Assembly: GCF_025699485.1 (NCBI RefSeq)
Contig: NZ_JANUXN010000003.1
Coordinates: 186,001 to 250,000 of the forward strand
DNA length: 64,000 nt
Reading direction: 5' to 3'
Origin: Thauera carbonicopians
GTDB lineage: Bacteria; Pseudomonadota; Gammaproteobacteria; Burkholderiales; Rhodocyclaceae
In this document: piece by piece, positions 1-64,000 of the stretch
How the letters are laid out: every line of letters starts with the position of its first letter
Position numbering within the stretch: the stretch's first letter is position 1
Translations under genes and position numbers: made by a program
Notes under the pieces: model-generated
The model's input: only the letters and a program-made list of their open reading frames with translations
Told to the model about the DNA's origin: nothing
Database searches by the model: none

Positions 1-53
1 CTCGTGCAGGCGGTTGCGCGGGCTCCGGGTATGGCCGAGGCGCGGTCGTTGCT

Positions 54-1586
54 ATGCTGTCCACCCTTTTGCCCTTCAACCCTGCCCTCGAACGGGCCGC
101 ATCGGTCCGCATAACCTTGACAGCCTCTGCCCGCAGCTCCGCCACCCTGACTCCATTCGAATCCCGCTGGCTGGCGGAGGTCGTGCGCCGTCATGAGGAG
201 CGCCATGGCGTGCTCGAGGATCGCACGGCAGTCCGGGCGGCGCGCACGGCCGCGCCCGAGTTCGAGGCGCGCGTGCTGCGCCGGGCCCAGGAACTGGGCC
301 TGCGCGAAGGCTGGCACGACGCCATCCTGCGCTGGCATGGCCGGGTACGGCTGCTGCTGGCAAGCGCGGTGGTGTTGGCACTGGTGCTCGGTTTCGGCGC
401 CGCGGCCGGCGTGCTGGGCGACGGCAGCCGTGCGGTGAACGTGGTGTGGGCGCTGGGCGGGCTGCTGGGCGTCAATCTGTTCAGCCTGCTGCTGTGGCTG
501 CTGGCGACGCTGTTGTCACGCGGCAGCCGTGGCGCCCGGACGGGCGTGGCGGGCGGTCTGTGGTTGCGGCTGCCGTCCTTCTTCGAGCGTTCGTCGGCGG
601 CGGCAGAGCTGCCGCTGGCGCTGGGCGGGCTGCCCGGCTGGAGCCGTGCTGCGGGCTGGGGCGTCGGCGCGGCCGGCCATGCGCTGTGGGCGCTGGCGCT
701 GCTTGGCGCTGCCGCGGGCGTGCTGGCCGTGCTCGCGATGCGCCGCTACGGCTTCGTCTGGGAAACCACCATCCTGCCCTCTGGCGTGTTCGCCTGGCTG
801 GTCGATGCCTTGGGCAGGTTGCCGGCGCTGCTGGGTTTTCCGGTGCCGGATGCGGCCACGGTCGTCGCCAGCGGCGACGCGCCGATGCTGGAGGAGAGCG
901 GACGGCGCGCCTGGTCGGGCTGGCTGCTCGGCGCCCTGCTGGTCTATGGCGTGCTGCCGCGCGCCGTGCTGGCGCTGGTGTGCATGGTGCTGTGGCGGCG
1001 CTCGCTGCAGCGCCTGCGGCTCGACCTGAGCCGTCCCGGCTATGCGAGGCTGCGTCCGCTGCTGTTGCCGGACAGCGAACGCATCGGTGTGCGCGACCCC
1101 GAGCCGGCGGTGATGCCGCGTCCCGCGCGCCATGCGGCACGGCTGGCGGGCAGCGGCGCACCGGCGCTCGTCGCCGTCGAACTGGGCGGCGACCTCGCGT
1201 GGCCGCCGGTGGCGGGCGAGGACGGCAGCGCAGCGGACGAACTGGCGGCATTCGACGCCGGCCGCCTCGACAGCCGCGAGCAGCGGCGCGAGGCGCTCGC
1301 CCGTTTCGGCGCGCAGCCGCCGTGCCGGCTGCTGGTGGCGGTCGATCCGCGCCGCACGCCGGACCGCGGCAACCTCGGCGTCATCGCCGAGCTGGCGGAT
1401 CATGCCGTCGAGACGCGCGTGTGGGCGCTCGGTGCCGGCGGCGGCAGCGGTGAGACGGCGGAAAGCCGCCTGCCGCAGTGGCGCGAAGGCCTGACCCGGC
1501 TGGGCTTCGCGCCGGAGGTGCTGATCCTCGACGAGACGGCCGCGCGCGACTGGCTGGACGGCCGCGGGCTGGAGCGGATGCCATGA
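54..1586 (+). CDS. DUF2868 family integral membrane protein
   Basis: This 510-residue protein fits the DUF2868 family of unknown function. Its soluble N-terminal third is Arg/Glu-rich. Hydrophobic segments lie near residues 99-121, 129-152, 207-230 and 288-310, and include the family-like stretch RRYGFVWETTIL between the third and fourth. A soluble C-terminal domain follows. The stop overlaps the start of the downstream GTPase gene (ATGA), so the two are translationally coupled; this pairing is common in betaproteobacteria. The start is uncertain: the ATG used lacks a clear ribosome binding site, and the family usually begins closer to the segment at residue 35. The function is unknown; a membrane partner of the GTPase is inferred. 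Confidence 0.8.
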   Translation: MLSTLLPFNPALERAASVRITLTASARSSATLTPFESRWLAEVVRRHEERHGVLEDRTAVRAARTAAPEFEARVLRRAQELGLREGWHDAILRWHGRVRLLLASAVVLALVLGFGAAAGVLGDGSRAVNVVWALGGLLGVNLFSLLLWLLATLLSRGSRGARTGVAGGLWLRLPSFFERSSAAAELPLALGGLPGWSRAAGWGVGAAGHALWALALLGAAAGVLAVLAMRRYGFVWETTILPSGVFAWLVDALGRLPALLGFPVPDAATVVASGDAPMLEESGRRAWSGWLLGALLVYGVLPRAVLALVCMVLWRRSLQRLRLDLSRPGYARLRPLLLPDSERIGVRDPEPAVMPRPARHAARLAGSGAPALVAVELGGDLAWPPVAGEDGSAADELAAFDAGRLDSREQRREALARFGAQPPCRLLVAVDPRRTPDRGNLGVIAELADHAVETRVWALGAGGGSGETAESRLPQWREGLTRLGFAPEVLILDETAARDWLDGRGLERMP

Positions 1587-2962
1587 ACGAAGTGCTGCGC
1601 GTGGCCGTCGTCGGCCACACCAATACCGGCAAGACTTCGCTGCTGCGCACGCTGGCGCGCGACGTGGGTTTCGGCGAAGTGTCCGATTCGGCCGGTACCA
1701 CGCGCCACGTCGAAGGCTTGCGGCTGATGGCCGATGGCCGGCCGGCGCTGGAGCTGTTCGACACGCCGGGGATGGAGGATGCCATCGCCCTGCTCGAATT
1801 CGTCGATGCGCTGGCGGCGCCCGGCGAACGCCTCGACGGCCCCGACCGGCTCGCACGCTTTCTCGAGCGGCCCGAGGCGCACGCGCGCTTCGAGCAGGAG
1901 GCGAAAGTGCTGCGCCAGATGCTGGCGAGCGATGCGGCGCTGTACGTCGTCGATGCGCGCGACCCGGTGCTGCCCAAGCACCGCGACGAGCTGGAACTGC
2001 TCGCCGCCTGCGCCCGCCCGCTGCTGCCGGTGCTGAACTTCGTCGCCTCCAAGGATGCGAAGGTGGATGAATGGCGTGCCGCGCTGGCCCGGCTCAGCCT
2101 GCACGCGGTGGTCAGCTTCGATACCGTGGCGCCGGCGCTCGATGGCGAGCGCGAGCTGTTCGACACCCTGGCGACGCTGATGCACGCCCACCGCCCCGCG
2201 CTGCAGCGCCTGATCGATGCCCGCGTGCGCGAAGCCGACGAGCGGCGGGCGACGGCACGGCGGCTGGTGGCCGAACTGCTGATCGACCTGGCGGCGCGGC
2301 GTGAGCGGTTGGAGGCCGGTGAGGACTCGGAGCAGACGCTGCAGGCCGCTGTCGAAGGCCTGCGCGATGCGGTGCGCCGGCGTGAGCAGGATTGCGTCGA
2401 AACCTTGCTGCGGCTGTACCGCTTCCGCCCTGGCGATGCCCGCGCCGCCGAGCTGCCGCTGACCGACGGGCGCTGGGACGACGACTTGTTCAACCCCGAG
2501 ACCCTGCGCCAGATGGGGCTGCGCCTGTCGACCGGCGTCGCCGCCGGTGCCGCGGCCGGCGTCGGCATCGACCTGATGACCGGCGGCCTCACGCTCGGTG
2601 CCGCCGCCGCCCTGGGTGCGATCGCCGGCGGCCTGTGGCAGACCTTCGGCCATTACGGCGAACGCATCGCCGCCAAGCTGCGCGGCCACCGCGAACTGAC
2701 GGTGGACGACGTCATCCTGCGCGTCGTCGCCTTGCGCCAGCACCGGCTGCTGGCCGCGCTGGACGGCCGCGGCCATGCCGCACTGGCGCCGATCGAGGTC
2801 GGCGAGGCCGGCGCAGCGGACGAAGTGGCCGAGCGCTGGCGCAAGGCCGATCTGCCTTACGCGCTGGAAAAGGCCCGCGCCCATCCGGAATGGGCGGGCA
2901 GGCAAGGCGATGACGACGAGCGCGCAGCCGCGATCGCCGAACTGGCGACGGCGCTGCACTGA
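1583..2962 (+). CDS. DUF3482 domain GTPase (Era/EngA-like P-loop)
   Basis: This 459-residue protein has an N-terminal TrmE-Era-EngA-like GTPase domain. G1 is GHTNTGKTS (residues 11-19), a threonine pair at 39-40 could serve as G2, G3 is DTPG (60-63), and a degenerate G4-like ASKD lies near 155. The C-terminal half is the DUF3482 region, with a Gly/Ala-rich hydrophobic stretch near 315-355 that could contact or insert into the membrane. I chose the ATG that overlaps the upstream DUF2868 stop rather than the longer open frame. It probably acts with the DUF2868 membrane protein. The cellular role is not known from the sequence. Confidence 0.85.
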   Translation: MNEVLRVAVVGHTNTGKTSLLRTLARDVGFGEVSDSAGTTRHVEGLRLMADGRPALELFDTPGMEDAIALLEFVDALAAPGERLDGPDRLARFLERPEAHARFEQEAKVLRQMLASDAALYVVDARDPVLPKHRDELELLAACARPLLPVLNFVASKDAKVDEWRAALARLSLHAVVSFDTVAPALDGERELFDTLATLMHAHRPALQRLIDARVREADERRATARRLVAELLIDLAARRERLEAGEDSEQTLQAAVEGLRDAVRRREQDCVETLLRLYRFRPGDARAAELPLTDGRWDDDLFNPETLRQMGLRLSTGVAAGAAAGVGIDLMTGGLTLGAAAALGAIAGGLWQTFGHYGERIAAKLRGHRELTVDDVILRVVALRQHRLLAALDGRGHAALAPIEVGEAGAADEVAERWRKADLPYALEKARAHPEWAGRQGDDDERAAAIAELATALH

Positions 2963-2984
2963 AGGCCCAGCGAGATGCGGCGCA

Positions 2985-3084
2985 TGGCTTTTTTGTCCGC
3001 CGGGCCGCCCCAAGGCAAAAAGCGCCCCCCTGGGGGGCAGCGAGTCCGCGAAGCGGATGAGCGTGGGGGCATTTTTTGCCGCGG
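2985..3084. repeat. Intergenic palindromic repeat element
   Basis: The 197-bp gap after the GTPase gene contains nested palindromes: GCCCCCC-T-GGGGGGC at 3024-3038 and TCCGC-GAA-GCGGA at 3045-3057. They are flanked by a T6 run near 2989 and another near 3072. The layout resembles a dispersed intergenic repeat I associate with Burkholderiales and Rhodocyclales genomes. It could also act as a bidirectional terminator. There is no second copy in this window, so family membership comes from memory of related genomes. Confidence 0.5.
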
Positions 3085-3159
3085 GTGTGACGTAGTACTC
3101 AAGTTTTCGGGGTCGCGGCCGTTAAGGGGGCATGCCGCTGACGCGCTCGAGGCCTTGCC

Positions 3160-4230
3160 ATGAAAATCGCCGCATCCAGTATCGAACTGCAATCCTCCCG
3201 GCAGTTCTCGCAATCGACCGAGACCTCCGAGCGGCTCCAGGTATGGGGCAGGGGCGGCGCCATGTTGTCGTCCACCACGAACAACGAGACCGAAGCCGGC
3301 GCCAACGGCCCTTCCTCTCCCGGCGCGGTGCAGATCTCCGACGCCGCGCGCCGGGCACAGCTGGCCGATGCGGCATCCACCGGAGTGCAAGCCTCTGCCG
3401 CGTCCGCAGCCCGGGGGCTGGCCGAAGGGCTGGAAGTCGACTCGTCCATGTCGCTGCTGATCCAGCTCATCGAAGCCATCACTGGCCGGCCGGTGCCGCG
3501 CCTGAATCTGCGCGACCTGGGCCAGGCCGCGGCCGAGGCGCCGGTGCAGCAGCAACCGTCCGGCCCCGGCTTCGCCTACGACCTCAGTTCCACTTACGCC
3601 GAGTCCGAAACCACCACCTTCAGCGCTTCCGGCATGATCCGCACCGCCGATGGTGCGGAAATCAGTTTCGAGCTCGGCTTCTCGATGTCGCGCAGCTACA
3701 GCGAGTCGGTGTCGGTCAGCATGCGGGGCGGCGACCAGCGCAGGCTGCAGGATCCGCTGGTGCTCGATTTCGGCGGCCCGGCGGCGGCGCTGTCGAACGT
3801 GCATTTCGATTTCGATCTCGACGCCGACGGTACGCTGGACAGGATGCCGCTGCTCGGCGGCAGCGGCTATCTCGCCCTGGATCGCAATGGCAACGGCCGT
3901 GTCGACGACGGCCGCGAGCTGTTCGGCCCGAACACCGGCAACGGCTTCGACGAACTGGCCGCGCTCGACGGCGACGGCAACGGCTGGATCGACGAGAACG
4001 ATGCGGCCTGGTCGCAGCTGCGCATCTGGCGCCCCGATGCCCAGGGCATGGGCACGCTGCAGACGCTGAAGGAAGCAGGCGTCGGCGCCTTCTATCTCGG
4101 CCGCGCCGACACCCGCTTCAGCTTCAACAATGCCGCCAACGAAACCCTGGGCATGATGCGCGCCAGCAGCATCTACCTGCGCGAGGACGGCAGCGTCGGC
4201 ACGGTCAGCCAGGTCGATCTGGCGGTGTAA
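3160..4230 (+). CDS. EF-hand-like calcium-binding hypothetical protein
   Basis: This 356-residue protein has a Ser/Ala-rich, low-complexity N-terminal half. The C-terminal half carries three Asp-rich loops of dockerin/EF-hand type: DLDADGTLD near residue 222, DRNGNGRVDDG near 247 and DGDGNGWIDEND near 270. Such loops bind calcium, and similar modules occur in large secreted or surface RTX-like proteins. There is no obvious signal peptide, so any export would be non-classical. The substrate and role are unknown. It lies alone between a repeat element upstream and a REP-like palindrome downstream. Confidence 0.7.
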   Translation: MKIAASSIELQSSRQFSQSTETSERLQVWGRGGAMLSSTTNNETEAGANGPSSPGAVQISDAARRAQLADAASTGVQASAASAARGLAEGLEVDSSMSLLIQLIEAITGRPVPRLNLRDLGQAAAEAPVQQQPSGPGFAYDLSSTYAESETTTFSASGMIRTADGAEISFELGFSMSRSYSESVSVSMRGGDQRRLQDPLVLDFGGPAAALSNVHFDFDLDADGTLDRMPLLGGSGYLALDRNGNGRVDDGRELFGPNTGNGFDELAALDGDGNGWIDENDAAWSQLRIWRPDAQGMGTLQTLKEAGVGAFYLGRADTRFSFNNAANETLGMMRASSIYLREDGSVGTVSQVDLAV

Positions 4231-4260
4231 GCGCCAGCAGCCCGGTTTTTTGTCGGAATC

Positions 4261-4350
4261 GTAGGAGTGGCTTCAGCCGCGAAAGCAGCGTCTGGAGCAG
4301 CAACAAGGCCGTGTTCGCGGCTTGGCGCCCCTGGCTGAACCCGCTCCTAC
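4261..4350. repeat. REP-like palindrome, copy 1
   Basis: This 90-bp imperfect palindrome begins GTAGGAGTGG-CTTCAGCC and ends with the inverse of GTAGGAGCGG-GTTCAGCC. It lies between the convergent ends of the calcium-binding protein gene and the FabMG-like gene. A diverged copy is at 59261-59344; the shared core runs from GGAGC-GCAACA through GGCGCCCC to GGCT-AA. Position between convergent genes and end-to-end symmetry are typical of REP/BIME elements. Confidence 0.7.
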
Positions 4351-4375
4351 TGGTACGGCGGGGGATAGGCCGCCG

Positions 4376-5692
4376 TCAGGCGTGAAGCTCGTTCAACTGC
4401 CGCGCAATGATGTCGTGGTTGAGCCACAGCACCGGCCCGGTCGGCGCCGAGGCTTCGTGCAGGATCAGCGCGCCGCTGGCTTCCAGCACCAGGCTGCTGA
4501 GCAGGTCGGTGATCAGCGCCGAGCGGTCCTTGTGCATCTGCACGATGTCTTCCGAGGTGCCGATCTGCAGGTCGGCCTGGGCCTGGCTGTTGGGCTGCGG
4601 CCAGGCGGCGAAGTCGCGGAAACCCTGCATCGTTTCGCTGCCCTGGAAGTCGGCGACCTTCTGCAGCACCTCTTCGAGCGTATGGCCGTCGGCCAGCAGA
4701 GCGCGGCAGGCTTCCCACTGCGATTCCGCCCAGGCGCCGCCACCTTCGTGCTTCAGCGCCTGCAGCAGCGAGATCAGCGGCAGCTCGACACCGGCGAAGA
4801 CGTCGGTGGAGTTGGTGCGGATCTCCGGACAGTTGTACACCGTGGCCTTGATGCCCTGATCCCAGGCGGCCTGGGCGATGCGTTCGAGCCGCATCTTGGC
4901 GTAGCCCTGGGTGTAGTTGGTGTAGGTCTGCCACTGGTAGCGGCCGTCGATGAGGATTTCGGTGCCGTGGTAGCCGTAGGCGCTGTAGCGCACCTGGCCG
5001 CCGGAGGCCTCGACGCGCGCGCGGATCGCCGCGCTGCCTTCGATCAGGTGCTGGAAGGTGATCGCCGAGACTTCGTCGAAGTTCTGCAGGATCAGCTTGC
5101 CGAGGTCGCTGTCGAGCAGGGTCTGCGAGGGCATGAAGCGGTCGCCGCGGCCCTTGTAGATGCGGTTGGCGATCACCATGAAGACCTTGGCGCGCGGAAT
5201 GCCGCCGGCCATGGTGTGGGCGAACAGCACGTTGCGGCCGTCGCCGATGAGGCCGTCGATCCGTGCCATCGCTTCGGCCACCGCGGCCTGGAAGCGGCGG
5301 GTGCCGAGCTCGCGGCATTTCTCGATGTGGGCCCAGTCGAGCTTGTCCTGCTCCCAGCTCTTCAGCGTCATCTTGTTGAGCATCTCGGTGGGCGTGGGCT
5401 CGCCGGCCGGCGCGTCGAGATCGAAGCCGGCCATCAGCGGCACGTTGATGATCCTGCCGCCCAGGTTGGCTTCGGCCGCCGCCAGTTCTTCGTCGTTCAG
5501 CGGCCGCAGCGCGTTGTTCTCGTCGCGCCGGCCGACGGTGATGCCGACGATGTCCATGCCGGCCTTGCGCGCTTCATTGACGAGGCCGCTGGCATAGCCG
5601 CGGCCGAAGAGTTCGCCGAACAGCACGAACACGTCGCCCTTGCGGAAGATGTTGGTCTGCGGGAGCTGGGTCAGGGAGATGGGCTTGTTCAT
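4376..5692 (-). CDS. FabMG-like putative enoyl-ACP reductase
   Basis: This 438-residue protein resembles the FabMG family, named for a metagenomic enoyl-ACP reductase linked to triclosan resistance. Recognition rests on the N-terminal segment GDVFVLFGELFGRGYASG (about residues 19-36), with a Gly-rich nucleotide-binding-like pattern, followed by GITVGRRD. The much longer open frame extending upstream overlaps the helicase gene in another frame, so the internal ATG at 5692 is taken as the start. If the assignment holds, it would perform the last reduction of fatty-acid elongation. Family membership is from memory; a generic NAD(P)-binding protein of unknown role is the alternative. Confidence 0.6.
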   Translation of the reverse strand: MNKPISLTQLPQTNIFRKGDVFVLFGELFGRGYASGLVNEARKAGMDIVGITVGRRDENNALRPLNDEELAAAEANLGGRIINVPLMAGFDLDAPAGEPTPTEMLNKMTLKSWEQDKLDWAHIEKCRELGTRRFQAAVAEAMARIDGLIGDGRNVLFAHTMAGGIPRAKVFMVIANRIYKGRGDRFMPSQTLLDSDLGKLILQNFDEVSAITFQHLIEGSAAIRARVEASGGQVRYSAYGYHGTEILIDGRYQWQTYTNYTQGYAKMRLERIAQAAWDQGIKATVYNCPEIRTNSTDVFAGVELPLISLLQALKHEGGGAWAESQWEACRALLADGHTLEEVLQKVADFQGSETMQGFRDFAAWPQPNSQAQADLQIGTSEDIVQMHKDRSALITDLLSSLVLEASGALILHEASAPTGPVLWLNHDIIARQLNELHA

Positions 5693-5766
5693 GGACGATG
5701 TATGCCGGCGGTGCCGGCCCAAGATGAAGGACAGGCGCGATTGTACCCGCGCCGACGCGGCCGCCG

Positions 5767-7419
5767 TCAGGCCACCGGCGACAGCAGCGGGGCGCTGCGC
5801 TCCGAGGCGACCATGATCAGCTTCATCGTCGCGCGGGTGGCGCCGACGAAGAGCTTGCGCATCGCCGTGTCGTCCATCGTCTCGAAGTCGATCTCGGTGA
5901 AGATGATGCAGGGCGCGGACTGGCCCTTGAAGCGGTAGACCGAGTCGATCAGCAGTTCGCCCTGCGAGTGCTCGGGTTCGCCGAGCAGGTCGTAGCGGCC
6001 GGTGAAGGCGCGCAGGCGGTGCGGGCCGAGCTGTTCGAGCGGGGTGAAGCGCGAATGCTCGCGGCCGCGGAAAGTCAGCAGCACGATCGCCTCGCGGCGG
6101 AAGCCGAGGCCGAGGGCGCGGGTGATGGCGCGCTTGGTGGCGTCCATCAGGCCGGCATCGTCGCGCCAGGCCAGCACTTCCGGGCCGCTGTCGGCCACCG
6201 GGCTGCCGGCGCGGATCGGTGCCGGCAGCGGCAGGCGGGCATTGAGCAGCGCCAGCACGTCGGCCGGCGTGCGGTAGTTGGTGTCGGCGGTGAGGCCGAT
6301 CCAGCCGGGCAGGGCCACCGGGGGCCGGGCGTAGAGGTTCTGCAGCGGGTCTTCCAGCCACCAGGCCCGGCCATCGGGCTTGAGCAGTGCGAGCAGGGCG
6401 TCGCGCCAGGGCTCCATGAAGTCCTGGCCTTCGTCGATGATCAGTTCGTCGAATTGCCAATCCGGATGGGTGTGTGCGGACACCAGCGTGGCGAAATCTT
6501 CTTCCATGCGGCGGAAGGCGCCGGGCACGCCGAAGCGGGGCGGCCGGCCGGTGTCGCGCAGGCGGCGGTCGCAGAGCTGGTGGTAGGTGGCGATTTCGCC
6601 GCCGGCCGGGGCGATGCGGGCGAAGTGGTCGGCGAGCGGGCGGTTGTAGCAGACGTACAGCGGGCGGCGTCCGGCGGCGAGCGCATCGGTGTAGGCGGCG
6701 AGCGCGAGCTGGGTCTTGCCGCTGCCGGCAGTGGCGGTGATGCGCAGCCGGTGCGGTGTCGCGCTGATGCGCCGCGCCCATTCGGTGAGGCCGCCCGACA
6801 GCCGGGTGGTCAGTTCGTCGGCCTGGCCGATGTGGGCCTGCACGTCGGGCACCAGTTCCAGCAGGTCGGCAAAGAAGCGGTGCAGCGCCTGCAGCCGGGC
6901 CTCGTCGGCCGGCGGATCGCCGTCCTGCGGCGCGGTCAGCGCGCGCACAGTGGCGGCCAGGCTGTCGCGCCTCGGCGCATCGACGATGCGCGCCGGGTCG
7001 AGGCCGGCGCTGCCGGGCTGGCGCACGGTATGGTCGGGGCAGTAGAGCAGGGTGTCGAGCAGCGCTTCGGCACCGCCGAGCGCGGGACGCAGGCGGGTGC
7101 GCAGGGCGTCGGCGCTGCGCGCGAGTTCGTGGCTGACGATCCGTGCGCGCTTGCCCGGGCGCACCAGCCCATCCGCGGTCTCGTCGAGAAAGCCGGCGTG
7201 CTGCTCGATCAGCAGGATGCGGCCGCCGGGGCCGAGCACGGCGAAGCTGACGTCACCGAAGATCGTCTGCGGGCCGTCGACGCGGGTCCAGTGCAGGCCA
7301 TGATAGATCGTCCAGTCCGGTGGCAGTGCGTCGGCCAGCAGTGCGAGGGTGCTGCGTTCGCGGCCGCGCGCACCGGCGGCGGGAAGCTGTCGCCAGCCTT
7401 CGGGATGGGTGCGTGCCAT
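5767..7419 (-). CDS. NERD domain and UvrD-like helicase fusion
   Basis: This 550-residue protein has an N-terminal nuclease-related (NERD-like) domain and a C-terminal superfamily 1 helicase core. Walker A is TAGSGKT (near residue 230) and Walker B is LIIDEGQDF (near 330). A UvrD-type C-terminal region has YRFKGQSAP and LFVGATRA. In the nuclease-like domain the expected Glu-x-Lys appears as EQH, so cleavage activity is doubtful. I chose the Met followed by ARTHPEG; the longer frame adds a 28-residue hydrophobic stretch that looks untranslated. It probably acts in DNA repair or foreign-DNA processing, but the substrate is unknown. Confidence 0.75.
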   Translation of the reverse strand: MARTHPEGWRQLPAAGARGRERSTLALLADALPPDWTIYHGLHWTRVDGPQTIFGDVSFAVLGPGGRILLIEQHAGFLDETADGLVRPGKRARIVSHELARSADALRTRLRPALGGAEALLDTLLYCPDHTVRQPGSAGLDPARIVDAPRRDSLAATVRALTAPQDGDPPADEARLQALHRFFADLLELVPDVQAHIGQADELTTRLSGGLTEWARRISATPHRLRITATAGSGKTQLALAAYTDALAAGRRPLYVCYNRPLADHFARIAPAGGEIATYHQLCDRRLRDTGRPPRFGVPGAFRRMEEDFATLVSAHTHPDWQFDELIIDEGQDFMEPWRDALLALLKPDGRAWWLEDPLQNLYARPPVALPGWIGLTADTNYRTPADVLALLNARLPLPAPIRAGSPVADSGPEVLAWRDDAGLMDATKRAITRALGLGFRREAIVLLTFRGREHSRFTPLEQLGPHRLRAFTGRYDLLGEPEHSQGELLIDSVYRFKGQSAPCIIFTEIDFETMDDTAMRKLFVGATRATMKLIMVASERSAPLLSPVA

Positions 7420-7583
7420 GGGGTTTCGTGCCCGGGGAGGGAAGGGAATGGAAAAAAACAAAAAGAGGATGTAACGGAATGCGCCAAGTGTCGACTCCGT
7501 CACACCGTCAGTGTATCAAGCATGCGTTATGCTCGCCGCGTTGCGCCATCGAGGCGTTTCGAGTATCGAATGGAGTCACCGTT

Positions 7584-9650
7584 TTGTTCTTTCGCCATCC
7601 TGTTCAGACTGCAGCCTCGGGCTTCGGCACCTTCGTCGTGTCCGTCGCTGCCAGCTGTGCATGGGCGGCGGATGCCTTCTTCGACGACGTGCCGATCGTC
7701 CTGACCGCGTCGCGCATGGCGCAGTCGCCGGTGGATGCACCGGTCGCGGTGACGCTGATCGACCGTGAGATGATCGAAGCCTCGGGCTTCACCGAAATCC
7801 ACGAGCTGATGCGCCTGGTGCCGGGCTTTCTTGTTGCCGACTGGCCGGACGGCTCGCCGGTGGTGGCCAACCATGGCATGAGCGACGCCTATGATCGCCG
7901 CATCAAGGTGATGATCGATGGGCGGACAGTCAATAGCCCGGCGTGGGGCAATACCAACTGGCATGACCTGCCGCTGCGGGTCGACGACATCGAGCGCATC
8001 GAGGTCGTGCGCGGTCCCAATGGCGCGGCCTATGGCGTCAATGCCCTCAACGGGGTCATCAACATCATCACCCGCTCGCCGGCGACCGAGAGCGGCGTGG
8101 CGGTGATCTCGCGGATCGGCGACGATGGTTTCCACGACCACGGCTTCCGCATCAACGGCGATGCCGATGCGGCCATCGACTGGCGGTTGTCGGGTTCGCA
8201 CCGGCGCGCGGTGAACTTCCGCCCCCATCGGAACGAGGATGGTGAGCTGGAGGCGCGCAAGATCGTCGAGCGCTCGGTGCTCAATTTCGGCGCCACGGCG
8301 CAGTTGTCCACGCAGGACGAACTGCAATGGATGCTGGGCCTCAGCCGCGGCAGCACCGACCGCGGGGCGCCGGGCAACCTGGAACATCCGCTGCGCGAGG
8401 ACGATACCCATGCGCACTATGCGCATCTGGGCTGGAAGCGCAGCTTCGCGGTCGATTCCGAGCTGTCCGTGCAGTTCCACCATCAGCGCGAGCGCACGCG
8501 TGTGCCCTGGCAGGTCGCGGCGCCCGGGCTGGGCGTGTTGTCCGTGGACATGGACAGCGACGTGCAGCGGGAGGAACTCGAAGTGCAGTACGGTGCAAGG
8601 CTGTCACCGGCCTGGCGCTTCATGCTCGGTGCGGGGGTGCGCCGTGAGGCGGCGCGCTCGCGGTCGATGTTCGATACCGGCGGCACGATCAGCGGCGTCA
8701 GCAGCCAGTTGTTCGGCAGCGTGGTGTGGTCGCCGGTCGAGCGCCTGCGGGTCGATCTGGGCGGTACGCTGGAAGAGCATCACTACAGCGGTTCGTTGTT
8801 CTCGCCGCGGCTGGCGCTCGGCTATGCGCTGACGCCCGATTCGGCGCTGCGCTTCTCGGCCGGAGTGTCGTACCGGACGCCTTCGCTGGTCGAGTCCCAT
8901 GCGATGCAGGTGATCCGCGTCGGCCCGGAGATCAAGCGGATCGGTGCCTGGGCAGGCGCGGACACCCAGCCGGAGCGGGTGAGGCATGCCGAGTTGGGCT
9001 ATGCGGCGATGTTCCAGGATCTGGGGCTGGGCGTGGATGTGCGGGCCTTCTACCAGGAATATGACGACTATATCGATGACGAGCGCTGCTGGTATCCATT
9101 GAAGCCCTGGGAAAGGCCGCCGAGGGATTCAGCCTGGGCGTGTCCGACGCCGCCGGCGGATTTCGCGCCGATCGAATGGGACTGGCAGGCCAGCCGGGGC
9201 CCGAGTTCCTTCGTGTTCCGGAACGTCGGCAGCTTCCGCGTCACCGGCGGCGAGTTCAGCATCGACTGGCGCCGGCCCGGCTGGGGCCGGGTCGTGTTGT
9301 CGCAGGCCGTCATCGATGTCGATGTTCATGGCAGCAGCGTCGACGAGGATTTCGCGACCAGCGCGCCGAGCTCGATCACTTCGCTGCTGCTGATCAAGGA
9401 GCTGCCGGGGCGCTGGCGCGCCAGCCTGGGCTATTACCGGCATTCGTCGATGAACTGGCTCAACGACGGCGACCGCGTGCCCGAGCAGGATCGCGTCGAC
9501 CTGAAGCTGTCGCGCCGCTTCGGCGGCGCCAATTCGGGCAACGAAGTGGCTTTGGTGGCGCAGAGCGTGGGTGGGCGATACGCGGATTTCCATGCCGGAC
9601 GCTATCGCCGCGAGCCCCAGCTGTTCGGCAGTCTGCGCCTGACGTGGTAG
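7584..9650 (+). CDS. TonB-dependent outer membrane receptor
   Basis: This protein of about 688 residues is a TonB-dependent receptor. A signal peptide ends near CAWA-AD (about residue 29). The plug domain holds VVANHGMSD, the arm VMIDGRTVNSP, and VRGPNGAAYGVNALNGVINIIT, and is followed by a beta-barrel ending in FGSLRLTW with an aromatic C-terminus. The start is a TTG eight bases after GGAG; no ATG in this frame gives a signal peptide. It is the first gene of an operon with a binding protein and a diguanylate cyclase. The ligand is unknown; the association suggests sensing as well as uptake. Confidence 0.88.
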   Translation: MFFRHPVQTAASGFGTFVVSVAASCAWAADAFFDDVPIVLTASRMAQSPVDAPVAVTLIDREMIEASGFTEIHELMRLVPGFLVADWPDGSPVVANHGMSDAYDRRIKVMIDGRTVNSPAWGNTNWHDLPLRVDDIERIEVVRGPNGAAYGVNALNGVINIITRSPATESGVAVISRIGDDGFHDHGFRINGDADAAIDWRLSGSHRRAVNFRPHRNEDGELEARKIVERSVLNFGATAQLSTQDELQWMLGLSRGSTDRGAPGNLEHPLREDDTHAHYAHLGWKRSFAVDSELSVQFHHQRERTRVPWQVAAPGLGVLSVDMDSDVQREELEVQYGARLSPAWRFMLGAGVRREAARSRSMFDTGGTISGVSSQLFGSVVWSPVERLRVDLGGTLEEHHYSGSLFSPRLALGYALTPDSALRFSAGVSYRTPSLVESHAMQVIRVGPEIKRIGAWAGADTQPERVRHAELGYAAMFQDLGLGVDVRAFYQEYDDYIDDERCWYPLKPWERPPRDSAWACPTPPADFAPIEWDWQASRGPSSFVFRNVGSFRVTGGEFSIDWRRPGWGRVVLSQAVIDVDVHGSSVDEDFATSAPSSITSLLLIKELPGRWRASLGYYRHSSMNWLNDGDRVPEQDRVDLKLSRRFGGANSGNEVALVAQSVGGRYADFHAGRYRREPQLFGSLRLTW

Positions 9651-9658
9651 CCGCGCCG

Positions 9659-10584
9659 ATGATCCGGCAGTGGCGGTTCCGCCTGCACTTCTGCCTGCTG
9701 CTGGTGCTGTTGGCGGGGCTGGTGCCGTCCGCACGCGCCGCGCTGGAAGTGGCTTGGTGGTGTCGCAGCGCACCGGCCCGCATGGCGTGTTCGCGCAGAA
9801 TTTCAGCCGCGCCGCGGCCAGCCTGGGCCATCACGTGGTCGATGCCGGCTCGCTGGACGAAGGCCTGGACGACACTGCCCTCGCGCGTGCCGACCTGGTC
9901 ATCGCCAGCGGTGAAGCAGCGCTGTCGGCCGTGCTGCGCCTGCATTCGCGCCCGACGCTGGCGGTCATGATCGGCCGGGCGCGCTTCGAGAACATCCGCC
10001 GCGACCATGCCGACCGGCCTTTGTCCGCCGTCACGCTCGATCAGCCGGCGGAGCGGCAATTGCGCCTGCTCCAGGCCGTGATGCCCGATGCGCAGCGGGC
10101 GGGGATCCTGTTCGGGCCGGAACGAATGGGCGCCGCCTCCTTCGAGCGGGCGGCAGAGGCGCTGCAGATCGACCTGGTGGACCGCGTGGTGAGCGACGAG
10201 AGCGGCCTGATGAAGCAGCTCGAAGGCGTGCTGCGCGAGTGCGACGGCCTCATCGCGCTGCCCGATGCGCTTCTCTCCACGCCTGTCTCGGTGCGCTCGA
10301 TCCTGCTCACCAGTTATCGTTACCAGCGGCCGATCATCGCGTTTTCACGCGCATACGTCGAAGCGGGCGCGCTGGCCGCCATTTTCACCACACCGGAACA
10401 GGCCGCCACCGATCTCATCGCCTGGCTGCGCACCCAGGACGGTGGCCGTGTCGAGCTGCCGCCGGTGAGCGGTCCGGCGTCCTTCGAAATCGCCGTCAAC
10501 CGCCAGGTTGCCCGTGCGCTGGGCATCAACGTGGCGAGCGACGAGGAGCTGTTGCGTTTCATCGCCACGGGAGAGCGCCGATGA
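9659..10584 (+). CDS. Periplasmic ABC-type substrate-binding protein, apparent frameshift
   Basis: The reading frame starting at ATG 9659 encodes a textbook signal peptide (RFRLHFCLLLVLLAGLVPSA then ALEVA). It then runs out of homology near 9753, while the +1 frame takes over with LVVSQRTGPHGVFAQNF and continues to 10584. One missing base between GTG-GC and TTG explains both halves, so the gene is either frameshifted or affected by a sequencing error. The intact product would be about 307 residues, resembling ABC substrate-binding proteins of the two-lobed type. It begins 9 bp after the receptor and overlaps the diguanylate cyclase start (ATGA). It probably hands ligand state to the cyclase. 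Confidence 0.7.
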
Positions 10585-11903
10585 ACGCCGCCCGGATTCC
10601 GTTGCGCAGGCGCCTGCTGCTGACCGTCCTGTTGCCGATGTCACTGCTCATCGCTGCGATGGCGGGCCTGTTCCTGCACCGCGGCGAGCGCATGACCCAG
10701 GATGCGATCGTCGAACGCGGCCTCGCCATCGTCAGCTTCTTTGCCCCGGCCGCCGAGTATGGCGTGATTTCGGGCAATGCCGACAACCTCAACGAACTGA
10801 TGGAGGCGCTGCGCAAGTTGTCGGGCGTCGCGGCCGTCGTGCTGTACGAGCGCGGTGGCGAAGTCATTGCCGCGCGCGGGACGGCGCATCTGCTCGATGC
10901 CGCGCGCATCAAGGCGGTGCATGAGCCGATGCGGCTCGAGCAATGGGGCAGCTTCAGGGGGTTTGCGGCGCCGGTGATGTCGGTGCCGATGGTGGTCGAC
11001 GAAATGGGCGGCGAAGGCGAGAGGCCCAAGCCGGAGCCGGTCGGCTGGGTGTATGTCGAACTCGAGACCAGCGCGCTCGATGCCGAGTGGCGGGCGACGA
11101 TGATGACCACGCTCGGCCTGGCGTTCGTGATCGTGCTGCTCACCGCGCTGCTTGCGGTACAGCTGACGAGCCAGGTCAGCCGGCCGCTGGCCCGCCTGGC
11201 TGAGGCGGTCAAGCGCATTGCCGGCGGCGAAAGCGACGTGCAGGTGTCCGATGCCGCCGGCAGCGAGGAGCTGCACGAACTGCAGCAGGGCTTCAACTCG
11301 ATGGCGCGCGCCATCGACAGCGCCCACCAGCACATGCAGGCCCGGATCGACGAAGCCACCGAGCGCCTTGCCTACCAGGCCATGCACGATCCCTTGACGG
11401 CGTTGCCGAACCGCCGGGCCTTCGAGCTGGCGCTTGCCGAAATGGTCGCCACCTCGCGCCGGGTGGGGGACCATGGGGCGCTGTGCTTCATCGACCTGGA
11501 CAACTTCAAGACCGTGAACGACACCGTCGGCCATGCCGCGGGCGACGCGCTGCTGTGCCGGATCGCCGACCTGATCCGGCACCGGCTGCGCGCGGGCGAC
11601 ACGGTGTGCCGCATCGGCGGCGACGAGTTCGCCATGATCCTGCGCGGCTGCTCCAGTGACGACGCCCATCGCATCGCCAACGGCGTGTGCGATGCGGTCC
11701 GCGAGATGCGCTTCGAATGGGATGGCCGGACCTTCCGTGTCGGTGCCAGCATCGGCTTCGCGATCATCGACCCGTCCGTCGACAACGTCGCAGACGTGCT
11801 CAGGGCGGCCGACCATGCCTGCTATACGGTGAAGCGCGAAGGGCGGGGCTACGCCATGGAGTATCAGCCCGAGCGGGTGGAAAACGGCGGCTCGCCCGTA
11901 TAA
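10581..11903 (+). CDS. Membrane diguanylate cyclase (sensor-HAMP-GGDEF)
   Basis: This 440-residue inner-membrane protein has TM1 near residues 9-28, a periplasmic sensor region of about 145 residues, TM2 near 175-197, a HAMP linker and a C-terminal GGDEF domain. The active site is intact (GGDEF near residue 346). A product-inhibition I-site RxxD (RAGD) lies five residues upstream. It should make c-di-GMP from two GTP. The start overlaps the upstream binding-protein stop. The periplasmic domain may be of the CHASE8 type, but I cannot confirm that by eye. Confidence 0.88.
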   Translation: MNAARIPLRRRLLLTVLLPMSLLIAAMAGLFLHRGERMTQDAIVERGLAIVSFFAPAAEYGVISGNADNLNELMEALRKLSGVAAVVLYERGGEVIAARGTAHLLDAARIKAVHEPMRLEQWGSFRGFAAPVMSVPMVVDEMGGEGERPKPEPVGWVYVELETSALDAEWRATMMTTLGLAFVIVLLTALLAVQLTSQVSRPLARLAEAVKRIAGGESDVQVSDAAGSEELHELQQGFNSMARAIDSAHQHMQARIDEATERLAYQAMHDPLTALPNRRAFELALAEMVATSRRVGDHGALCFIDLDNFKTVNDTVGHAAGDALLCRIADLIRHRLRAGDTVCRIGGDEFAMILRGCSSDDAHRIANGVCDAVREMRFEWDGRTFRVGASIGFAIIDPSVDNVADVLRAADHACYTVKREGRGYAMEYQPERVENGGSPV

Positions 11904-11904
11904 T
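11899..11904 (+). promoter_or_regulatory. Possible sigma-70 -10 box for recC
   Basis: A consensus TATAAT straddles the stop codon of the diguanylate cyclase gene, 58 bp ahead of recC. No good -35 hexamer lies 16-18 bp upstream, so this is only a candidate promoter for recC. Confidence 0.4.
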
Positions 11905-11961
11905 CCGCGCTCGATCCGCGCGAGCGCCCTTGCTGGCGCTGCTCCGTCCGGCGCTTCCGCC

Positions 11962-14900
11962 ATGTTCCATTTGAGTTTCTCGAACCGCTTCGAAATCCTG
12001 CTCGACAGCCTGCTCGAACGCCTCGGCGCCGAGCAACTGGGGCCGTTCGGCCAGCGCCAGGTGGTGGTGCCGAGCAGCGCGCTACGGCGCAAGGTCGAAC
12101 TGGCGATGGCCGACCGTGAGGGCATTTGCGCCAACCTCGGTTTCGACTATCTCGCCCAGTGGCTGTGGCGGCAGATCCGCCTCGTCGTGCCGGTGCCGGA
12201 ACGTTCGCCCTTCGCGGTCGGGACGCTGGCCTGGCGCATCCACGGCCTGCTCGATCCGGCGCATGAAGCCAATGCCTGGCTGGCCGGCCATCCACGGCTG
12301 GCGCGCTATCTCGAGCGCGCAGACGCGCGCATGCGCTTCGAGCTGGCCGAGCGCATCGCGCAGGTCTTCGACCATTACCTGACCTATCGTCCCCAATGGC
12401 TCGAAACCTGGGCGGGCAGGCGCGGCTCGGTGCTCGACGCCGGCGCTTCGGCGGCCGAGCGCGAGGACGAGGCCTGGCAGGCCGAGCTCTGGAGCCGCAT
12501 CCACGAAGGCCTGGCGCTGGGCCAGGAACATCCGGCGCGGACCTTCCTGCGCCGCGTCACGGCGATGTCGGGAGAGGAACTGGCCGCCGCCGGCCTGCCC
12601 GCGTCGGTGCATGTGTTCGGCCTGCCGGCGCTGCCGCCGCTTTATCTCGACATGCTGCGCGAGTTGGCGCGCGTGGTCGAGGTGCGGCTGTACGTGCTCA
12701 ATCCCTGCAGTGAATTCTGGTTCGACATCGTCGATGCGCGCCGTCTGTCCTGGCTCGCCGCGCGGCAGCAGGACATGTTCTTCGAAACCGGCAACAGCCT
12801 GCTCGCGGCCTGGGGCAAGCAGACGCGCGCCCACATCGGCCTGCTGTTCGAAGGCGAGCATGCGGTGGAGGAGGAAGCCGTCTTCGCTCCCCACCCCGGC
12901 CGCCACCTGCTGGCGCGGCTGCAGAACGCCATCCTCGGCCTGCAGCAGCTCGAACCGGCCAGCATCCGGCTGGCGGCGAGCGACCGCAGCATCGAAGTGC
13001 AGGTCTGCCATTCACGCACGCGCGAACTCGAAGTGCTGCACGACCGCCTGCTCGGCCTGTTCAAGGCCGGCGCCGGCACGCCGGAGGCGCTGCAGCCGGC
13101 GGACGTCGTGGTGCTGACGCCCGATCTCGAAAGCACCGCGCCGCTGATCGAAGCGGTGTTCGGCACCGTGCCGCGCGAACGGCACATTCCCTGGCGCATC
13201 ACCGGTCTCGGCGGCAGGCAGGACAATCCCGTCGCCAGGGTGCTCGACCGGGCGCTGCAGCTCGCGGTCGGCCGCTTTCCCGCCAGCCAGGTGTTCGATC
13301 TGCTGCAGCAGGTGCCGGTGGCAGCGCGCTTCGGCCTCGACGACGCGGCGCTGGAAACGATCCACGACTGGATGCGCGAAGCCGGTGTGCGCTGGGGGCT
13401 GGAAGCCGGTGGCAGCGACGATGGCGTGCTGCGGCCCGTCGGCCACACGCTGGAGGACGGCCTGCACCGCCTGTTCCTCGCCTGGGCGGCGGGCGATGCC
13501 GCGCAGCGCGCCACTTTCGCCGGCCATGTCGGCGCGGCGGCGCCGGAAGGCCATGCTGCGCTCGCGCTCGGCGGCTTCTGGCGCTACGTCGACAGCCTGC
13601 GCGCGATGCGCGACGAGCTGCAGCAGGCGCATGACGGCGAAGGCTGGCGCCGGGTGCTTTATGCCGTGCTGGAGCGCCTGGTCGATGACAGCGCCGAGCA
13701 CGCCGACGCCCTGCGCGAGGTTCGCGCCGCCATCGCCGCGCTGGCCGACGACATCGCCACGGCCGGCTGCGACGCCGAGCTTGCGCTCGACGTGGTGCAT
13801 CCCGCGCTGGCCGCGCGGCTCGACGACCCTGCGCGCGGCGCCGTGCCCGGCGGCACGGTCACCTTCTCCGCGCTGTCGGCCTTGCGCGGCCTGCCGTACC
13901 GCGTCGTCTGCCTGATCGGCCTGGACCAGGGCGCCTTCCCCGGCAGCGACCGCCCGGCCGAGTTCGACCTGATGAGCGCCCGCCCGCAGGCCGGCGACCG
14001 CCAGCGCCGCCTCGACGACCGCAACCTCTTCCTCGATCTGGTCCTGTCGGCGCGCGAGGTGCTGCATCTGTCCTATGTCGGCCGCAGCGTGCGCGACGGC
14101 TCGGCGCTGCCGCCGTCGGTGCTGGTCGATGAGCTGCTTGACACCCTGGCCGGCGCCTGCGCCGCCGAAGCCGGCGACCCCCAGGCCGTGGCGCAAGCGC
14201 GTGAGCGCCTGCTCCTTCATCATCCGCTGCAGGCCTTTGCTGCCGACTATTTCGTCGCCGCCGGGCGCAATGATGCGCGGCTGGCGAGCTTCAACGAGGA
14301 CTACGCCAGGGTGCTCGCCAGCCGGCTTGAGGCCGGCATGCAGCCGGTGGCGATCGACGTGGAAGAGGCGCTGGAGGAGGGTGACGATGTCGAGGACGAC
14401 GGAAACGTGGCCGCGCCCACGCCGGCCACGCCCTTCTTCGTGTTGCCATTGCCGCCGCCCGAAGCCGTCTGGCGCGAAGTGGACCTGCAGCAACTGACGC
14501 GTTTCTTTTCCCACCCCGGGCGCTATCTGCTGCGCGAGCGGCTGGGGCTGGCGCTGCCCGAAGCCGAAGCCGAACTCGACGACGTCGAGCCGATGCTGCC
14601 CGACTGGCCGGCATCCCAGGCGCTGGCGCGGCGCCTGCTGCCGGTGCTGCTCGGGCCGGAGGAGGATGCGTGCGAAGCGTCCGCGCTGTGGGCGCTCGCC
14701 CGTGCCGGCGGTGAATATCCGGCCGGCCGCCTGGGCGAGGGCGCGCTCGAACGCGAACTCGGCAGCCTGTGTGCCTTCGCCCGCCGCCTGCAGATCCAGG
14801 CGGAGCCGGCGCTGCCGCCGCACGTCGCACGCGTCGAGGTCCGCTTCGACGGCGAGACCTGGACCCTGTCCGCGGCCTTTGCCGACCTGCGTCCCGATGG

Positions 14901-15345
14901 CCTGCTGTTCGCGCGCTACGACGACACCCGCGCCGCCGATTGTCTGGGCGCGTGGCTTGCCCATCTGCTGCTGTGTGCGGATCCCGCCCCCGGCGTGGCG
15001 GCGCGCACGCGCGGCCTGTCGCGCGACGGCGGCTTCGCCTTCCGGCCCTTGGTCCGGGCGCAGGCGCGGGAGGAATTGCACGCGCTGCTCGCGCTCTACC
15101 GCGAAGGCCTGGTCCGGCCGCTGCATTTCTTCCCCAAGTCTGCCTGGGCCTGCATGAGCAGCGGCGGCAAGGACAGCGAGGCAATGAAGAAATGGGGCGG
15201 CGGCATGCGGCCGGAGTTCGGCGAAGCCAACGATCCGGCCTGGCGTCTGGTGCTCAGGGGCGAGCAGGGGCTGCCCGGCGAGCGCTTCTTCGAACTTGCG
15301 CGCCAGGTGCTGGGGCCGCTGTTCGAGCACCTCGAGGACGCCTGA
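11962..15345 (+). CDS. recC: Exodeoxyribonuclease V subunit gamma (RecC)
   Basis: This 1127-residue protein is close to the usual RecC length (about 1120). RecC is the helicase-like, catalytically dead subunit of RecBCD that recognises Chi and splits the duplex. Family features are the N-terminal MFHLSFSNRFE segment, the region RGLPYRVVCLIGLDQGAFPG near residues 640-660, and WRISGLGG-like remnants of helicase motifs (WRITGLGG here). Its partners recB and recD lie about 1.5 kb downstream, separated by yigZ and the inverted dps. It starts at an ATG 58 bp after the cyclase gene. Confidence 0.93.
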   Translation: MFHLSFSNRFEILLDSLLERLGAEQLGPFGQRQVVVPSSALRRKVELAMADREGICANLGFDYLAQWLWRQIRLVVPVPERSPFAVGTLAWRIHGLLDPAHEANAWLAGHPRLARYLERADARMRFELAERIAQVFDHYLTYRPQWLETWAGRRGSVLDAGASAAEREDEAWQAELWSRIHEGLALGQEHPARTFLRRVTAMSGEELAAAGLPASVHVFGLPALPPLYLDMLRELARVVEVRLYVLNPCSEFWFDIVDARRLSWLAARQQDMFFETGNSLLAAWGKQTRAHIGLLFEGEHAVEEEAVFAPHPGRHLLARLQNAILGLQQLEPASIRLAASDRSIEVQVCHSRTRELEVLHDRLLGLFKAGAGTPEALQPADVVVLTPDLESTAPLIEAVFGTVPRERHIPWRITGLGGRQDNPVARVLDRALQLAVGRFPASQVFDLLQQVPVAARFGLDDAALETIHDWMREAGVRWGLEAGGSDDGVLRPVGHTLEDGLHRLFLAWAAGDAAQRATFAGHVGAAAPEGHAALALGGFWRYVDSLRAMRDELQQAHDGEGWRRVLYAVLERLVDDSAEHADALREVRAAIAALADDIATAGCDAELALDVVHPALAARLDDPARGAVPGGTVTFSALSALRGLPYRVVCLIGLDQGAFPGSDRPAEFDLMSARPQAGDRQRRLDDRNLFLDLVLSAREVLHLSYVGRSVRDGSALPPSVLVDELLDTLAGACAAEAGDPQAVAQARERLLLHHPLQAFAADYFVAAGRNDARLASFNEDYARVLASRLEAGMQPVAIDVEEALEEGDDVEDDGNVAAPTPATPFFVLPLPPPEAVWREVDLQQLTRFFSHPGRYLLRERLGLALPEAEAELDDVEPMLPDWPASQALARRLLPVLLGPEEDACEASALWALARAGGEYPAGRLGEGALERELGSLCAFARRLQIQAEPALPPHVARVEVRFDGETWTLSAAFADLRPDGLLFARYDDTRAADCLGAWLAHLLLCADPAPGVAARTRGLSRDGGFAFRPLVRAQAREELHALLALYREGLVRPLHFFPKSAWACMSSGGKDSEAMKKWGGGMRPEFGEANDPAWRLVLRGEQGLPGERFFELARQVLGPLFEHLEDA

Positions 15346-15358
15346 CCGGACCGATGCC

Positions 15359-15967
15359 ATGCCGCTGACACTTGCCGAACCCGTCCATAGCGAACTGATC
15401 ATCAAGAAGAGCCGCTTCATCGGCTGCGTGCAGCCGATGGCCGACCGCGCCAGCGCGCAGAAGGTGGTGGCCGGCCTGTGGGCCGAGCATCCGGGTGCCC
15501 GCCACGTCTGCTGGGCCTTGCTCGCGAGCGGGCAGTCGGCGGCGGTGGATGACGGCGAACCCAGCGGCACCGCCGGCCGGCCGATGCTGGACGTGCTGCG
15601 CCACCAGGATCTGGAAGGCGTGCTCGCCACCGTGGTGCGCTATTTCGGCGGTATCAAGCTGGGCGCGGGCGGGCTGGTGCGCGCCTATACAGATAGCGTC
15701 GCCCAGGCCTTGCTGACTGCGACCAAGGTGCCGATCGTGCGCCTGCGGACGCTCGGCTGCACCGTGCCCTACGCGCAGGAAGGCATGCTGCGCCGCGAGC
15801 TGGATGCGGCCGGCGCGGCCCTGCTGGATGTCGCCCACGGCCAGGCGGTGACGCTGCGCTTCGGCTTGGCCGAGGATGCCGCCGCCGGGCTCGTCAGCCG
15901 CCTGAACGAGCTGGGACAGGGGCGGCTGCTGTGGCTGGACGAGCAGGAACTGTCGGGCGGAGAGTGA
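15359..15967 (+). CDS. YigZ/IMPACT family protein
   Basis: This 202-residue protein belongs to the UPF0029/IMPACT family. N-terminal KSRFIGC, the signature DDGEPSGTAGRP (about residues 63-74) and VVRYFGGIKLGAGGLVRAY (near 92-110) are diagnostic. The C-terminal DUF1949-like domain is present. The biochemical role in bacteria is unclear; eukaryotic IMPACT regulates the GCN2 kinase. The ATG sits 13 bp after the recC stop, so it probably shares the recC transcript. The terminator immediately downstream marks the end of this unit. Confidence 0.9.
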   Translation: MPLTLAEPVHSELIIKKSRFIGCVQPMADRASAQKVVAGLWAEHPGARHVCWALLASGQSAAVDDGEPSGTAGRPMLDVLRHQDLEGVLATVVRYFGGIKLGAGGLVRAYTDSVAQALLTATKVPIVRLRTLGCTVPYAQEGMLRRELDAAGAALLDVAHGQAVTLRFGLAEDAAAGLVSRLNELGQGRLLWLDEQELSGGE

Positions 15968-15985
15968 GCCGGGCGTAAAAAAAGC

Positions 15986-16021
15986 ACTGCCCCCTGGCCG
16001 GCGCGCCGGCCAGGGGGCAGT
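15986..16021. terminator. Bidirectional terminator between yigZ and dps
   Basis: A perfect 36-bp palindrome of the form ACTGCCCCCTGGCCGG... lies between two convergent genes. On the minus strand it is followed by a run of seven T, giving a strong intrinsic terminator for dps. On the plus strand the T tract is weak (TCTTGT). Confidence 0.88.
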
Positions 16022-16049
16022 CTTGTCCTGCTGTTGCTCGCGAGCCCGC

Positions 16050-16544
16050 TTATTCTTCCAGCGTGCTGCGCAGCATCCAGGCGGTCTTCTCGTGCACTTC
16101 GAGACGCTGGGTCAGCATGTCGGCGGTCGGCTGGTCGTTGGCTTCGTCGACCAGATCGAACAGCGAGCGCGCGGTGCGGGCGGTGGCTTCCTGGGCGATG
16201 ACGAGGTGGCGGACCATGTCCTCGGCCTTGGGCACGCCGTCGACCTCCTTGATCGAGGTCAGCTTGGCGAACTCCTTGTAGGTGCCCGGTGCCGGGAAGC
16301 CCAGCGCGCGGATGCGCTCGGCGATGACGTCGAGCGCGTTCCACTGCTCGGTGTACTGGTCCATGAACATCGCGTGCAGGCTGTTGAACTGCGGGCCGGT
16401 GACGTTCCAGTGGAAGTTGTGCGTCATCAGGTACAGCGTGTAGCTGTCGGCCAGAAAGGCGGACAGGCCGGCGACGATCTTCTTGCGCTGATCCTCGGGA
16501 ATGCCGATGTCGATCGCCGGGGTTTTCGTCTTCTTGCTTGCCAT
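16050..16544 (-). CDS. dps: Dps-family DNA-binding ferritin-like protein
   Basis: This 164-residue protein matches typical Dps length. Dps forms a dodecamer that oxidises and stores iron and protects DNA under oxidative stress or starvation. The ferroxidase motif is visible: [18 protein letters not shown] followed by DQYTEQ, with the conserved His, His, Asp and Glu residues at the subunit interface. A Lys-rich N-terminal tail (MASKKTKTP) could bind DNA. I chose the second ATG (16544) because AGGAG lies 9 bases before it. It is transcribed opposite to its rec neighbours and has its own terminator. Confidence 0.93.
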
Positions 16545-16649
16545 GTGCATGATCTCCTGCATGAAAGAGGATTCGGGGCCGTTCGGCGGCGTGTCGTCCG
16601 GCCTGCGATGCAAGTCGGATGTCGCCGTACGCGAATCGGCTGAGCGGTC

Positions 16650-16679
16650 AGAATACCGCTTAAACGCATCGCTGCGTTT
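16650..16679 (-). promoter_or_regulatory. Candidate dps promoter and operator dyad
   Basis: The 267-bp gap between dps and recB holds the dyad AAACGCA-TCGC-TGCGTTT (16662-16679). On the minus strand it overlaps the -35 position of a possible promoter whose -10 is TATTCT (16655-16650). This is a plausible regulator site for dps. Which regulator binds is unknown; OxyR is only a guess from the gene's role. Confidence 0.35.
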
Positions 16680-16811
16680 GATTCGGGCGATTGACGCGGA
16701 CAATCGGTGCACGCCGGCAGGCCGGATGGCCCGGGCACCGTGCTATCGTCGCCTGTCCCCGCCCTCGCTCTCCTTCGTGACGGCTCAATCTTCGACCGCG
16801 CCATTTTCACC

Positions 16812-19800
16812 ATGTCCGCAGCTCCGGAACTCGACGTCTTTGATTGCCCGCTGGATGGCATCCGCCTGATCGAGGCCTCGGCCGGCACCGGCAAGACCTG
16901 GAACATCTGCGGCCTGTATCTGCGACTGCTGCTGGAGCGGGAGCTGCCGGTCGAAGCCCTGCTGGTCGTCACCTTCACCAAGGCGGCGACCGCCGAGCTG
17001 TCCGGCCGCATCCGCGAGCGCATCGTCGAAACCCTGCGCGTGCTCGACGGCGCGGCGGCGGGCGACGACCCCTTCGTGCCGCAACTGCTCGACACGCTGC
17101 GGGCGCGCGGCCTCGACGATGCGCGGATGAGCGTGCGCCTGCGCCACGCGCTGCAGACTTTCGACGAAGCAGCGATCTTCACTATCCACGGCTTCTGCCA
17201 GCGCGCGCTGGCCGACACGCCTTTCGCCGCCGGCCTGCCTTATGCGCTGGAACTGGTCGAGGACGACAACGCGCTGCGGCTGGAAGTGGCGCAGGACTTC
17301 TGGCGGCGCGAAGTCGCGGGCAGCGCGCTGCCGCCGCTGCTGGCGGACGAACTGCTGAACCGGGGCGACTGCCCCGTAAGCTGGGCCGGCATCCTGCAGC
17401 GCCACATGGGCCGGCCCTGCGCCCGCGCACTGTGGGACGAGGGCACGGACGGCGGCGAAGGCGCGGCCGTGCTGCCGGCGGCCGAGGCGCGGTTGCGGCA
17501 GGCCTATGCCGCAGCACGTGCGCTGGCGGCGAGGCTGGACGAAGCCGTCGCCTGCGTGAATGGCGCGCTCGACGGCCTCAACGGCACGCGCTACAAGCCA
17601 CAGGCGATCGAGACCGCGGCCGACCAATGGGCCGGCTGGCTGGCGGCGGACGATCCCTTGCAGCCGATTGCTGGCGAGCACGGCGACAAGTTGAGACTGT
17701 TCGCCGCCGAGGCGCTGAAGCAAGGCATCACCGCCGCCGGCAGCAGGAAGGGCATCGCCGCGCCGTGCCATCCTTTCTTCGATGCCGCCGGCGAACTGCT
17801 GGCGGCGCGGGCGGAAGTCGATGCCCTGCTGGCGACCGCCCGGCTGAGCCTGCTGCGGCGCTTCGTCGACACGGCTGCGGACGAGTTGCGCCGGCGCAAG
17901 GCCGAACGCCGCCAGATCGGCTTCGACGACATCCTGTGGAACGCTCACCAGGCCTTGCATGCGGGTGGGCAGCCCTGGCTGGCGGCGGCGCTGCACACGC
18001 GCTACCCGGTGGCGCTGATCGACGAGTTCCAGGACACCGATCCGCTGCAGTTCGGCATCTTCGACCGCATCTATCGCGGCGAAGGCCGCCACGGCAGCCT
18101 GTTCCTGGTCGGCGACCCCAAGCAGGCGATCTACAGCTTCCGCAGCGCCGACCTGCACACCTATCTCGCCGCGCGCGAGCGTACCGATGCGCGCTATACG
18201 CTGCGCCACAACCAGCGTTCGGCGCCGGCGCTGATCGAAGCCTGCAACCAGCTGTTCGGCGCCAACCCGGCGGTGTTCATGATGGACGGGCTGGACTACG
18301 TGCGCGTCGGCGCCGGCAGCCGGCCGCGCAAGCCGCTGGTGGATGCCACGGCGCCGGCCGACGGGGTCCCGCCGCTGCAGCTGTGGCGCATCCCGCGCGA
18401 CGACACCCAGGCCGACAGCGACGAGGGCGGCGGCACCCGGCTGCCGCGCGAACAGGCGCTGCAGCGCGCCGCACGCGCCTGCGCGGCCGAGATCGCGCGC
18501 CTGCTGGCGGCTGGCGCTGCCGGGCAGGTCTGCATCGGCGAGCGGCCGCTGGCGCCTGCCGACATCGCCGTGCTGGTGCGCAGCCATGGCCAGGGCGCGC
18601 GCATGCGCCGCGCGCTGGCGGCGGTCGGCGTCGGCAGCGTGGAGCTGTCGCAGGCCAGCGTGTTCCATACCGACGATGCCGAAGAACTGGAGCGGGTACT
18701 GCTGGCGATCGCCGAGCCGCTGCGCGAGCGCCGCGTCAAGGCGGCATTGGCGACGACGGCAATGGGCTTCGACGCCTCGGCGCTGGCCCGCCTGGCCGAC
18801 GACGAAGGCGCGCTGCTCGACAAGCTCGACGCCTTCGTGCGCTGGCGCGAGATCTGGCTGTCGCGTGGCTTCGGCGTGATGCTGCGGCAGTGGCTGAGCG
18901 ACGAGGGTGTCGCCGCCCGCCTGCTCGGCCGCCCGGATGGCGAACGCCGACTGACCAACCTGATGCATCTGGCCGAACTGCTGCAGCAGATCGCCGGCGA
19001 CGCCGCACCCGAAGTCCTGCTGCGCACGCTGGCCACGCAGCGCCGCGACGGCAGCAGTGGCGACGCAGCCCAGTTGCGGCTGGAGTCCGACCGCAATCTG
19101 GTGCAGATCGTCACCATCCACCGGGCGAAAGGGCTGGAATACGGCATCGTGTTCTGCCCCTTCCTGTTCGACGGCCACGCCGGCGGCCGCAGCGAAGGCC
19201 CGATGCGCGCCTGGCACGACGACAGCGGTCAACTGGTGCTCGACTACCGCCAGGCGGCAGCGCAGGACGAAGCGATCAAGGCCCGCCTGCGCCGCGAACG
19301 CCAGGCCGAGGATCTGCGCCTGATCTACGTCGCGCTGACGCGCGCGGTGCACCGCTGCTACCTGGTGGTGGGCTGCTATGCCAAACGCGGGAAGACCATC
19401 AGCCATACCGAGAGCGTGCGCAGCCTGCTCAACTGGATGGTGGCCGGCGCCGGCACGGCTGCCGATGCCTGGGCCGGCTACAGGTCGACGCCGATGGACA
19501 TCGAGGCCCGCTGGCGCGCGCTTGCCGGCGCCTGCCTGTACGAGGGCAAGCCGGTCATGCAGTGGTCGGACCTGCCGGACGGGTACGGCGAAGCACTCGC
19601 TCCGGCCGGCGGTGCCGGCCAGCGGCCGCGCGCGCTGCGGCCGTCGGTGGTGCCGGCCGGCTGGCGCATCGGCAGCTTCAGCGCGCTGATCGCCGGCGCG
19701 GCCCGAGGCCAGGTGGCGCTGGAGCAGGCCGCGCTGGACCACGACGCCAACGCGCTGGATGGCGGCGAGCTGGCGGCGCTGACCGGCCTGGCTGCCGGCG

Positions 19801-20600
19801 CGGACGCGTTGCCGGCGCCTGCGCCGGCGGACGACGACATCCTGCGCTTTCCGCGCGGCCCGGTGGCCGGCGACTGCATGCATGCGCTGTTCGAGCAGAT
19901 CGACTTCACCGACCATAGCGGCTGGGAGCAGGCCATCACCGCCGCGCTCGCCGCCCATCCGCAGCGGGCGCCGGCCGGCTCGGCGGCCCTGTCGCGGATG
20001 CTGCGCCGCATGCTCGCGGACGTGGTGGCCACGCCGCTGCTGGTGGAGCCTCCGGGCGCCGGACTGCGCCTGGACAGCGTGCCGCGCACGCACCGGCTGG
20101 TCGAGTTGGGTTTCCACCTGCCCGCGCCGCGGCTGACGGCAGCGCAGCTCGACGGCTGGCTCGCGGCGCGGGGCTACCGCGTGCCCAGGCTGTCCTTCCG
20201 GGAACTCGACGGCTACCTGAAAGGCTTCATCGACCTGGTGTTCGAGCACGACGGCCGCTACTGGCTGCTCGACTGGAAGTCCAACCACCTCGGCGACCGT
20301 CCGCAGGACTATGCGCCCGCCGGCCTCGAAGCGGCGATGCAGGCGCACGGCTACCACCTGCAGCACCTGATCTACGGCGTGGCGCTGCACCGCCACCTCG
20401 GCCGCAGCCTGCCGGACTACGACTACGAGCGCCATTTCGGCGGCGCGCTCTACCTGTTCGTGCGCGGCGTGCGTCCGGGCTGGCAGCTCGATGGCCGGCC
20501 GGCCGGCGTGTTCCACCACCGCTGCCCGCGCAAGGTGCTCGAAGAGCTCGATGCGCTGCTGGCCGGCAGGGCCGAAGCGGCCATCGTGGAGCCGGCATGA
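16812..20600 (+). CDS. recB: Exodeoxyribonuclease V subunit beta (RecB)
   Basis: This 1262-residue RecB has the full set of motifs. The N-terminal UvrD-like helicase shows SAGTGKTW (23-30), VTFTKAAT, ALIDEFQDTD, GDPKQAIYSFRSAD, TIHRAKGLEY and YVALTRA. The C-terminal nuclease domain has GDCMHALFEQ, then the catalytic GFIDLVF and LLDWKSN motifs, then a YxLQxxIY-like helix (YHLQHLIYGVALHR). It provides the 3'-5' helicase and the only nuclease of RecBCD. I chose the ATG giving the canonical short N-terminus. recD overlaps its stop by four bases. Confidence 0.95.
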   Translation: MSAAPELDVFDCPLDGIRLIEASAGTGKTWNICGLYLRLLLERELPVEALLVVTFTKAATAELSGRIRERIVETLRVLDGAAAGDDPFVPQLLDTLRARGLDDARMSVRLRHALQTFDEAAIFTIHGFCQRALADTPFAAGLPYALELVEDDNALRLEVAQDFWRREVAGSALPPLLADELLNRGDCPVSWAGILQRHMGRPCARALWDEGTDGGEGAAVLPAAEARLRQAYAAARALAARLDEAVACVNGALDGLNGTRYKPQAIETAADQWAGWLAADDPLQPIAGEHGDKLRLFAAEALKQGITAAGSRKGIAAPCHPFFDAAGELLAARAEVDALLATARLSLLRRFVDTAADELRRRKAERRQIGFDDILWNAHQALHAGGQPWLAAALHTRYPVALIDEFQDTDPLQFGIFDRIYRGEGRHGSLFLVGDPKQAIYSFRSADLHTYLAARERTDARYTLRHNQRSAPALIEACNQLFGANPAVFMMDGLDYVRVGAGSRPRKPLVDATAPADGVPPLQLWRIPRDDTQADSDEGGGTRLPREQALQRAARACAAEIARLLAAGAAGQVCIGERPLAPADIAVLVRSHGQGARMRRALAAVGVGSVELSQASVFHTDDAEELERVLLAIAEPLRERRVKAALATTAMGFDASALARLADDEGALLDKLDAFVRWREIWLSRGFGVMLRQWLSDEGVAARLLGRPDGERRLTNLMHLAELLQQIAGDAAPEVLLRTLATQRRDGSSGDAAQLRLESDRNLVQIVTIHRAKGLEYGIVFCPFLFDGHAGGRSEGPMRAWHDDSGQLVLDYRQAAAQDEAIKARLRRERQAEDLRLIYVALTRAVHRCYLVVGCYAKRGKTISHTESVRSLLNWMVAGAGTAADAWAGYRSTPMDIEARWRALAGACLYEGKPVMQWSDLPDGYGEALAPAGGAGQRPRALRPSVVPAGWRIGSFSALIAGAARGQVALEQAALDHDANALDGGELAALTGLAAGADALPAPAPADDDILRFPRGPVAGDCMHALFEQIDFTDHSGWEQAITAALAAHPQRAPAGSAALSRMLRRMLADVVATPLLVEPPGAGLRLDSVPRTHRLVELGFHLPAPRLTAAQLDGWLAARGYRVPRLSFRELDGYLKGFIDLVFEHDGRYWLLDWKSNHLGDRPQDYAPAGLEAAMQAHGYHLQHLIYGVALHRHLGRSLPDYDYERHFGGALYLFVRGVRPGWQLDGRPAGVFHHRCPRKVLEELDALLAGRAEAAIVEPA

Positions 20601-22696
20601 ACGATCTCGCCGAAGGCTTCGCCCGCCACCTCCTGGCCTGGGCCGACACGCTGCAGGCGCCGGCCGGGAGCCGCGCCGTGCTGGCTTCGGCCGCACGTCG
20701 GCTGGCGTTCGCCACCAGCGCCGGCCACGTCTGCATGCCGCTCGCGGTGCTTGCCGGCCCGGCGGACGGCGCATTCGCCGACGCCGAAAGCAGCCTGGAG
20801 GAGCCGTCCGCGCCGATGACGGATGCGGCTGAAGCCCTGGACGGTCTGCCGCCGGGCAGCGATGCCCCGCCCGGGGCGGAAGCCGATGCTGCCGCCCGGC
20901 TCGAACGGCTGCGCGGCGCGCTGCGTGCCAGCGGCGTGGTCGTCGGCGTGGCGCAGGCGGTCGGCGGCGCATCGGCGCATCCGCTGGTGCTCGACGACGA
21001 GGACCGCCTCTATCTGCGCCGCCATTTCGACCAGGAGCGCGGGCTGGCCGCGGCCCTGGTGGCGCGTGCCCGGTCCGCGGAGACGGTGGAAGCACCGGGT
21101 GCCGAACAACGGGCGCTGCTGGACAGCCTGTTTCCGCCGCGCGCCGCAGCCGCGCCCGACTGGCAGAAGCTTGCCGTCGCGCTGGCGCTGCAAGGCCGGC
21201 TGACGGTGATCAGCGGCGGGCCGGGCACCGGCAAGACCACCACCGTCGCGGCCTTGCTCGCCTGCCTGCTCGAATACGAACCGGGCCTGCGCATCGCGCT
21301 GGCCGCGCCGACCGGCAAGGCCGCCGCGCGCATGCTCGAAGCCCTGCGCCGGCGTGCGCAGGCGCTGCCGGCCGGACTCGCGACCAGGCTGCCGACCGAG
21401 GCCTTCACCGTGCATCGCCTGCTCGGCGTCACGCCGGAGGCCGGCCGTTTCCGCCACCATGCCGGCAAGCCGCTGGCGGTGGATGTGCTGGTGGTGGACG
21501 AGGCCTCGATGCTGGACCTGGCGCTGGCCGCCCGCCTGGTGGATGCGCTGCCGCCGGCGGCACGGTTGGTGCTGCTCGGCGACAAGGACCAGCTCGCCGC
21601 CGTCGAAGCCGGCGCGGTGTTCGCCGAACTGTCGGCGCAGCGCAGCTTTTCTGCCGCCATGCGCGCCCGCCTGGCGCAGATCGACCCGGCGGTCGATACC
21701 GGGGCGGTCCACACCGCGGCGGTCGATACCGGGGCGGTTGATACCGCAGCGGTCCACACTGCAGCGGCCGAAGCCGACCTGCAGCAGGACGAAGGTGAGG
21801 ATGACGAAGCAGGAGAGGGCGCAGCCGCACTGGCCGATTGCGTCGTCTGGCTGACGGAAAGCCATCGCTTCCGCGCCGACTCCGGCATCGGCCGGCTGGC
21901 GGCCGACATCCGCGCCGGCCGTGGTCAAGCCGCGCTCGCCTGGCTGGCGGCCGGCGGCGACGAATCGGCGTGCTGGATCGAGGATGGCGGTGAACGTCCG
22001 GGGGCCGAAGCGCTGGCGCGCATCGAAGCGGGTTATGGACCTTATTTCGCGCTGTTGCGGGCCGGCCTGGGGGCAGGCCCAGGTGGGGCTTCGGCGAAAC
22101 CGGCGAGCATGGCTGCGGCCGCTCGCGCGCCCGATGTCGCCGCCGCGATGCACGCTTTCGAGCGTTTCCGCGTGCTCGTCGCGGTGCGCGACGGCAGCCG
22201 CGGGCTGGTCGCGCTGAACGCCCATCTCGAAGCCCGGCTGCGCGCCGCCCTCGGCCTGGCGCCGGACCGCAGCGCCGCCGGGCGCTGGTATCCGGGGCGG
22301 CCGGTCATCGTGCTTGCCAACGACTACCGCCTCGGCCTCTTCAACGGTGACGTCGGCCTGTGCCTGCCCGACGAGCAGGGCGTGCTGCGGGTGTTCTTCC
22401 CGGCGGCCGAAGGCGGCTTCCGCCCTGTTCCGCCGCTGCGCCTGCCGGCCCACGACACCGCTTTCGCGCTGACGGTGCACAAGAGCCAGGGTTCGGAATT
22501 CGATGAGGTGCTGCTGATGCTGCCGGCCCAGCCGCTGCGGGTGCTGACGCGCGAACTGATCTATACCGGTGTCACCCGTGCCGCGAGGCGGGTGACTGTG
22601 GCCGGCGCCGGCGAGGTCTTCGTCGCCGGCTGCGCGGCACGCACGCTGCGCGCCTCGGGATTGCGCGCGCGCATGAGGGAGGTCGTCGAGCCATGA
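20597..22696 (+). CDS. recD: Exodeoxyribonuclease V subunit alpha (RecD)
   Basis: This 699-residue RecD is the 5'-3' superfamily 1B helicase of RecBCD. Walker A GGPGTGKTTT lies near residue 207. Walker B VVDEASMLD, GDKDQLAAVEAGAVF and the C-terminal motifs TVHKSQGSEFDEV and YTGVTRA are intact. It is longer than E. coli RecD (608). The extra length includes a tandem pentapeptide insert (about residues 365-389) after the GDKDQLAAV motif. It is translationally coupled to recB (ATGA) and to the downstream esterase. Confidence 0.93.
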   Translation: MNDLAEGFARHLLAWADTLQAPAGSRAVLASAARRLAFATSAGHVCMPLAVLAGPADGAFADAESSLEEPSAPMTDAAEALDGLPPGSDAPPGAEADAAARLERLRGALRASGVVVGVAQAVGGASAHPLVLDDEDRLYLRRHFDQERGLAAALVARARSAETVEAPGAEQRALLDSLFPPRAAAAPDWQKLAVALALQGRLTVISGGPGTGKTTTVAALLACLLEYEPGLRIALAAPTGKAAARMLEALRRRAQALPAGLATRLPTEAFTVHRLLGVTPEAGRFRHHAGKPLAVDVLVVDEASMLDLALAARLVDALPPAARLVLLGDKDQLAAVEAGAVFAELSAQRSFSAAMRARLAQIDPAVDTGAVHTAAVDTGAVDTAAVHTAAAEADLQQDEGEDDEAGEGAAALADCVVWLTESHRFRADSGIGRLAADIRAGRGQAALAWLAAGGDESACWIEDGGERPGAEALARIEAGYGPYFALLRAGLGAGPGGASAKPASMAAAARAPDVAAAMHAFERFRVLVAVRDGSRGLVALNAHLEARLRAALGLAPDRSAAGRWYPGRPVIVLANDYRLGLFNGDVGLCLPDEQGVLRVFFPAAEGGFRPVPPLRLPAHDTAFALTVHKSQGSEFDEVLLMLPAQPLRVLTRELIYTGVTRAARRVTVAGAGEVFVAGCAARTLRASGLRARMREVVEP
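21689..21763 (+). repeat. Tandem 15-bp repeat inside recD (5 units)
   Basis: Five consecutive 15-bp units of the form GCGGTCGATACCGGG or GCGGTCCACACCGCG encode AV(D/H)T(G/A) pentapeptides. They keep the reading frame and sit in a surface-loop position between helicase motifs, ahead of an acidic stretch. This suggests slippage expansion in a tolerated loop. Confidence 0.85.
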
Positions 22697-23718
22697 GCCG
22701 TCGCATCCGCAAATCGCCGCTGGCCCGTGCGCTGCAGCGCGCGACGACTTCGATGACGCGCAAGGCGCTCGCCGCGGGGACGCGGGCGGTGGGCAAGGCC
22801 GTCGCGCAGACGGTCGACGCGATCGCCGCGCCGCATCGGCCGCCGCCCGGTGCGGGGGACTGGATCGCCGGCCAGGCGCTCGGTCCGGCAGGCGTGCGCC
22901 GCTTCCATCTGTTCCGGCCGCCCGGCATTCGCAATGACGAGCGCCGGCCGCTGCTGGTGATGCTGCATGGCTGCGGGCAGACGGCGGCGCAGTTCGCCCA
23001 CAGCACGCGGATGAACCGCATCGCCCGGCGCGAGCGCTTGCTGGTGCTGTATCCCGAGCAGGATCGCACGGCGAATCCGCAGGGCTGCTGGAACTGGTAC
23101 GACACCCGCAGCCGCCACGCCGATGCCGAGGCGGCGACGCTGATGGCGGCGATCGACCAGGTCTGCCTGCTCTACCCGGCGGATCGCGGAGCCGTCGCGC
23201 TGGCCGGTATTTCGGCCGGTGCGAGCATGGCCGCGCTGCTGGCGGAGCGCCACCCCGATCGTTTCGCCGCGGTGGCCATGCACTGCGGCGTGCCGCCGGG
23301 CAGCGCCCATTCGGCCGCCACCGCGTTGGCGGCGATGGGCGGGCGGCGCACGGCGAAAGCGGATCTGGCGCCGGATGGCGGGCTGCCGCCGCTGCTGGTG
23401 ATCCACGGCCAGGCCGATCGCGTGGTCGCACCGGCCAACGGACGTGCCGCGGCCGAGCTGTGGGCGGCCGCTTCGGGCGCACGGGCCGGCGAGCCGCGCC
23501 GCATGCAGCGCGGCGCGCGGCGGCCGATGACGGTCACCGATTACCGCGCAGGGCGCCGGCTCGTCGCGCAACTCGTCGAGGTCGAAGGGCTCGGCCATGC
23601 CTGGAGCGGCGGCGACGCGCGCCAGCTGTTCAGCGACCCGCAGGGGCCGGATGCGTCGGGCATGGTGTGGCGTTTCGTCGCCGCGTCCTTGAAGCGCCGG
23701 GCGGCCACGCAAACGTGA
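22693..23718 (+). CDS. PHB depolymerase-family esterase
   Basis: This 341-residue alpha/beta-hydrolase is of the poly(3-hydroxybutyrate) depolymerase/feruloyl esterase type. The oxyanion region is LLVMLHGCGQTA, the nucleophile elbow is GISAG (Ser near residue 174), the catalytic Asp is probably in HGQADRVV, and the His is in GLGHAWSGG. The Arg/Lys-rich N-terminus has no clear signal peptide, so an intracellular role is likely. It overlaps the recD stop (ATGA), although no functional link to RecBCD is known. Related proteins act on PHB oligomers or esters; the substrate here is unproven. Confidence 0.85.
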   Translation: MSRRIRKSPLARALQRATTSMTRKALAAGTRAVGKAVAQTVDAIAAPHRPPPGAGDWIAGQALGPAGVRRFHLFRPPGIRNDERRPLLVMLHGCGQTAAQFAHSTRMNRIARRERLLVLYPEQDRTANPQGCWNWYDTRSRHADAEAATLMAAIDQVCLLYPADRGAVALAGISAGASMAALLAERHPDRFAAVAMHCGVPPGSAHSAATALAAMGGRRTAKADLAPDGGLPPLLVIHGQADRVVAPANGRAAAELWAAASGARAGEPRRMQRGARRPMTVTDYRAGRRLVAQLVEVEGLGHAWSGGDARQLFSDPQGPDASGMVWRFVAASLKRRAATQT

Positions 23719-23806
23719 CGCGACGCACGCCGCGGCGTGCGGGCGCTCGCTTGGCGTAACCTGGGGATGCGATCATGTCGGCCCCGAATCTCATCTGGAT
23801 GCCTTC

Positions 23807-24706
23807 ATGACCGACAAGTCCCTGCTCCGCGCCCGCAACTTTCCTTCCGCCGAGGACGAAGCCCGCGCAGCGCAGCCGCACGGCCGCTACGACGGCCCCG
23901 GCAGCTCGTTCCGCATGGCTTTCACCGACACCGATTTCCTGCTGCGCGAGGAACTGCGGCCGGTGCGCCTGCAGCTCGAACTGCTGAAGCCCGAGCTGAT
24001 CCAGCAGGAGCAGGGAGTGGAATCGACCGTGGTGGTGTTCGGCAGTGCCCGCTTCAAGGCGCCCGAGGTGGCTGCGGCGATGCTGGTCGAGGCACGTGCC
24101 GGCGGCGACGAAGAGGCGATCCGCAGGGCCGAGCAGATGGTCAGGAATGCGCGCTGGTACGAGGAAGCGCGCCGCTTCGCCGAACTGGTGACGCGCGAAT
24201 CCGGAGCACTCGGCGAGCCGGTCATCGTCGCCACCGGCGGCGGCCCGGGCATCATGGAAGCCGGCAACCGCGGCGCCCACGAGGCCGGCGGGCGCAGCAT
24301 GGGCATGAGCATCTTCCTGCCTTTCGAGGAGGCGCCGAACCCCTACATCACGCCCGAGCTGTGCTTCCAGTTCCACTATTTCGCCATCCGCAAGATGCAT
24401 TTCCTGATGCGCGCGGTGGCGTTGGTCAGCTTCCCGGGCGGGCTGGGCACGCTGGACGAGCTGTTCGAAGTGCTGACGCTGACGCAGACCGGCAAGATCC
24501 GGCGCCGGCCGATCGTGCTGATCGGGCGCGAATTCTGGCAGAAGCTGATCGATTTCGACGTGCTGGTCGAGCACGGCGTGATCAGCCCCAAGGACAAGGA
24601 GCTGTTCCACTACGCCGAGACGGCCGAAGAGGCCTGGGACGTGATCAAGGCCGCTTACCAGGGCGACAACCCCGCGCTGGTGGCACGGCAGGTGAGAGGG
24701 AACTGA
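23807..24706 (+). CDS. LOG family protein (TIGR00730-like)
   Basis: This 299-residue protein is a Rossmann-like LOG family member, often mis-annotated as lysine decarboxylase. The nucleotide-binding signature PGGLGTLDE is near residue 210. VVFGSARF, TGGGPGIMEAGNRGA and the long ITPELCFQFHYFAIRKMHF segment are also present. LOG proteins hydrolyse cytokinin riboside 5'-monophosphates or related nucleotides; in bacteria a nucleotide 5'-monophosphate nucleosidase role is usual. It stands alone, with its own upstream gap of 88 bp. Confidence 0.88.
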   Translation: MTDKSLLRARNFPSAEDEARAAQPHGRYDGPGSSFRMAFTDTDFLLREELRPVRLQLELLKPELIQQEQGVESTVVVFGSARFKAPEVAAAMLVEARAGGDEEAIRRAEQMVRNARWYEEARRFAELVTRESGALGEPVIVATGGGPGIMEAGNRGAHEAGGRSMGMSIFLPFEEAPNPYITPELCFQFHYFAIRKMHFLMRAVALVSFPGGLGTLDELFEVLTLTQTGKIRRRPIVLIGREFWQKLIDFDVLVEHGVISPKDKELFHYAETAEEAWDVIKAAYQGDNPALVARQVRGN

Positions 24707-24787
24707 GAGGCATCGGGTGTTCTGCCGGCCACGTGCCGGCTGCGGCATCGCTGAACGTCCGGCGCGCCGGCCTGCGCGGGGTGGGTT

Positions 24788-25171
24788 TCAGGTCTTGCCC
24801 TTCGGTGCGCGTCCGCCGTCTTCCAGCAGGTAGTCGCGCAGCGCAACGGCGTTGTTGTGCTCGGTGTCGTGTGCGGCGTAGAGCAGCGTCAGCACCGGCT
24901 GGGCGGCAGCCAGTTCGCGCAGCGTCGCCAGCGCCTCGGCGGCTTCGCCGTGGCCAAGCTCCTCGGCGTAGCGGCGGCGGAACTCGTCCCAGTGTGCCGG
25001 ATCGTGGTTGAACCAGTGGCGCAGCTCGGTCGATGGCGCCAGCTCGCGCAGCCAGTGGTCCAGCGCCGCGGCTTCCTTGCGCAGGCCGCGCGGCCACAGC
25101 CGATCGACCAGCACGCGGCAGCCGTCGTCGGGCGAGGGCGGTTCGTAGATTCGCTGAATGCGGATGTCCAT
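24788..25171 (-). CDS. DUF488 family protein
   Basis: This 127-residue protein carries the DUF488 signatures RVLVDRLWPRG near the N-terminus, LRHWFNHDP and LTLLYAAHD. The family is small, soluble and of unknown function. I chose the internal Met (MDIRIQRIYEPP) because GAGG lies about 10 bases before it; an upstream Met adds six residues. There is no obvious operon partner. Confidence 0.85.
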   Translation of the reverse strand: MDIRIQRIYEPPSPDDGCRVLVDRLWPRGLRKEAAALDHWLRELAPSTELRHWFNHDPAHWDEFRRRYAEELGHGEAAEALATLRELAAAQPVLTLLYAAHDTEHNNAVALRDYLLEDGGRAPKGKT

Positions 25172-25242
25172 GTCCTTGGCCTCGTACATGAAACGGGAAC
25201 GACGTGTGCTCTCCGTTCAGTATAGGCAGGGCTGGGCCGATA

Positions 25243-25500
25243 TCAGGACTTGGAGAGCGCGCGGGCCAGGCGAGAGGGATTGCTGCGGCAGTCGAGTACC
25301 CGTCAGACCTGGATCAGGTTTCCGTCCAGGCGATAGTAGATGGCGAAAGGGAAGCGTTTTGCCAGGCTGCGGTAGTAGCCGAAATGCCGTTCATGCACGC
25401 CGGCATGCAGCAGCAGCGCATCGATGTCCGAAAACAGGCTGTCGAGAAAGTAGTCGGCGCCGGCTTCAATGGAGTGTGGCGATGATACCTGTTTGAGCAA
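25243..25500 (-). pseudogene. Degenerate RelE/ParE-family toxin fragment
   Basis: The minus strand encodes YFLDSLFSDIDALLLHAG, then RSLAKRFPFAIYYRLDGN, which are hallmarks of the C-terminal half of ParE/RelE toxins. The frame stops at a TGA (25303-25305) right after LIQV. It then resumes in the same frame with RVLDCRSNPSRLA, the expected family C-terminus, and ends at 25243. The N-terminal helix region is also unrecognisable. No antitoxin gene is visible on the upstream side. I read it as a dead toxin gene. Confidence 0.65.
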
Positions 25501-25584
25501 GGATTCGACTGTCTGCCGCCCGGGCGTGGTTCCTCGAGTATTGGCAATGGCGCTTCATTTCTCCCCGTCCCGCAGCCGGCTTGG

Positions 25585-25590
25585 TAACAT
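25585..25590 (+). promoter_or_regulatory. Possible -10 box of the methyltransferase gene
   Basis: TAACAT lies only 8 bp before the ATG at 25599. If used, the transcript would be nearly leaderless; there is also no Shine-Dalgarno-like sequence before this ATG. Confidence 0.3.
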
Positions 25591-25598
25591 CGCCGCCC

Positions 25599-26870
25599 AT
25601 GTCAGCCGAACCCACATTCCTGCCCGCATCCGGCCAGTACGGCCTCGGTCTGCGTGACGTCGCCGCGCTCGGCCAGGTGTTCACGCCGGCACCGGTGGTG
25701 CGCGTCATGCTGGCGCTGCGCCGCAACGGCGGGCGGGTGCTGGAGCCGTCCTGCGGCGACGGCGCCTTCCTGCGCCATCTGCCCGGCGCAGTGGGGCTGG
25801 AGCTGGACCCGGATCACTGTCCGCCCGGTGCGCGGGTGCTGGATTTCTTCGCTTATCCGGTGCATGAGCAGTTCGACACCATCATCGGCAATCCGCCCTA
25901 CGTCCGCTTTCAGGACATTCCGGCGGGCACGCGCGAACTGATCACGCGTGGCCACCATGGGCGCTGCCTGGACGGGCGCTCCAACCTGTACCTGTTCTTC
26001 ATCGAGAAATGCCTGCGCCACCTGAAGCCGGGCGGCGAGCTGATCTTCATCACGCCGCGTGACTTCCTGAAGACGACCTCGGCGGTGAAGCTGAACCGCC
26101 TGCTGGCGGAGGCGGGCAGCATCACCGATGCGATCTCGCTCGGCGATGCGCGGGTGTTCGACGATGCCTTGCCGAACTGCCTGATCTGGCGCTTCGAGAA
26201 AGGCCGCCATGAGCACGCGATGCGTTATTGCGAGATCGGCGTCGACGACGAGCTCGATGTCGCGCTCGCGGCACCGGCCTGGCAGCCGCGCCATTTCGTC
26301 GAGCGCGCAGGGCACCTGATGTTCGCCCGCGAGGACTACCCGCTGCGGCTGTCACAAGTGGCTTTCGTCAAGGTCGGCGCGGTATCCGGCGCGGACGAAC
26401 TGTATGCCGACGCGGAGCAGGGCAACCGCGAGTTCGTCTGTTCATCCACCGTCAGCACCGGCCGCACCCGGCGCATGATCTGGCCCGAGCCGGGCGAGCC
26501 GCCGCCTGCTGTGCTGCTGCCGCACAAGGTCCGCCTGCTGCAGCGCAAGGTGACGAACTTCGACGAGTCGAACTGGTGGATGTGGGGGCGCATGCACCAC
26601 CGCAGCGAGCGCCCGCGGGTGTATGTGAATGGCCGGACGCGGGTCGCGCGGCCGTTCTTCGTCCATGACTGCAAGGACTACGACGGCGCGGTGATGGCGG
26701 TGTTTCCGCATCGCGAGGACGTCGACCTCGAGGCCTTCCGCGATGCGCTCAATGCGGTGGATTGGGCCGACCTCGGCTTCGTCTGCGACGGCCGCTTCCT
26801 GTTCACCCAGCGCAGCCTGGAGAACGCGCCGCTGCCGGCGTCCTTCGCCGCCTTCCTGCCGCAGGGCTAG
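25599..26870 (+). CDS. Orphan N6-adenine DNA methyltransferase
   Basis: This 423-residue class I SAM-dependent DNA methyltransferase is of the Eco57I/TaqI-like gamma type. The SAM motif VLEPSCGDGAFL is near residue 48, and the catalytic NPPY is near residue 97 in IIGNPPYVRF. The N-terminal GQVFTP segment is typical of this group. The C-terminal half would be the target-recognition domain. No restriction endonuclease is recognised nearby, so it may be an orphan methylase or the remnant of a restriction-modification or defence locus. Its neighbours are a dead ParE-like toxin and an unknown protein. The ATG at 25599 is preferred over one 18 bp upstream. Confidence 0.85.
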   Translation: MSAEPTFLPASGQYGLGLRDVAALGQVFTPAPVVRVMLALRRNGGRVLEPSCGDGAFLRHLPGAVGLELDPDHCPPGARVLDFFAYPVHEQFDTIIGNPPYVRFQDIPAGTRELITRGHHGRCLDGRSNLYLFFIEKCLRHLKPGGELIFITPRDFLKTTSAVKLNRLLAEAGSITDAISLGDARVFDDALPNCLIWRFEKGRHEHAMRYCEIGVDDELDVALAAPAWQPRHFVERAGHLMFAREDYPLRLSQVAFVKVGAVSGADELYADAEQGNREFVCSSTVSTGRTRRMIWPEPGEPPPAVLLPHKVRLLQRKVTNFDESNWWMWGRMHHRSERPRVYVNGRTRVARPFFVHDCKDYDGAVMAVFPHREDVDLEAFRDALNAVDWADLGFVCDGRFLFTQRSLENAPLPASFAAFLPQG

Positions 26871-27131
26871 CTGGCAGCCTTCGTGCGGGGCTGCCTAATC
26901 TTCGTCATTCCGAGCGCCACTCGTGCTTTGCAGATGGAACTCGTGCAGCTTGGCCCGTTGCAGCGTCTTGTCTGGCACCGGGCCTGCCATTCATCGGTCT
27001 GGTTGCGCTGCTGCGATCGACTCAAGCGCATCCTCGTGGGCATCGGACCGCCGCGAACCTTCTGTCTGTTGTCCGGGTATGCAGATGGGGCCATGTTGCA
27101 GCGGTTCTTGGCGTGAAACAGGGAGGAACGG

Positions 27132-28202
27132 ATGACGGACACCAGAGACCAAGGGCTTGCCGCCCGGCTGCGCACCACCTTGCAAGGTCTGGATGACAGC
27201 TCGATCCTGCGCTGCTTCGATCTGACGCTGTGGTTTGGCACGCGTTACGCCGCGGCCTGCGAGCTGCCCGGCCCCATCCATCTCGTGCTCGACAACAGCC
27301 TGATCCAGGCCTTCAAGCACCGCCAGACGAATGCCAAACGCGCCATCGATGCCCTGGCTTTCGAGAATTTCTGCGTCTTCGTGCGCGACTGGAGCGACCG
27401 CGAAAGCCATCTGGCGCTGTCGCCGATGGCGGTCTTCGAGCACATTGGGCGGCGTCTGCCCGATTCGGCCGCCGAGGTCGAGCGAATTCTCGCCGACCTG
27501 CGGCAATTGCTGGCTGCTACCGGACTACGCATCGTGCCGTTGGGATTCGAGACCCCGGGCCGCCTGTTCGAGCGCCTGCACGATATTGCCCGCGACGAAT
27601 CCTTTCTGACGCGTTTCGTCGATGAGGTCGACAAAACGGACTGGTGCATCGATCTGCGTGCGCCACTGGGTGTGAAGATTCCCATGAGCAAAGCCTGGGA
27701 GACCTTGCCGGAGCATCTGCCCTTGCGTTACTTCGATCCTTGGTACGTGCGCTTCGTACTCTCCGCCCGTATCGAACGTCACATCATCGAGCAATGCCGT
27801 AGCCGCGACCCCGCCCCCATCGGTAGCGGGCGGCTATCCGAGACCCTGGCCGGGCTCAACCCCTTCGGACGCAATGGCCTGCTCAAGGGCCTGGGCGACA
27901 TCGACTTGCTGCAGATCTGCGACATCAACCGGCAGTACCAGCAGAAACCCGGCCATGTGCTGGCAGGCCAGACTCTGGATCGGGATCTGGCCGACATCCT
28001 GAGCCGGCGGCACGTCTATCACGTCCATGCCGGCGTCGAAGCAGGCGATCCGCAGCAAGAGCAGAGAATCAAGGAAATGGTCGGATTGATGTTCGGCCGT
28101 CCCTTTGCCGAAGAGGAAGAACGGGGCAAGCGGATTCGGGAGCAGTTGTCGGATTTTGCGCGGCGGCTCGCGCAGAGCTGCAAGGAAGCCGCCTCATCCT
28201 GA
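27132..28202 (+). CDS. Unrecognised protein with PIN-like acidic motifs
   Basis: I do not recognise this 356-residue soluble protein. A strong GGAGG precedes the ATG. By eye it carries a possible PIN-nuclease pattern: IHLVLDNSLIQ (Asp near residue 54), SPMAVFEH (Glu near 102) and LDRDLADIL near 288. The spacing is longer than in small VapC toxins, and the C-terminus is a charged helix (FAEEEERGKRIREQ). G+C and codon use look less biased than the flanks. It follows the orphan methyltransferase after 261 bp and may belong with it. The function is unknown and the PIN idea is inference. Confidence 0.75.
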   Translation: MTDTRDQGLAARLRTTLQGLDDSSILRCFDLTLWFGTRYAAACELPGPIHLVLDNSLIQAFKHRQTNAKRAIDALAFENFCVFVRDWSDRESHLALSPMAVFEHIGRRLPDSAAEVERILADLRQLLAATGLRIVPLGFETPGRLFERLHDIARDESFLTRFVDEVDKTDWCIDLRAPLGVKIPMSKAWETLPEHLPLRYFDPWYVRFVLSARIERHIIEQCRSRDPAPIGSGRLSETLAGLNPFGRNGLLKGLGDIDLLQICDINRQYQQKPGHVLAGQTLDRDLADILSRRHVYHVHAGVEAGDPQQEQRIKEMVGLMFGRPFAEEEERGKRIREQLSDFARRLAQSCKEAASS

Positions 28203-28245
28203 AGCGGCGGCATCTGCTGAAAACACTTCGCAAGTGCGCTTGGCG

Positions 28246-29655
28246 TCAATGCGAACGTAGTACATCCAGGTCGGCGCGGTTGCGCTCGTCGGTGTAGGGC
28301 TCGCCGGCCAGCGGCGGGTTGGCGGCGTGGCACTGCACCAGCACGTTCGACAGTGGCCGGTCGCGGAACAGCACTTCGACCGCGCAGGGGCCGTACTCGG
28401 CCTGGATGCTCGCCAGCAGGTTGCGCGCATAAGGCGTGGCCAGCTTGGTGTCGAGGATCAGGTTGGCGATCAGGTGGCCGTCTTCCTTCAGCGCCTGGCG
28501 CGTGGTGCGCCAGAACTCGCGCGTCACCAGGTGGGCGGGGATGCTGGTGAGCGCGCTGTAGACGTCCACCACCACCGCATCGTAGCGCTCGGTGCTGTCG
28601 CGCACGAAGGCGCGGGCGTCGGCGACGATGAATTCGCCGCGCACCGGCTCGCGCAGGAAGTCGCGTTCGGCGATGTCCTTGATCGCCGGATCGATGTCGA
28701 CATAGGTGTAGTGGTTGAGCGGCTCGCGGTGCGACAGCGTGAAGCCGCCGGCGCCCAGCACCAGCACGCGGCGCTCGCGGAAGGCCAGTTCGTCCAGCAG
28801 CAGCGTGCGCAGGCGCTGGATGTAGCGCGCGTATTGCGGCGGCTCGGTATTGTCGATGATCGACGCGGCCGAGTTGTTGACCCAGAACACGCGCGGATTG
28901 TCGAAGCCGTCGAGCGTGGTCGGTGCCACGCGGTAGGTGGCGTAGGCGGTCTCGGTCTGCTGCGGCAGCACCAGGTTGGCGGCGAGCGCGGCGCCGGCGA
29001 CGAGGGCGGACAGCAGCATCGCGTAGTGGCGGGCGTGGCCGGCCTCGCTCAGCAGCGGCACCAGCACCAGCAGCAGGGCGGTGCAGATCAGCACCGCGGC
29101 ACCCACGCCCAGCCACTGCATCACCAGCATCGACAGCGAAACCGCGCCGAGGAAGGAGCCGAGCGTGGACCAGTACAGCGCCGCGCCGCTGCGTTCGCCG
29201 GCGCGCGCATGGCGCAGCAGGTTGGTCAGGATCGGCACCGTCTGGCCGAGCAGCCAGGCCACCGGGCACAGGATGCCGCCGATCAGCGCGAACCAGGCCA
29301 GCGGCGCCGGCTGCAGGTGGGTGAACAGCAGCTCGGCCACCGGCCCGGACAGCCCGACCGCGATCAGCACCGCGGCGGCGAGGAAGTTGTGCCGCACCCG
29401 CGCCAGGTAGTTGCCGGCGACGCGGCCGCCGGCCTGGTAGCCGAGCGCCAGTGCGAGCAGGAAGAAGCCGATCGTCGGCGCGGTGACGGTGATCGCGCTG
29501 CCCACGTGCGGCACCAGCCGGCGCAGGGCGACGATCTCGGCGCCGAGCGAGACGAAGCCTTCGACGAAGACCAGGGCGAACAGCAGTGTATTGGCGAGCG
29601 GCGGTCCGCCGGCGGGATCGGGGGCGAGGTCGGATCGTTCGGCTGCAGCGGGCAT
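28246..29655 (-). CDS. Fused MFS/spermidine synthase-like protein
   Basis: This 469-residue protein has an N-terminal half with about six transmembrane segments and a C-terminal spermidine-synthase-type Rossmann domain. The latter shows VLVLGAGGFTLS (SAM-like loop), YTYVDIDPAIKDIAE, VADARAFV and YDAVVVDVYS. Such fusions are annotated as spermidine synthase-like, but aminopropyltransferase activity is rarely shown. The substrate is unknown. The MFS gene just upstream on the same strand ends 45 bp before its start, so the two may be cotranscribed. Confidence 0.82.
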   Translation of the reverse strand: MPAAAERSDLAPDPAGGPPLANTLLFALVFVEGFVSLGAEIVALRRLVPHVGSAITVTAPTIGFFLLALALGYQAGGRVAGNYLARVRHNFLAAAVLIAVGLSGPVAELLFTHLQPAPLAWFALIGGILCPVAWLLGQTVPILTNLLRHARAGERSGAALYWSTLGSFLGAVSLSMLVMQWLGVGAAVLICTALLLVLVPLLSEAGHARHYAMLLSALVAGAALAANLVLPQQTETAYATYRVAPTTLDGFDNPRVFWVNNSAASIIDNTEPPQYARYIQRLRTLLLDELAFRERRVLVLGAGGFTLSHREPLNHYTYVDIDPAIKDIAERDFLREPVRGEFIVADARAFVRDSTERYDAVVVDVYSALTSIPAHLVTREFWRTTRQALKEDGHLIANLILDTKLATPYARNLLASIQAEYGPCAVEVLFRDRPLSNVLVQCHAANPPLAGEPYTDERNRADLDVLRSH

Positions 29656-29700
29656 CGGGCTCGTCGTGGCGGGTGGTTGGGGGGATGGTATCGCGTGCGG

Positions 29701-31122
29701 CTACTGCCGCGTCACGATGCGCGCGGTGAAGATTCCCGGCAGCACCAGCAGCGCGATGCCGAGCGTGGCGTAGCGCGCCGCATCGGCGATGGATTCGCCG
29801 CCTGCCGCCATCAGCGTGCCGCCGAGGGCGGAGGTGATCGACAGCGCGATGAGCTGCGTGGTCGAGATCGCCGCCGCGGCCTTGCCGCCTTCGGCAGCGT
29901 CCTGCGTGCTGCTCATCGCGGCGACGCCGAGCAGCGGCCAGGCGAGGCCGATGCCGGTACCGGCGACGGCGAGCAGTAGCGCCCAGACGGCGACGATCGA
30001 CGGCCCGGCGCCGTCGGTCTGCAGCAGGCCATAGCCGGTCAGCGCCGCTGCAAGCAGCAGCGGGCCGAGGCGGATGGCGCGGCGGCGGGTGGTATCGGAA
30101 CGCACCGAGACGATGAACAACTGGGCACAGGTCCAGGCCAGCGACAGTACCGCGCCGAGCAGGCCGGCGAGCAGGGGGCTCAGGCCGGCCAGCCGTTGCG
30201 CGAACAGCGGAATGAAGTTTTCCATCACCACGCCGGCGCTCAGCGCGGCGACGGTCAGGTTGACCCATTTCAGCGTGTTGCCGCGCTGGTAGGCGAGGGC
30301 GGGCAGGATGGTGTGCCGGGAACGGCGCTCCACGGCGATGAAAAGCCCGAGTAGGGCGAGGCCGATGCCGATCGCGGCCAGCGCCGGCCAGCCCATCGGC
30401 AGCACGGCGCTGAGGCTGATCGCGAGCGTGGCGAGGATGAGGACGAACAGCGAAACCGCAGGCACCGGCGCACGATGTCCGGAGCCGGCCGAGCCGGCGA
30501 AGGAGTGCCGCACCACGGCCGCCAGCAGTAGCGCCACGGCGGCCAGCGCGGCGTAGGACGCGCGCCACAGGCCCAGCTCCGCGAACAGGCCGCCGAGCGC
30601 GGGGCCGAACAGCGTGCCCACGCCCCACATCGCGGAGACGACGCCGGCCGCCCGCGCCCAGTGCCTGGCCGGCAGCGCGGTGCGGATCACCGCATAACCG
30701 AGCCCGACCAGCAGGCCGCCGCCCAGGCCCTGGATCGCGCGGCTGGCGATCAGCAGCGCCATCGTCGGGCTTGCCGCATTGCCCATGGCGCCGACGAAGA
30801 AGATGCTGAAGGCGATCAGGTAGGCGGCAGCCGAGCCTTTCCAGTCGAGGATGCGGCTGACCGACAGCGAGCCGACGATGGCCGAGACCACGAAGGCCGT
30901 CGTCACCCAGGCGTAGTAGGCCTGGCCGCCGATGTCCTCGACGATCGACGGCATCAGCGCGGCGGTGAAGTAGAGGTTCATCGCGTACAGCAGCACGCCG
31001 CTCGCCATCACCAGCACGCTGGCGAGATGGCGCCCGGACAGCAGGTCGGCCCAGCCGTCGGCGTGGGCCGCGGTACTGTCCGCGGGTTCGGCCGGCCGGG
31101 CCGGCGATGGGGATTGGCTCAT
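29701..31122 (-). CDS. MFS transporter (drug/efflux type)
   Basis: This 473-residue major facilitator protein has about 14 hydrophobic segments. It shows an RIL-like loop after TM2 (SRILDWKGS) and a Gly-rich motif-C-like stretch (MWGVGTLFGPALGG) typical of drug:H+ antiporters. I chose the start MSQSPSP rather than the upstream Met. A Pro/Ala-rich cytoplasmic N-terminus precedes TM1. The exported compound is unknown. It is divergent from the small membrane protein at 31276. Confidence 0.82.
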   Translation of the reverse strand: MSQSPSPARPAEPADSTAAHADGWADLLSGRHLASVLVMASGVLLYAMNLYFTAALMPSIVEDIGGQAYYAWVTTAFVVSAIVGSLSVSRILDWKGSAAAYLIAFSIFFVGAMGNAASPTMALLIASRAIQGLGGGLLVGLGYAVIRTALPARHWARAAGVVSAMWGVGTLFGPALGGLFAELGLWRASYAALAAVALLLAAVVRHSFAGSAGSGHRAPVPAVSLFVLILATLAISLSAVLPMGWPALAAIGIGLALLGLFIAVERRSRHTILPALAYQRGNTLKWVNLTVAALSAGVVMENFIPLFAQRLAGLSPLLAGLLGAVLSLAWTCAQLFIVSVRSDTTRRRAIRLGPLLLAAALTGYGLLQTDGAGPSIVAVWALLLAVAGTGIGLAWPLLGVAAMSSTQDAAEGGKAAAAISTTQLIALSITSALGGTLMAAGGESIADAARYATLGIALLVLPGIFTARIVTRQ

Positions 31123-31275
31123 CGGGGATTCTTTCAGGAGGCGCTGCTGGCGGCGCCGAACCCGTGATTCTGCCGCCATCCGTCCCGGAGGTGGTGTGCG
31201 CCGGTGATGCCAGCCACGGTGGAATCCGCTACCCTGCGGCCTGTTCCGATTTCACGCGCATTGCGCCAAGCAGCC

Positions 31276-31509
31276 ATGGCCCAGCCCAATCTCAAGCAAC
31301 GCAAGACTTTCGCCATGATCCGCGTGATGGGCGGCATGGTCGCCGCCCTGTACCTGAGCTTCGTCGTCGTCGCCAACGTGCTGGAAGGCGTGCCGCTGGA
31401 AGGCAGCCTGTTGTTCTCCGCGCTGGTCGCGGTGGCGGGCTATGGCTATGCCGCCTGGTATCTGCGCGAACTGTCGGCGATCGCCCGCGAGGAGCGTGGC
31501 ACGCGGTAG
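31276..31509 (+). CDS. Small two-TM membrane protein
   Basis: This 77-residue protein has hydrophobic segments near residues 15-34 and 42-61 and a positive N-terminus (NLKQRKTF), which suggests an inner-membrane hairpin. I know no family. I chose the ATG at 31276, which removes an implausible 24-residue extension. It lies between the divergent MFS gene and the sigma-54 activator gene, and no function can be assigned. Confidence 0.6.
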   Translation: MAQPNLKQRKTFAMIRVMGGMVAALYLSFVVVANVLEGVPLEGSLLFSALVAVAGYGYAAWYLRELSAIAREERGTR

Positions 31510-31624
31510 CAGGCACGCGGTAGCGACGCGCACAGACAGGCACGCGCCGAACGCTGGTGCCGCCGTTGCAGGGCGGAGGGGGCGGTTCCATAATCATCGC
31601 CTTTCTTTCCGTACACGCCTGATC

Positions 31625-33142
<1,518 letters not shown>

Positions 33143-33162
33143 AGCCGGGCTGCCGGCGCGCA

Positions 33163-33229
33163 TGTCCAGAATCGTGGACGCACCGGATTATAGTGTACAG
33201 AAAAATGGACATGTCTTGAATTCAGGACC
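33163..33229 (+). promoter_or_regulatory. Three tandem dyads: upstream activating sequences
   Basis: Three inverted repeats share the form TGTCCA-N6-TGGACA. They are TGTCCA-gaatcg-TGGACG (33163-33180), TGTACA-gaaaaa-TGGACA (33194-33211) and the weaker TGTCTT-gaattc-AGGACC (33212-33229). They start 21 bp after the activator gene and lie 137-203 bp upstream of the sigma-54 promoter, the usual distance for an enhancer-binding protein. An AT-rich stretch between them (33262-33303) could bend for contact. Confidence 0.7.
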
Positions 33230-33365
33230 ATTCCGCCATGCATGGATGATGCGGATCCATTCATGACGAAAGAGAATAAACAGATTCGATAATCCAATAA
33301 ATGTGCGGCTTTGCACGCACATCATGCCCCCTCCTGGTGCATCGGCACGTGCCTGCCCGTCAGGC

Positions 33366-33381
33366 TGGCACGTGCCTTGCG
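33366..33381 (+). promoter_or_regulatory. Sigma-54 (-24/-12) promoter
   Basis: TGGCACGTGCCTTGCG matches the RpoN consensus TGGCACG-N4-TTGC exactly, including GG/GC spacing. It lies 64 bp before the permease start codon and downstream of the dyad cluster. Confidence 0.88.
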
Positions 33382-33444
33382 AAGGCTGCGGCACTGCGGC
33401 CGCGGCCGTGGCCTACATCCAAAACCACCAGGAGGAGAAGCCCC

Positions 33445-34833
33445 ATGGGCACCCTAGGCATTCTGTTGTCTCTCGTACTGCTGATGTATCTCGCCTACCG
33501 CGGCCTCAGCGTGCTGCTGCTGGCGCCGCTGCTGGCGCTGCTGGCCGTGCTGATGTCGGGCGAGGCCGCGCTGCTGCTGCCGACCTACACCCAGGTCTTC
33601 ATGAAGGCGATGGGCGGCTACGTGATCCAGTTCTTTCCGCTGTTCCTGCTCGGTGCGCTGTTCGGCAAGCTGATGGACGACTCCGGCTCGGCGCGTGCGA
33701 TCGCCCATGCCATCGTCGCCAAGGTCGGCAGCGAACGGGCGATCCTCGCCATCGTGCTCGCCTGCGGCATCCTGACCTATGGCGGCGTGTCCTTGTTCGT
33801 CGTCGCCTTCGCCGTCTATCCGATCGGCGCCGCGCTGTTCCGCGAGGCGGGCATTCCGAAGCGGCTGATCCCGGCGGCGATCGCGCTCGGCTCCTTCACC
33901 TTCACGATGACCGCGCTGCCGGGCACGCCGGCGATCCAGAACGCCATCCCCGCTCCCTTCTTCGGCACCGATTCCTTCGCCGCGCCCGGCCTCGGCCTGA
34001 TCGGCGGCGTGATCATGTTCGTGCTCGGCTCGTGGTGGCTGAGCGGCCAGGCGCGCAAGCTGATGGCCGCCGGTGAAGGCTACGGCCAGCATTCGGGCGA
34101 GCCCGAAGGCGGCGACGACCGCCCGCTGCCCGGCTTCTGGCTGGCGTTGCTGCCGATCCTCGTCGTGATCTGCCTGAACTTCCTGATGGCCAAGCAGGTG
34201 CTGCCCGGCATGGACACCAGCTATCTGGCCAGGCCCGAGTTCGGCGGCCTGCAGGATGCGCGCTCGCTGATCGGCATCTGGTCGATCATCGTCGCGCTCG
34301 CCGCCGCCGTGATGCTGCTGGTGCTGATGCACTGGAAGCGATGGGCCAACCTGATGAAGACCGTCAACGAAGGCTCCTTCGGCTCGATGCTGCCGATCCT
34401 CAATACCGCGACCGAAGTCGGCTACGGCACCGTGATCGCCTCGCTGGCCGGTTTCGTCATCATCCGCGACCTGGTGCTCGGCATCGCGCCGGGCAATCCG
34501 CTGATCTCCGAGGCGGTGGCGGTCAACGTGCTGGCCGGCATCACCGGTTCGGCCTCCGGCGGCATGTCGATCGCGCTGCAGACGCTGGGCGCGGAGTATC
34601 TCGCCATGGCCAATGCCGCCGGCATCAGCCCGGAACTGCTGCACCGCGTCGCGGCGATGGCTTCCGGCTGCATGGACACGCTGCCGCACAACGGCGCGGT
34701 GATCTCGCTGCTCGCCATCTGCAGGCTCACCCACCGCGAATCCTACGGCCACATCTTCATGAGCGTGGTGGTGTTCCCGCTCATGGCGCTGGCCGTCGTG
34801 ATCACGCTCGGCACCCTGTTCGGCAGCTTCTGA
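33445..34833 (+). CDS. GntP-family permease
   Basis: This 462-residue inner-membrane protein has about 12 hydrophobic segments and the GntP/ion-transporter signatures GGYVIQFFPLFLLGALFG, TYGGVSLFVVAFAVYPI and TALPGTPAIQNAIP. GntP members take up gluconate or related hydroxy-acids, and relatives next to CoA-transferases handle 3-hydroxybutyrate-type substrates. A strong GGAGGAG ribosome binding site precedes the ATG. The sigma-54 promoter upstream and the CoA-transferase 24 bp downstream point to uptake of a short hydroxy- or keto-acid. Confidence 0.9.
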   Translation: MGTLGILLSLVLLMYLAYRGLSVLLLAPLLALLAVLMSGEAALLLPTYTQVFMKAMGGYVIQFFPLFLLGALFGKLMDDSGSARAIAHAIVAKVGSERAILAIVLACGILTYGGVSLFVVAFAVYPIGAALFREAGIPKRLIPAAIALGSFTFTMTALPGTPAIQNAIPAPFFGTDSFAAPGLGLIGGVIMFVLGSWWLSGQARKLMAAGEGYGQHSGEPEGGDDRPLPGFWLALLPILVVICLNFLMAKQVLPGMDTSYLARPEFGGLQDARSLIGIWSIIVALAAAVMLLVLMHWKRWANLMKTVNEGSFGSMLPILNTATEVGYGTVIASLAGFVIIRDLVLGIAPGNPLISEAVAVNVLAGITGSASGGMSIALQTLGAEYLAMANAAGISPELLHRVAAMASGCMDTLPHNGAVISLLAICRLTHRESYGHIFMSVVVFPLMALAVVITLGTLFGSF

Positions 34834-34857
34834 TCCCATCCGCGGAGGAGACGAGAC

Positions 34858-36864
34858 ATGTCCATCGTTCGCCACCCCATGGCGGCTTCACTGCGGGCTT
34901 CCGATACCGGCAAGCTGGTTTCAGCCCGCGAGGCGGTACGCCTGATCCGCTCGGGCGACACGATCGCCACCGGCGGCTTCGTCGGCATCGGCTTTCCGGA
35001 AAGCATCGCCATCGCGCTGGAGCAGCGCTTTCTCGAAAGCGAGGCCGCCGACGGCGCCGGCCACGGCGGGCCGCGCAATCTCACGCTGGTCTATGCCGCC
35101 GGCCAGGGCGACGGCAGGGAGCGCGGCCTCAACCACCTCGGCCACGAAGGGCTGGTCGGCAGCGTCGTCGGCGGCCACTGGGGGCTGGTGCCCAAGCTGC
35201 AGCGGCTCGCGGTCGACAACCGCATCGAGGCCTGGAACCTGCCCCAGGGCGTCATCTCGCACCTGTTCCGCGACATCGCCGCCGGCAAGCCCGGCACGCT
35301 GACGCGGGTCGGGCTGGGGACGTTCGTCGATCCGCGCTTCGGCGGCGGCCGGCTCAACCAGCGCACCACCGCCGAGCGCGTGCGCCTGCTCGAGATCGAT
35401 GGCGAGGAATACCTGTTCTACAAGGCCTTCCCGATCCACGTCGGCATCATCCGCGGCACCACCGCCGATGCCGACGGCAACATCACGATGGAAAAGGAGG
35501 CGCTGACGCTGGAGGCGCGTGCCATCGCGATGGCCGCGCGCAATTCCGGCGGCATCGTCATCTCCCAGGTCGAGCGCGTCGCCGAGCGCGGCTCGCTGAA
35601 CCCGCGCCAGGTGCAGGTGCCCGGCGTGCTGGTCGATTGCGTGGTGGTCGCGGAGCGGCCGGAGCACCACATGCAGACCTACAGCGAGCAATACAACCCC
35701 GCGTTTTCCGGCGAACTCCGCGTGCCGATGTCGGCGATCGCCGGCATGGGCATGAGCGAGCGCAAGATCATCGCCCGCCGCGCGGCGATGGAGCTGCAGG
35801 CCGACGCGGTGGTGAACCTGGGCATCGGCATGCCCGAAGGCGTGGCCAGCGTCGCCGCCGAGGAGCAGGTCATCGACCTGCTCACGCTCACCGCCGAGCC
35901 CGGCGTGATCGGCGGCATTCCGGCCGGCGGGCTGAGCTTCGGCGCGGCGGTCAATACCCAGGCGATCATCGACCAGCCCAGCCAGTTCGACTTCTACGAC
36001 GGCGGCGGGCTGGACATCGCCTTTCTCGGCCTGGCGCAGGCCGACCGCGAAGGCAATCTCAACGTCTCGCGCTTCGGTTCGCGGCTGGCCGGCGCGGGCG
36101 GTTTCATCAACATCTCGCAGAACGCCAAGAAGGTGGTCTTCGTCGGCACCTTCACCGCCGGTGCGCTGCAGGTGGCGGTGGAGGACGGCCGCCTGCGCAT
36201 CGCGCAGGAGGGCAGCGCGCGGAAGTTCGTCGCCGAAGTCGAGCACCGCACCTTCAGCGGCCCGCAGGCGGTCAAGTGGCAGCAGGACGTGCTCTACGTC
36301 ACCGAGCGCTGCGTGTTCCGGCTGTGCGCGGAAGGGCTGGAGCTGATCGAGATCGCGCCCGGCGTGGACCTGCAGCGCGACATCCTCGCCCACATGGACT
36401 TCGCCCCGGTCATCAAGCGCCCGCCGGCGCTGATGGATGCGCGCATCTTCGCCGACGAGGCGATGGGCCTGCGGCGGGACCTGCTCGAGATTCCGCTCGA
36501 GCAGCGCCTGTCCTACGACGCCGAGCAGGAACTGTTCTTCGTGAACTTCGAAGGCCTCGCGGTGCGTACCGAAGCCGACATCGCCCGCATCGAGCGCGCG
36601 GTCGAGGCCGCGCTTGCCGCGGTGGGGCGGCACGTCGATGCGATCGTCAACTACGACCGCTTCTCCATCGTGCCCGAGCTCGTCGACGCCTACGTCGGCA
36701 TGGTCAAGGGCCTGATGGCGCGCCACTACCGCTCGGTGACGCGCTACACCGCGAACAGCTTCCTGCGCATGAAGCTCGGCGAGGCGATGGAGAAGCACCA
36801 GATCGCGCCGCACATCTACGGCAGCGCCGCGGAGGCGCAGGACCGCGTTCGCGGCGGCAACTGA
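34858..36864 (+). CDS. Acyl-CoA:acetate/3-ketoacid CoA-transferase (long form)
   Basis: This 668-residue protein fuses the alpha and beta CoA-transferase domains, like YdiF/propionate CoA-transferase. The alpha part has [17 protein letters not shown]. The beta part has [11 protein letters not shown], then [19 protein letters not shown], near the usual catalytic region. It is about 140 residues longer than the common 520-residue form. The extra C-terminal domain (from about residue 530) includes [12 protein letters not shown] and [13 protein letters not shown] and is not recognised. It would activate the imported acid with CoA. GGAGGAG-like sequence precedes the start. Confidence 0.88.
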
Positions 36865-36907
36865 GCGCCTGCGGCCGGACGCGCTGCCGCGTGCCGGCCG
36901 GATGAAG

Positions 36908-36950
36908 CGCTGTCGCAGCGGCTGCCTCGATGCAGGCCGCTGCGGCAGCG
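36908..36950. terminator. Stem-loop between convergent units
   Basis: A 15-bp stem with one G-T pair (CGCTGTCGCAGCGGC and its partner) and a 13-nt loop lies between the CoA-transferase end and the small sulfur-operon ORF. There is no T tract on either side, so it may be only an RNA-stabilising or Rho-associated hairpin. Confidence 0.4.
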
Positions 36951-36960
36951 CCTCCGGGCT

Positions 36961-37128
36961 TCAGCGTCCCGAGCAGTGCCCGCCCGAGGCCGCCTGCCCG
37001 CTGCCGAGGGCGAAGGGCGGCGGCTCCAGGCGCACGCCGCGGGTATCGAAGGTGTCCAGCGCCACCAGTGCCAGCACCGCCAGCCAGAACACCGCATTGA
37101 CGAGGCGGAAGAGCTTCTTGCCGTTCAT
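36961..37128 (-). CDS. 55-residue single-TM protein in the sulfur operon
   Basis: This short ORF begins MNGKKLFRLVNAVFWLAV, with a positive N-terminus and one hydrophobic segment (about residues 8-25). It ends in a polar tail with a Cys (GGHCSGR). A GGGGAAG sequence lies 4 bases before the ATG, and the ORF starts 12 bp after the YeeE stop on the same strand. This makes it a plausible third gene of the rhodanese-YeeE operon. Codon use resembles its neighbours. The function is unknown; an accessory subunit of the transporter is possible. Confidence 0.55.
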   Translation of the reverse strand: MNGKKLFRLVNAVFWLAVLALVALDTFDTRGVRLEPPPFALGSGQAASGGHCSGR

Positions 37129-37140
37129 GGTTCTTCCCCC

Positions 37141-38334
37141 TCAGCTACCGATGCGGCGTCGGATGCGCACGCCGATGATCGAACCGGCGAAGGCGAGCGC
37201 GAACCACACCCAGCCGTGCAGGCTGGCCGAGGCGATGCCGCCCAGGTAGGCGCCGACGTTGCAGCCGAAGGCCATGCGCGAGCTGTAGCCCATCACCAGG
37301 CCGGCGACGCAGGCGGCGATCAAGCGGCGGTTCGACGGCAGCCTGAAGTCCGCCGGGCCGTTCCAGCGCGACGCGGCCAGCGCGCCGTAGAGCAGGCCGA
37401 GGTTGGTCACCGAGGTGATGTCGGCCAGCAAGGGCTCGGCCAGCCGGGTGGCGTGCGGCTCGACGCCCCAGAAGGGATCGCCGACCGGGCTCCAGCCCAG
37501 CGCCGAAGCGATCTTGGCGCCCCATACGCCGATGCCGTAGACGATGCCCCAGGGCTGGCCGGCGACGATCAGGTGCAGGCCGTACAGCGCCGCCAGCAGC
37601 AGTGCGCCCAGCCACCAGCGGCGAGCCCAGCGGCTGCCGGCGCGGGCTGTTTCGGCGGCGGGGACGAAGCTCGCCGTGCCGGCGCGCATCACCTGCTGGG
37701 CAGCATCCTGCGGCGTCGGGGTCGGTGACGCCGCAGGCTGCGAGGCGGCGGATTGCGCTTGGGCGCGACCGGCCAGCCAGGCCACCAGGCCGCAGCCGGC
37801 AACGGTCAGCGCGAGTGCGGTGGGCCAGCCCCAGGCCAGCAGATCCACCGCCGGCAGGCCGCCGAGGGCGATCCAGCCGGGCTGGTGCGAGGCGCCGACG
37901 AAGCTGCCGAGGGCGAAGGTCGGCAGCACCGCGAAGGACAGCGGCGCCCCGGCGCCGGCCTTGTACAGCGTGCCGGAGCCGCAGCCGTCGGCCAGTTGCA
38001 TCGCGGCGCCGAACAGGAAGGCGCCGAGCACCAGGCTGATCGTCAGCGGCGCCACCGCGCCGACCAGTTCGCCGCCGCTGCCGGCGATCAGCGGCAGGCT
38101 GACGGCGGCGGCGAGCACCATCAGCAGCATCTGCGCCCACAGTCCCTGCGGGTCGCGGTGTTCGATGAAATCGCGCCAGCCGGTGGTGAAGCCGAAGCGG
38201 GCGCCTTGCAGCACCGCGCCGAAACCGATCCCGAGCAGGGTCAGCAGGCCCTGGCGCACGCCGGCGGCGTAAGCCACCGCCAGCACGCCGGCCAGGCCGC
38301 CGGCGATCAGCAGCAAACGAAAGAACCAAGGCAT
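37141..38334 (-). CDS. YeeE/YedE family sulfur-compound transporter
   Basis: This 397-residue inner-membrane protein belongs to the YeeE/YedE family, whose TsuA members import thiosulfate. The two repeats each carry the conserved Cys in Gly-rich loops: LADGCGSGTLYKAG (Cys near residue 116) and FGCNVGAYLGGI near the C-terminus. A Pro/Ala/Thr-rich linker separates the halves. GGAAGGGG lies before the ATG at 38334; a GTG nine bases upstream is the alternative. The rhodanese gene is 18 bp upstream, which fits thiosulfate or sulfane-sulfur uptake and transfer. Confidence 0.9.
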   Translation of the reverse strand: MPWFFRLLLIAGGLAGVLAVAYAAGVRQGLLTLLGIGFGAVLQGARFGFTTGWRDFIEHRDPQGLWAQMLLMVLAAAVSLPLIAGSGGELVGAVAPLTISLVLGAFLFGAAMQLADGCGSGTLYKAGAGAPLSFAVLPTFALGSFVGASHQPGWIALGGLPAVDLLAWGWPTALALTVAGCGLVAWLAGRAQAQSAASQPAASPTPTPQDAAQQVMRAGTASFVPAAETARAGSRWARRWWLGALLLAALYGLHLIVAGQPWGIVYGIGVWGAKIASALGWSPVGDPFWGVEPHATRLAEPLLADITSVTNLGLLYGALAASRWNGPADFRLPSNRRLIAACVAGLVMGYSSRMAFGCNVGAYLGGIASASLHGWVWFALAFAGSIIGVRIRRRIGS

Positions 38335-38352
38335 CGCAATCACCCCTTCCGC

Positions 38353-39342
38353 TTACTCGAAGGCCCGCTTGAGGTCCTGCACCAGCACGGTGAAGCGCGA
38401 CGGCTGGTTTTCCATCGGCAGGCCGCTCAGGCTCCAATCGACCATCGACTCGGGGTAGAGCTTGACCGCCGTGTTGCCGGCGATTTCCGACAGCACGAAC
38501 CAGTTCGTCGCCGCCCAGTGGCCGGTGTTGCAGAAGGACACCGCCGGCCCGCTGGCGGCGCCGGTCTGCGCGGCCAGCGCCTTCAGCTCCTCGGCCGGCT
38601 TCAGCGTGGTGCCGCCCTTGACGAAGAACTGGGCGTTGTCGAAGGACTGTGCGCCGGGCAGGGTGCCGTAGCGCGCGGCGGCATCGACGCGGACTTCACC
38701 GCTGAAGAAGCGCGGTGGGCGGGCATCGAGCAGCAGCGGCGCCGACGAGGACTGGATCGCGCCGGCGAGTTCCTCGCGGCTGACGATCTGGTCCTGGTCG
38801 TAGCGGTACTCGAACCGGCTGGGCGCCACGTCGGGCACGGCCTTGTCGAGCGCGCCGCCGCTGCCGGCCCACAGCTTGGTGCCGCCGTCGAGGATCGACA
38901 GGCGGCTCAGGCCGCCGACTTTCAGCGTCCAGTACACCCGCGCCGCGGCGCCGAAATCCGTATGCGTGGCGCCGCCATGGACGACGACGACGTGGGTGCT
39001 GTCGTCGATGCCCGCCTTGCGCAGCAGTTCGGTCAGCTTCGCTGCGGGCACGAGCTGGCCGGCGTTGCTCTGCGGGCCGCGGAACGTACCGTAAGGGGTG
39101 TTGATGGCGCCGGGGATATGGCCTTCGGCGTAGTCCTTGGGCGGGCGGATGTCGAGGATGCGCACGTCGGCCCGGCCGAGCAGGGGGCGCAGCTCCGCCG
39201 GTGTCAGCAGCGGCGCGTGGGTGTGTGCGGCGGCTGGCCGGGAAACGGTGGCCGGCTGGGTGCCGGCGCTCGTGTCGGCATGGACCGGTAGTGCGAGGAT
39301 GGTGCCGGCCAGCGCCAGCAGGGCGATGGTCTTGTTCAGCAT
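38353..39342 (-). CDS. Exported two-domain rhodanese (sulfurtransferase)
   Basis: This 329-residue protein starts with a signal peptide (MLNKTIALLALAGTILALPVHA) and has two rhodanese domains. The C-terminal domain has the active-site Cys in SFCNTGHWA, which would carry the persulfide. The N-terminal domain shows VVVHGGATHT, with no Cys at that place, so it is structural. It should act in the periplasm on thiosulfate or another sulfane donor and supply the YeeE transporter encoded just downstream. Confidence 0.88.
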   Translation of the reverse strand: MLNKTIALLALAGTILALPVHADTSAGTQPATVSRPAAAHTHAPLLTPAELRPLLGRADVRILDIRPPKDYAEGHIPGAINTPYGTFRGPQSNAGQLVPAAKLTELLRKAGIDDSTHVVVVHGGATHTDFGAAARVYWTLKVGGLSRLSILDGGTKLWAGSGGALDKAVPDVAPSRFEYRYDQDQIVSREELAGAIQSSSAPLLLDARPPRFFSGEVRVDAAARYGTLPGAQSFDNAQFFVKGGTTLKPAEELKALAAQTGAASGPAVSFCNTGHWAATNWFVLSEIAGNTAVKLYPESMVDWSLSGLPMENQPSRFTVLVQDLKRAFE

Positions 39343-39581
39343 GGTGCGTCCTTGGGGTCGGGGCGGGCCCGTTCGGGCCGTGGCCTGTATGCAGGCTCTG
39401 GTGAGACAAGCGTGGATGAGGGCGAATTCTAATGGGAGGGCGAATGGCAAAAAAGATATTTGAGATTAATTATTAAGAACTCCGAGGAATTAGCTGAAGC
39501 CCGTGACGGCGTGCGCTTCTGCATCGGTGGCTTTCGGGCGATAGTGGCTGCCTTGCCGGCAATGCCAAGCAATGACCTGCC

Positions 39582-40211
39582 ATGAATCGACGACATTTCA
39601 TCCTTGCCCTGGCGCTCGCCGCGCTGTCCGCCGCCTGCGGGCGCGAGATCGAGCTGCCCGCACTGGCCGACGGCGCGCGGGTGCTCGCCTTCGGCGACAG
39701 CGTCACCTACGGCACCGGTGCGGGCGCAGACGAGGACTGGCCCGCGCTGCTGGCGGCGGCGACCGGCTGGGAGGTCGTGAACGCCGGCATCCCGGGCGAC
39801 ACCGCGCAGGCGGGCCGGCACAGGCTGCCGGAGCTGCTCGACGAGTTCGCGCCGGCGCTGGTGCTGGTCGAGATCGGCGGCAACGATTTCCTGCGCCGCC
39901 GCAGCGAACCGGAGGTCAAGGAGGATCTGCGCCAGATCGTGCGCACGGCGCGGGCAGGCGGCGCGCAGGTGGTGCTGGTCGGCGTGCCGGCGCTGTCGCT
40001 GTCGGGCGCCGTCATCGGCCGCCTGGCCGATTCGCCGATCTACGCCGCGCTGGCTGACGAGGAAGGCGTGCCGCTGGTGCCGGACGTGTTCGCCGACGTG
40101 CTGTCGCAGGCCGAACTGCGCGCCGACCGCATCCACCCCAATGCGCAGGGCTATCGCCGCATGGCGGACGGCATCCACGCGCGGCTGCGCGAGATCGGGC
40201 TGGCGCGCTGA
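39582..40211 (+). CDS. SGNH/GDSL esterase, predicted lipoprotein
   Basis: This 209-residue SGNH hydrolase is of the TesA/arylesterase type. Block I is FGDSVTYG with the catalytic Ser. Block II has the Gly in NAGIPGDTA, block III is IGGNDFLRR, and block V is DRIHPNAQGY with Asp and His. The N-terminus MNRRHFILALALAALSAAC contains a lipobox, so it is probably lipid-anchored in the periplasm. The 239-bp gap upstream, shared with the divergent rhodanese gene, is unusually AT-rich near 39450-39480 and probably holds both promoters. Confidence 0.88.
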   Translation: MNRRHFILALALAALSAACGREIELPALADGARVLAFGDSVTYGTGAGADEDWPALLAAATGWEVVNAGIPGDTAQAGRHRLPELLDEFAPALVLVEIGGNDFLRRRSEPEVKEDLRQIVRTARAGGAQVVLVGVPALSLSGAVIGRLADSPIYAALADEEGVPLVPDVFADVLSQAELRADRIHPNAQGYRRMADGIHARLREIGLAR

Positions 40212-40245
40212 GCGGCGGCGCCACCGCGGCGAAGACCGGGCGGTA

Positions 40246-40953
40246 TCAGTCGCCCGTCGGCGACAGGCGGAAGGCCCGCACTTCGTCGAGCTTGCGCAGT
40301 TCTTCCGCCAGCGTGCGCAGGTTGCCTTGCTGGCTGGTGCGGATGGTCATGCGGTATTCGAAGTACAGCCCGTCGTCCGAGACGCGGTAGTTCATGTTGG
40401 CCACGGTGAAATCGTGCCGGGCGAGCAGCGCGCGCACTTCCTCCTCGTTCATCGCATGGCCGCGATCGAAGCGGATGGTGTGCTGGGCATACAGGTGCGA
40501 GGGCAGGCGGATCTCGATCCAGCGGAAGGCCGCCAGCGTGCCGAGCGTGATCAGCGTGGCGAACACCGCCGGGAAGTAGAAGCCGATGCCCATCAGGATG
40601 CCGATCGCGGCGGTCATCCAGATCGAGGCCGCGGTGGTCAGCCCGCGCACGCTGAGCCCTTCCTTGAAGATCACGCCGGCGCCGAGAAAGCCGATGCCGG
40701 TCATGATGCCCTGCGCCATGCGCGTCGGGTCGGTGCGCACGGTTTCCATCGGCACGCCGGGCAGCCAGGACCACTGGTACAGCGTCACCAGCATCAGCAG
40801 GCTGGAGGCGACGCAGACCAGCGAATGCGTGCGGAAGCCCGCCGGGCGGCCGTGGTAGCTGCGTTCGAGGCCGATGACGCCGCCGGCGCCGAGCGCGGCC
40901 AGCAGATGGACGGAGATGTTCGCCAGGTCGGCGTGCATGTTCGGTGGGCTCAT
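40246..40953 (-). CDS. MgtC/SapB family protein
   Basis: This 235-residue inner-membrane protein has the MgtC/SapB signatures GGVIGLERSYHGRPAGFRTH, RMAQGIMTGIGFLGAGVIFK and GLTTAASIW, then a C-terminal ACT-like soluble domain. In pathogens MgtC supports growth at low magnesium and modulates the F-type ATPase; in environmental bacteria its role is unclear. It is convergent with the GDSL esterase and lies 41 bp upstream of livF on the same strand, probably as a separate unit. Confidence 0.88.
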   Translation of the reverse strand: MSPPNMHADLANISVHLLAALGAGGVIGLERSYHGRPAGFRTHSLVCVASSLLMLVTLYQWSWLPGVPMETVRTDPTRMAQGIMTGIGFLGAGVIFKEGLSVRGLTTAASIWMTAAIGILMGIGFYFPAVFATLITLGTLAAFRWIEIRLPSHLYAQHTIRFDRGHAMNEEEVRALLARHDFTVANMNYRVSDDGLYFEYRMTIRTSQQGNLRTLAEELRKLDEVRAFRLSPTGD

Positions 40954-40994
40954 CGGAGTCTCCTTGCCGAAGCGTTCTCGTTCTTCCTGCCGGC

Positions 40995-41707
<713 letters not shown>

Positions 41708-41711
<4 letters not shown>

Positions 41712-42570
41712 GCCGTGGCCCCTCCCGTCGTCACCGCAGTGTCCTGCGCATCTTCGTCGTCGTCCTCGCCGAGGTAGGCCTTGACCACCTCGGGGTCGTT
41801 CCTGACCTGCTCCGGCGTGCCCTCGGCGATCTTGCGGCCGTAGCTGATCACGCCGATGTGGTCGGAGACGTTCATCACCACGCTCATGTCGTGCTCGATC
41901 AGCAGGATGGCGATGCCCAGCTCCCGGCACAGGTAGAGCAGCAGTGCGTTCAGCTCGGCCGATTCGCGCGGGTTGAGGCCGGCGGCGGGCTCGTCCAGGC
42001 ACAGCAGCACCGGATCGACGCACAGCGCGCGGGCGATCTCGATGCGGCGCTGGATGCCGTAGGGCAGCGCGCCGGCGGCGTGGTCGGCGAGGTGTTCGAG
42101 CCGCAGCCGTTTCAGCCACGTTGCCGCGCGCTCGATCGCCTCCTGCTCGGCCTGGCGGTAGCCGGGCAGGCCGAGCAGGCCGGCGATGGAGAACTTCGAG
42201 GCGCGCTGCAGCACGTTGTGCTGGGCGACGATCAGGTTCTCCAGCACCGTCATCTTCGGGAACAGGCGGATGTTCTGGAAGGTGCGCACGACCTGGGCGT
42301 CGCGCGCGACGCGGTGGCTGGGCAGCGCTTCCAGGCGCATTTCGCCGTGCTGCGGGTGGGCCAGGCGCAGGCTGCCGGTGGTCGGCTTGTAGAAGCCGGT
42401 CAGGCAGTTGAACAGCGTGGTCTTGCCCGCGCCGTTGGGGCCGATGATGCCGGTGATGCTGGCGGCCGGCACGTCCAGCGACAGGTCGTCGATGGCGACC
42501 AGGCCGCCGAAGCGCATCGTCAGCTTCTGCACCGACAACAGCGTGGCGGGCGTGTTCAGGGCGGCGGCAT

Positions 42571-42574
<4 letters not shown>
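41708..42574 (-). CDS. livG: Branched-chain amino acid ABC transporter ATPase LivG
   Basis: This 288-residue ABC ATPase has GPNGAGKTT, a Q-loop in FQNIRLF, a short signature region ending in RRIEIARAL, and [13 protein letters not shown]. The LivG-type C-terminus has [25 protein letters not shown] short Ala/Thr-rich N-terminus precedes the first strand. It is coupled to livM and livF by four-base overlaps. Confidence 0.93.
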
Positions 42575-44819
<2,245 letters not shown>

Positions 44820-44847
44820 GATGTCTCCCGTGGGGGCACGGCGCTGT

Positions 44848-44886
44848 CGCCCGCCGCCGGCCCGTGACGGGCGAGCGGCGGGGCGC
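44848..44886 (-). promoter_or_regulatory. Intercistronic hairpin livK-livH
   Basis: A G+C-rich inverted repeat (CGCCCGCCGC pairing with GCGGCG-GGGCG across a shorter inner stem) lies in the gap between the binding-protein gene and livH. Such hairpins often stabilise the abundant upstream binding-protein mRNA. There is no T tract. Confidence 0.4.
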
Positions 44887-44981
44887 CGTTCCTTGAAGTG
44901 GTCCCGTCCGTGCCGCCGCGAAACCGGGCGGTACGGAAGGTGGCCGGTGAACTCAGGCGCCGCGCGGGCGGCGCCGGACCA

Positions 44982-46079
44982 TCATTTGACGTAGTCGTAC
45001 TGGCCGCCCTGCCAGCGGTAGACGACGAAGCCGGGCACGTTCAGGTCGCCCTTCGGACCGAAGGCGAGGTCGCCGATCACGGTCTTGAAGTTGCCGCCGC
45101 GCATCGCCTTTTCCAGGTCGGCGTACTTGGTGCTGTTGGCCGCGGTCGCCACCTGCTCGAACAACTGCATTGCGGCATAGGCGTACAGCACGTAGCCCTC
45201 CGGCTCGACCTTGGCGGCGCGGAACTTCTCCACCACCGGCGCGGCGTCGGGGTTCTTGCGCGCATCGGGCGAGAAGGTGAACAGCACGTTGTCGGCGGCC
45301 GGGCCGGCGGCGGTGACCAACTCGGCATTGGTCATGGTGTCGCCGCCCATCACCGTCAGCTGCAGGCCGGCGGCCTGGGCCTGGCGCAGGATCAGTGCGA
45401 CTTCGGTGTGGTAGCCGCCGAAGGCCATCACGTCGACGCCGGCCTGCTTGAACTTGGCGATCAGGCTGGAGTAGTCGCGCTCGCCGGCGGTGATCGATTC
45501 GCGCAACGAGGGCTTGAGGCCCTTGTCGCTCATCGCCTTGGCCATCTCGTCGGCCAGGCCCTTGCCGTAGGCGCTCTTGTCGTCGACCACCGCGACCTTC
45601 CGGTCCTTGAAGTTGTCGGCGATGTAGCCGCCGGCCACCAGGCCCTGCTGGTCGTCGCGGCCCATGATGCGGAAGACGTTGGGCAGGCCGCGCTCGGTGA
45701 CCTGCGGATTGGTCGACACCGTGGCGACCAGGATGTCGGCGTCGGCATAGACGTCGGAGGCGGGAATCGTCGAGCTGGAGCACCAGTGGCCGTGCATGTA
45801 GACGATGCCCTTGTTCACCATGGTGTTGGCGACCGATACCGCCTGCTTCGGATCGCAGGCATCGTCGCCCACTTCCAGCTTCAGCTTCTGGCCGAGTACG
45901 CCGCCGCGGGCGTTGATGTCGGCGATCGCCATTTCGGCGCCCTTGCGGATCTGGTCGCCGGCCGAAGCGTACTGGCCGGTCATCGGCCCGGCGATGGCGA
46001 CCGTCAGGTCGGCCAGCGCGGCGCCGGAAAAGCCGCCGAGCGCGAGCAGGGCGGCGGCGAGCAGGGTTTGCTTCTTCAT
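44982..46079 (-). CDS. livK: Branched-chain amino acid binding protein LivK/LivJ-like
   Basis: This 365-residue periplasmic protein has a signal peptide MKKQTLLAAALLALGGFSGA ending before ADLTVAIAGPMTG, then the Peripla_BP_6 fold. The binding region includes HWCSSSTIPASDVY, STNPQVTERG and MGRDDQQG. AAGGAG lies before the ATG. It is the first gene of the liv operon. The ligand is likely leucine, isoleucine or valine, but related proteins bind aromatic compounds or amides. Confidence 0.9.
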   Translation of the reverse strand: MKKQTLLAAALLALGGFSGAALADLTVAIAGPMTGQYASAGDQIRKGAEMAIADINARGGVLGQKLKLEVGDDACDPKQAVSVANTMVNKGIVYMHGHWCSSSTIPASDVYADADILVATVSTNPQVTERGLPNVFRIMGRDDQQGLVAGGYIADNFKDRKVAVVDDKSAYGKGLADEMAKAMSDKGLKPSLRESITAGERDYSSLIAKFKQAGVDVMAFGGYHTEVALILRQAQAAGLQLTVMGGDTMTNAELVTAAGPAADNVLFTFSPDARKNPDAAPVVEKFRAAKVEPEGYVLYAYAAMQLFEQVATAANSTKYADLEKAMRGGNFKTVIGDLAFGPKGDLNVPGFVVYRWQGGQYDYVK

Positions 46080-46433
46080 GGAACGTCTCCTTTGTTGTTT
46101 GATTCGAGCGGGTGTGAACTTCGGCTGCAGAGCCTGCGTTGATCCCGTCCCGTAAAGGTAAGCGAATTTCCCCGCCTTGCCATCCGTGGCGACCCTCAGG
46201 CCGAGGAATGTCGGTCGGCGGCGTCGGGCGCGGGGCTCTGCGCCCCGGGCGCTCAATGTCTCAAGTTCGCGGCCTTCTCCGCTCTGATCGGGATCAAAGC
46301 TCCGTCATCGGCGGGCCCGCGACGCACTGCCGCATGCGCCGGCTGCGTGAGCGCTGCGGGCCATGGTGTAACATCCCCGCCAATCGTTTTGCCGCCGGCC
46401 GTCTGGCAGCGGCTTCTTCCGGGTAGATAATCC
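46080..46433. promoter_or_regulatory. Divergent promoter region livK / gshA with possible FNR-type box
   Basis: This 354-bp gap has no gene. It should hold both divergent promoters. CTGAT-CGGG-ATCAA (46284-46297) matches the FNR/ANR dyad TTGAT-N4-ATCAA with one mismatch. TAACAT at 46369-46374 may be a -10 box for gshA. Both are weak candidates. Confidence 0.35.
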
Positions 46434-47732
46434 ATGGTTCCGCACCTCACCACCGCACTCACCGGGCCACTGCTCGAACTGGAGCGCCAGTTCCTCGACA
46501 ACGCCTGCGATATCGAAAAGTGGTTCCGCACCCAGTGGCAGGACCACATGCCGCCCTTCTACGGCTCGACCGACCTGCGCAACTCGGGCTTCAAGCTCGC
46601 GCCGGTCGACCTGAACCTGTTCCCGGGTGGCTTCAACAACCTCAACGACGCCTTCATGCCGCTGTGTGTGCAGGCCGCCCAGGTCGCGATCGAGCGCATC
46701 TGCCCCGACGCCGGCAAGCTGCTGCTGATCCCCGAGAACCACACCCGCAACCAGTTCTACCTGCAGAACGTGGCCAAGCTGGTGTCCATTCTGCGCCTGA
46801 CCGGACTGGAAGTGCGCATCGGCAGCCTGCTGCCCGAGATCACCGAGCCGACCGTGATCGAGCTCGCCAACGGCACTGCGCTGACGCTGGAGCCGCTGCG
46901 GCGCAGCAGCAGCCGCGTCGGCCTGGACGGTTTCAGCCCCTGCGCGGTGCTGTTGAACAACGACCTGTCGGCGGGGATTCCGCCGGTGCTGCAGGGCCTG
47001 GACGAGCAGTGGCTGATCCCGCCGCTGCACGCCGGCTGGCATGCGCGCCGCAAGTCCAAGCACGCCGAGTGCTACGACCGCGTGGCGCGCGAGTTCGCCG
47101 CCGCGATCGGCATCGACCCGTGGCGCATCAACCCCGAGTTCGGCGTCTGCGGCCAGATCAACTTCCAGGAGCGCACCGGCGAGGAATGCCTGGCGGCGCA
47201 GGTCGATTCGCTGCTGACCCGCATCCGCGCCAAGTACAAGGAATACGGCGTCAGCGACGAGCCCTTCGTCGTCGTCAAGGCCGATGCCGGCACCTACGGC
47301 ATGGGCGTGATGACGGTCAAGGACGCTTCCGAAGTGGTCGGCCTGAATCGCCGCCAGCGCAACAAGATGGCGGTGGTCAAGGAAGGCCTGCAGGTGCACG
47401 AGGTCATCATCCAGGAAGGCGTGCATACCTTCGAGACGGTCGAGGACGGCGTCGCCGAGCCGGTCGTCTACATGATGGACCACTACGTCGTCGGCGGCTT
47501 CTACCGCGTGCATACCGAGCGCGGCCGCGACGAGAACCTCAACGCGCCGGGCATGCACTTCAAGCCGCTGGCCTTCGACACCTGCTGCACGCTGCCCGAC
47601 GTCGCGCAGGGGCCGGACGCGCCGCCCAACCGCTTCTACGCCTACGGCGTGGTCGCGCGCCTGGCGCTGCTGGCGGCCTCGGTCGAGATCGAGGAAACCG
47701 CGCCGCTCGAGGAACTCGGAGAGGCGGCATGA
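46434..47732 (+). CDS. gshA: Glutamate-cysteine ligase, proteobacterial GshA type
   Basis: This 432-residue protein matches the glutamate-cysteine ligase type found in betaproteobacteria and acidithiobacilli, distinct from E. coli GshA. Recognition rests on the full-length pattern, including LNLFPGGFNNLNDAF, IPENHTRNQFYL, KADAGTYGMGVMTVK and EPVVYMMDHYVVGGFYRVHT. It joins glutamate and cysteine with ATP. gshB begins inside its stop codon (ATGA), so both steps of glutathione synthesis are coupled. Confidence 0.92.
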   Translation: MVPHLTTALTGPLLELERQFLDNACDIEKWFRTQWQDHMPPFYGSTDLRNSGFKLAPVDLNLFPGGFNNLNDAFMPLCVQAAQVAIERICPDAGKLLLIPENHTRNQFYLQNVAKLVSILRLTGLEVRIGSLLPEITEPTVIELANGTALTLEPLRRSSSRVGLDGFSPCAVLLNNDLSAGIPPVLQGLDEQWLIPPLHAGWHARRKSKHAECYDRVAREFAAAIGIDPWRINPEFGVCGQINFQERTGEECLAAQVDSLLTRIRAKYKEYGVSDEPFVVVKADAGTYGMGVMTVKDASEVVGLNRRQRNKMAVVKEGLQVHEVIIQEGVHTFETVEDGVAEPVVYMMDHYVVGGFYRVHTERGRDENLNAPGMHFKPLAFDTCCTLPDVAQGPDAPPNRFYAYGVVARLALLAASVEIEETAPLEELGEAA

Positions 47733-48673
47733 AGTTCGCCTTCATCCTTGATCCGCTCGACGGGCTGAAGGCCTACAAGGATTCCAGCATCGCGATCATG
47801 CGCGCCGCCGCAGCGCGCGGCCACGAGGTGTGGACCTTGCAGCGCGGCGCGCTGACCTGGCGCGACGGCGCGGTGTCTGCACGCGCGCTGCCGATCAGGC
47901 TGCTGGCCGGCGACAAGCCCTGGTACGAGCCCGCCGAGCCGGAGCAGGCGCTGTCGCTGGCGGAATTCGATGCCGTGCTGATGCGCCAGGACCCGCCGTT
48001 CGACTTCGAGTACGTCACCGCCACTTGGCTGCTGGAAGACGCGATGCAGGCCGGCGCAAGGGTGTTCAACGACCCGCGCGCGATCCGCGACCATTCCGAG
48101 AAGCTCGCCATCACCGAATTCCCGCAGTTCATGGCCACCTCGCTGGTGGCGCGCGACGCGGTCGACATCCAGGCCTTCATCGACGAGATCGGCGACGTCA
48201 TCCTGAAGCCGCTCGACGGCATGGGCGGCAGCCAGATCTTCCGCGTCAGGAAGGACGACCCCAACCGCAACGTCATCATCGAGACGCTGACCCAGGAAGG
48301 CGCGCGCACCATCATGGCGCAGCGCTACCTGCCGCAGATCGCCGACGGCGACAAGCGGGTGCTGATCATCGGCGGCGAAGTCGTGCCGTATTCGCTGGCG
48401 CGCATTCCGCAAGCCGGCGAGACGCGCGGCAACCTCGCCGCCGGCGGCCGCGGCGTGGCGATGCCGCTGACCGAACGTGAACGCGAGATCGCCGAATACC
48501 TCGCGCCCATCCTGTGGCAGCGCGGGCTGCTGATCGTCGGTCTCGACGTCATCGGCGGCCATCTCACCGAGATCAACGTCACCAGCCCCACCTGCATGGT
48601 CGAGATCGCCACCCAGCAGGGTTTCGACGTCGCCGGCCTGGTCATCGACAAGCTGGAGCGGGCCTGCGCCTGA
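47729..48673 (+). CDS. gshB: Glutathione synthetase
   Basis: This 314-residue ATP-grasp enzyme adds glycine to gamma-glutamylcysteine. Visible features are FILDPLDGLKAYKDSS at the N-terminus, VLMRQDPPFDFEY, KPLDGMGGSQIFR, and INVTSPTCMVEI at the metal/ATP site. The length fits GshB (about 315). It overlaps gshA upstream and apbE downstream. Confidence 0.95.
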   Translation: MKFAFILDPLDGLKAYKDSSIAIMRAAAARGHEVWTLQRGALTWRDGAVSARALPIRLLAGDKPWYEPAEPEQALSLAEFDAVLMRQDPPFDFEYVTATWLLEDAMQAGARVFNDPRAIRDHSEKLAITEFPQFMATSLVARDAVDIQAFIDEIGDVILKPLDGMGGSQIFRVRKDDPNRNVIIETLTQEGARTIMAQRYLPQIADGDKRVLIIGGEVVPYSLARIPQAGETRGNLAAGGRGVAMPLTEREREIAEYLAPILWQRGLLIVGLDVIGGHLTEINVTSPTCMVEIATQQGFDVAGLVIDKLERACA

Positions 48674-49752
48674 TGGGGGCGAGGCCGGGCATCTCCTCCT
48701 GCTGGCTGCGCTGCCTGGGGCTGATTGCCTGCATCCTGCTGCTGGGCGCCTGCTCGCGCGCCGAAGTCTTCCACCACGAAGCTTTCGTCTTCGGCACCCG
48801 GGTCGATGTCGCCGTGTATGGCGACGACCCGGCGGCGGCCGATGCCGCGGCCCAGGCCGTGCTGCGCGAGTTCGACCGCCTGCACCGTGCCTACCATGCC
48901 TGGGAACCGTCCGAACTCACCGAACTGAACGCAGCCATCGCGCGTGGCGAAGCGGCGACGGTGTCCGACGAACTGGCGGCGATGCTGAAGGATGCCCAGC
49001 GCATCGCTGCCACCAGCGACGAGCTGTTCGATCCCGCACTGGGCGCGCTGGTGGCGCTGTGGGGCTTCCATACCGACACCTTCGTGCCCGTACGTCCTGA
49101 TCCGGCGAAATTGCAGGCGCTGATCGACGCCCGGCCGCGCATGGCCGACCTCGTCATCGACGGCAAGCGCGTCGAGAGCCGCAACCCGGCGGTACAGCTC
49201 GACTTCGGCGGCTATGCCAAGGGCTATGCGCTGGACCGCGCCGCCGTCATCCTGAAGCAGCAGGGCGTGGATAACGCGCTGATCAACATCGGCGGCAACG
49301 TGCTGGCGCTGGGCAAGAAGGGCGACCAGCCGTGGCGCATCGGCATCCAGCATCCGCGAGAATCCGCGCCGCTGGCGGCGATGCCGCTGTACGACGGCGA
49401 GGCGGTCGGCACGTCGGGGGACTACCAGCGCTACTTCATGCTCGACGGTCAACGCTATGCCCACCTGCTCGATCCGCGCACCGGCCAGCCGGCACACGGC
49501 ACGCAGTCGCTGACGGTGCTGGTCACGCCCGGCGTCGGCGCCAGAAATCTGGACAATGAGGGCACCGGCACCTTGTCCGATGCCGCGAGCAAGCCCGCCT
49601 ACCTGGCCGGCGAGGGCTGGCGCGAACAAACACGCCGTTTCGGCATCGAACACGCGTTGCGCATCGCCGGGGACGGCCGCGTGGAAGTGACGCGAGCCTT
49701 GCGCGCGCGGCTGCAATTCATCGGGCCGGTCGAGCCCAGCGTCGTCGATTGA
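48673..49752 (+). CDS. apbE: FAD:protein FMN transferase ApbE
   Basis: This 359-residue lipoprotein has a signal sequence ending in a lipobox (LLLGAC). The ApbE fold shows FFGTRV-like FVFGTRVDVAVYG, LDFGGYAKGYALDRA, NIGGNVLALG and HLLDPRTGQPA, followed by GTLSDAASKP at the metal-binding C-terminus. It attaches FMN to threonine of Rnf/Nqr-type or other periplasmic flavoproteins. None of those targets is in this window. The start shares one base with the gshB stop. Confidence 0.92.
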   Translation: MGARPGISSCWLRCLGLIACILLLGACSRAEVFHHEAFVFGTRVDVAVYGDDPAAADAAAQAVLREFDRLHRAYHAWEPSELTELNAAIARGEAATVSDELAAMLKDAQRIAATSDELFDPALGALVALWGFHTDTFVPVRPDPAKLQALIDARPRMADLVIDGKRVESRNPAVQLDFGGYAKGYALDRAAVILKQQGVDNALINIGGNVLALGKKGDQPWRIGIQHPRESAPLAAMPLYDGEAVGTSGDYQRYFMLDGQRYAHLLDPRTGQPAHGTQSLTVLVTPGVGARNLDNEGTGTLSDAASKPAYLAGEGWREQTRRFGIEHALRIAGDGRVEVTRALRARLQFIGPVEPSVVD

Positions 49753-49780
49753 ACTACAACAGCAACAGGGGAGAGGGGAC

Positions 49781-50569
49781 ATGATTGAAATGACTGAACA
49801 GACCGCATGGTTCGCTGCCATCGCCGCGGTGCTCATCGCTGCGCTGATCGGCTTCTTCATCGGTCGCAGCTGTGGCGGCGGCAAGGAGCGCATCCGGGAG
49901 CTGGAAGCCGAAGTCGAGCGGCAGAACTCCGAGGTCCAGCGCCAGGCGCAAGAGATCGAGGGCTATCGCAAGGAAGTGGAGACGCACTTCGACAAGACGG
50001 CGACGCTGTTCGTGTCGATGGCGGGTTCGTACAAGGAGCTGTTCGAGCATCTGTCCTCGGGCTACGAGAAACTGTCGTCCGGCTCGGCGCGCACGCTGTT
50101 CCAGCAGCGTGTCGATGCGCTGCTGGTCGGCTCCGCCCGCGATGCCGGCGAGGCGGACAAGCTGTTGGCGGGGGTGGGGGCCGCGGCGGCGATGGCTACC
50201 GTGGCAGATGCCGCTGCAGTGGAAGCTGTGGGCGCCACCGCGTCGGGCGCCGCTGCGTCGGACGCCGATGAGTCGGGCGCCGATGCGTCCGAGACCGAAA
50301 CGCCGAGCGACGCGGCGCCGGATGCAGCCGGGACGCAGGACGCCATGGCTGCTACGGAGGAAGCCATCGCCACGCAGGCCGACGCGCTTGCGGAGAACGC
50401 CGAGGCCGTCGCGTCCGACCACGCAGCGGCGGAAGCCGCCGGCGTGCGCGATCTGGCCGCCGAGGCCTACCGGAACGAGGGTGCGCAGGCCGACGATCCG
50501 CTGAGCGAAGCGCTCTCCGGCGAAGGTGTCGGCCAGCACGCCGGGTCCCGCCGGGACGGCGCCGGCTGA
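49781..50569 (+). CDS. YhcB/ZapG-like membrane coiled-coil protein
   Basis: This 262-residue protein has one N-terminal TM (about residues 10-27, GFFIGRSCGGG), a coiled coil and the conserved FDKTATLFVSMAGSYKELFEHLS segment of the DUF1043/YhcB family. E. coli YhcB/ZapG links cell division and envelope growth. The C-terminal 130 residues are a low-complexity Ala/Asp/Glu-rich extension, unlike the 130-residue E. coli protein. A strong AGGGGAGAGG precedes the ATG, 28 bp after apbE. Confidence 0.85.
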   Translation: MIEMTEQTAWFAAIAAVLIAALIGFFIGRSCGGGKERIRELEAEVERQNSEVQRQAQEIEGYRKEVETHFDKTATLFVSMAGSYKELFEHLSSGYEKLSSGSARTLFQQRVDALLVGSARDAGEADKLLAGVGAAAAMATVADAAAVEAVGATASGAAASDADESGADASETETPSDAAPDAAGTQDAMAATEEAIATQADALAENAEAVASDHAAAEAAGVRDLAAEAYRNEGAQADDPLSEALSGEGVGQHAGSRRDGAG

Positions 50570-50578
50570 GTCACTGCG

Positions 50579-51544
50579 ATGCCGCCCGGCCAGCCGTGTT
50601 TCCGCCTGGGGCGGGCGCGCACAGCCCGGCCGGCGGCGTCTGCATGCGAGTCCTTGCCGCTACGAGGCTTCGTCGCCGCGCTGCTGGCGGTACTGGTGCT
50701 CGGCGGCTGCGGCGTACGCTTCGCCTATTCCCAGCTCGACTGGCTGGTGCCCTGGTACCTGCGCGACTACGTCACCTTCAACGCCGGCCAGCGCGAGGTG
50801 CTGGGCCAGCGCCTGACGCTGCGATTGGATTGGCACTGCCGCGCGCATCTGCCGGGTTACGTCGGTTTACTGCGCGATGCGCGCCGCCTGCTGGCGCGCG
50901 AACGGATCGAGGCGCAGGATCTGGCGCCTTTCCTGGACCAGGGCGAAGCCTGGCTGGACGAGCTCCGCGTCGAACTGATCAACGACGCCAAGGTGCTGCT
51001 CGCGGGCCTGTCGGACGATCAGGTTGCCGAACTGGCGGCTGCCTTCGAGCGGCGGGACAAGGAGGCGCGCGAGGAATTCCTCGGTGGTAGCACCGAGGCG
51101 CGCCGCAAGGCGCAGATCGCGCGCATGGAAAAGCGCCTGCGCAACTGGTTCGGCCGCCTCACCGACGAACAGCGCGCGTTGGTCGCCGGCTGGAGCCGGA
51201 AGCTGCAGCCGACCACCGAACGCTGGCTGGACGAGCGCCGCCAGTGGCAGCAGAGTGTGCTCGAGGCCTTGAAAGTCCGCCGCGAGCCGCGGCTGTTCGC
51301 CGAACGCATCGTGGCCCTGCATGCGTCGGCCGGCGAGGTGCAGGACGAATACCCCGAACAGGCGGCACACAATCGACAACGGACCCTGGCGTTGCTGGCC
51401 GATGTGTTCAATACCGCCAACGACCGCCAGCGGGAACGTCTGCTCGCCGAGATCGATGGGCTCACAGGGCAGTTCGACAAGCTGGCCTGCGCTGCGCCGC
51501 AAATGGCGGAAACGAGGCGGGGCTGGAGTGAATCGCATCGGTGA
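50579..51544 (+). CDS. DUF6279 family lipoprotein
   Basis: This 321-residue predicted lipoprotein has a lipobox (LVLGGC). The mature part starts GVRFAYSQLDWLVPWYL, matching the DUF6279 pattern, and is then mostly helical and charged. The function is unknown. The annotated ATG gives an odd 25-residue pre-signal; a TTG at 50654 (then PLRGFVAALLAV) would give a clean signal peptide and may be the real start. It follows the ZapG-like gene by 9 bp. Confidence 0.8.
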   Translation: MPPGQPCFRLGRARTARPAASACESLPLRGFVAALLAVLVLGGCGVRFAYSQLDWLVPWYLRDYVTFNAGQREVLGQRLTLRLDWHCRAHLPGYVGLLRDARRLLARERIEAQDLAPFLDQGEAWLDELRVELINDAKVLLAGLSDDQVAELAAAFERRDKEAREEFLGGSTEARRKAQIARMEKRLRNWFGRLTDEQRALVAGWSRKLQPTTERWLDERRQWQQSVLEALKVRREPRLFAERIVALHASAGEVQDEYPEQAAHNRQRTLALLADVFNTANDRQRERLLAEIDGLTGQFDKLACAAPQMAETRRGWSESHR

Positions 51545-51668
51545 GGCTTAGTTTTCCTAAGTCTCACGCACAGAAATCGTCGCTTTACGCTGCGGTTTCC
51601 GGCGGCCTACGATTTGCATGCCCGGTACGCCCGTTTCAGGCGCGGGACCACATCTTCGGAGGTCGACC

Positions 51669-52121
51669 ATGTCCCAGCACCATGCTGTCATCCACTGGCA
51701 ACGCTCCCTGCACCCCACCGACGGCAATACCTATTCGCGCAACCATGTGGCCGTGCTGAACGGCCAGCAGACCGTGAATGTGTCGGCGGGCGTCGATTAC
51801 AAGGGCGATCCGGCCTGTGCCGACCCCGAGCAACTGCTGCTCGGTGCGCTGGCGAGCTGCCACATGCTGACTTTCCTGGCCATCGCGGAATTCCAGGGCT
51901 ACTGCGTGGAGCGCTACGAAGACCAGGCGACCGGATACCTGGAGAAAGTCGAAGGTGTCGGCATGAGCCTGACCCGGATCGAGCTGTCGCCCCGGGTCGG
52001 CTTCGGCGGCGACAAGCAGCCGGACGCTGCCGCGCTCGCGCGCCTGCATGCCGGTGCCCACAAGAACTGCTTCATTGCCCATTCGATCACGGCCAAGGTG
52101 ACGGTCGTGCCGGCGGCCTGA
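51669..52121 (+). CDS. OsmC family peroxiredoxin-like protein
   Basis: This 150-residue OsmC-type protein should reduce organic hydroperoxides through two Cys. The first is in LGALASCHMLTFL (near residue 65), the second in GAHKNCFIAHSI (near 135), with the expected spacing. GGAGG precedes the ATG. It lies 27 bp upstream of the enoyl-CoA hydratase, probably in the same transcript. Confidence 0.9.
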   Translation: MSQHHAVIHWQRSLHPTDGNTYSRNHVAVLNGQQTVNVSAGVDYKGDPACADPEQLLLGALASCHMLTFLAIAEFQGYCVERYEDQATGYLEKVEGVGMSLTRIELSPRVGFGGDKQPDAAALARLHAGAHKNCFIAHSITAKVTVVPAA

Positions 52122-52148
52122 GCCGCGCACCCATCCGGAGCTGCCATC

Positions 52149-52943
52149 ATGCCTGCACTGCAGAATGCCACCGATACCCCGTTGCTGCGCAGCGACGCCG
52201 ACGGCGTCGTGACGCTCACGCTGAACCGTCCGCAGCAATTCAACCCCCTGTCCGAAGCCATGCTGGATGCCCTGCAGCGTGAGCTGGATGCGCTGTCCTG
52301 CGACGACGAGGTGCGCTGCGTCGTGCTGGCAGGGGCCGGCAAGGTCTTTTGCGCTGGGCACGATCTGCGTGAAATGCGCAGCCAGCCCCGGCTCGGGTAT
52401 TACCAGGACCTGTTCGCCCGCTGCAGCCGGGTGATGCAGGGCATCCAGGCGCTGCCGGTACCCGTCATCGCCCGCGTGCACGGCATCGCGACCGCTGCTG
52501 GCTGCCAGCTCGTCGCCAGCTGCGACTTGGCGATCGCCGCGGAGACGACGCGTTTCGCGGTGTCGGGCATCAACGTCGGCCTGTTCTGCTCCACGCCGGC
52601 CGTGGCGCTGTCGCGTAACGTGTCGCCCAAGCGTGCGTTCGACATGCTGGTGACGGCGCGTTTCATCGATGCTGCGACCGCTGCCGATTGGGGGCTGATC
52701 AACGAAGCCGTGCCCGAAGCCGAACTGGACGAAGCGGTCGCGCGCAAAACCGCCGAGATTCTCTCCAAAAGTCCCGTGGCGGTCCGCTACGGCAAGGCCA
52801 TGTTCTACCGCCAGCGCCAGATGGCACTGAACGATGCCTATGCCTACGCAGGCGACGTCATGGCGCGCAACATGATGGAAGAGGATGCCTGCGAAGGCAT
52901 CGACGCCTTCTTCGAGAAGCGCCCGGCCCGATGGAAGCGCTGA
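52149..52943 (+). CDS. Enoyl-CoA hydratase/isomerase family protein
   Basis: This 264-residue crotonase-fold protein has the oxyanion-hole segments VFCAGHDLREM (near residue 62) and VHGIATAAGCQLVASCDL (near 108). The two Glu of classic hydratases are not clear at the usual places, so the reaction may be hydration, isomerisation or hydrolysis of an acyl-CoA. There is no other beta-oxidation gene beside it. The Arg/Lys-rich C-terminus fits trimer formation. Confidence 0.87.
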   Translation: MPALQNATDTPLLRSDADGVVTLTLNRPQQFNPLSEAMLDALQRELDALSCDDEVRCVVLAGAGKVFCAGHDLREMRSQPRLGYYQDLFARCSRVMQGIQALPVPVIARVHGIATAAGCQLVASCDLAIAAETTRFAVSGINVGLFCSTPAVALSRNVSPKRAFDMLVTARFIDAATAADWGLINEAVPEAELDEAVARKTAEILSKSPVAVRYGKAMFYRQRQMALNDAYAYAGDVMARNMMEEDACEGIDAFFEKRPARWKR

Positions 52944-53001
52944 CGCGCTGCCGGTGAGTGCCGCTTCACGCGGCTGTCCTGACACCGTAAGCTGCCGGCC
53001 C

Positions 53002-54075
53002 ATGTCCAAACGAGCTTGCCGATTTCCTCCGCTGCCTGCCACACCCGATGCGAGTGTGGAGGCAGCACCGGGTTGCCGGATGCAGGACGGCGTTCCGTCG
53101 TGGCCTGCGCCAGCCTCCACGCGGCGCTTGCCGCCGCTGGTGGCACTGTCGTATTTCGAGGCTGCGGCAAGGACGAGGAGCTTTGCTGCCGCAGCCAGAG
53201 AACTGCACGTCACGCCGGCGGCGATCAGCCACCAGATCAAGGCGCTGGAGGCGCTGCTTGGTGTCGAGCTGTTCGTGCGCCATCACCGCCGGGTCAGCCT
53301 GACGTCGGTGGCCAGGCTTGCTCTGCCGGCGCTGCAGGAGGGCTTCGCCGCGCTGGCGGATGCGGTCGAGCAGCTCCGTGCCCACAGTGAGGCGCACAAC
53401 CTCATCACGGTATGCGCGGAGCCGATGTTTGCGACCAAATGGCTGGTGCCGCGCCTGCATCGCTTCTACGCCCGTTGCCCCGAGGCGGAAGTGCGCCTCC
53501 AGGCCAGTCTCAGCTCGGTCGACTCGATGCGCGGCGGCCCCGCCGGGCTGGCGGAGTTTCGCCGGGCGGGTATCGATCTGGCCGTGCGTTTCGGCTATGG
53601 AAGCTATCCGGAGCTCGAAGCGCAGCGTTTGCTGGAAGTGTCGCTGCTGCCGGTGTGGGCGCCCGAGTCGGGGGCGAAGCCGCGCGTGGAGCCTGAAGTC
53701 CTGCTGGGACAGGCCTTGTTGAGCGACGGCACGGCCTGGCGTTCGGCCGATCGCTTCGGCTGGCCGCAGTGGTTCGAACATGCGGGTGTCGCAGTGTCGG
53801 CTCCGCTGCGCGAGCAGCGCTTCGGCAACGGGCTGTTGGCGCTGGAAGCTGCGCTCACGGAGCAGGGGGTGCTGCTGGCGTCCCCGCTTCTGATCCAGGC
53901 CGAGCTGCAGAGTGGCAAGCTGGCTGTCGCCTGCGACGTGGCGATGCCCTGTCCCTTCGCCTATTTTGCCGTCTGTCCGCCGCTGGCGCTGGAGCGCCCG
54001 ATCGTGCAGTCGTTCAGGGCATGGCTGTTCGAGGAGGCCGCGCACTGCGGAGATGGGGGTGCCGCGACGGCATGA
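53002..54075 (+). CDS. LysR-type regulator, GcvA-like
   Basis: This protein has up to 357 residues. A winged helix-turn-helix (ALSYFEAAARTRSFAAAARELHVTPAAIS-type segment, near residues 50-80) is followed by a LysR substrate-binding domain with TVCAEPMFATKWLVPRL and DLAVRFGYG, typical of the GcvA/AmpR-like subgroup. The start is uncertain: MSKRACRF at 53002 adds a Pro/Ala-rich lead, and an ATG at 53080 would begin closer to the HTH. Its targets are unknown; the upstream enoyl-CoA hydratase is a candidate. Confidence 0.82.
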   Translation: MSKRACRFPPLPATPDASVEAAPGCRMQDGVPSWPAPASTRRLPPLVALSYFEAAARTRSFAAAARELHVTPAAISHQIKALEALLGVELFVRHHRRVSLTSVARLALPALQEGFAALADAVEQLRAHSEAHNLITVCAEPMFATKWLVPRLHRFYARCPEAEVRLQASLSSVDSMRGGPAGLAEFRRAGIDLAVRFGYGSYPELEAQRLLEVSLLPVWAPESGAKPRVEPEVLLGQALLSDGTAWRSADRFGWPQWFEHAGVAVSAPLREQRFGNGLLALEAALTEQGVLLASPLLIQAELQSGKLAVACDVAMPCPFAYFAVCPPLALERPIVQSFRAWLFEEAAHCGDGGAATA

Positions 54076-54100
54076 GCGTACGGCACCCGCCTCCTGCGCG

Positions 54101-54583
54101 TCAGCGCTGCGGCGCGGGCAGGCTGTCCGGTCCGGTCGACCAGATGCGGTAGCGCACCTCGATGTCGCTCGGCGCGTAGATGACCAGCGGCAACTGGCTG
54201 TTGTAGCGCACCAGCATGGGTTCGCCGCCCACCTGCACGAATGCCTGTTTGCGGCTGTCGTCCGGGCAGGCCATCATCGTGCTGACGGGCGGGCCGACCC
54301 GGTCCAGTTCGTAGTAGCTGTAGCCCCAGCCTTCGACGGTCTTCTCCTGCCATTGGCCGCCCATGCGGTGGTAATTGCAGTCGACCTCCATCGTCTTGCC
54401 GGCGATCAGCTCCACCTTGCGTGCGCTTTCGTCGGCCAGCTTCGGCAGTTCGATGACGTGGCGGCTGTAGCCTTCGGCGGCGCGCGGCCAGGGCTTCAGC
54501 GCATCGTCGGCAGACGTCGTCGCGCAGGCGCTCAGCGACAGCCCCAGGGCAAGGGCGGCGAGACTGCTTTGGGTTTTCTTCAT
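54101..54583 (-). CDS. eco: Ecotin-family serine protease inhibitor
   Basis: This 160-residue protein is a clear ecotin. KVELIAGKTMEVDCNYHRMGG, EKTVEGWGYSYYELDRVGPPVSTMMACPD and MLRYNSQLP-like MLVRYNSQLPLVIYAP align along the known inhibitor. The reactive-site STMM region, with the P1-type Met, and both disulfide Cys are kept. It inhibits trypsin-fold proteases such as elastase in the periplasm. Here the leader ends LSLSAC, a lipobox, so it may be lipid-anchored. AGGAG precedes the ATG. It is convergent with the LysR gene. Confidence 0.9.
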   Translation of the reverse strand: MKKTQSSLAALALGLSLSACATTSADDALKPWPRAAEGYSRHVIELPKLADESARKVELIAGKTMEVDCNYHRMGGQWQEKTVEGWGYSYYELDRVGPPVSTMMACPDDSRKQAFVQVGGEPMLVRYNSQLPLVIYAPSDIEVRYRIWSTGPDSLPAPQR

Positions 54584-54809
54584 CGGAGTTCTCCTGTTGT
54601 TCTTGGGGGCGCCTCGCAGGCGGCGGGCTGGCATTATCGGGGCAAACTCGCCCGAAAGCGGGAAGCAGGCCTGAGGGATACCGTAAGAATATGTTGGCGA
54701 AGCGGGGCATCGAAGGTGCGAATCATGAGGGCTGCGCTCGAACCGGGGCCCGGTGCTGCGCGTATGATTGCGCGCCCCCCTGCCGCCGTCCTCTGTTTCC
54801 GAGAATCCG

Positions 54810-55703
54810 ATGCCGCCCAAGACTCAGCTCGACCGTTTCGCCATCAGCCTGATGCTGCTGTTCTGCACCTTGTGGGGCTTGCAGCAGGTGGCGATCAAGA
54901 TCGCCAGCGCGGGCATTTCGCCGGCATGGCAGGCCGGGCTGCGCTCGATCGGAGCGACGGTGCTGGTGTTCGGCTGGGCGCGGCTGCGTGGTATTCCGCT
55001 GTTCGGGCGCGACGGCACGCTGTGGCCGGGGCTGCTCGCGGGAGTGCTGTTCGCCGGCGAGTTCGCCTTGATCTTCCTCGGGCTCGAATTCACCACTGCG
55101 TCGCGCGGGGTGATCTTCCTGTACACCGCGCCCTTCTTCGTCGCCCTGGGAGCGAAGTGGTTGCTGCCGAACGAGCGGATGCGGCGCGCGCAATGGACGG
55201 GGATGGCGCTGGCCTTCGCCGGAGTGCTGGCGCTGTTCGGCGAGAACCTGCTGCGGCCGTCCGGGCAGGCCTGGATCGGTGACCTGATGCTGGTCGGTGC
55301 GGCGATGCTCTGGGCCGCGACCACGCTGACAGTGAAGGCGACGGCGCTTGCGCGCAGCTCGGCCGAGAAGATGCTGCTGTATCAACTGGCGGTGTCGGCG
55401 TTGGTACTGCCGGTGCTGTCGCTGGGCCTGGGCGAGGCGGGTGTGTTCGCGCCCACGCCCGAGGTGTGGGCGAGCCTTGCCTTCCAGATCGTGCTGGTGG
55501 CATCGGCGAGCTACGTCGGCTGGTTCTGGCTGGTGCGGCATTATCCGGCGACGCGGCTGTCCTCGTTTTCCTTCCTGACGCCGGTGCTTGGGGTGCTGGC
55601 CGGCGGTGTGCTGCTGGGCGAGGCGCTGACGCCGGCGGTGTTCGCCGCGCTGGCGCTGGTGGGGGCCGGCATCTGGGTGGCGAACCGGCCGTCGGCCGGC
55701 TGA
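54810..55703 (+). CDS. DMT-superfamily (EamA) transporter
   Basis: This 297-residue membrane protein has ten hydrophobic segments in two EamA repeats. Typical features are TLWGLQQVAIK near TM1, the first-repeat end SRGVIFLYTAPFFVALGA and the second-repeat FLTPVLGVLAGGVLLGE. Members export amino acids, nucleobases or drugs; the substrate cannot be told. No strong ribosome binding site precedes the ATG. Confidence 0.87.
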   Translation: MPPKTQLDRFAISLMLLFCTLWGLQQVAIKIASAGISPAWQAGLRSIGATVLVFGWARLRGIPLFGRDGTLWPGLLAGVLFAGEFALIFLGLEFTTASRGVIFLYTAPFFVALGAKWLLPNERMRRAQWTGMALAFAGVLALFGENLLRPSGQAWIGDLMLVGAAMLWAATTLTVKATALARSSAEKMLLYQLAVSALVLPVLSLGLGEAGVFAPTPEVWASLAFQIVLVASASYVGWFWLVRHYPATRLSSFSFLTPVLGVLAGGVLLGEALTPAVFAALALVGAGIWVANRPSAG

Positions 55704-55767
55704 CAGGGCGGGGCGCGGGCCGTCCGGGGGTATAGTGCTGGCTGGCCTTGCGTCGAGGAGAACCGCC

Positions 55768-56376
55768 ATGTCCCGTCCCGTCGTCGAGTTCTGGTACGAG
55801 TTCGCCAGTACCTATTCCTGGTTGTCGGTGATGCGCATCGAGCCGCTGGCGGAAGTGGCGGGCGTGCAGGTCGAATGGAAGCCCTTCCTGCTCGGGCCGG
55901 TGTTCATGGCGCTGGGCTGGAACGATTCGCCGTTCAACATCTATCCGCCCAAGGGCCGCTACATGTGGCGCGACCTGGAACGCCTGGCGGCCAGGTACGG
56001 CCAGCCCTTCCGCAAGCCGAGCGGCTTTCCGCGCGACAGCCTGCTGGCGGCGCGGGTCGCGCTGGTGGGGGTGGCGGAGGGCTGGGTGGCGCCGTTTTCG
56101 CGCGCGGTGATGAGCGCCAACTTCGCCGAGGACCGCGACATCGGTCAGGCCGAGGTGATCGCGGAGATCCTGTCGCGGCAGGGGCTGGACGCCGATGCGG
56201 TGATCGGGCGCGCCTTGTCGGACGACAACAAGCAGGCTTTGCGCAGGCAGACCGAGCATGCGACCGGACTCGGTCTGTTCGGTGCACCGAGCTTCAGGGT
56301 GGGCGAGGAACTGTTCTGGGGCAACGACCGCCTGGAAGATGCGCTCGACTGGGCGCACGGCCTGCGGCCGCTGTAG
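55768..56376 (+). CDS. 2-hydroxychromene-2-carboxylate isomerase-like, DsbA fold
   Basis: This 202-residue kappa-GST/DsbA-fold protein matches the HCCA isomerase family. The N-terminal FWYEFASTYSWLS carries the catalytic Ser position instead of CxxC. The middle helix region has FRKPSGFPRDSLLAARVAL. The C-terminal GLGLFGAPSFRVGEELFWGNDRL is diagnostic. The family acts in naphthalene degradation but is also widespread without those genes, as here, so a glutathione-linked isomerase of unknown substrate is more prudent. GAGGAG precedes the ATG. Confidence 0.87.
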   Translation: MSRPVVEFWYEFASTYSWLSVMRIEPLAEVAGVQVEWKPFLLGPVFMALGWNDSPFNIYPPKGRYMWRDLERLAARYGQPFRKPSGFPRDSLLAARVALVGVAEGWVAPFSRAVMSANFAEDRDIGQAEVIAEILSRQGLDADAVIGRALSDDNKQALRRQTEHATGLGLFGAPSFRVGEELFWGNDRLEDALDWAHGLRPL

Positions 56377-56469
56377 GCGGCGGATAGGGCTGGGCGCCGG
56401 TGTCGTGGTGGCCGGCTGCCGGATACTCGTCGCCGGCGTGCCGGCCGGCGGATCGCCGCCTGTCGCCCG

Positions 56470-57210
56470 TTATTTCTTCTTGGTAGCCTGGTCTTCTTCG
56501 TAGCGGCGGATGCGCTCTTCGTAGCGCGCGCGGTCGCGCTCGGCCGCGGCGGCGCGGGCGGCGGCTTCGGCTTCTGCCTCGGCGCGCTTGGCTGCCAGTT
56601 CCGCGTCGCGCGCAGCACGTTCGGCCTGTGCGCCGCTTGCGGCCTCGCCGGCGCTGCGGGCACGCTCGGCGCGGATGCGTTCGGCTTCGGGCGACGGGCC
56701 GACGTCCCCATCCGGCGCCGGGGCCGGCGTGGCCATGGCGCCAGGTGTCGGTACGTCGGGTGCCGGCACGCCGGGAGCGGGTTGTGCGGCCGAGCCGGCG
56801 GGGGCGTTGGCGCGCTGGGCAGCCTGGACTTCGGCGGCGGCGCGCTGGCGCTGGGCGAGCTCGATCTGGCGGGCTTCGGCTTCGAGCGCACGGGCACGCT
56901 TGATGGTGTCGAGGCGTAGCTGCCTGGCCTGGTCGATGCAGCGATTGACGAGGAATTTCTGGTAGCAGCCGGCTTCGGTGGTGACGAAGGTGGCTTCGGC
57001 TTCGTCGCGCAGTGCCTTGGCCTGGGCGTTGAGTTCGGCCTTGCGTGCATTTTCGGCGGCGGTCTGCGACGGCGCGCCGGTATCGGCCGGTGCTTGCGCA
57101 AGCGAGGCATTGGACAGGGACAGCAGGACGGCGGCCGACAGCGACAGCAATGTGCGTGCGGGTCTGGAGGTCGAGTTCAGAGGGGCGGGGGTGAGGCTGG
57201 GGCGGGACAT
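56470..57210 (-). CDS. Exported coiled-coil hypothetical protein
   Basis: This 246-residue protein has a signal peptide (SLSAAVLLSLSNASLAQA). A short conserved-looking part with two Cys (AGCYQKFLVNRCIDQAR) follows. A Pro/Ala-rich linker leads to a charged Ala/Glu/Arg coiled coil ending RRYEEDQATKKK. No family is recognised. It probably sits in the periplasm with a disulfide in the N-terminal part. It is divergent from the ABC-F gene. Confidence 0.7.
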   Translation of the reverse strand: MSRPSLTPAPLNSTSRPARTLLSLSAAVLLSLSNASLAQAPADTGAPSQTAAENARKAELNAQAKALRDEAEATFVTTEAGCYQKFLVNRCIDQARQLRLDTIKRARALEAEARQIELAQRQRAAAEVQAAQRANAPAGSAAQPAPGVPAPDVPTPGAMATPAPAPDGDVGPSPEAERIRAERARSAGEAASGAQAERAARDAELAAKRAEAEAEAAARAAAAERDRARYEERIRRYEEDQATKKK

Positions 57211-57297
57211 GCGCGCAGGATTCCGGAGACGATTCGCTTGGCGCGTAGAATAGCGCCTTTATTTCCGTTCGCGGCCGTCCGGCTGCATTTCAGCTTC

Positions 57298-59229
57298 GTG
57301 ATCAGTCTCCGCAATCTGCGCCTCGCACGCGGCGCCAAGGTCCTCGTCGAAGGGGCCACGCTGCAGATCCATCCCGGCTGGAAAGTCGGCCTGACCGGCG
57401 CCAACGGCAGCGGCAAATCCAGCCTGTTCGCCATGCTGCGCGACCAGCTCCACCCCGACCAGGGCGACCTCGAGATGCCGCCGGGCTGGGTGATCGCCCA
57501 CGTCGCGCAGGAAACCCCCGGCCTGGCGCGGCCCGCGATAGACTACGTGCTCGACGGCGACGCCGAATTGCGCGCCATCGAAGCCGAGCTGGCCGCAGCC
57601 GAAGCCAGCCACGACGGCGGCCGCATCGGTGAACTGCACGCCCGGCTGCACGAGATCGGCGGCTATGCGGCGCGTTCGCGCGCAGCGGCGCTGCTTGATG
57701 GCCTGGGCTTCCTGCAGTCGGACATCGAGCGCCCGGTGGCGGATTTTTCCGGCGGCTGGCGGATGCGGCTGAACCTGGCGCAGGCGCTGATGTGCCGCTC
57801 CGACCTGCTGCTGCTGGACGAGCCGACCAACCACCTCGACCTCGACGCGGTGATCTGGCTCGAAGCCTGGCTGCGCGACTATCGCGGCACCTTGCTGCTG
57901 ATCTCGCACGACCGCGAGTTCCTCGATGCCTGCACCACCCACATCGCCCACATCGAGCAGCAGCGCCTGGCGCTGTACTCCGGCGGCTATTCCGACTTCG
58001 AGCGCCAGCGCGGCGAGCGCCTGCTGCAGCAGCAGGCGATGTTCGACAAGCAGCAGCGCGAGATCGCGCACATGGAGGACTACATCCGCCGCTTCCGCGC
58101 CAAGGCCACCAAGGCGCGCCAGGCGCAGAGCCGGATCAAGGCGCTGGAGCGGATGGAGCGCATCGCCGCCGCCCACGTCGATACGCCCTTCAGCTTCGCC
58201 TTCCGTGATGCCCCGCCGGCGCCCGATCCCTTGCTGCAGATCGAGGACGGCGCGGTCGGCTACGGCGAGCGCATGGTGCTGGAGCGGATATTGCTGACCC
58301 TGCGCCCCGGCGAGCGCGTCGGCCTGCTCGGGCGCAACGGCGCCGGCAAATCGACGCTGATCAAGCTGCTGGCCGGCGAACTGCCGCTGGCCGCCGGACG
58401 CAGGCTGGAAGGCAAGGGCTTGGCGACCGGCTACTTCGCCCAGCACCAGCTCGAAACCCTGCGCCCGGACGAATCCGCGCTGCAGCACATGATGCGGCTC
58501 GACCCACAGACGCGAGAGCAGGAGCTGCGCGACTACCTCGGCGGCTTCGATTTCCGCGGAGATGGTGTGGGCGGCACTTCCACGCCGGCGACCACGCCCT
58601 GCGGTCCGTTTTCGGGCGGCGAGAAGTCGCGCCTGGCGCTGGCCTTGCTCATCTGGCGGCGGCCCAACCTGCTGCTGCTGGACGAGCCGACTAATCACCT
58701 CGACCTGGAAATGCGCCACGCGCTGACGATGGCGCTGCAGGACTACGAAGGCGCGATGGTGCTGGTGTCGCACGATCGCGCGCTGCTGCGCGCCACCTGC
58801 GATCGCTTCCTGCTGGTCGATGGCGGTCGCATCCAGCTTTTCGACGGCGACCTCGACGACTACCGCGACTGGCTCGCCAGCCGCCGCGCCGAGCTTGCCG
58901 CCGCGGCCTCGGATCCCGGCCAGGCCGCCGACAAGGCCGCGCGCAAGGCCGACCGCGCCCAGGCCGCGGCTGAACGCCAGGCGCGGCTGGCGGCGCGCCG
59001 GCCGCTGGCGAAGGAGATCGAGCAGATCGACAAGCGCCTGGCGGCATGGAACAAGGAAAAAACCGAGCTCGACGAGCGCCTGGCCGATCCGACGCTATAC
59101 ACCGGACCGCAGGCCGGCGAGGTGCCTGCACTCAACAAACGCCAGGCAGAGCTGGCGGAGCGTATCGAGGAAGCCGAGCTGCGCTGGCTGGAACTGCACG
59201 AGGCGCTGGAAGGAATTCCGGCCGACTGA
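57298..59229 (+). CDS. ABC-F ATPase, YheS-like
   Basis: This 643-residue protein has two ABC domains and no TM segment. The first has Walker A GANGSGKSS and LLLDEPTNHLDLDAVIWLEAWL; the second has GRNGAGKST and FSGGEKSRLALALL. The ABC-F linker (FRAKATKARQAQSRIKALE) and a charged C-terminal arm are present. Length and start (ISLRNLRLARGAKVLVEGA) fit YheS (637). ABC-F proteins act on ribosomes. The start is a GTG; the upstream frame has no ATG consistent with the family N-terminus. Confidence 0.88.
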   Translation: MISLRNLRLARGAKVLVEGATLQIHPGWKVGLTGANGSGKSSLFAMLRDQLHPDQGDLEMPPGWVIAHVAQETPGLARPAIDYVLDGDAELRAIEAELAAAEASHDGGRIGELHARLHEIGGYAARSRAAALLDGLGFLQSDIERPVADFSGGWRMRLNLAQALMCRSDLLLLDEPTNHLDLDAVIWLEAWLRDYRGTLLLISHDREFLDACTTHIAHIEQQRLALYSGGYSDFERQRGERLLQQQAMFDKQQREIAHMEDYIRRFRAKATKARQAQSRIKALERMERIAAAHVDTPFSFAFRDAPPAPDPLLQIEDGAVGYGERMVLERILLTLRPGERVGLLGRNGAGKSTLIKLLAGELPLAAGRRLEGKGLATGYFAQHQLETLRPDESALQHMMRLDPQTREQELRDYLGGFDFRGDGVGGTSTPATTPCGPFSGGEKSRLALALLIWRRPNLLLLDEPTNHLDLEMRHALTMALQDYEGAMVLVSHDRALLRATCDRFLLVDGGRIQLFDGDLDDYRDWLASRRAELAAAASDPGQAADKAARKADRAQAAAERQARLAARRPLAKEIEQIDKRLAAWNKEKTELDERLADPTLYTGPQAGEVPALNKRQAELAERIEEAELRWLELHEALEGIPAD

Positions 59230-59260
59230 GTCGTGCTGAGAGCCCCTGTTTTACGTACAA

Positions 59261-59344
59261 ACGACTTTAGCGCGACAGCCGCGTTTGGAGCGGCAACACG
59301 ACCGTTTTCGCAGCTCGGCGCCCCCCGGCTAAAGCCATTCCGAC
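59261..59344. repeat. REP-like palindrome, copy 2
   Basis: This diverged copy of the element at 4261-4350 keeps the core (TTTGGAGC-GCAACA, CCGT-TTCGC-GCT, GGCGCCCC) and the flanking CGACTTTAGC / GCTAAAGCC arms. It again lies between convergent genes, ABC-F and HD-GYP. Confidence 0.65.
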
Positions 59345-59374
59345 GGATACGGGGTTCCCGGTGTGGGGCGCCCT

Positions 59375-60571
59375 CTATTCCGGCAGCCAGCGCGCCGGGT
59401 CGATGCCCCAGGCGGCGAAGTCCTCGTGGGCGACGATGCAGTCCTGCGAACGGCGCAGATCGATGGTTTCGGGCGGCAGGTAGTGGCCGCGGGTATGGAA
59501 GATGACTTTCACCACCGGCTGCATCATCTGGTCCTCGTTCTGCGACTGCACGACCGCCAGGCGCTGGCTTTCGAGCAGTACCAGCGAGCCGGTGGGGTAG
59601 ATGCCGACGCTGCGGATGAAGGCATGCACCAGCTCCGGCTTGAAGTGGAACTTGCTCCATTCGAGCAGCTTGCGCAGCGCCTCGGTGGGCGGCATGCCCT
59701 TGCGGTAGACGCGGTTCGAGGTGAGCGCGTCATAGACGTCGACGATCGCCCCCATCTGGCCGTACAGGCTGATCTCCCCGCCCTTGAGCTTGTTCGGATA
59801 GCCGGTGCCGTCGAAGCGCTCGTGGTGTTGTGCGGCGACGTCCAGCGCGATGTCGCTGATGCCGGGCGTGTCCTGCAGGATGATCTTGCTCTGCACGACG
59901 TGGTTCTTCATCTTGACGAACTCGGCGTCGGTGAGCTTGGCAGGCTTGTTGAGGATTTCGTCCGGCACCTTGGCCTTGCCGACGTCGTGCAGCAGGGCGC
60001 CGATGGCGATCTCGCGGATGATCTCGCGCGGCTGGTCGAGCGCGCGGGCGAACGCGACCATCAGCGCGCATACCGATACCGAGTGCTGGAAAGTGTATTC
60101 GTCGTGGTCCTTGAGCCGCGCCAGCGGCAGCAGGGCGTCCTGCCGGCTGAAGATCGAATCGACCATGCGTGCGACCAGCGGCTCGATCTGCTCCATCTCG
60201 ATTTGCTTGCCCAGCCGGATGTCGCCCATCATGTTGCGCACGATGAGGTTGGCCTCGCCGTGCAGGCGGCGGGCCTGTTCCAGCGTGTGGCGGGGCGGAC
60301 GCGGAGGGGGCGTGCTGGCGGTAGCGGTGGCGAGGGACTGCACCACCTCGTCGGCCTGGTGCTTTTTCCGTACCGGCGCATCGGCGACGTCGAGCCCGCG
60401 CTCCGTGTCGATCCAGATCTCGGGCACGCCCAGTGCACGTATCTCGGCGACGGTTTTCTCGGTGTCGACGGTGAAGCGGCTGCGTACGAAGTTGTGATCC
60501 ATCCACTCGCAGTTCAGGTCATGGACGTACATGCCTGGACGCAGTTTGTCGATGGGGATGAGTTTGAGCAT
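59375..60571 (-). CDS. HD-GYP c-di-GMP phosphodiesterase with DUF3391
   Basis: This 398-residue protein has an N-terminal DUF3391 domain (LRPGMYVHDLNCEW) and an HD-GYP domain. The HD pair is in LLHDVGKAKVPDEIL (His195-Asp196). The GYP motif is HHERFDGTGYP (249-259). Both metal-site sets look intact, so it should hydrolyse c-di-GMP. It is cytosolic with no receiver domain. With the membrane diguanylate cyclase at 10.6 kb, the window encodes both making and breaking of this messenger, though in separate loci. Confidence 0.92.
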   Translation of the reverse strand: MLKLIPIDKLRPGMYVHDLNCEWMDHNFVRSRFTVDTEKTVAEIRALGVPEIWIDTERGLDVADAPVRKKHQADEVVQSLATATASTPPPRPPRHTLEQARRLHGEANLIVRNMMGDIRLGKQIEMEQIEPLVARMVDSIFSRQDALLPLARLKDHDEYTFQHSVSVCALMVAFARALDQPREIIREIAIGALLHDVGKAKVPDEILNKPAKLTDAEFVKMKNHVVQSKIILQDTPGISDIALDVAAQHHERFDGTGYPNKLKGGEISLYGQMGAIVDVYDALTSNRVYRKGMPPTEALRKLLEWSKFHFKPELVHAFIRSVGIYPTGSLVLLESQRLAVVQSQNEDQMMQPVVKVIFHTRGHYLPPETIDLRRSQDCIVAHEDFAAWGIDPARWLPE

Positions 60572-60754
60572 ATGGAAAGGGGGTGCAGTTTGCCGGGAGT
60601 ATCGGACTTGTCGTCGACATAGGCCAGAGGCACCGGTTCGAAGGCGAGAAGTTGCGCACGCTCCGCCGCATGTGTGCGAAGGGGCGGCTCTTTGGCGTGG
60701 GGCACGGATGCTAGAATCGCCGTTTTGCCAAAATCTTGCCCGCAGGAGCGTACG

Positions 60755-61366
60755 GTGCGTATCGTCTGTCTAGACCTCGAAGGTGTGCTGGTTCCCGAAA
60801 TCTGGATCGAATTCGCCGAGCGCACCGGCATCCCCGAACTGCGCCGCACCACGCGCGACGAGCCGAACTACGACACGCTGATGAAGTACCGCCTCGGCAT
60901 TCTGGCGGAGAAGAAGCTCGGTCTGCCCGACATCCAGGAAGTCATCGCCAGCATGGGGCCGATGGAAGGCGCGCGGCAGTTCCTGGACGAACTGCGCGAC
61001 ACCTACCAGGTCGTGATCCTGTCCGACACCTTCTACGAGTTCGCCAAGCCGCTGATGAAGCAGCTCGGCCTGCCGACGCTGTTCTGCCACAGCCTCGAAG
61101 CCGACGACGAAGGCGTTCTGGTCGACTACCACCTGCGCATGCCCGACCAGAAGCGCGAGGCGGTCAGGCGCTTCAAGGAACTCAACTTCAAGGTCGTCGC
61201 CGCCGGTGATTCATACAACGACACCGCGATGCTGGGCGAAGCCCACGGCGGCATTCTGTTCCACCCGCCGGAAAACGTCGTGCGCGAATTCCCGCAGTAT
61301 CCGGTGGTGCGCGACTACGCTGGCCTGCGCGCCGAGATCGACAAGGCTTTCGCCCGCGCGGGCTGA
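60755..61366 (+). CDS. thrH: ThrH phosphoserine phosphatase/homoserine phosphotransferase
   Basis: This 203-residue HAD-family enzyme is close to Pseudomonas ThrH along its whole length. Motif I is CLDLEGVLVPEIWIEFAE, motif II ILSDTFYEF, and motifs III/IV include KR and AAGDSYNDTAML. ThrH dephosphorylates phosphoserine and can pass the phosphate to homoserine. The start is GTG with CAGGAG 7 bases before it. TAGAAT at 60712-60717 may be its -10 box. Confidence 0.93.
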   Translation: MRIVCLDLEGVLVPEIWIEFAERTGIPELRRTTRDEPNYDTLMKYRLGILAEKKLGLPDIQEVIASMGPMEGARQFLDELRDTYQVVILSDTFYEFAKPLMKQLGLPTLFCHSLEADDEGVLVDYHLRMPDQKREAVRRFKELNFKVVAAGDSYNDTAMLGEAHGGILFHPPENVVREFPQYPVVRDYAGLRAEIDKAFARAG

Positions 61367-61462
61367 GGTTCGCACGCATCGTTCGGCGGGCGCCCGGCGT
61401 GCCCGCTGCGCCGCCGTTCTCCGAGCCGGCGCCTTTCAACTTCTTTTCTGCAGTACCCGACC

Positions 61463-62338
61463 ATGCACCGCGAACGTTTCTATACCCTGTCCGCCTCCTG
61501 CCCCGACCGCACCGGGATCGTCGCCAAGGTGTCGAGTTTCATCGCCGAACACAAGGGCTGGATTCTCGAAACTGCGCTGCATGCCGAACCGGCGCTGGAC
61601 GCCGCCAACCGCGGCCGCTACTTCATGCGCATCGAGATCCGCGCCGATTCGCTGCCCTTCATGCTGAGCGAGTTCCGCGAGCGCTTCCGCCCGATCGCCG
61701 AAGAGCTGCAGATGGAGTGGAAGATCACCGACAGCGCGGTCAAGAAGCGGGTCGTGATCCTGGTCTCGAAGCAGGAGCACTGCCTGTACGACCTGCTAGC
61801 GCGCTGGCAGTCGAAGGAACTGGACATCGAGATTCCCTGCGTGATCTCCAACCACGACACCTTCCGCGGCGTCGTCGAATGGCACGGCATTCCCTTCCAT
61901 CATGTGCCGGTCACGTCCGACAACAAGGCCGCCGCCTACGCCGAAGTGCAGCGCCTGTTCGAGGAAGTGCGCGGCGACACCATGGTGCTGGCCCGCTACA
62001 TGCAGATCCTGTCGCCGGACCTGTGTGCCGCCTACCCGGGCCGCATCATCAACATCCATCACAGCTTCCTGCCCAGCTTCGTCGGCGCCAAGCCTTACCA
62101 CCAGGCCTACGACAAGGGTGTCAAACTGATCGGCGCCACCTGCCACTACGTCACCGCCGACCTGGACCAGGGGCCGATCATCGAGCAGGACGTGATCCGC
62201 ATCGACCACTCCGACGCCGTCGAGGATATGGTCCGCTACGGCAAGGACATCGAAAAGACCGTGCTGGCACGCGGTCTGCGCTACCACCTGGAAGACCGGG
62301 TGCTGGTGCATGGGAACAAGACGATCGTGTTCCGCTGA
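61463..62338 (+). CDS. purU: Formyltetrahydrofolate deformylase PurU
   Basis: This 291-residue enzyme splits 10-formyl-THF into formate and THF. An N-terminal ACT domain (SASCPDRTGIVAKVSSF) is followed by the formyltransferase fold. The catalytic region has NIHHSFLPSFVGAKPYHQAY, then ATCHYVTADLDQGPII with the His and Asp of the family. Length fits PurU (about 285). It lies 96 bp after thrH and probably shares its transcript. Confidence 0.95.
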   Translation: MHRERFYTLSASCPDRTGIVAKVSSFIAEHKGWILETALHAEPALDAANRGRYFMRIEIRADSLPFMLSEFRERFRPIAEELQMEWKITDSAVKKRVVILVSKQEHCLYDLLARWQSKELDIEIPCVISNHDTFRGVVEWHGIPFHHVPVTSDNKAAAYAEVQRLFEEVRGDTMVLARYMQILSPDLCAAYPGRIINIHHSFLPSFVGAKPYHQAYDKGVKLIGATCHYVTADLDQGPIIEQDVIRIDHSDAVEDMVRYGKDIEKTVLARGLRYHLEDRVLVHGNKTIVFR

Positions 62339-62413
62339 GCATTGCGCCGCGAACTTGCTCGGGACGATGGTGACCAAGGCATGAACCGGTCATCTTGCCT
62401 GGAGCATGGAGAA

Positions 62414-62584
62414 ATGAAGAAGCAGAAGCGCCTGAAGCCTCGGAATGCCCTGATTCCGATCCTGTTCAATGACTGCGGGCATGCGGTTCACAAGAACAAG
62501 CGCCGCGAAGAACGCGATCGACGATCGAAGCAGGAAATCGAAAACTATACCCGCGAAAAAGCGGGTATTTTTATTCCGGCATGA
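62414..62584 (+). CDS. 56-codon ORF with internal terminator; ArfA-like candidate
   Basis: A GGAGA precedes the ATG. The product starts MKKQKRLKPRNALIPILF, then HKNKRREERDRRSKQE, and is very basic. The pattern NAL..IL...KNK recalls ArfA, the tmRNA-backup ribosome-rescue factor, but the match is short. An intrinsic terminator lies inside codons 45-54, so transcripts would usually end before the TGA at 62582, giving a non-stop mRNA as known for arfA. A phage- or island-derived small basic protein is the alternative. ArfA identity is inference. Confidence 0.4.
   Translation: MKKQKRLKPRNALIPILFNDCGHAVHKNKRREERDRRSKQEIENYTREKAGIFIPA
62547..62575 (+). terminator. Intrinsic terminator inside a small ORF
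   Basis: ATACCCGC-GAAAAA-GCGGGTAT forms an 8-bp stem followed by TTTTTATT. It ends the thrH-purU direction of transcription but sits within the 56-codon ORF, before its stop codon. Confidence 0.85.
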
Positions 62585-62744
62585 CTCCAGCCCGGTAGCT
62601 CGCTGGACAACGCCGAAGTCCGCTAAAGCAGGCTTATCAAAAATTCAGGCGAATTCAACATATGCCGGTGCTTTCCGAAGCTTGATCCGGTTTCTGTCCT
62701 CGTGGCCTCATGCGGCTCTTGGAAACCGGGGTTTCCGAGGAGTC

Positions 62745-62935
62745 GTCAAGGCAAAAATCAAACTCACCAAGACCGCTGTGGAGTTGGCGCAATCCCAGAC
62801 CAAGACCATCGAACTGCGGGATACGGTGATGTCCAGCTTCCCATGCAAGATACTCCTGCAGGCCGTCCTGTACCGCATGATTGCCGGCGAGCGCCGCAAG
62901 CTCGCCTCGGGCCTGCTCGGGGAGCTGATCGAATA
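62745..62935 (+). pseudogene. Degenerate tyrosine integrase N-terminal fragment
   Basis: The frame reads AKIKLTKTAVELAQSQTK, ELRDTVMSSF, then AGERRKLASGLLGEL. This is the arm-binding N-terminus of phage or island tyrosine integrases (expected KLTK..V, YELRDT..PGF, YRTNAGERRKPA.G..GE). About eight residues are missing where GRKVFMLQYRT is expected, no start codon fits, and homology ends after GEL. It is a remnant of an integrated element. Confidence 0.6.
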
Positions 62936-63082
62936 CTCAGAGATATTCCGCGGCACCATTGACGGTGCATCGGCGTATCCGCGCGAGCCGATCTGGGAGA
63001 CGCTGTGGTTCAATTCGGCAGCGGTCATCGTTGCTGGCAGTAGCGCCATGTCCTTCGCCGAATGTGGCCTGATCTGACCGAG

Positions 63083-63101
63083 GGGGCTTCGGCCCTTTTT
63101 T
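63083..63101 (+). terminator. Intrinsic terminator (TTCG tetraloop)
   Basis: GGGC-TTCG-GCCC followed by six T. It lies just after the degenerate integrase region and may be the original 3' end of a gene of the lost element. Confidence 0.75.
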
Positions 63102-63354
63102 GCTGCGCCCGGCGGTGCAACTCCGGCCCTTACTGGCCTGCATGCTCGCCGTCAAGGGCTGCGTGCGCCCCGCGCGCTTGCGTCCTGGCAGCCGTCTCTG
63201 ACCTCTGGCTGCTTGCGCCGTGCCCCGGAACGGGCGGGTAATTCCGCCCGGCAAGCAGCATCCGTCTACTTCACGGCCGGCCTGTCGCCGGACACGGAGT
63301 TGTGGGAAGCGCAGTTAGGAAACGCCCTTCGCTCCGGTTGGTCGCAAGGGCAGG
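63102..63354. other. Gene-poor remnant sequence
   Basis: No open frame here has a recognisable product or ribosome binding site. The stretch separates two gene fragments and looks like rearranged debris. Confidence 0.5.
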
Positions 63355-63597
63355 GTGCGTGCGGTCATTGTGTCCGAGGTGTTTGAAGAGATAGCGCGGG
63401 GGGAGATTCCTGTACTCATTGGCCGGGCTCCTGAATTCTATGGTCCAGGCAAGACGCAGAGCTTCACGAACGCGCTGGTCATCGAAAAACTCCAGGCCAG
63501 TAAGAAATCGCGCGTGCCGGTGCGCGACCATTCCGGGGATTTGACCGAGGCGCTTATTTGGCTGGATCGATTGCTGGATGGACTCAAGGCCGCTTGA
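63355..63597 (+). pseudogene. NAD-dependent epimerase internal fragment
   Basis: The frame encodes VFEEIARGEIPVLIGRAPEFYGPGKTQSFTNALV. This is the middle of NAD-dependent epimerase/dehydratase-like proteins, in which RA.DFYGPG.. is conserved. The nucleotide-binding N-terminus is missing. After about residue 52 the sequence changes to an unrelated tail ending WLDRLLDGLKAA, so it is a chimeric remnant. Its neighbour on the other strand is an HxlR regulator, a frequent partner of such genes. Confidence 0.55.
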
Positions 63598-63598
63598 T

Positions 63599-63982
63599 CT
63601 AGACCCTGGGCGGGTGCGTACGGCGGCTGGAAGCCTGCCTGATACGGGGAAGATTGATTTCAAGCCAATCCGCAAGTGCGGCGACATGCGCGGCCGCTTC
63701 CTCCCCTAGGGGGGTTAGGTCGTACTCGACGTGCGGTGGGACAACCGGATAGGAGGTCCGGCGGATCAATCCGTCCGCTTCCAGGCGCTGCAGCGTCTGC
63801 GCTAACATTTTCTCGCTGACCCCGCCGGCCTTTCGACGCAGTGCGCTGAAGCGCAAAGTGCCATCGCGCAATGCGATCAGACACAAAACGCCCCACAGGC
63901 TGGTGATGTGGGAAAAAATTTCGCGCGATTCGCAGTTTCCGGGGCCAATGAAGAGATCTCCGCGCCGAACGCGCGAGGTCAA
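63599..63982 (-). CDS. HxlR-family transcriptional regulator
   Basis: This 127-residue winged-helix protein carries the HxlR pattern: a Cys early in GNCESREIF, SLWGVLCLIALRDGTLRFSALRRKAGGVSEKMLAQTLQRLEADGLI-type helices, and the wing RRTSYPVVPPHVEYDLTPLG. HxlR members often sense redox or reactive electrophiles through that Cys and control a nearby reductase or epimerase. The gene looks complete, and its start is near the window edge. Its likely former partner at 63355 is broken. Confidence 0.87.
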   Translation of the reverse strand: MTSRVRRGDLFIGPGNCESREIFSHITSLWGVLCLIALRDGTLRFSALRRKAGGVSEKMLAQTLQRLEADGLIRRTSYPVVPPHVEYDLTPLGEEAAAHVAALADWLEINLPRIRQASSRRTHPPRV

Positions 63983-64000
63983 TGTCCCGTCATCCGAGGT

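Follow-up and report, generated by a model that had tools for sequence, protein, structure and literature searches.

A putative HbcR-like sigma-54 circuit, with three dyads at conserved spacing, upstream of a permease and CoA-transferase operon in Thauera

A local one-component sigma-54 circuit of the HbcR-like type very probably controls the permease and CoA-transferase genes found in the 64-kb stretch of Thauera DNA analysed here (the window). In the proposed mechanism, the PAS domain of the activator would bind a short-chain acid of the hydroxy or keto type, with the 3-hydroxybutyrate/acetoacetate class as the most likely candidate, and dimers of its Fis-type HTH would occupy three 18-bp dyads (half-site TGTCCAGAA) lying just behind the activator's own gene. 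The AAA+ domains would then assemble, loop across approximately 140 bp and open the sigma-54 promoter, allowing uptake by the permease and activation to the CoA-ester by the CoA-transferase. The system is of a known type, to which the window circuit adds a new variant. For many genome-encoded sigma-54 activators, neither operator nor ligand is known; the comparative data presented here assign an operator to a large family of one-component activators, tied to the use of 3-hydroxybutyrate and short-chain acids.

The activator gene (31625..33142, + strand) encodes a sigma-54 enhancer-binding protein (EBP) of 505 aa. Pfam analysis identified an N-terminal PAS domain (PAS_4, 23.1 bits for a cut-off of 23.1), a sigma-54 AAA+ domain (Sigma54_activat, PF00158, 222 bits) and a Fis-type HTH (HTH_8, PF02954, 39.4 bits for a cut-off of 22). 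The translation displays the Walker A motif GETGTGKE and the GAYTGA loop that characterize the AAA+ domain of sigma-54 EBPs. The recognition helix reads SRAGLYAKL, and the HTH aligned weakly with the structures of NtrC4, ZraR, a TyrR homologue and Fis. In E. coli, the sigma-54 activator AtoC, a two-component response regulator, is located beside the atoDAEB operon encoding a short-chain acid CoA-transferase. The window EBP also adjoins a CoA-transferase operon, but it scored below the NCBIfam equivalog cut-off for AtoC (287.5 vs 714 bits), as well as below those for PrpR (280.4 vs 499.2) and NifA (305.7 vs 528.85).

The permease gene (33445..34833, + strand, 462 aa) is GntP-like (PF02447, 37.6 bits for a cut-off of 22.5), with a ribosome-binding site near position 33430. 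Its ATG at 33445 is conserved in the alignment, while the start of the listed open reading frame at 33301 would include the promoter. Both NCBIfam gluconate models scored below their cut-offs (29.7 vs 647 and 23.3 vs 292.75), which does not identify the protein as a gluconate permease. The following gene (34858..36864, + strand, 668 aa) encodes a YdiF-like CoA-transferase (PF01144, 119.3 bits), whose residues 20-538 matched nearly all of E. coli YdiF (structure 2ahu, E 1.7e-138). Its C-terminal extension of about 130 extra residues matched no Pfam family, and a single-sequence AlphaFold model of this extension was poor (pLDDT 53). The assignments of activator, permease and CoA-transferase made in a preliminary description of this DNA thus hold at the family level.

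Compared to the pattern TGTCCA-N6-TGGACA, dyad 1 (TGTCCAGAATCGTGGACG, 33163..33180) and dyad 2 (TGTACAGAAAAATGGACA, 33194..33211) show one mismatch in 12 positions each and were recovered both by direct reading and by search. Dyad 3 (TGTCTTGAATTCAGGACC, 33212..33229) abuts dyad 2 and has 4 mismatches in 12; being below the search cut-off, it was found by direct reading. One further site with at most one mismatch is located elsewhere in the window, at 8539. The sigma-54 (-24/-12) promoter (TGGCACGTGCCTTGCG, 33366..33381, + strand) matches TGGCACG-N4-TTGC at every position, as does no other site in the window. It lies 203 bp downstream of the start of dyad 1 and 137 bp downstream of the end of dyad 3, and transcription would be expected to start near position 33391. 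Judging from these motifs, the permease operon is probably RpoN-dependent. The preliminary description was correct about the distances of 137-203 bp, the exact RpoN promoter and the presence of three dyads; all three depart from the ideal pattern, and the activator gene, with its stop ending at 33142, closes 20 bp before dyad 1.

The three dyads, at 0/+31/+49 from the start of dyad 1, and the promoter were retained in all eight Thauera-clade loci that reach the region (a ninth, L005, ends short of it). Dyad 3, whose divergence may set cooperativity according to the preliminary description, has 4 mismatches in six of these eight loci and is a better match than dyad 2 in one (L004). It has no significance by itself, so that its support comes from the conserved spacing in relatives. 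In other Thauera, a proximal pair of dyads 21 bp apart is found; the clade of the window carries the distal three-dyad array. Three dyads were also present in a locus from another bacterial family (L270, activator 70% identical), at -169/-138/-119 with a spacing of 0/+31/+50, next to a permease and a CoA-transferase 84% and 65% identical to those of the window. Conservation of the dyads at orthologous loci, the check named in the preliminary description, was thus found in the eight clade loci and L270, and likewise in the two next-nearest orthologues (L274 and L275) and the wider family, as detailed below.

The only rpoN gene of this genome contains an in-frame stop in the DNA-binding domain, which was seen in none of the 14 other Thauera searched. 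The circuit had been called complete, and its activator, dyads, promoter and genes are indeed present; completeness is nevertheless doubtful in this genome, as the single rpoN is interrupted in the assembly and the circuit may consequently be silent in this strain. The stop may be real, or a single base may have been miscalled during sequencing or assembly. A relic circuit, with genuine loss of rpoN and an operon either silent or read from another promoter, is a possibility that we consider somewhat doubtful, as one erroneous base could account for the stop, no stop interrupts any of the 16 matched EBP-type stretches of the genome, and operator and promoter are intact. From these intact elements, any loss of rpoN would be recent. 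If real, the stop would offer a natural experiment on the fate of some 15 sigma-54 activator genes deprived of their sigma factor.

With regard to the ligand, the closest described system is HbcR (PA2005) of Pseudomonas aeruginosa and P. fluorescens, reported to be a sigma-54 activator with an N-terminal PAS domain which responds to (R)-3-hydroxybutyrate (PMC10482368, PMC8694187). The window activator resembles it by its PAS-AAA-Fis architecture and its location beside a GntP-type permease. In L274 and L275, whose EBPs are 68-69% identical to that of the window, dyads of the same type precede sigma-54-like sites: in each locus, three lie before that of a TRAP operon and two before that of a 3-hydroxybutyrate dehydrogenase gene, these control regions having been chosen after the dyads were seen. 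In L275, the gene of an OprD-like porin is also preceded by two dyads and a sigma-54-like site. The operator had appeared to be absent from L231 and L234 when the search covered only the region behind the EBP and the TGTC/GACA core; the longer stretches L275 and L274 refuted this. More distant family members adjoin genes for 3-hydroxybutyrate dehydrogenase (L266, L273, L280) or acetoacetate-CoA ligase (L276, L280), all above curated cut-offs. Because the dyads of L274 and L275 precede the TRAP operon and the dehydrogenase gene, the activator is best regarded as an HbcR-like regulator of 3-hydroxybutyrate-class acids, and the genes controlled by its orthologues make the 3-hydroxybutyrate/acetoacetate class its most likely ligand.

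The same circuit could answer another acid such as propionate, butyrate or another YdiF-type substrate, which we consider unlikely. YdiF-type CoA-transferases take several short-chain acids, and a 3-hydroxybutyrate dehydrogenase query at E 1e-10 gave no match in the window, the operon having the CoA-transferase instead. Against another acid stand the dehydrogenase genes preceded by the same dyads in L274 and L275 and the PAS core, which is conserved across the activator family.

Some relatives combine the EBP with genes for a GntP-like permease, a 3-hydroxybutyrate dehydrogenase and an acetoacetate-CoA ligase. This is the gene content of HbcR loci, and these relatives presumably carry hbcR itself. 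Their EBPs are about 48-50% identical to that of the window, and their operator is of the TGTCTC type instead of TGTCCA. In a quick tree with midpoint root, the window activator fell in a clade of 11 rows with a support of 100, distinct from the K/R clade in which these relatives are placed. A clustered 3-hydroxybutyrate dehydrogenase gene, as in HbcR loci, is found in L274 and L275 but not in the window operon. The window activator was therefore filed as HbcR-like and not as HbcR.

Other enhancers of this kind were compared with the window dyads. NifA is a sigma-54 activator whose palindromic upstream site is TGT-N10-ACA; the window dyad is likewise palindromic but has 12 bases between TGT and ACA. 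TyrR has a Fis-type HTH, like the window activator. The TyrR box, TGTAAA-N6-TTTACA as quoted in a paper on GcsR, shares the 18-bp length and the TGT and ACA ends with the window dyad but differs in bases 4-6 and in regulator class (PMC4894688). According to the same paper, GcsR of P. aeruginosa binds each of three tandem 18-bp dyads upstream of a sigma-54 promoter, an arrangement also seen in the window; it is a TyrR-like regulator of glycine cleavage, however, with the site TGTAACG-N4-CGTTCCG (PMC4894688). No literature on a TGTCCA-type operator was found among open-licence PMC papers.

Across the wider activator family, a promoter-like site (score of 12.5 or more) was present within 300 bp behind the EBP in 70 of 81 distinct loci, the other 11 having none by that score, compared to 5/81 in EBP coding stretches and 5/81 on the reverse strand. 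A CoA-transferase was located within 4.5 kb in 63 of the 81. In the 70 loci with a promoter, exact TGTC-N10-GACA occurred 56 times in 40 loci, while spacers of 4-9 and 11-16 gave 0-2 sites each. With at most one mismatch, 106 sites were obtained in 58 loci, for a mean of 3.8 in shuffles. Some members of the family, L155 among them, have unrelated transporters as neighbours, as judged by eye.

Base 6 of the half-site appears to follow one residue of the recognition helix. The base was G in 152/186 half-sites for glutamate, C in 84/102 for K/R, A/T in 32/40 for alanine and T in 10/14 for aspartate; the SRATFYKKL clade was mixed, with both C and G. A dyad with at most one mismatch was available in 96 of the 119 rows surveyed; where a row had no promoter call, the 400 bp preceding the PAS match served instead, L189 was dropped as it had no helix match, and the dyads of L274 and L275 stand outside the counts. 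Among these 96 rows, the residue class changes nine times on the tree, giving three independent pairs on supported branches and six on all branches, which puts statistical significance out of reach. The relation is suggestive and phylogenetically underpowered, and a proven helix-residue code was rejected owing to the small number of independent residue changes. Tentatively, and with nearly even weight, we propose that position 7 of xRxxxYxxx reads base 6 of TGTCYN across the HbcR-like family, so that protein sequence would predict the operator. In this proposal, the clade of the window would combine an alanine reader with a distal array of three dyads where other Thauera have the proximal pair, and this array may have survived its sigma factor in the present strain. 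This gives a one-residue, one-base prediction for a binding assay.

That the dyads are bound by a different regulator, a repressor or another activator, while the adjacent EBP acts elsewhere, is very improbable. Twelve of the 70 promoter-bearing loci do lack a dyad at up to one mismatch, but dyads are found with EBPs of the family across two classes and many genera, move with the regulated genes in L274 and L275, and vary at base 6 with the EBP's own recognition helix. Chance dyads plus a chance promoter are a negligible explanation: although dyad 3 alone has its 4/12 mismatches and an exact promoter arose in 22 of 300 dinucleotide shuffles, two dyads with at most one mismatch within 60 bp arose in none of the 300, single ones averaged 0.043 against the three observed in the window, and the spacing is conserved in relatives.

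In the genome itself, 17 sites with at most one mismatch were counted, two of them being dyads 1 and 2, for 6 with a reversed-pattern control. Thirteen of the 15 other sites were read (two, on C46 and C47, had no locus), and none showed a plausible sigma-54 control region. Two of the 13 had a promoter score of at least 13 in suitable orientation within 200 bp. One of them, L228, falls by eye within a ParA-like reading frame. The other is the sole perfect dyad, L214, and is contained in a Type ISP restriction-modification gene; both were rejected as regulon sites and considered as chance matches in coding sequence.

Between the dyads and the promoter, an AT-rich block (33275..33301) is conserved in the eight-locus alignment of the Thauera clade. 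An IHF site in this block, tested with an IHF consensus, was unsupported, as the best match was equalled in 79 to 193 of 200 shuffles in seven of the eight loci; L006 was borderline (11/200). An inverted repeat covering the promoter (33345-33376, GGCACGTGCC twice) was seen in the window, with a partial copy in L001, and is absent from the six other aligned loci.

The candidate activator, a sigma-54 enhancer-binding protein (EBP), is encoded in a Thauera genome of 4.52 Mb which lies near T. butanivorans (locus L001, EBP identity of 97%). In reading order, the EBP gene (31625-33142) is followed by three dyads (33163-33229), a sigma-54 promoter (33366-33381), a permease gene (33445-34833) and a CoA-transferase gene (34858-36864). 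As a one-component sigma-54 activator paired with a local operon, the system belongs to a known kind. The PAS domain of the EBP matched the cytoplasmic PAS structure of CitA (8bjp, E 1.5e-11). A sigma-70-like TTGCAG-N17-CATAAT (31566-31594) was seen by eye immediately upstream of the EBP gene. Past its YdiF match, the CoA-transferase has about 130 additional C-terminal residues (36475-36861), for which no family was found in Pfam and which are covered by alignments to many homologues.

The preliminary description had read the dyads, of the form TGTCCA-N6-TGGACA, as a candidate operator. The form was confirmed for dyads 1 and 2, with one mismatch each over 12 positions; dyad 3 is diverged, with four. 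The window has three sites with at most one mismatch, whereas 300 shuffles averaged 0.043, and none of the shuffles (0/300) had a pair of such sites within 60 bp. The three-dyad arrangement with its promoter is real. Conservation at orthologous loci, a check named beforehand, was analyzed in eight distinct Thauera-clade loci (the window, L001, L002, L003, L004, L006, L119 and L120), while a ninth, L005, stops within the EBP and was left outside the dyad comparison. The region from dyad 1 to dyad 3 aligned without gaps in all eight, and the dyads are therefore at 0, +31 and +49 in each, the offsets being taken from the window and imposed on every locus. The promoter is located 199-203 bp past the start of dyad 1 in 8/8 loci. 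An unguided scan allowing three mismatches recovered dyad 3 in L002 and L004 only, because the remaining six loci carry four mismatches there. The symmetric half-site derived from seven loci, omitting L001 as near-identical to the window, is TGTCCAGAA, with positions 3-5 strongest. Judged from sequence, the reading as a candidate operator holds and is now backed by conservation. An AT-rich block between dyads and promoter (33275-33301) is kept in the Thauera clade; no IHF consensus match was found in it. In addition, GGCACGTGCC occurs twice at 33345-33376 as an inverted repeat spanning the -24 element; among the eight loci only the window has it, and L001 has a part of it.

Matches to the EBP N-terminus were obtained in 103 of the 395 family genomes, 14 of the 29 genus genomes and 11 of the 369 genomes in a class sample, own genome included. 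Loci were taken from 69 of the 116 places of the family search and 11 from the genus and class-sample searches, giving 81 after addition of the window and earlier relatives and removal of duplicates. A promoter-like site, defined by a score of at least 12.5 on a promoter consensus, was detected within 300 bp past the EBP in 70/81 loci, versus 5/81 for the EBP coding stretches and 5/81 for the reverse strand. A CoA-transferase is encoded within 4.5 kb in 63/81 loci and a permease homologue in 40/81. Exact TGTC-N10-GACA occurs at 56 sites in 40 of the 70 promoter-bearing loci, spacers of 4-9 and 11-16 giving 0-2 sites each; with one mismatch allowed, 106 sites were found in 58/70 loci (100 shuffles: mean 3.8, maximum 11). 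Three other Thauera loci (L124, L125 and L126) display two dyads with TGTCCG half-sites, whose starts, separated by 21 bp, lie 104 and 83 bp upstream of the promoter; this makes the window clade a distal variant with three dyads. By eye, a small universal stress protein-like ORF lies between EBP and CoA-transferase in L138, L135 and L177. One genome carries a partial duplication: a second EBP N-terminal fragment (G364:C10:276529-276681; residues 1-51, 69% identical) lies some 0.7 kb upstream of the complete gene.

Outside the clade, locus L270 (genome G942, another family) encodes an EBP, permease and CoA-transferase 70%, 84% and 65% identical to those of the window. Its three dyads, with 3, 2 and 2 mismatches, are placed at -169, -138 and -119 from a promoter-like site, with spacings of 31 and 19. 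The next-nearest orthologues, L274 and L275 (EBP identity of 68-69%), have no permease or CoA-transferase of the window's kind at the locus. Scanning their whole stretches revealed window-type dyads in control regions: three upstream of a TRAP operon, at 142, 122 and 81 bp (L274) and 145, 124 and 81 bp (L275) from a promoter-like site; two upstream of a 3-hydroxybutyrate dehydrogenase gene, at 116 and 167 bp (L274) and 116 and 166 bp (L275); and, in L275, two upstream of an OprD-like porin gene, at 149 and 98 bp. The dehydrogenase of L274 scored above curated cut-offs, and its L275 counterpart shares 82% identity with it. Dyads with at most two mismatches fell inside these regions in 4/6 cases (L274) and 6/8 (L275), the regions, picked once the sites were already known, representing 359 of 14,001 and 515 of 16,109 bases. 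In these two loci the dyads accompany the regulator rather than a particular gene neighbourhood, and the acids they point to are of the 3-hydroxybutyrate class. The dyads of L274 and L275 did away with one counter-example, and a ligand unrelated to such acids, previously given somewhat better though still minority odds, now appears rather less likely.

A signal of the 3-hydroxybutyrate class also fits the gene content of more distant relatives. The sensor domain was found in 34 genomes of a 398-genome phylum sample, three of a 40-genome order sample and ten of a 337-genome class sample around genome G915, and the operator table was enlarged by 28, 2 and 10 loci, respectively. In several of these loci a GntP-like permease or a TRAP transporter adjoins the EBP; 3-hydroxybutyrate dehydrogenase is encoded nearby, above curated cut-offs, in L266, L273, L274 and L280, and acetoacetate-CoA ligase in L276 and L280. 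We take this to be the gene content of HbcR. In the tree, the EBP of the window falls within an 11-row clade separate from members with HbcR-type gene content and is therefore classed as HbcR-like, not as HbcR. Excerpts of the literature give (R)-3-hydroxybutyrate as the activating signal of HbcR (PMC10482368) and identify PA2005, which has a PAS domain, as HbcR (PMC8694187).

The single PF04552 match of the own genome, rpoN, carries one in-frame TAA inside the DNA-binding domain (G000:C33:463603-464064, locus L292, outside the window), with rpoN-like sequence continuing on both sides. Among the 14 of 28 other Thauera genomes searched, all (14/14) gave one match with no stop, and none of 16 EBP-type stretches of the own genome, the last a weak match, contained a stop. 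The interruption reflects either a recent strain-specific loss of sigma-54 function or a wrong base call, and matters directly for any rpoN experiment in this T. carbonicopians strain.

No description of this operator family, of the distal array of three dyads or of a pairing between recognition helix and operator base was found in the open-licence PMC literature. The nine-residue recognition-helix stretch is SRAGLYAKL in the window and SRAALYEKI, GRATLYKKI and others in relatives. Glutamate at its position 7 goes with G at the sixth base of the half-site in 152/186 half-sites, lysine or arginine with C in 84/102, alanine with A or T in 32/40 and aspartate with T in 10/14. This apparent pairing is suggestive and falls short of proof, because the tree has only nine residue-class changes among dyad-bearing rows and three independent pairs on supported branches. 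The SRATFYKKL clade is mixed in this respect. An excerpt of PMC11407668 names Arg427 among the residues critical for LuxO, and by position matching made in this analysis Arg427 is equivalent to residue 7.
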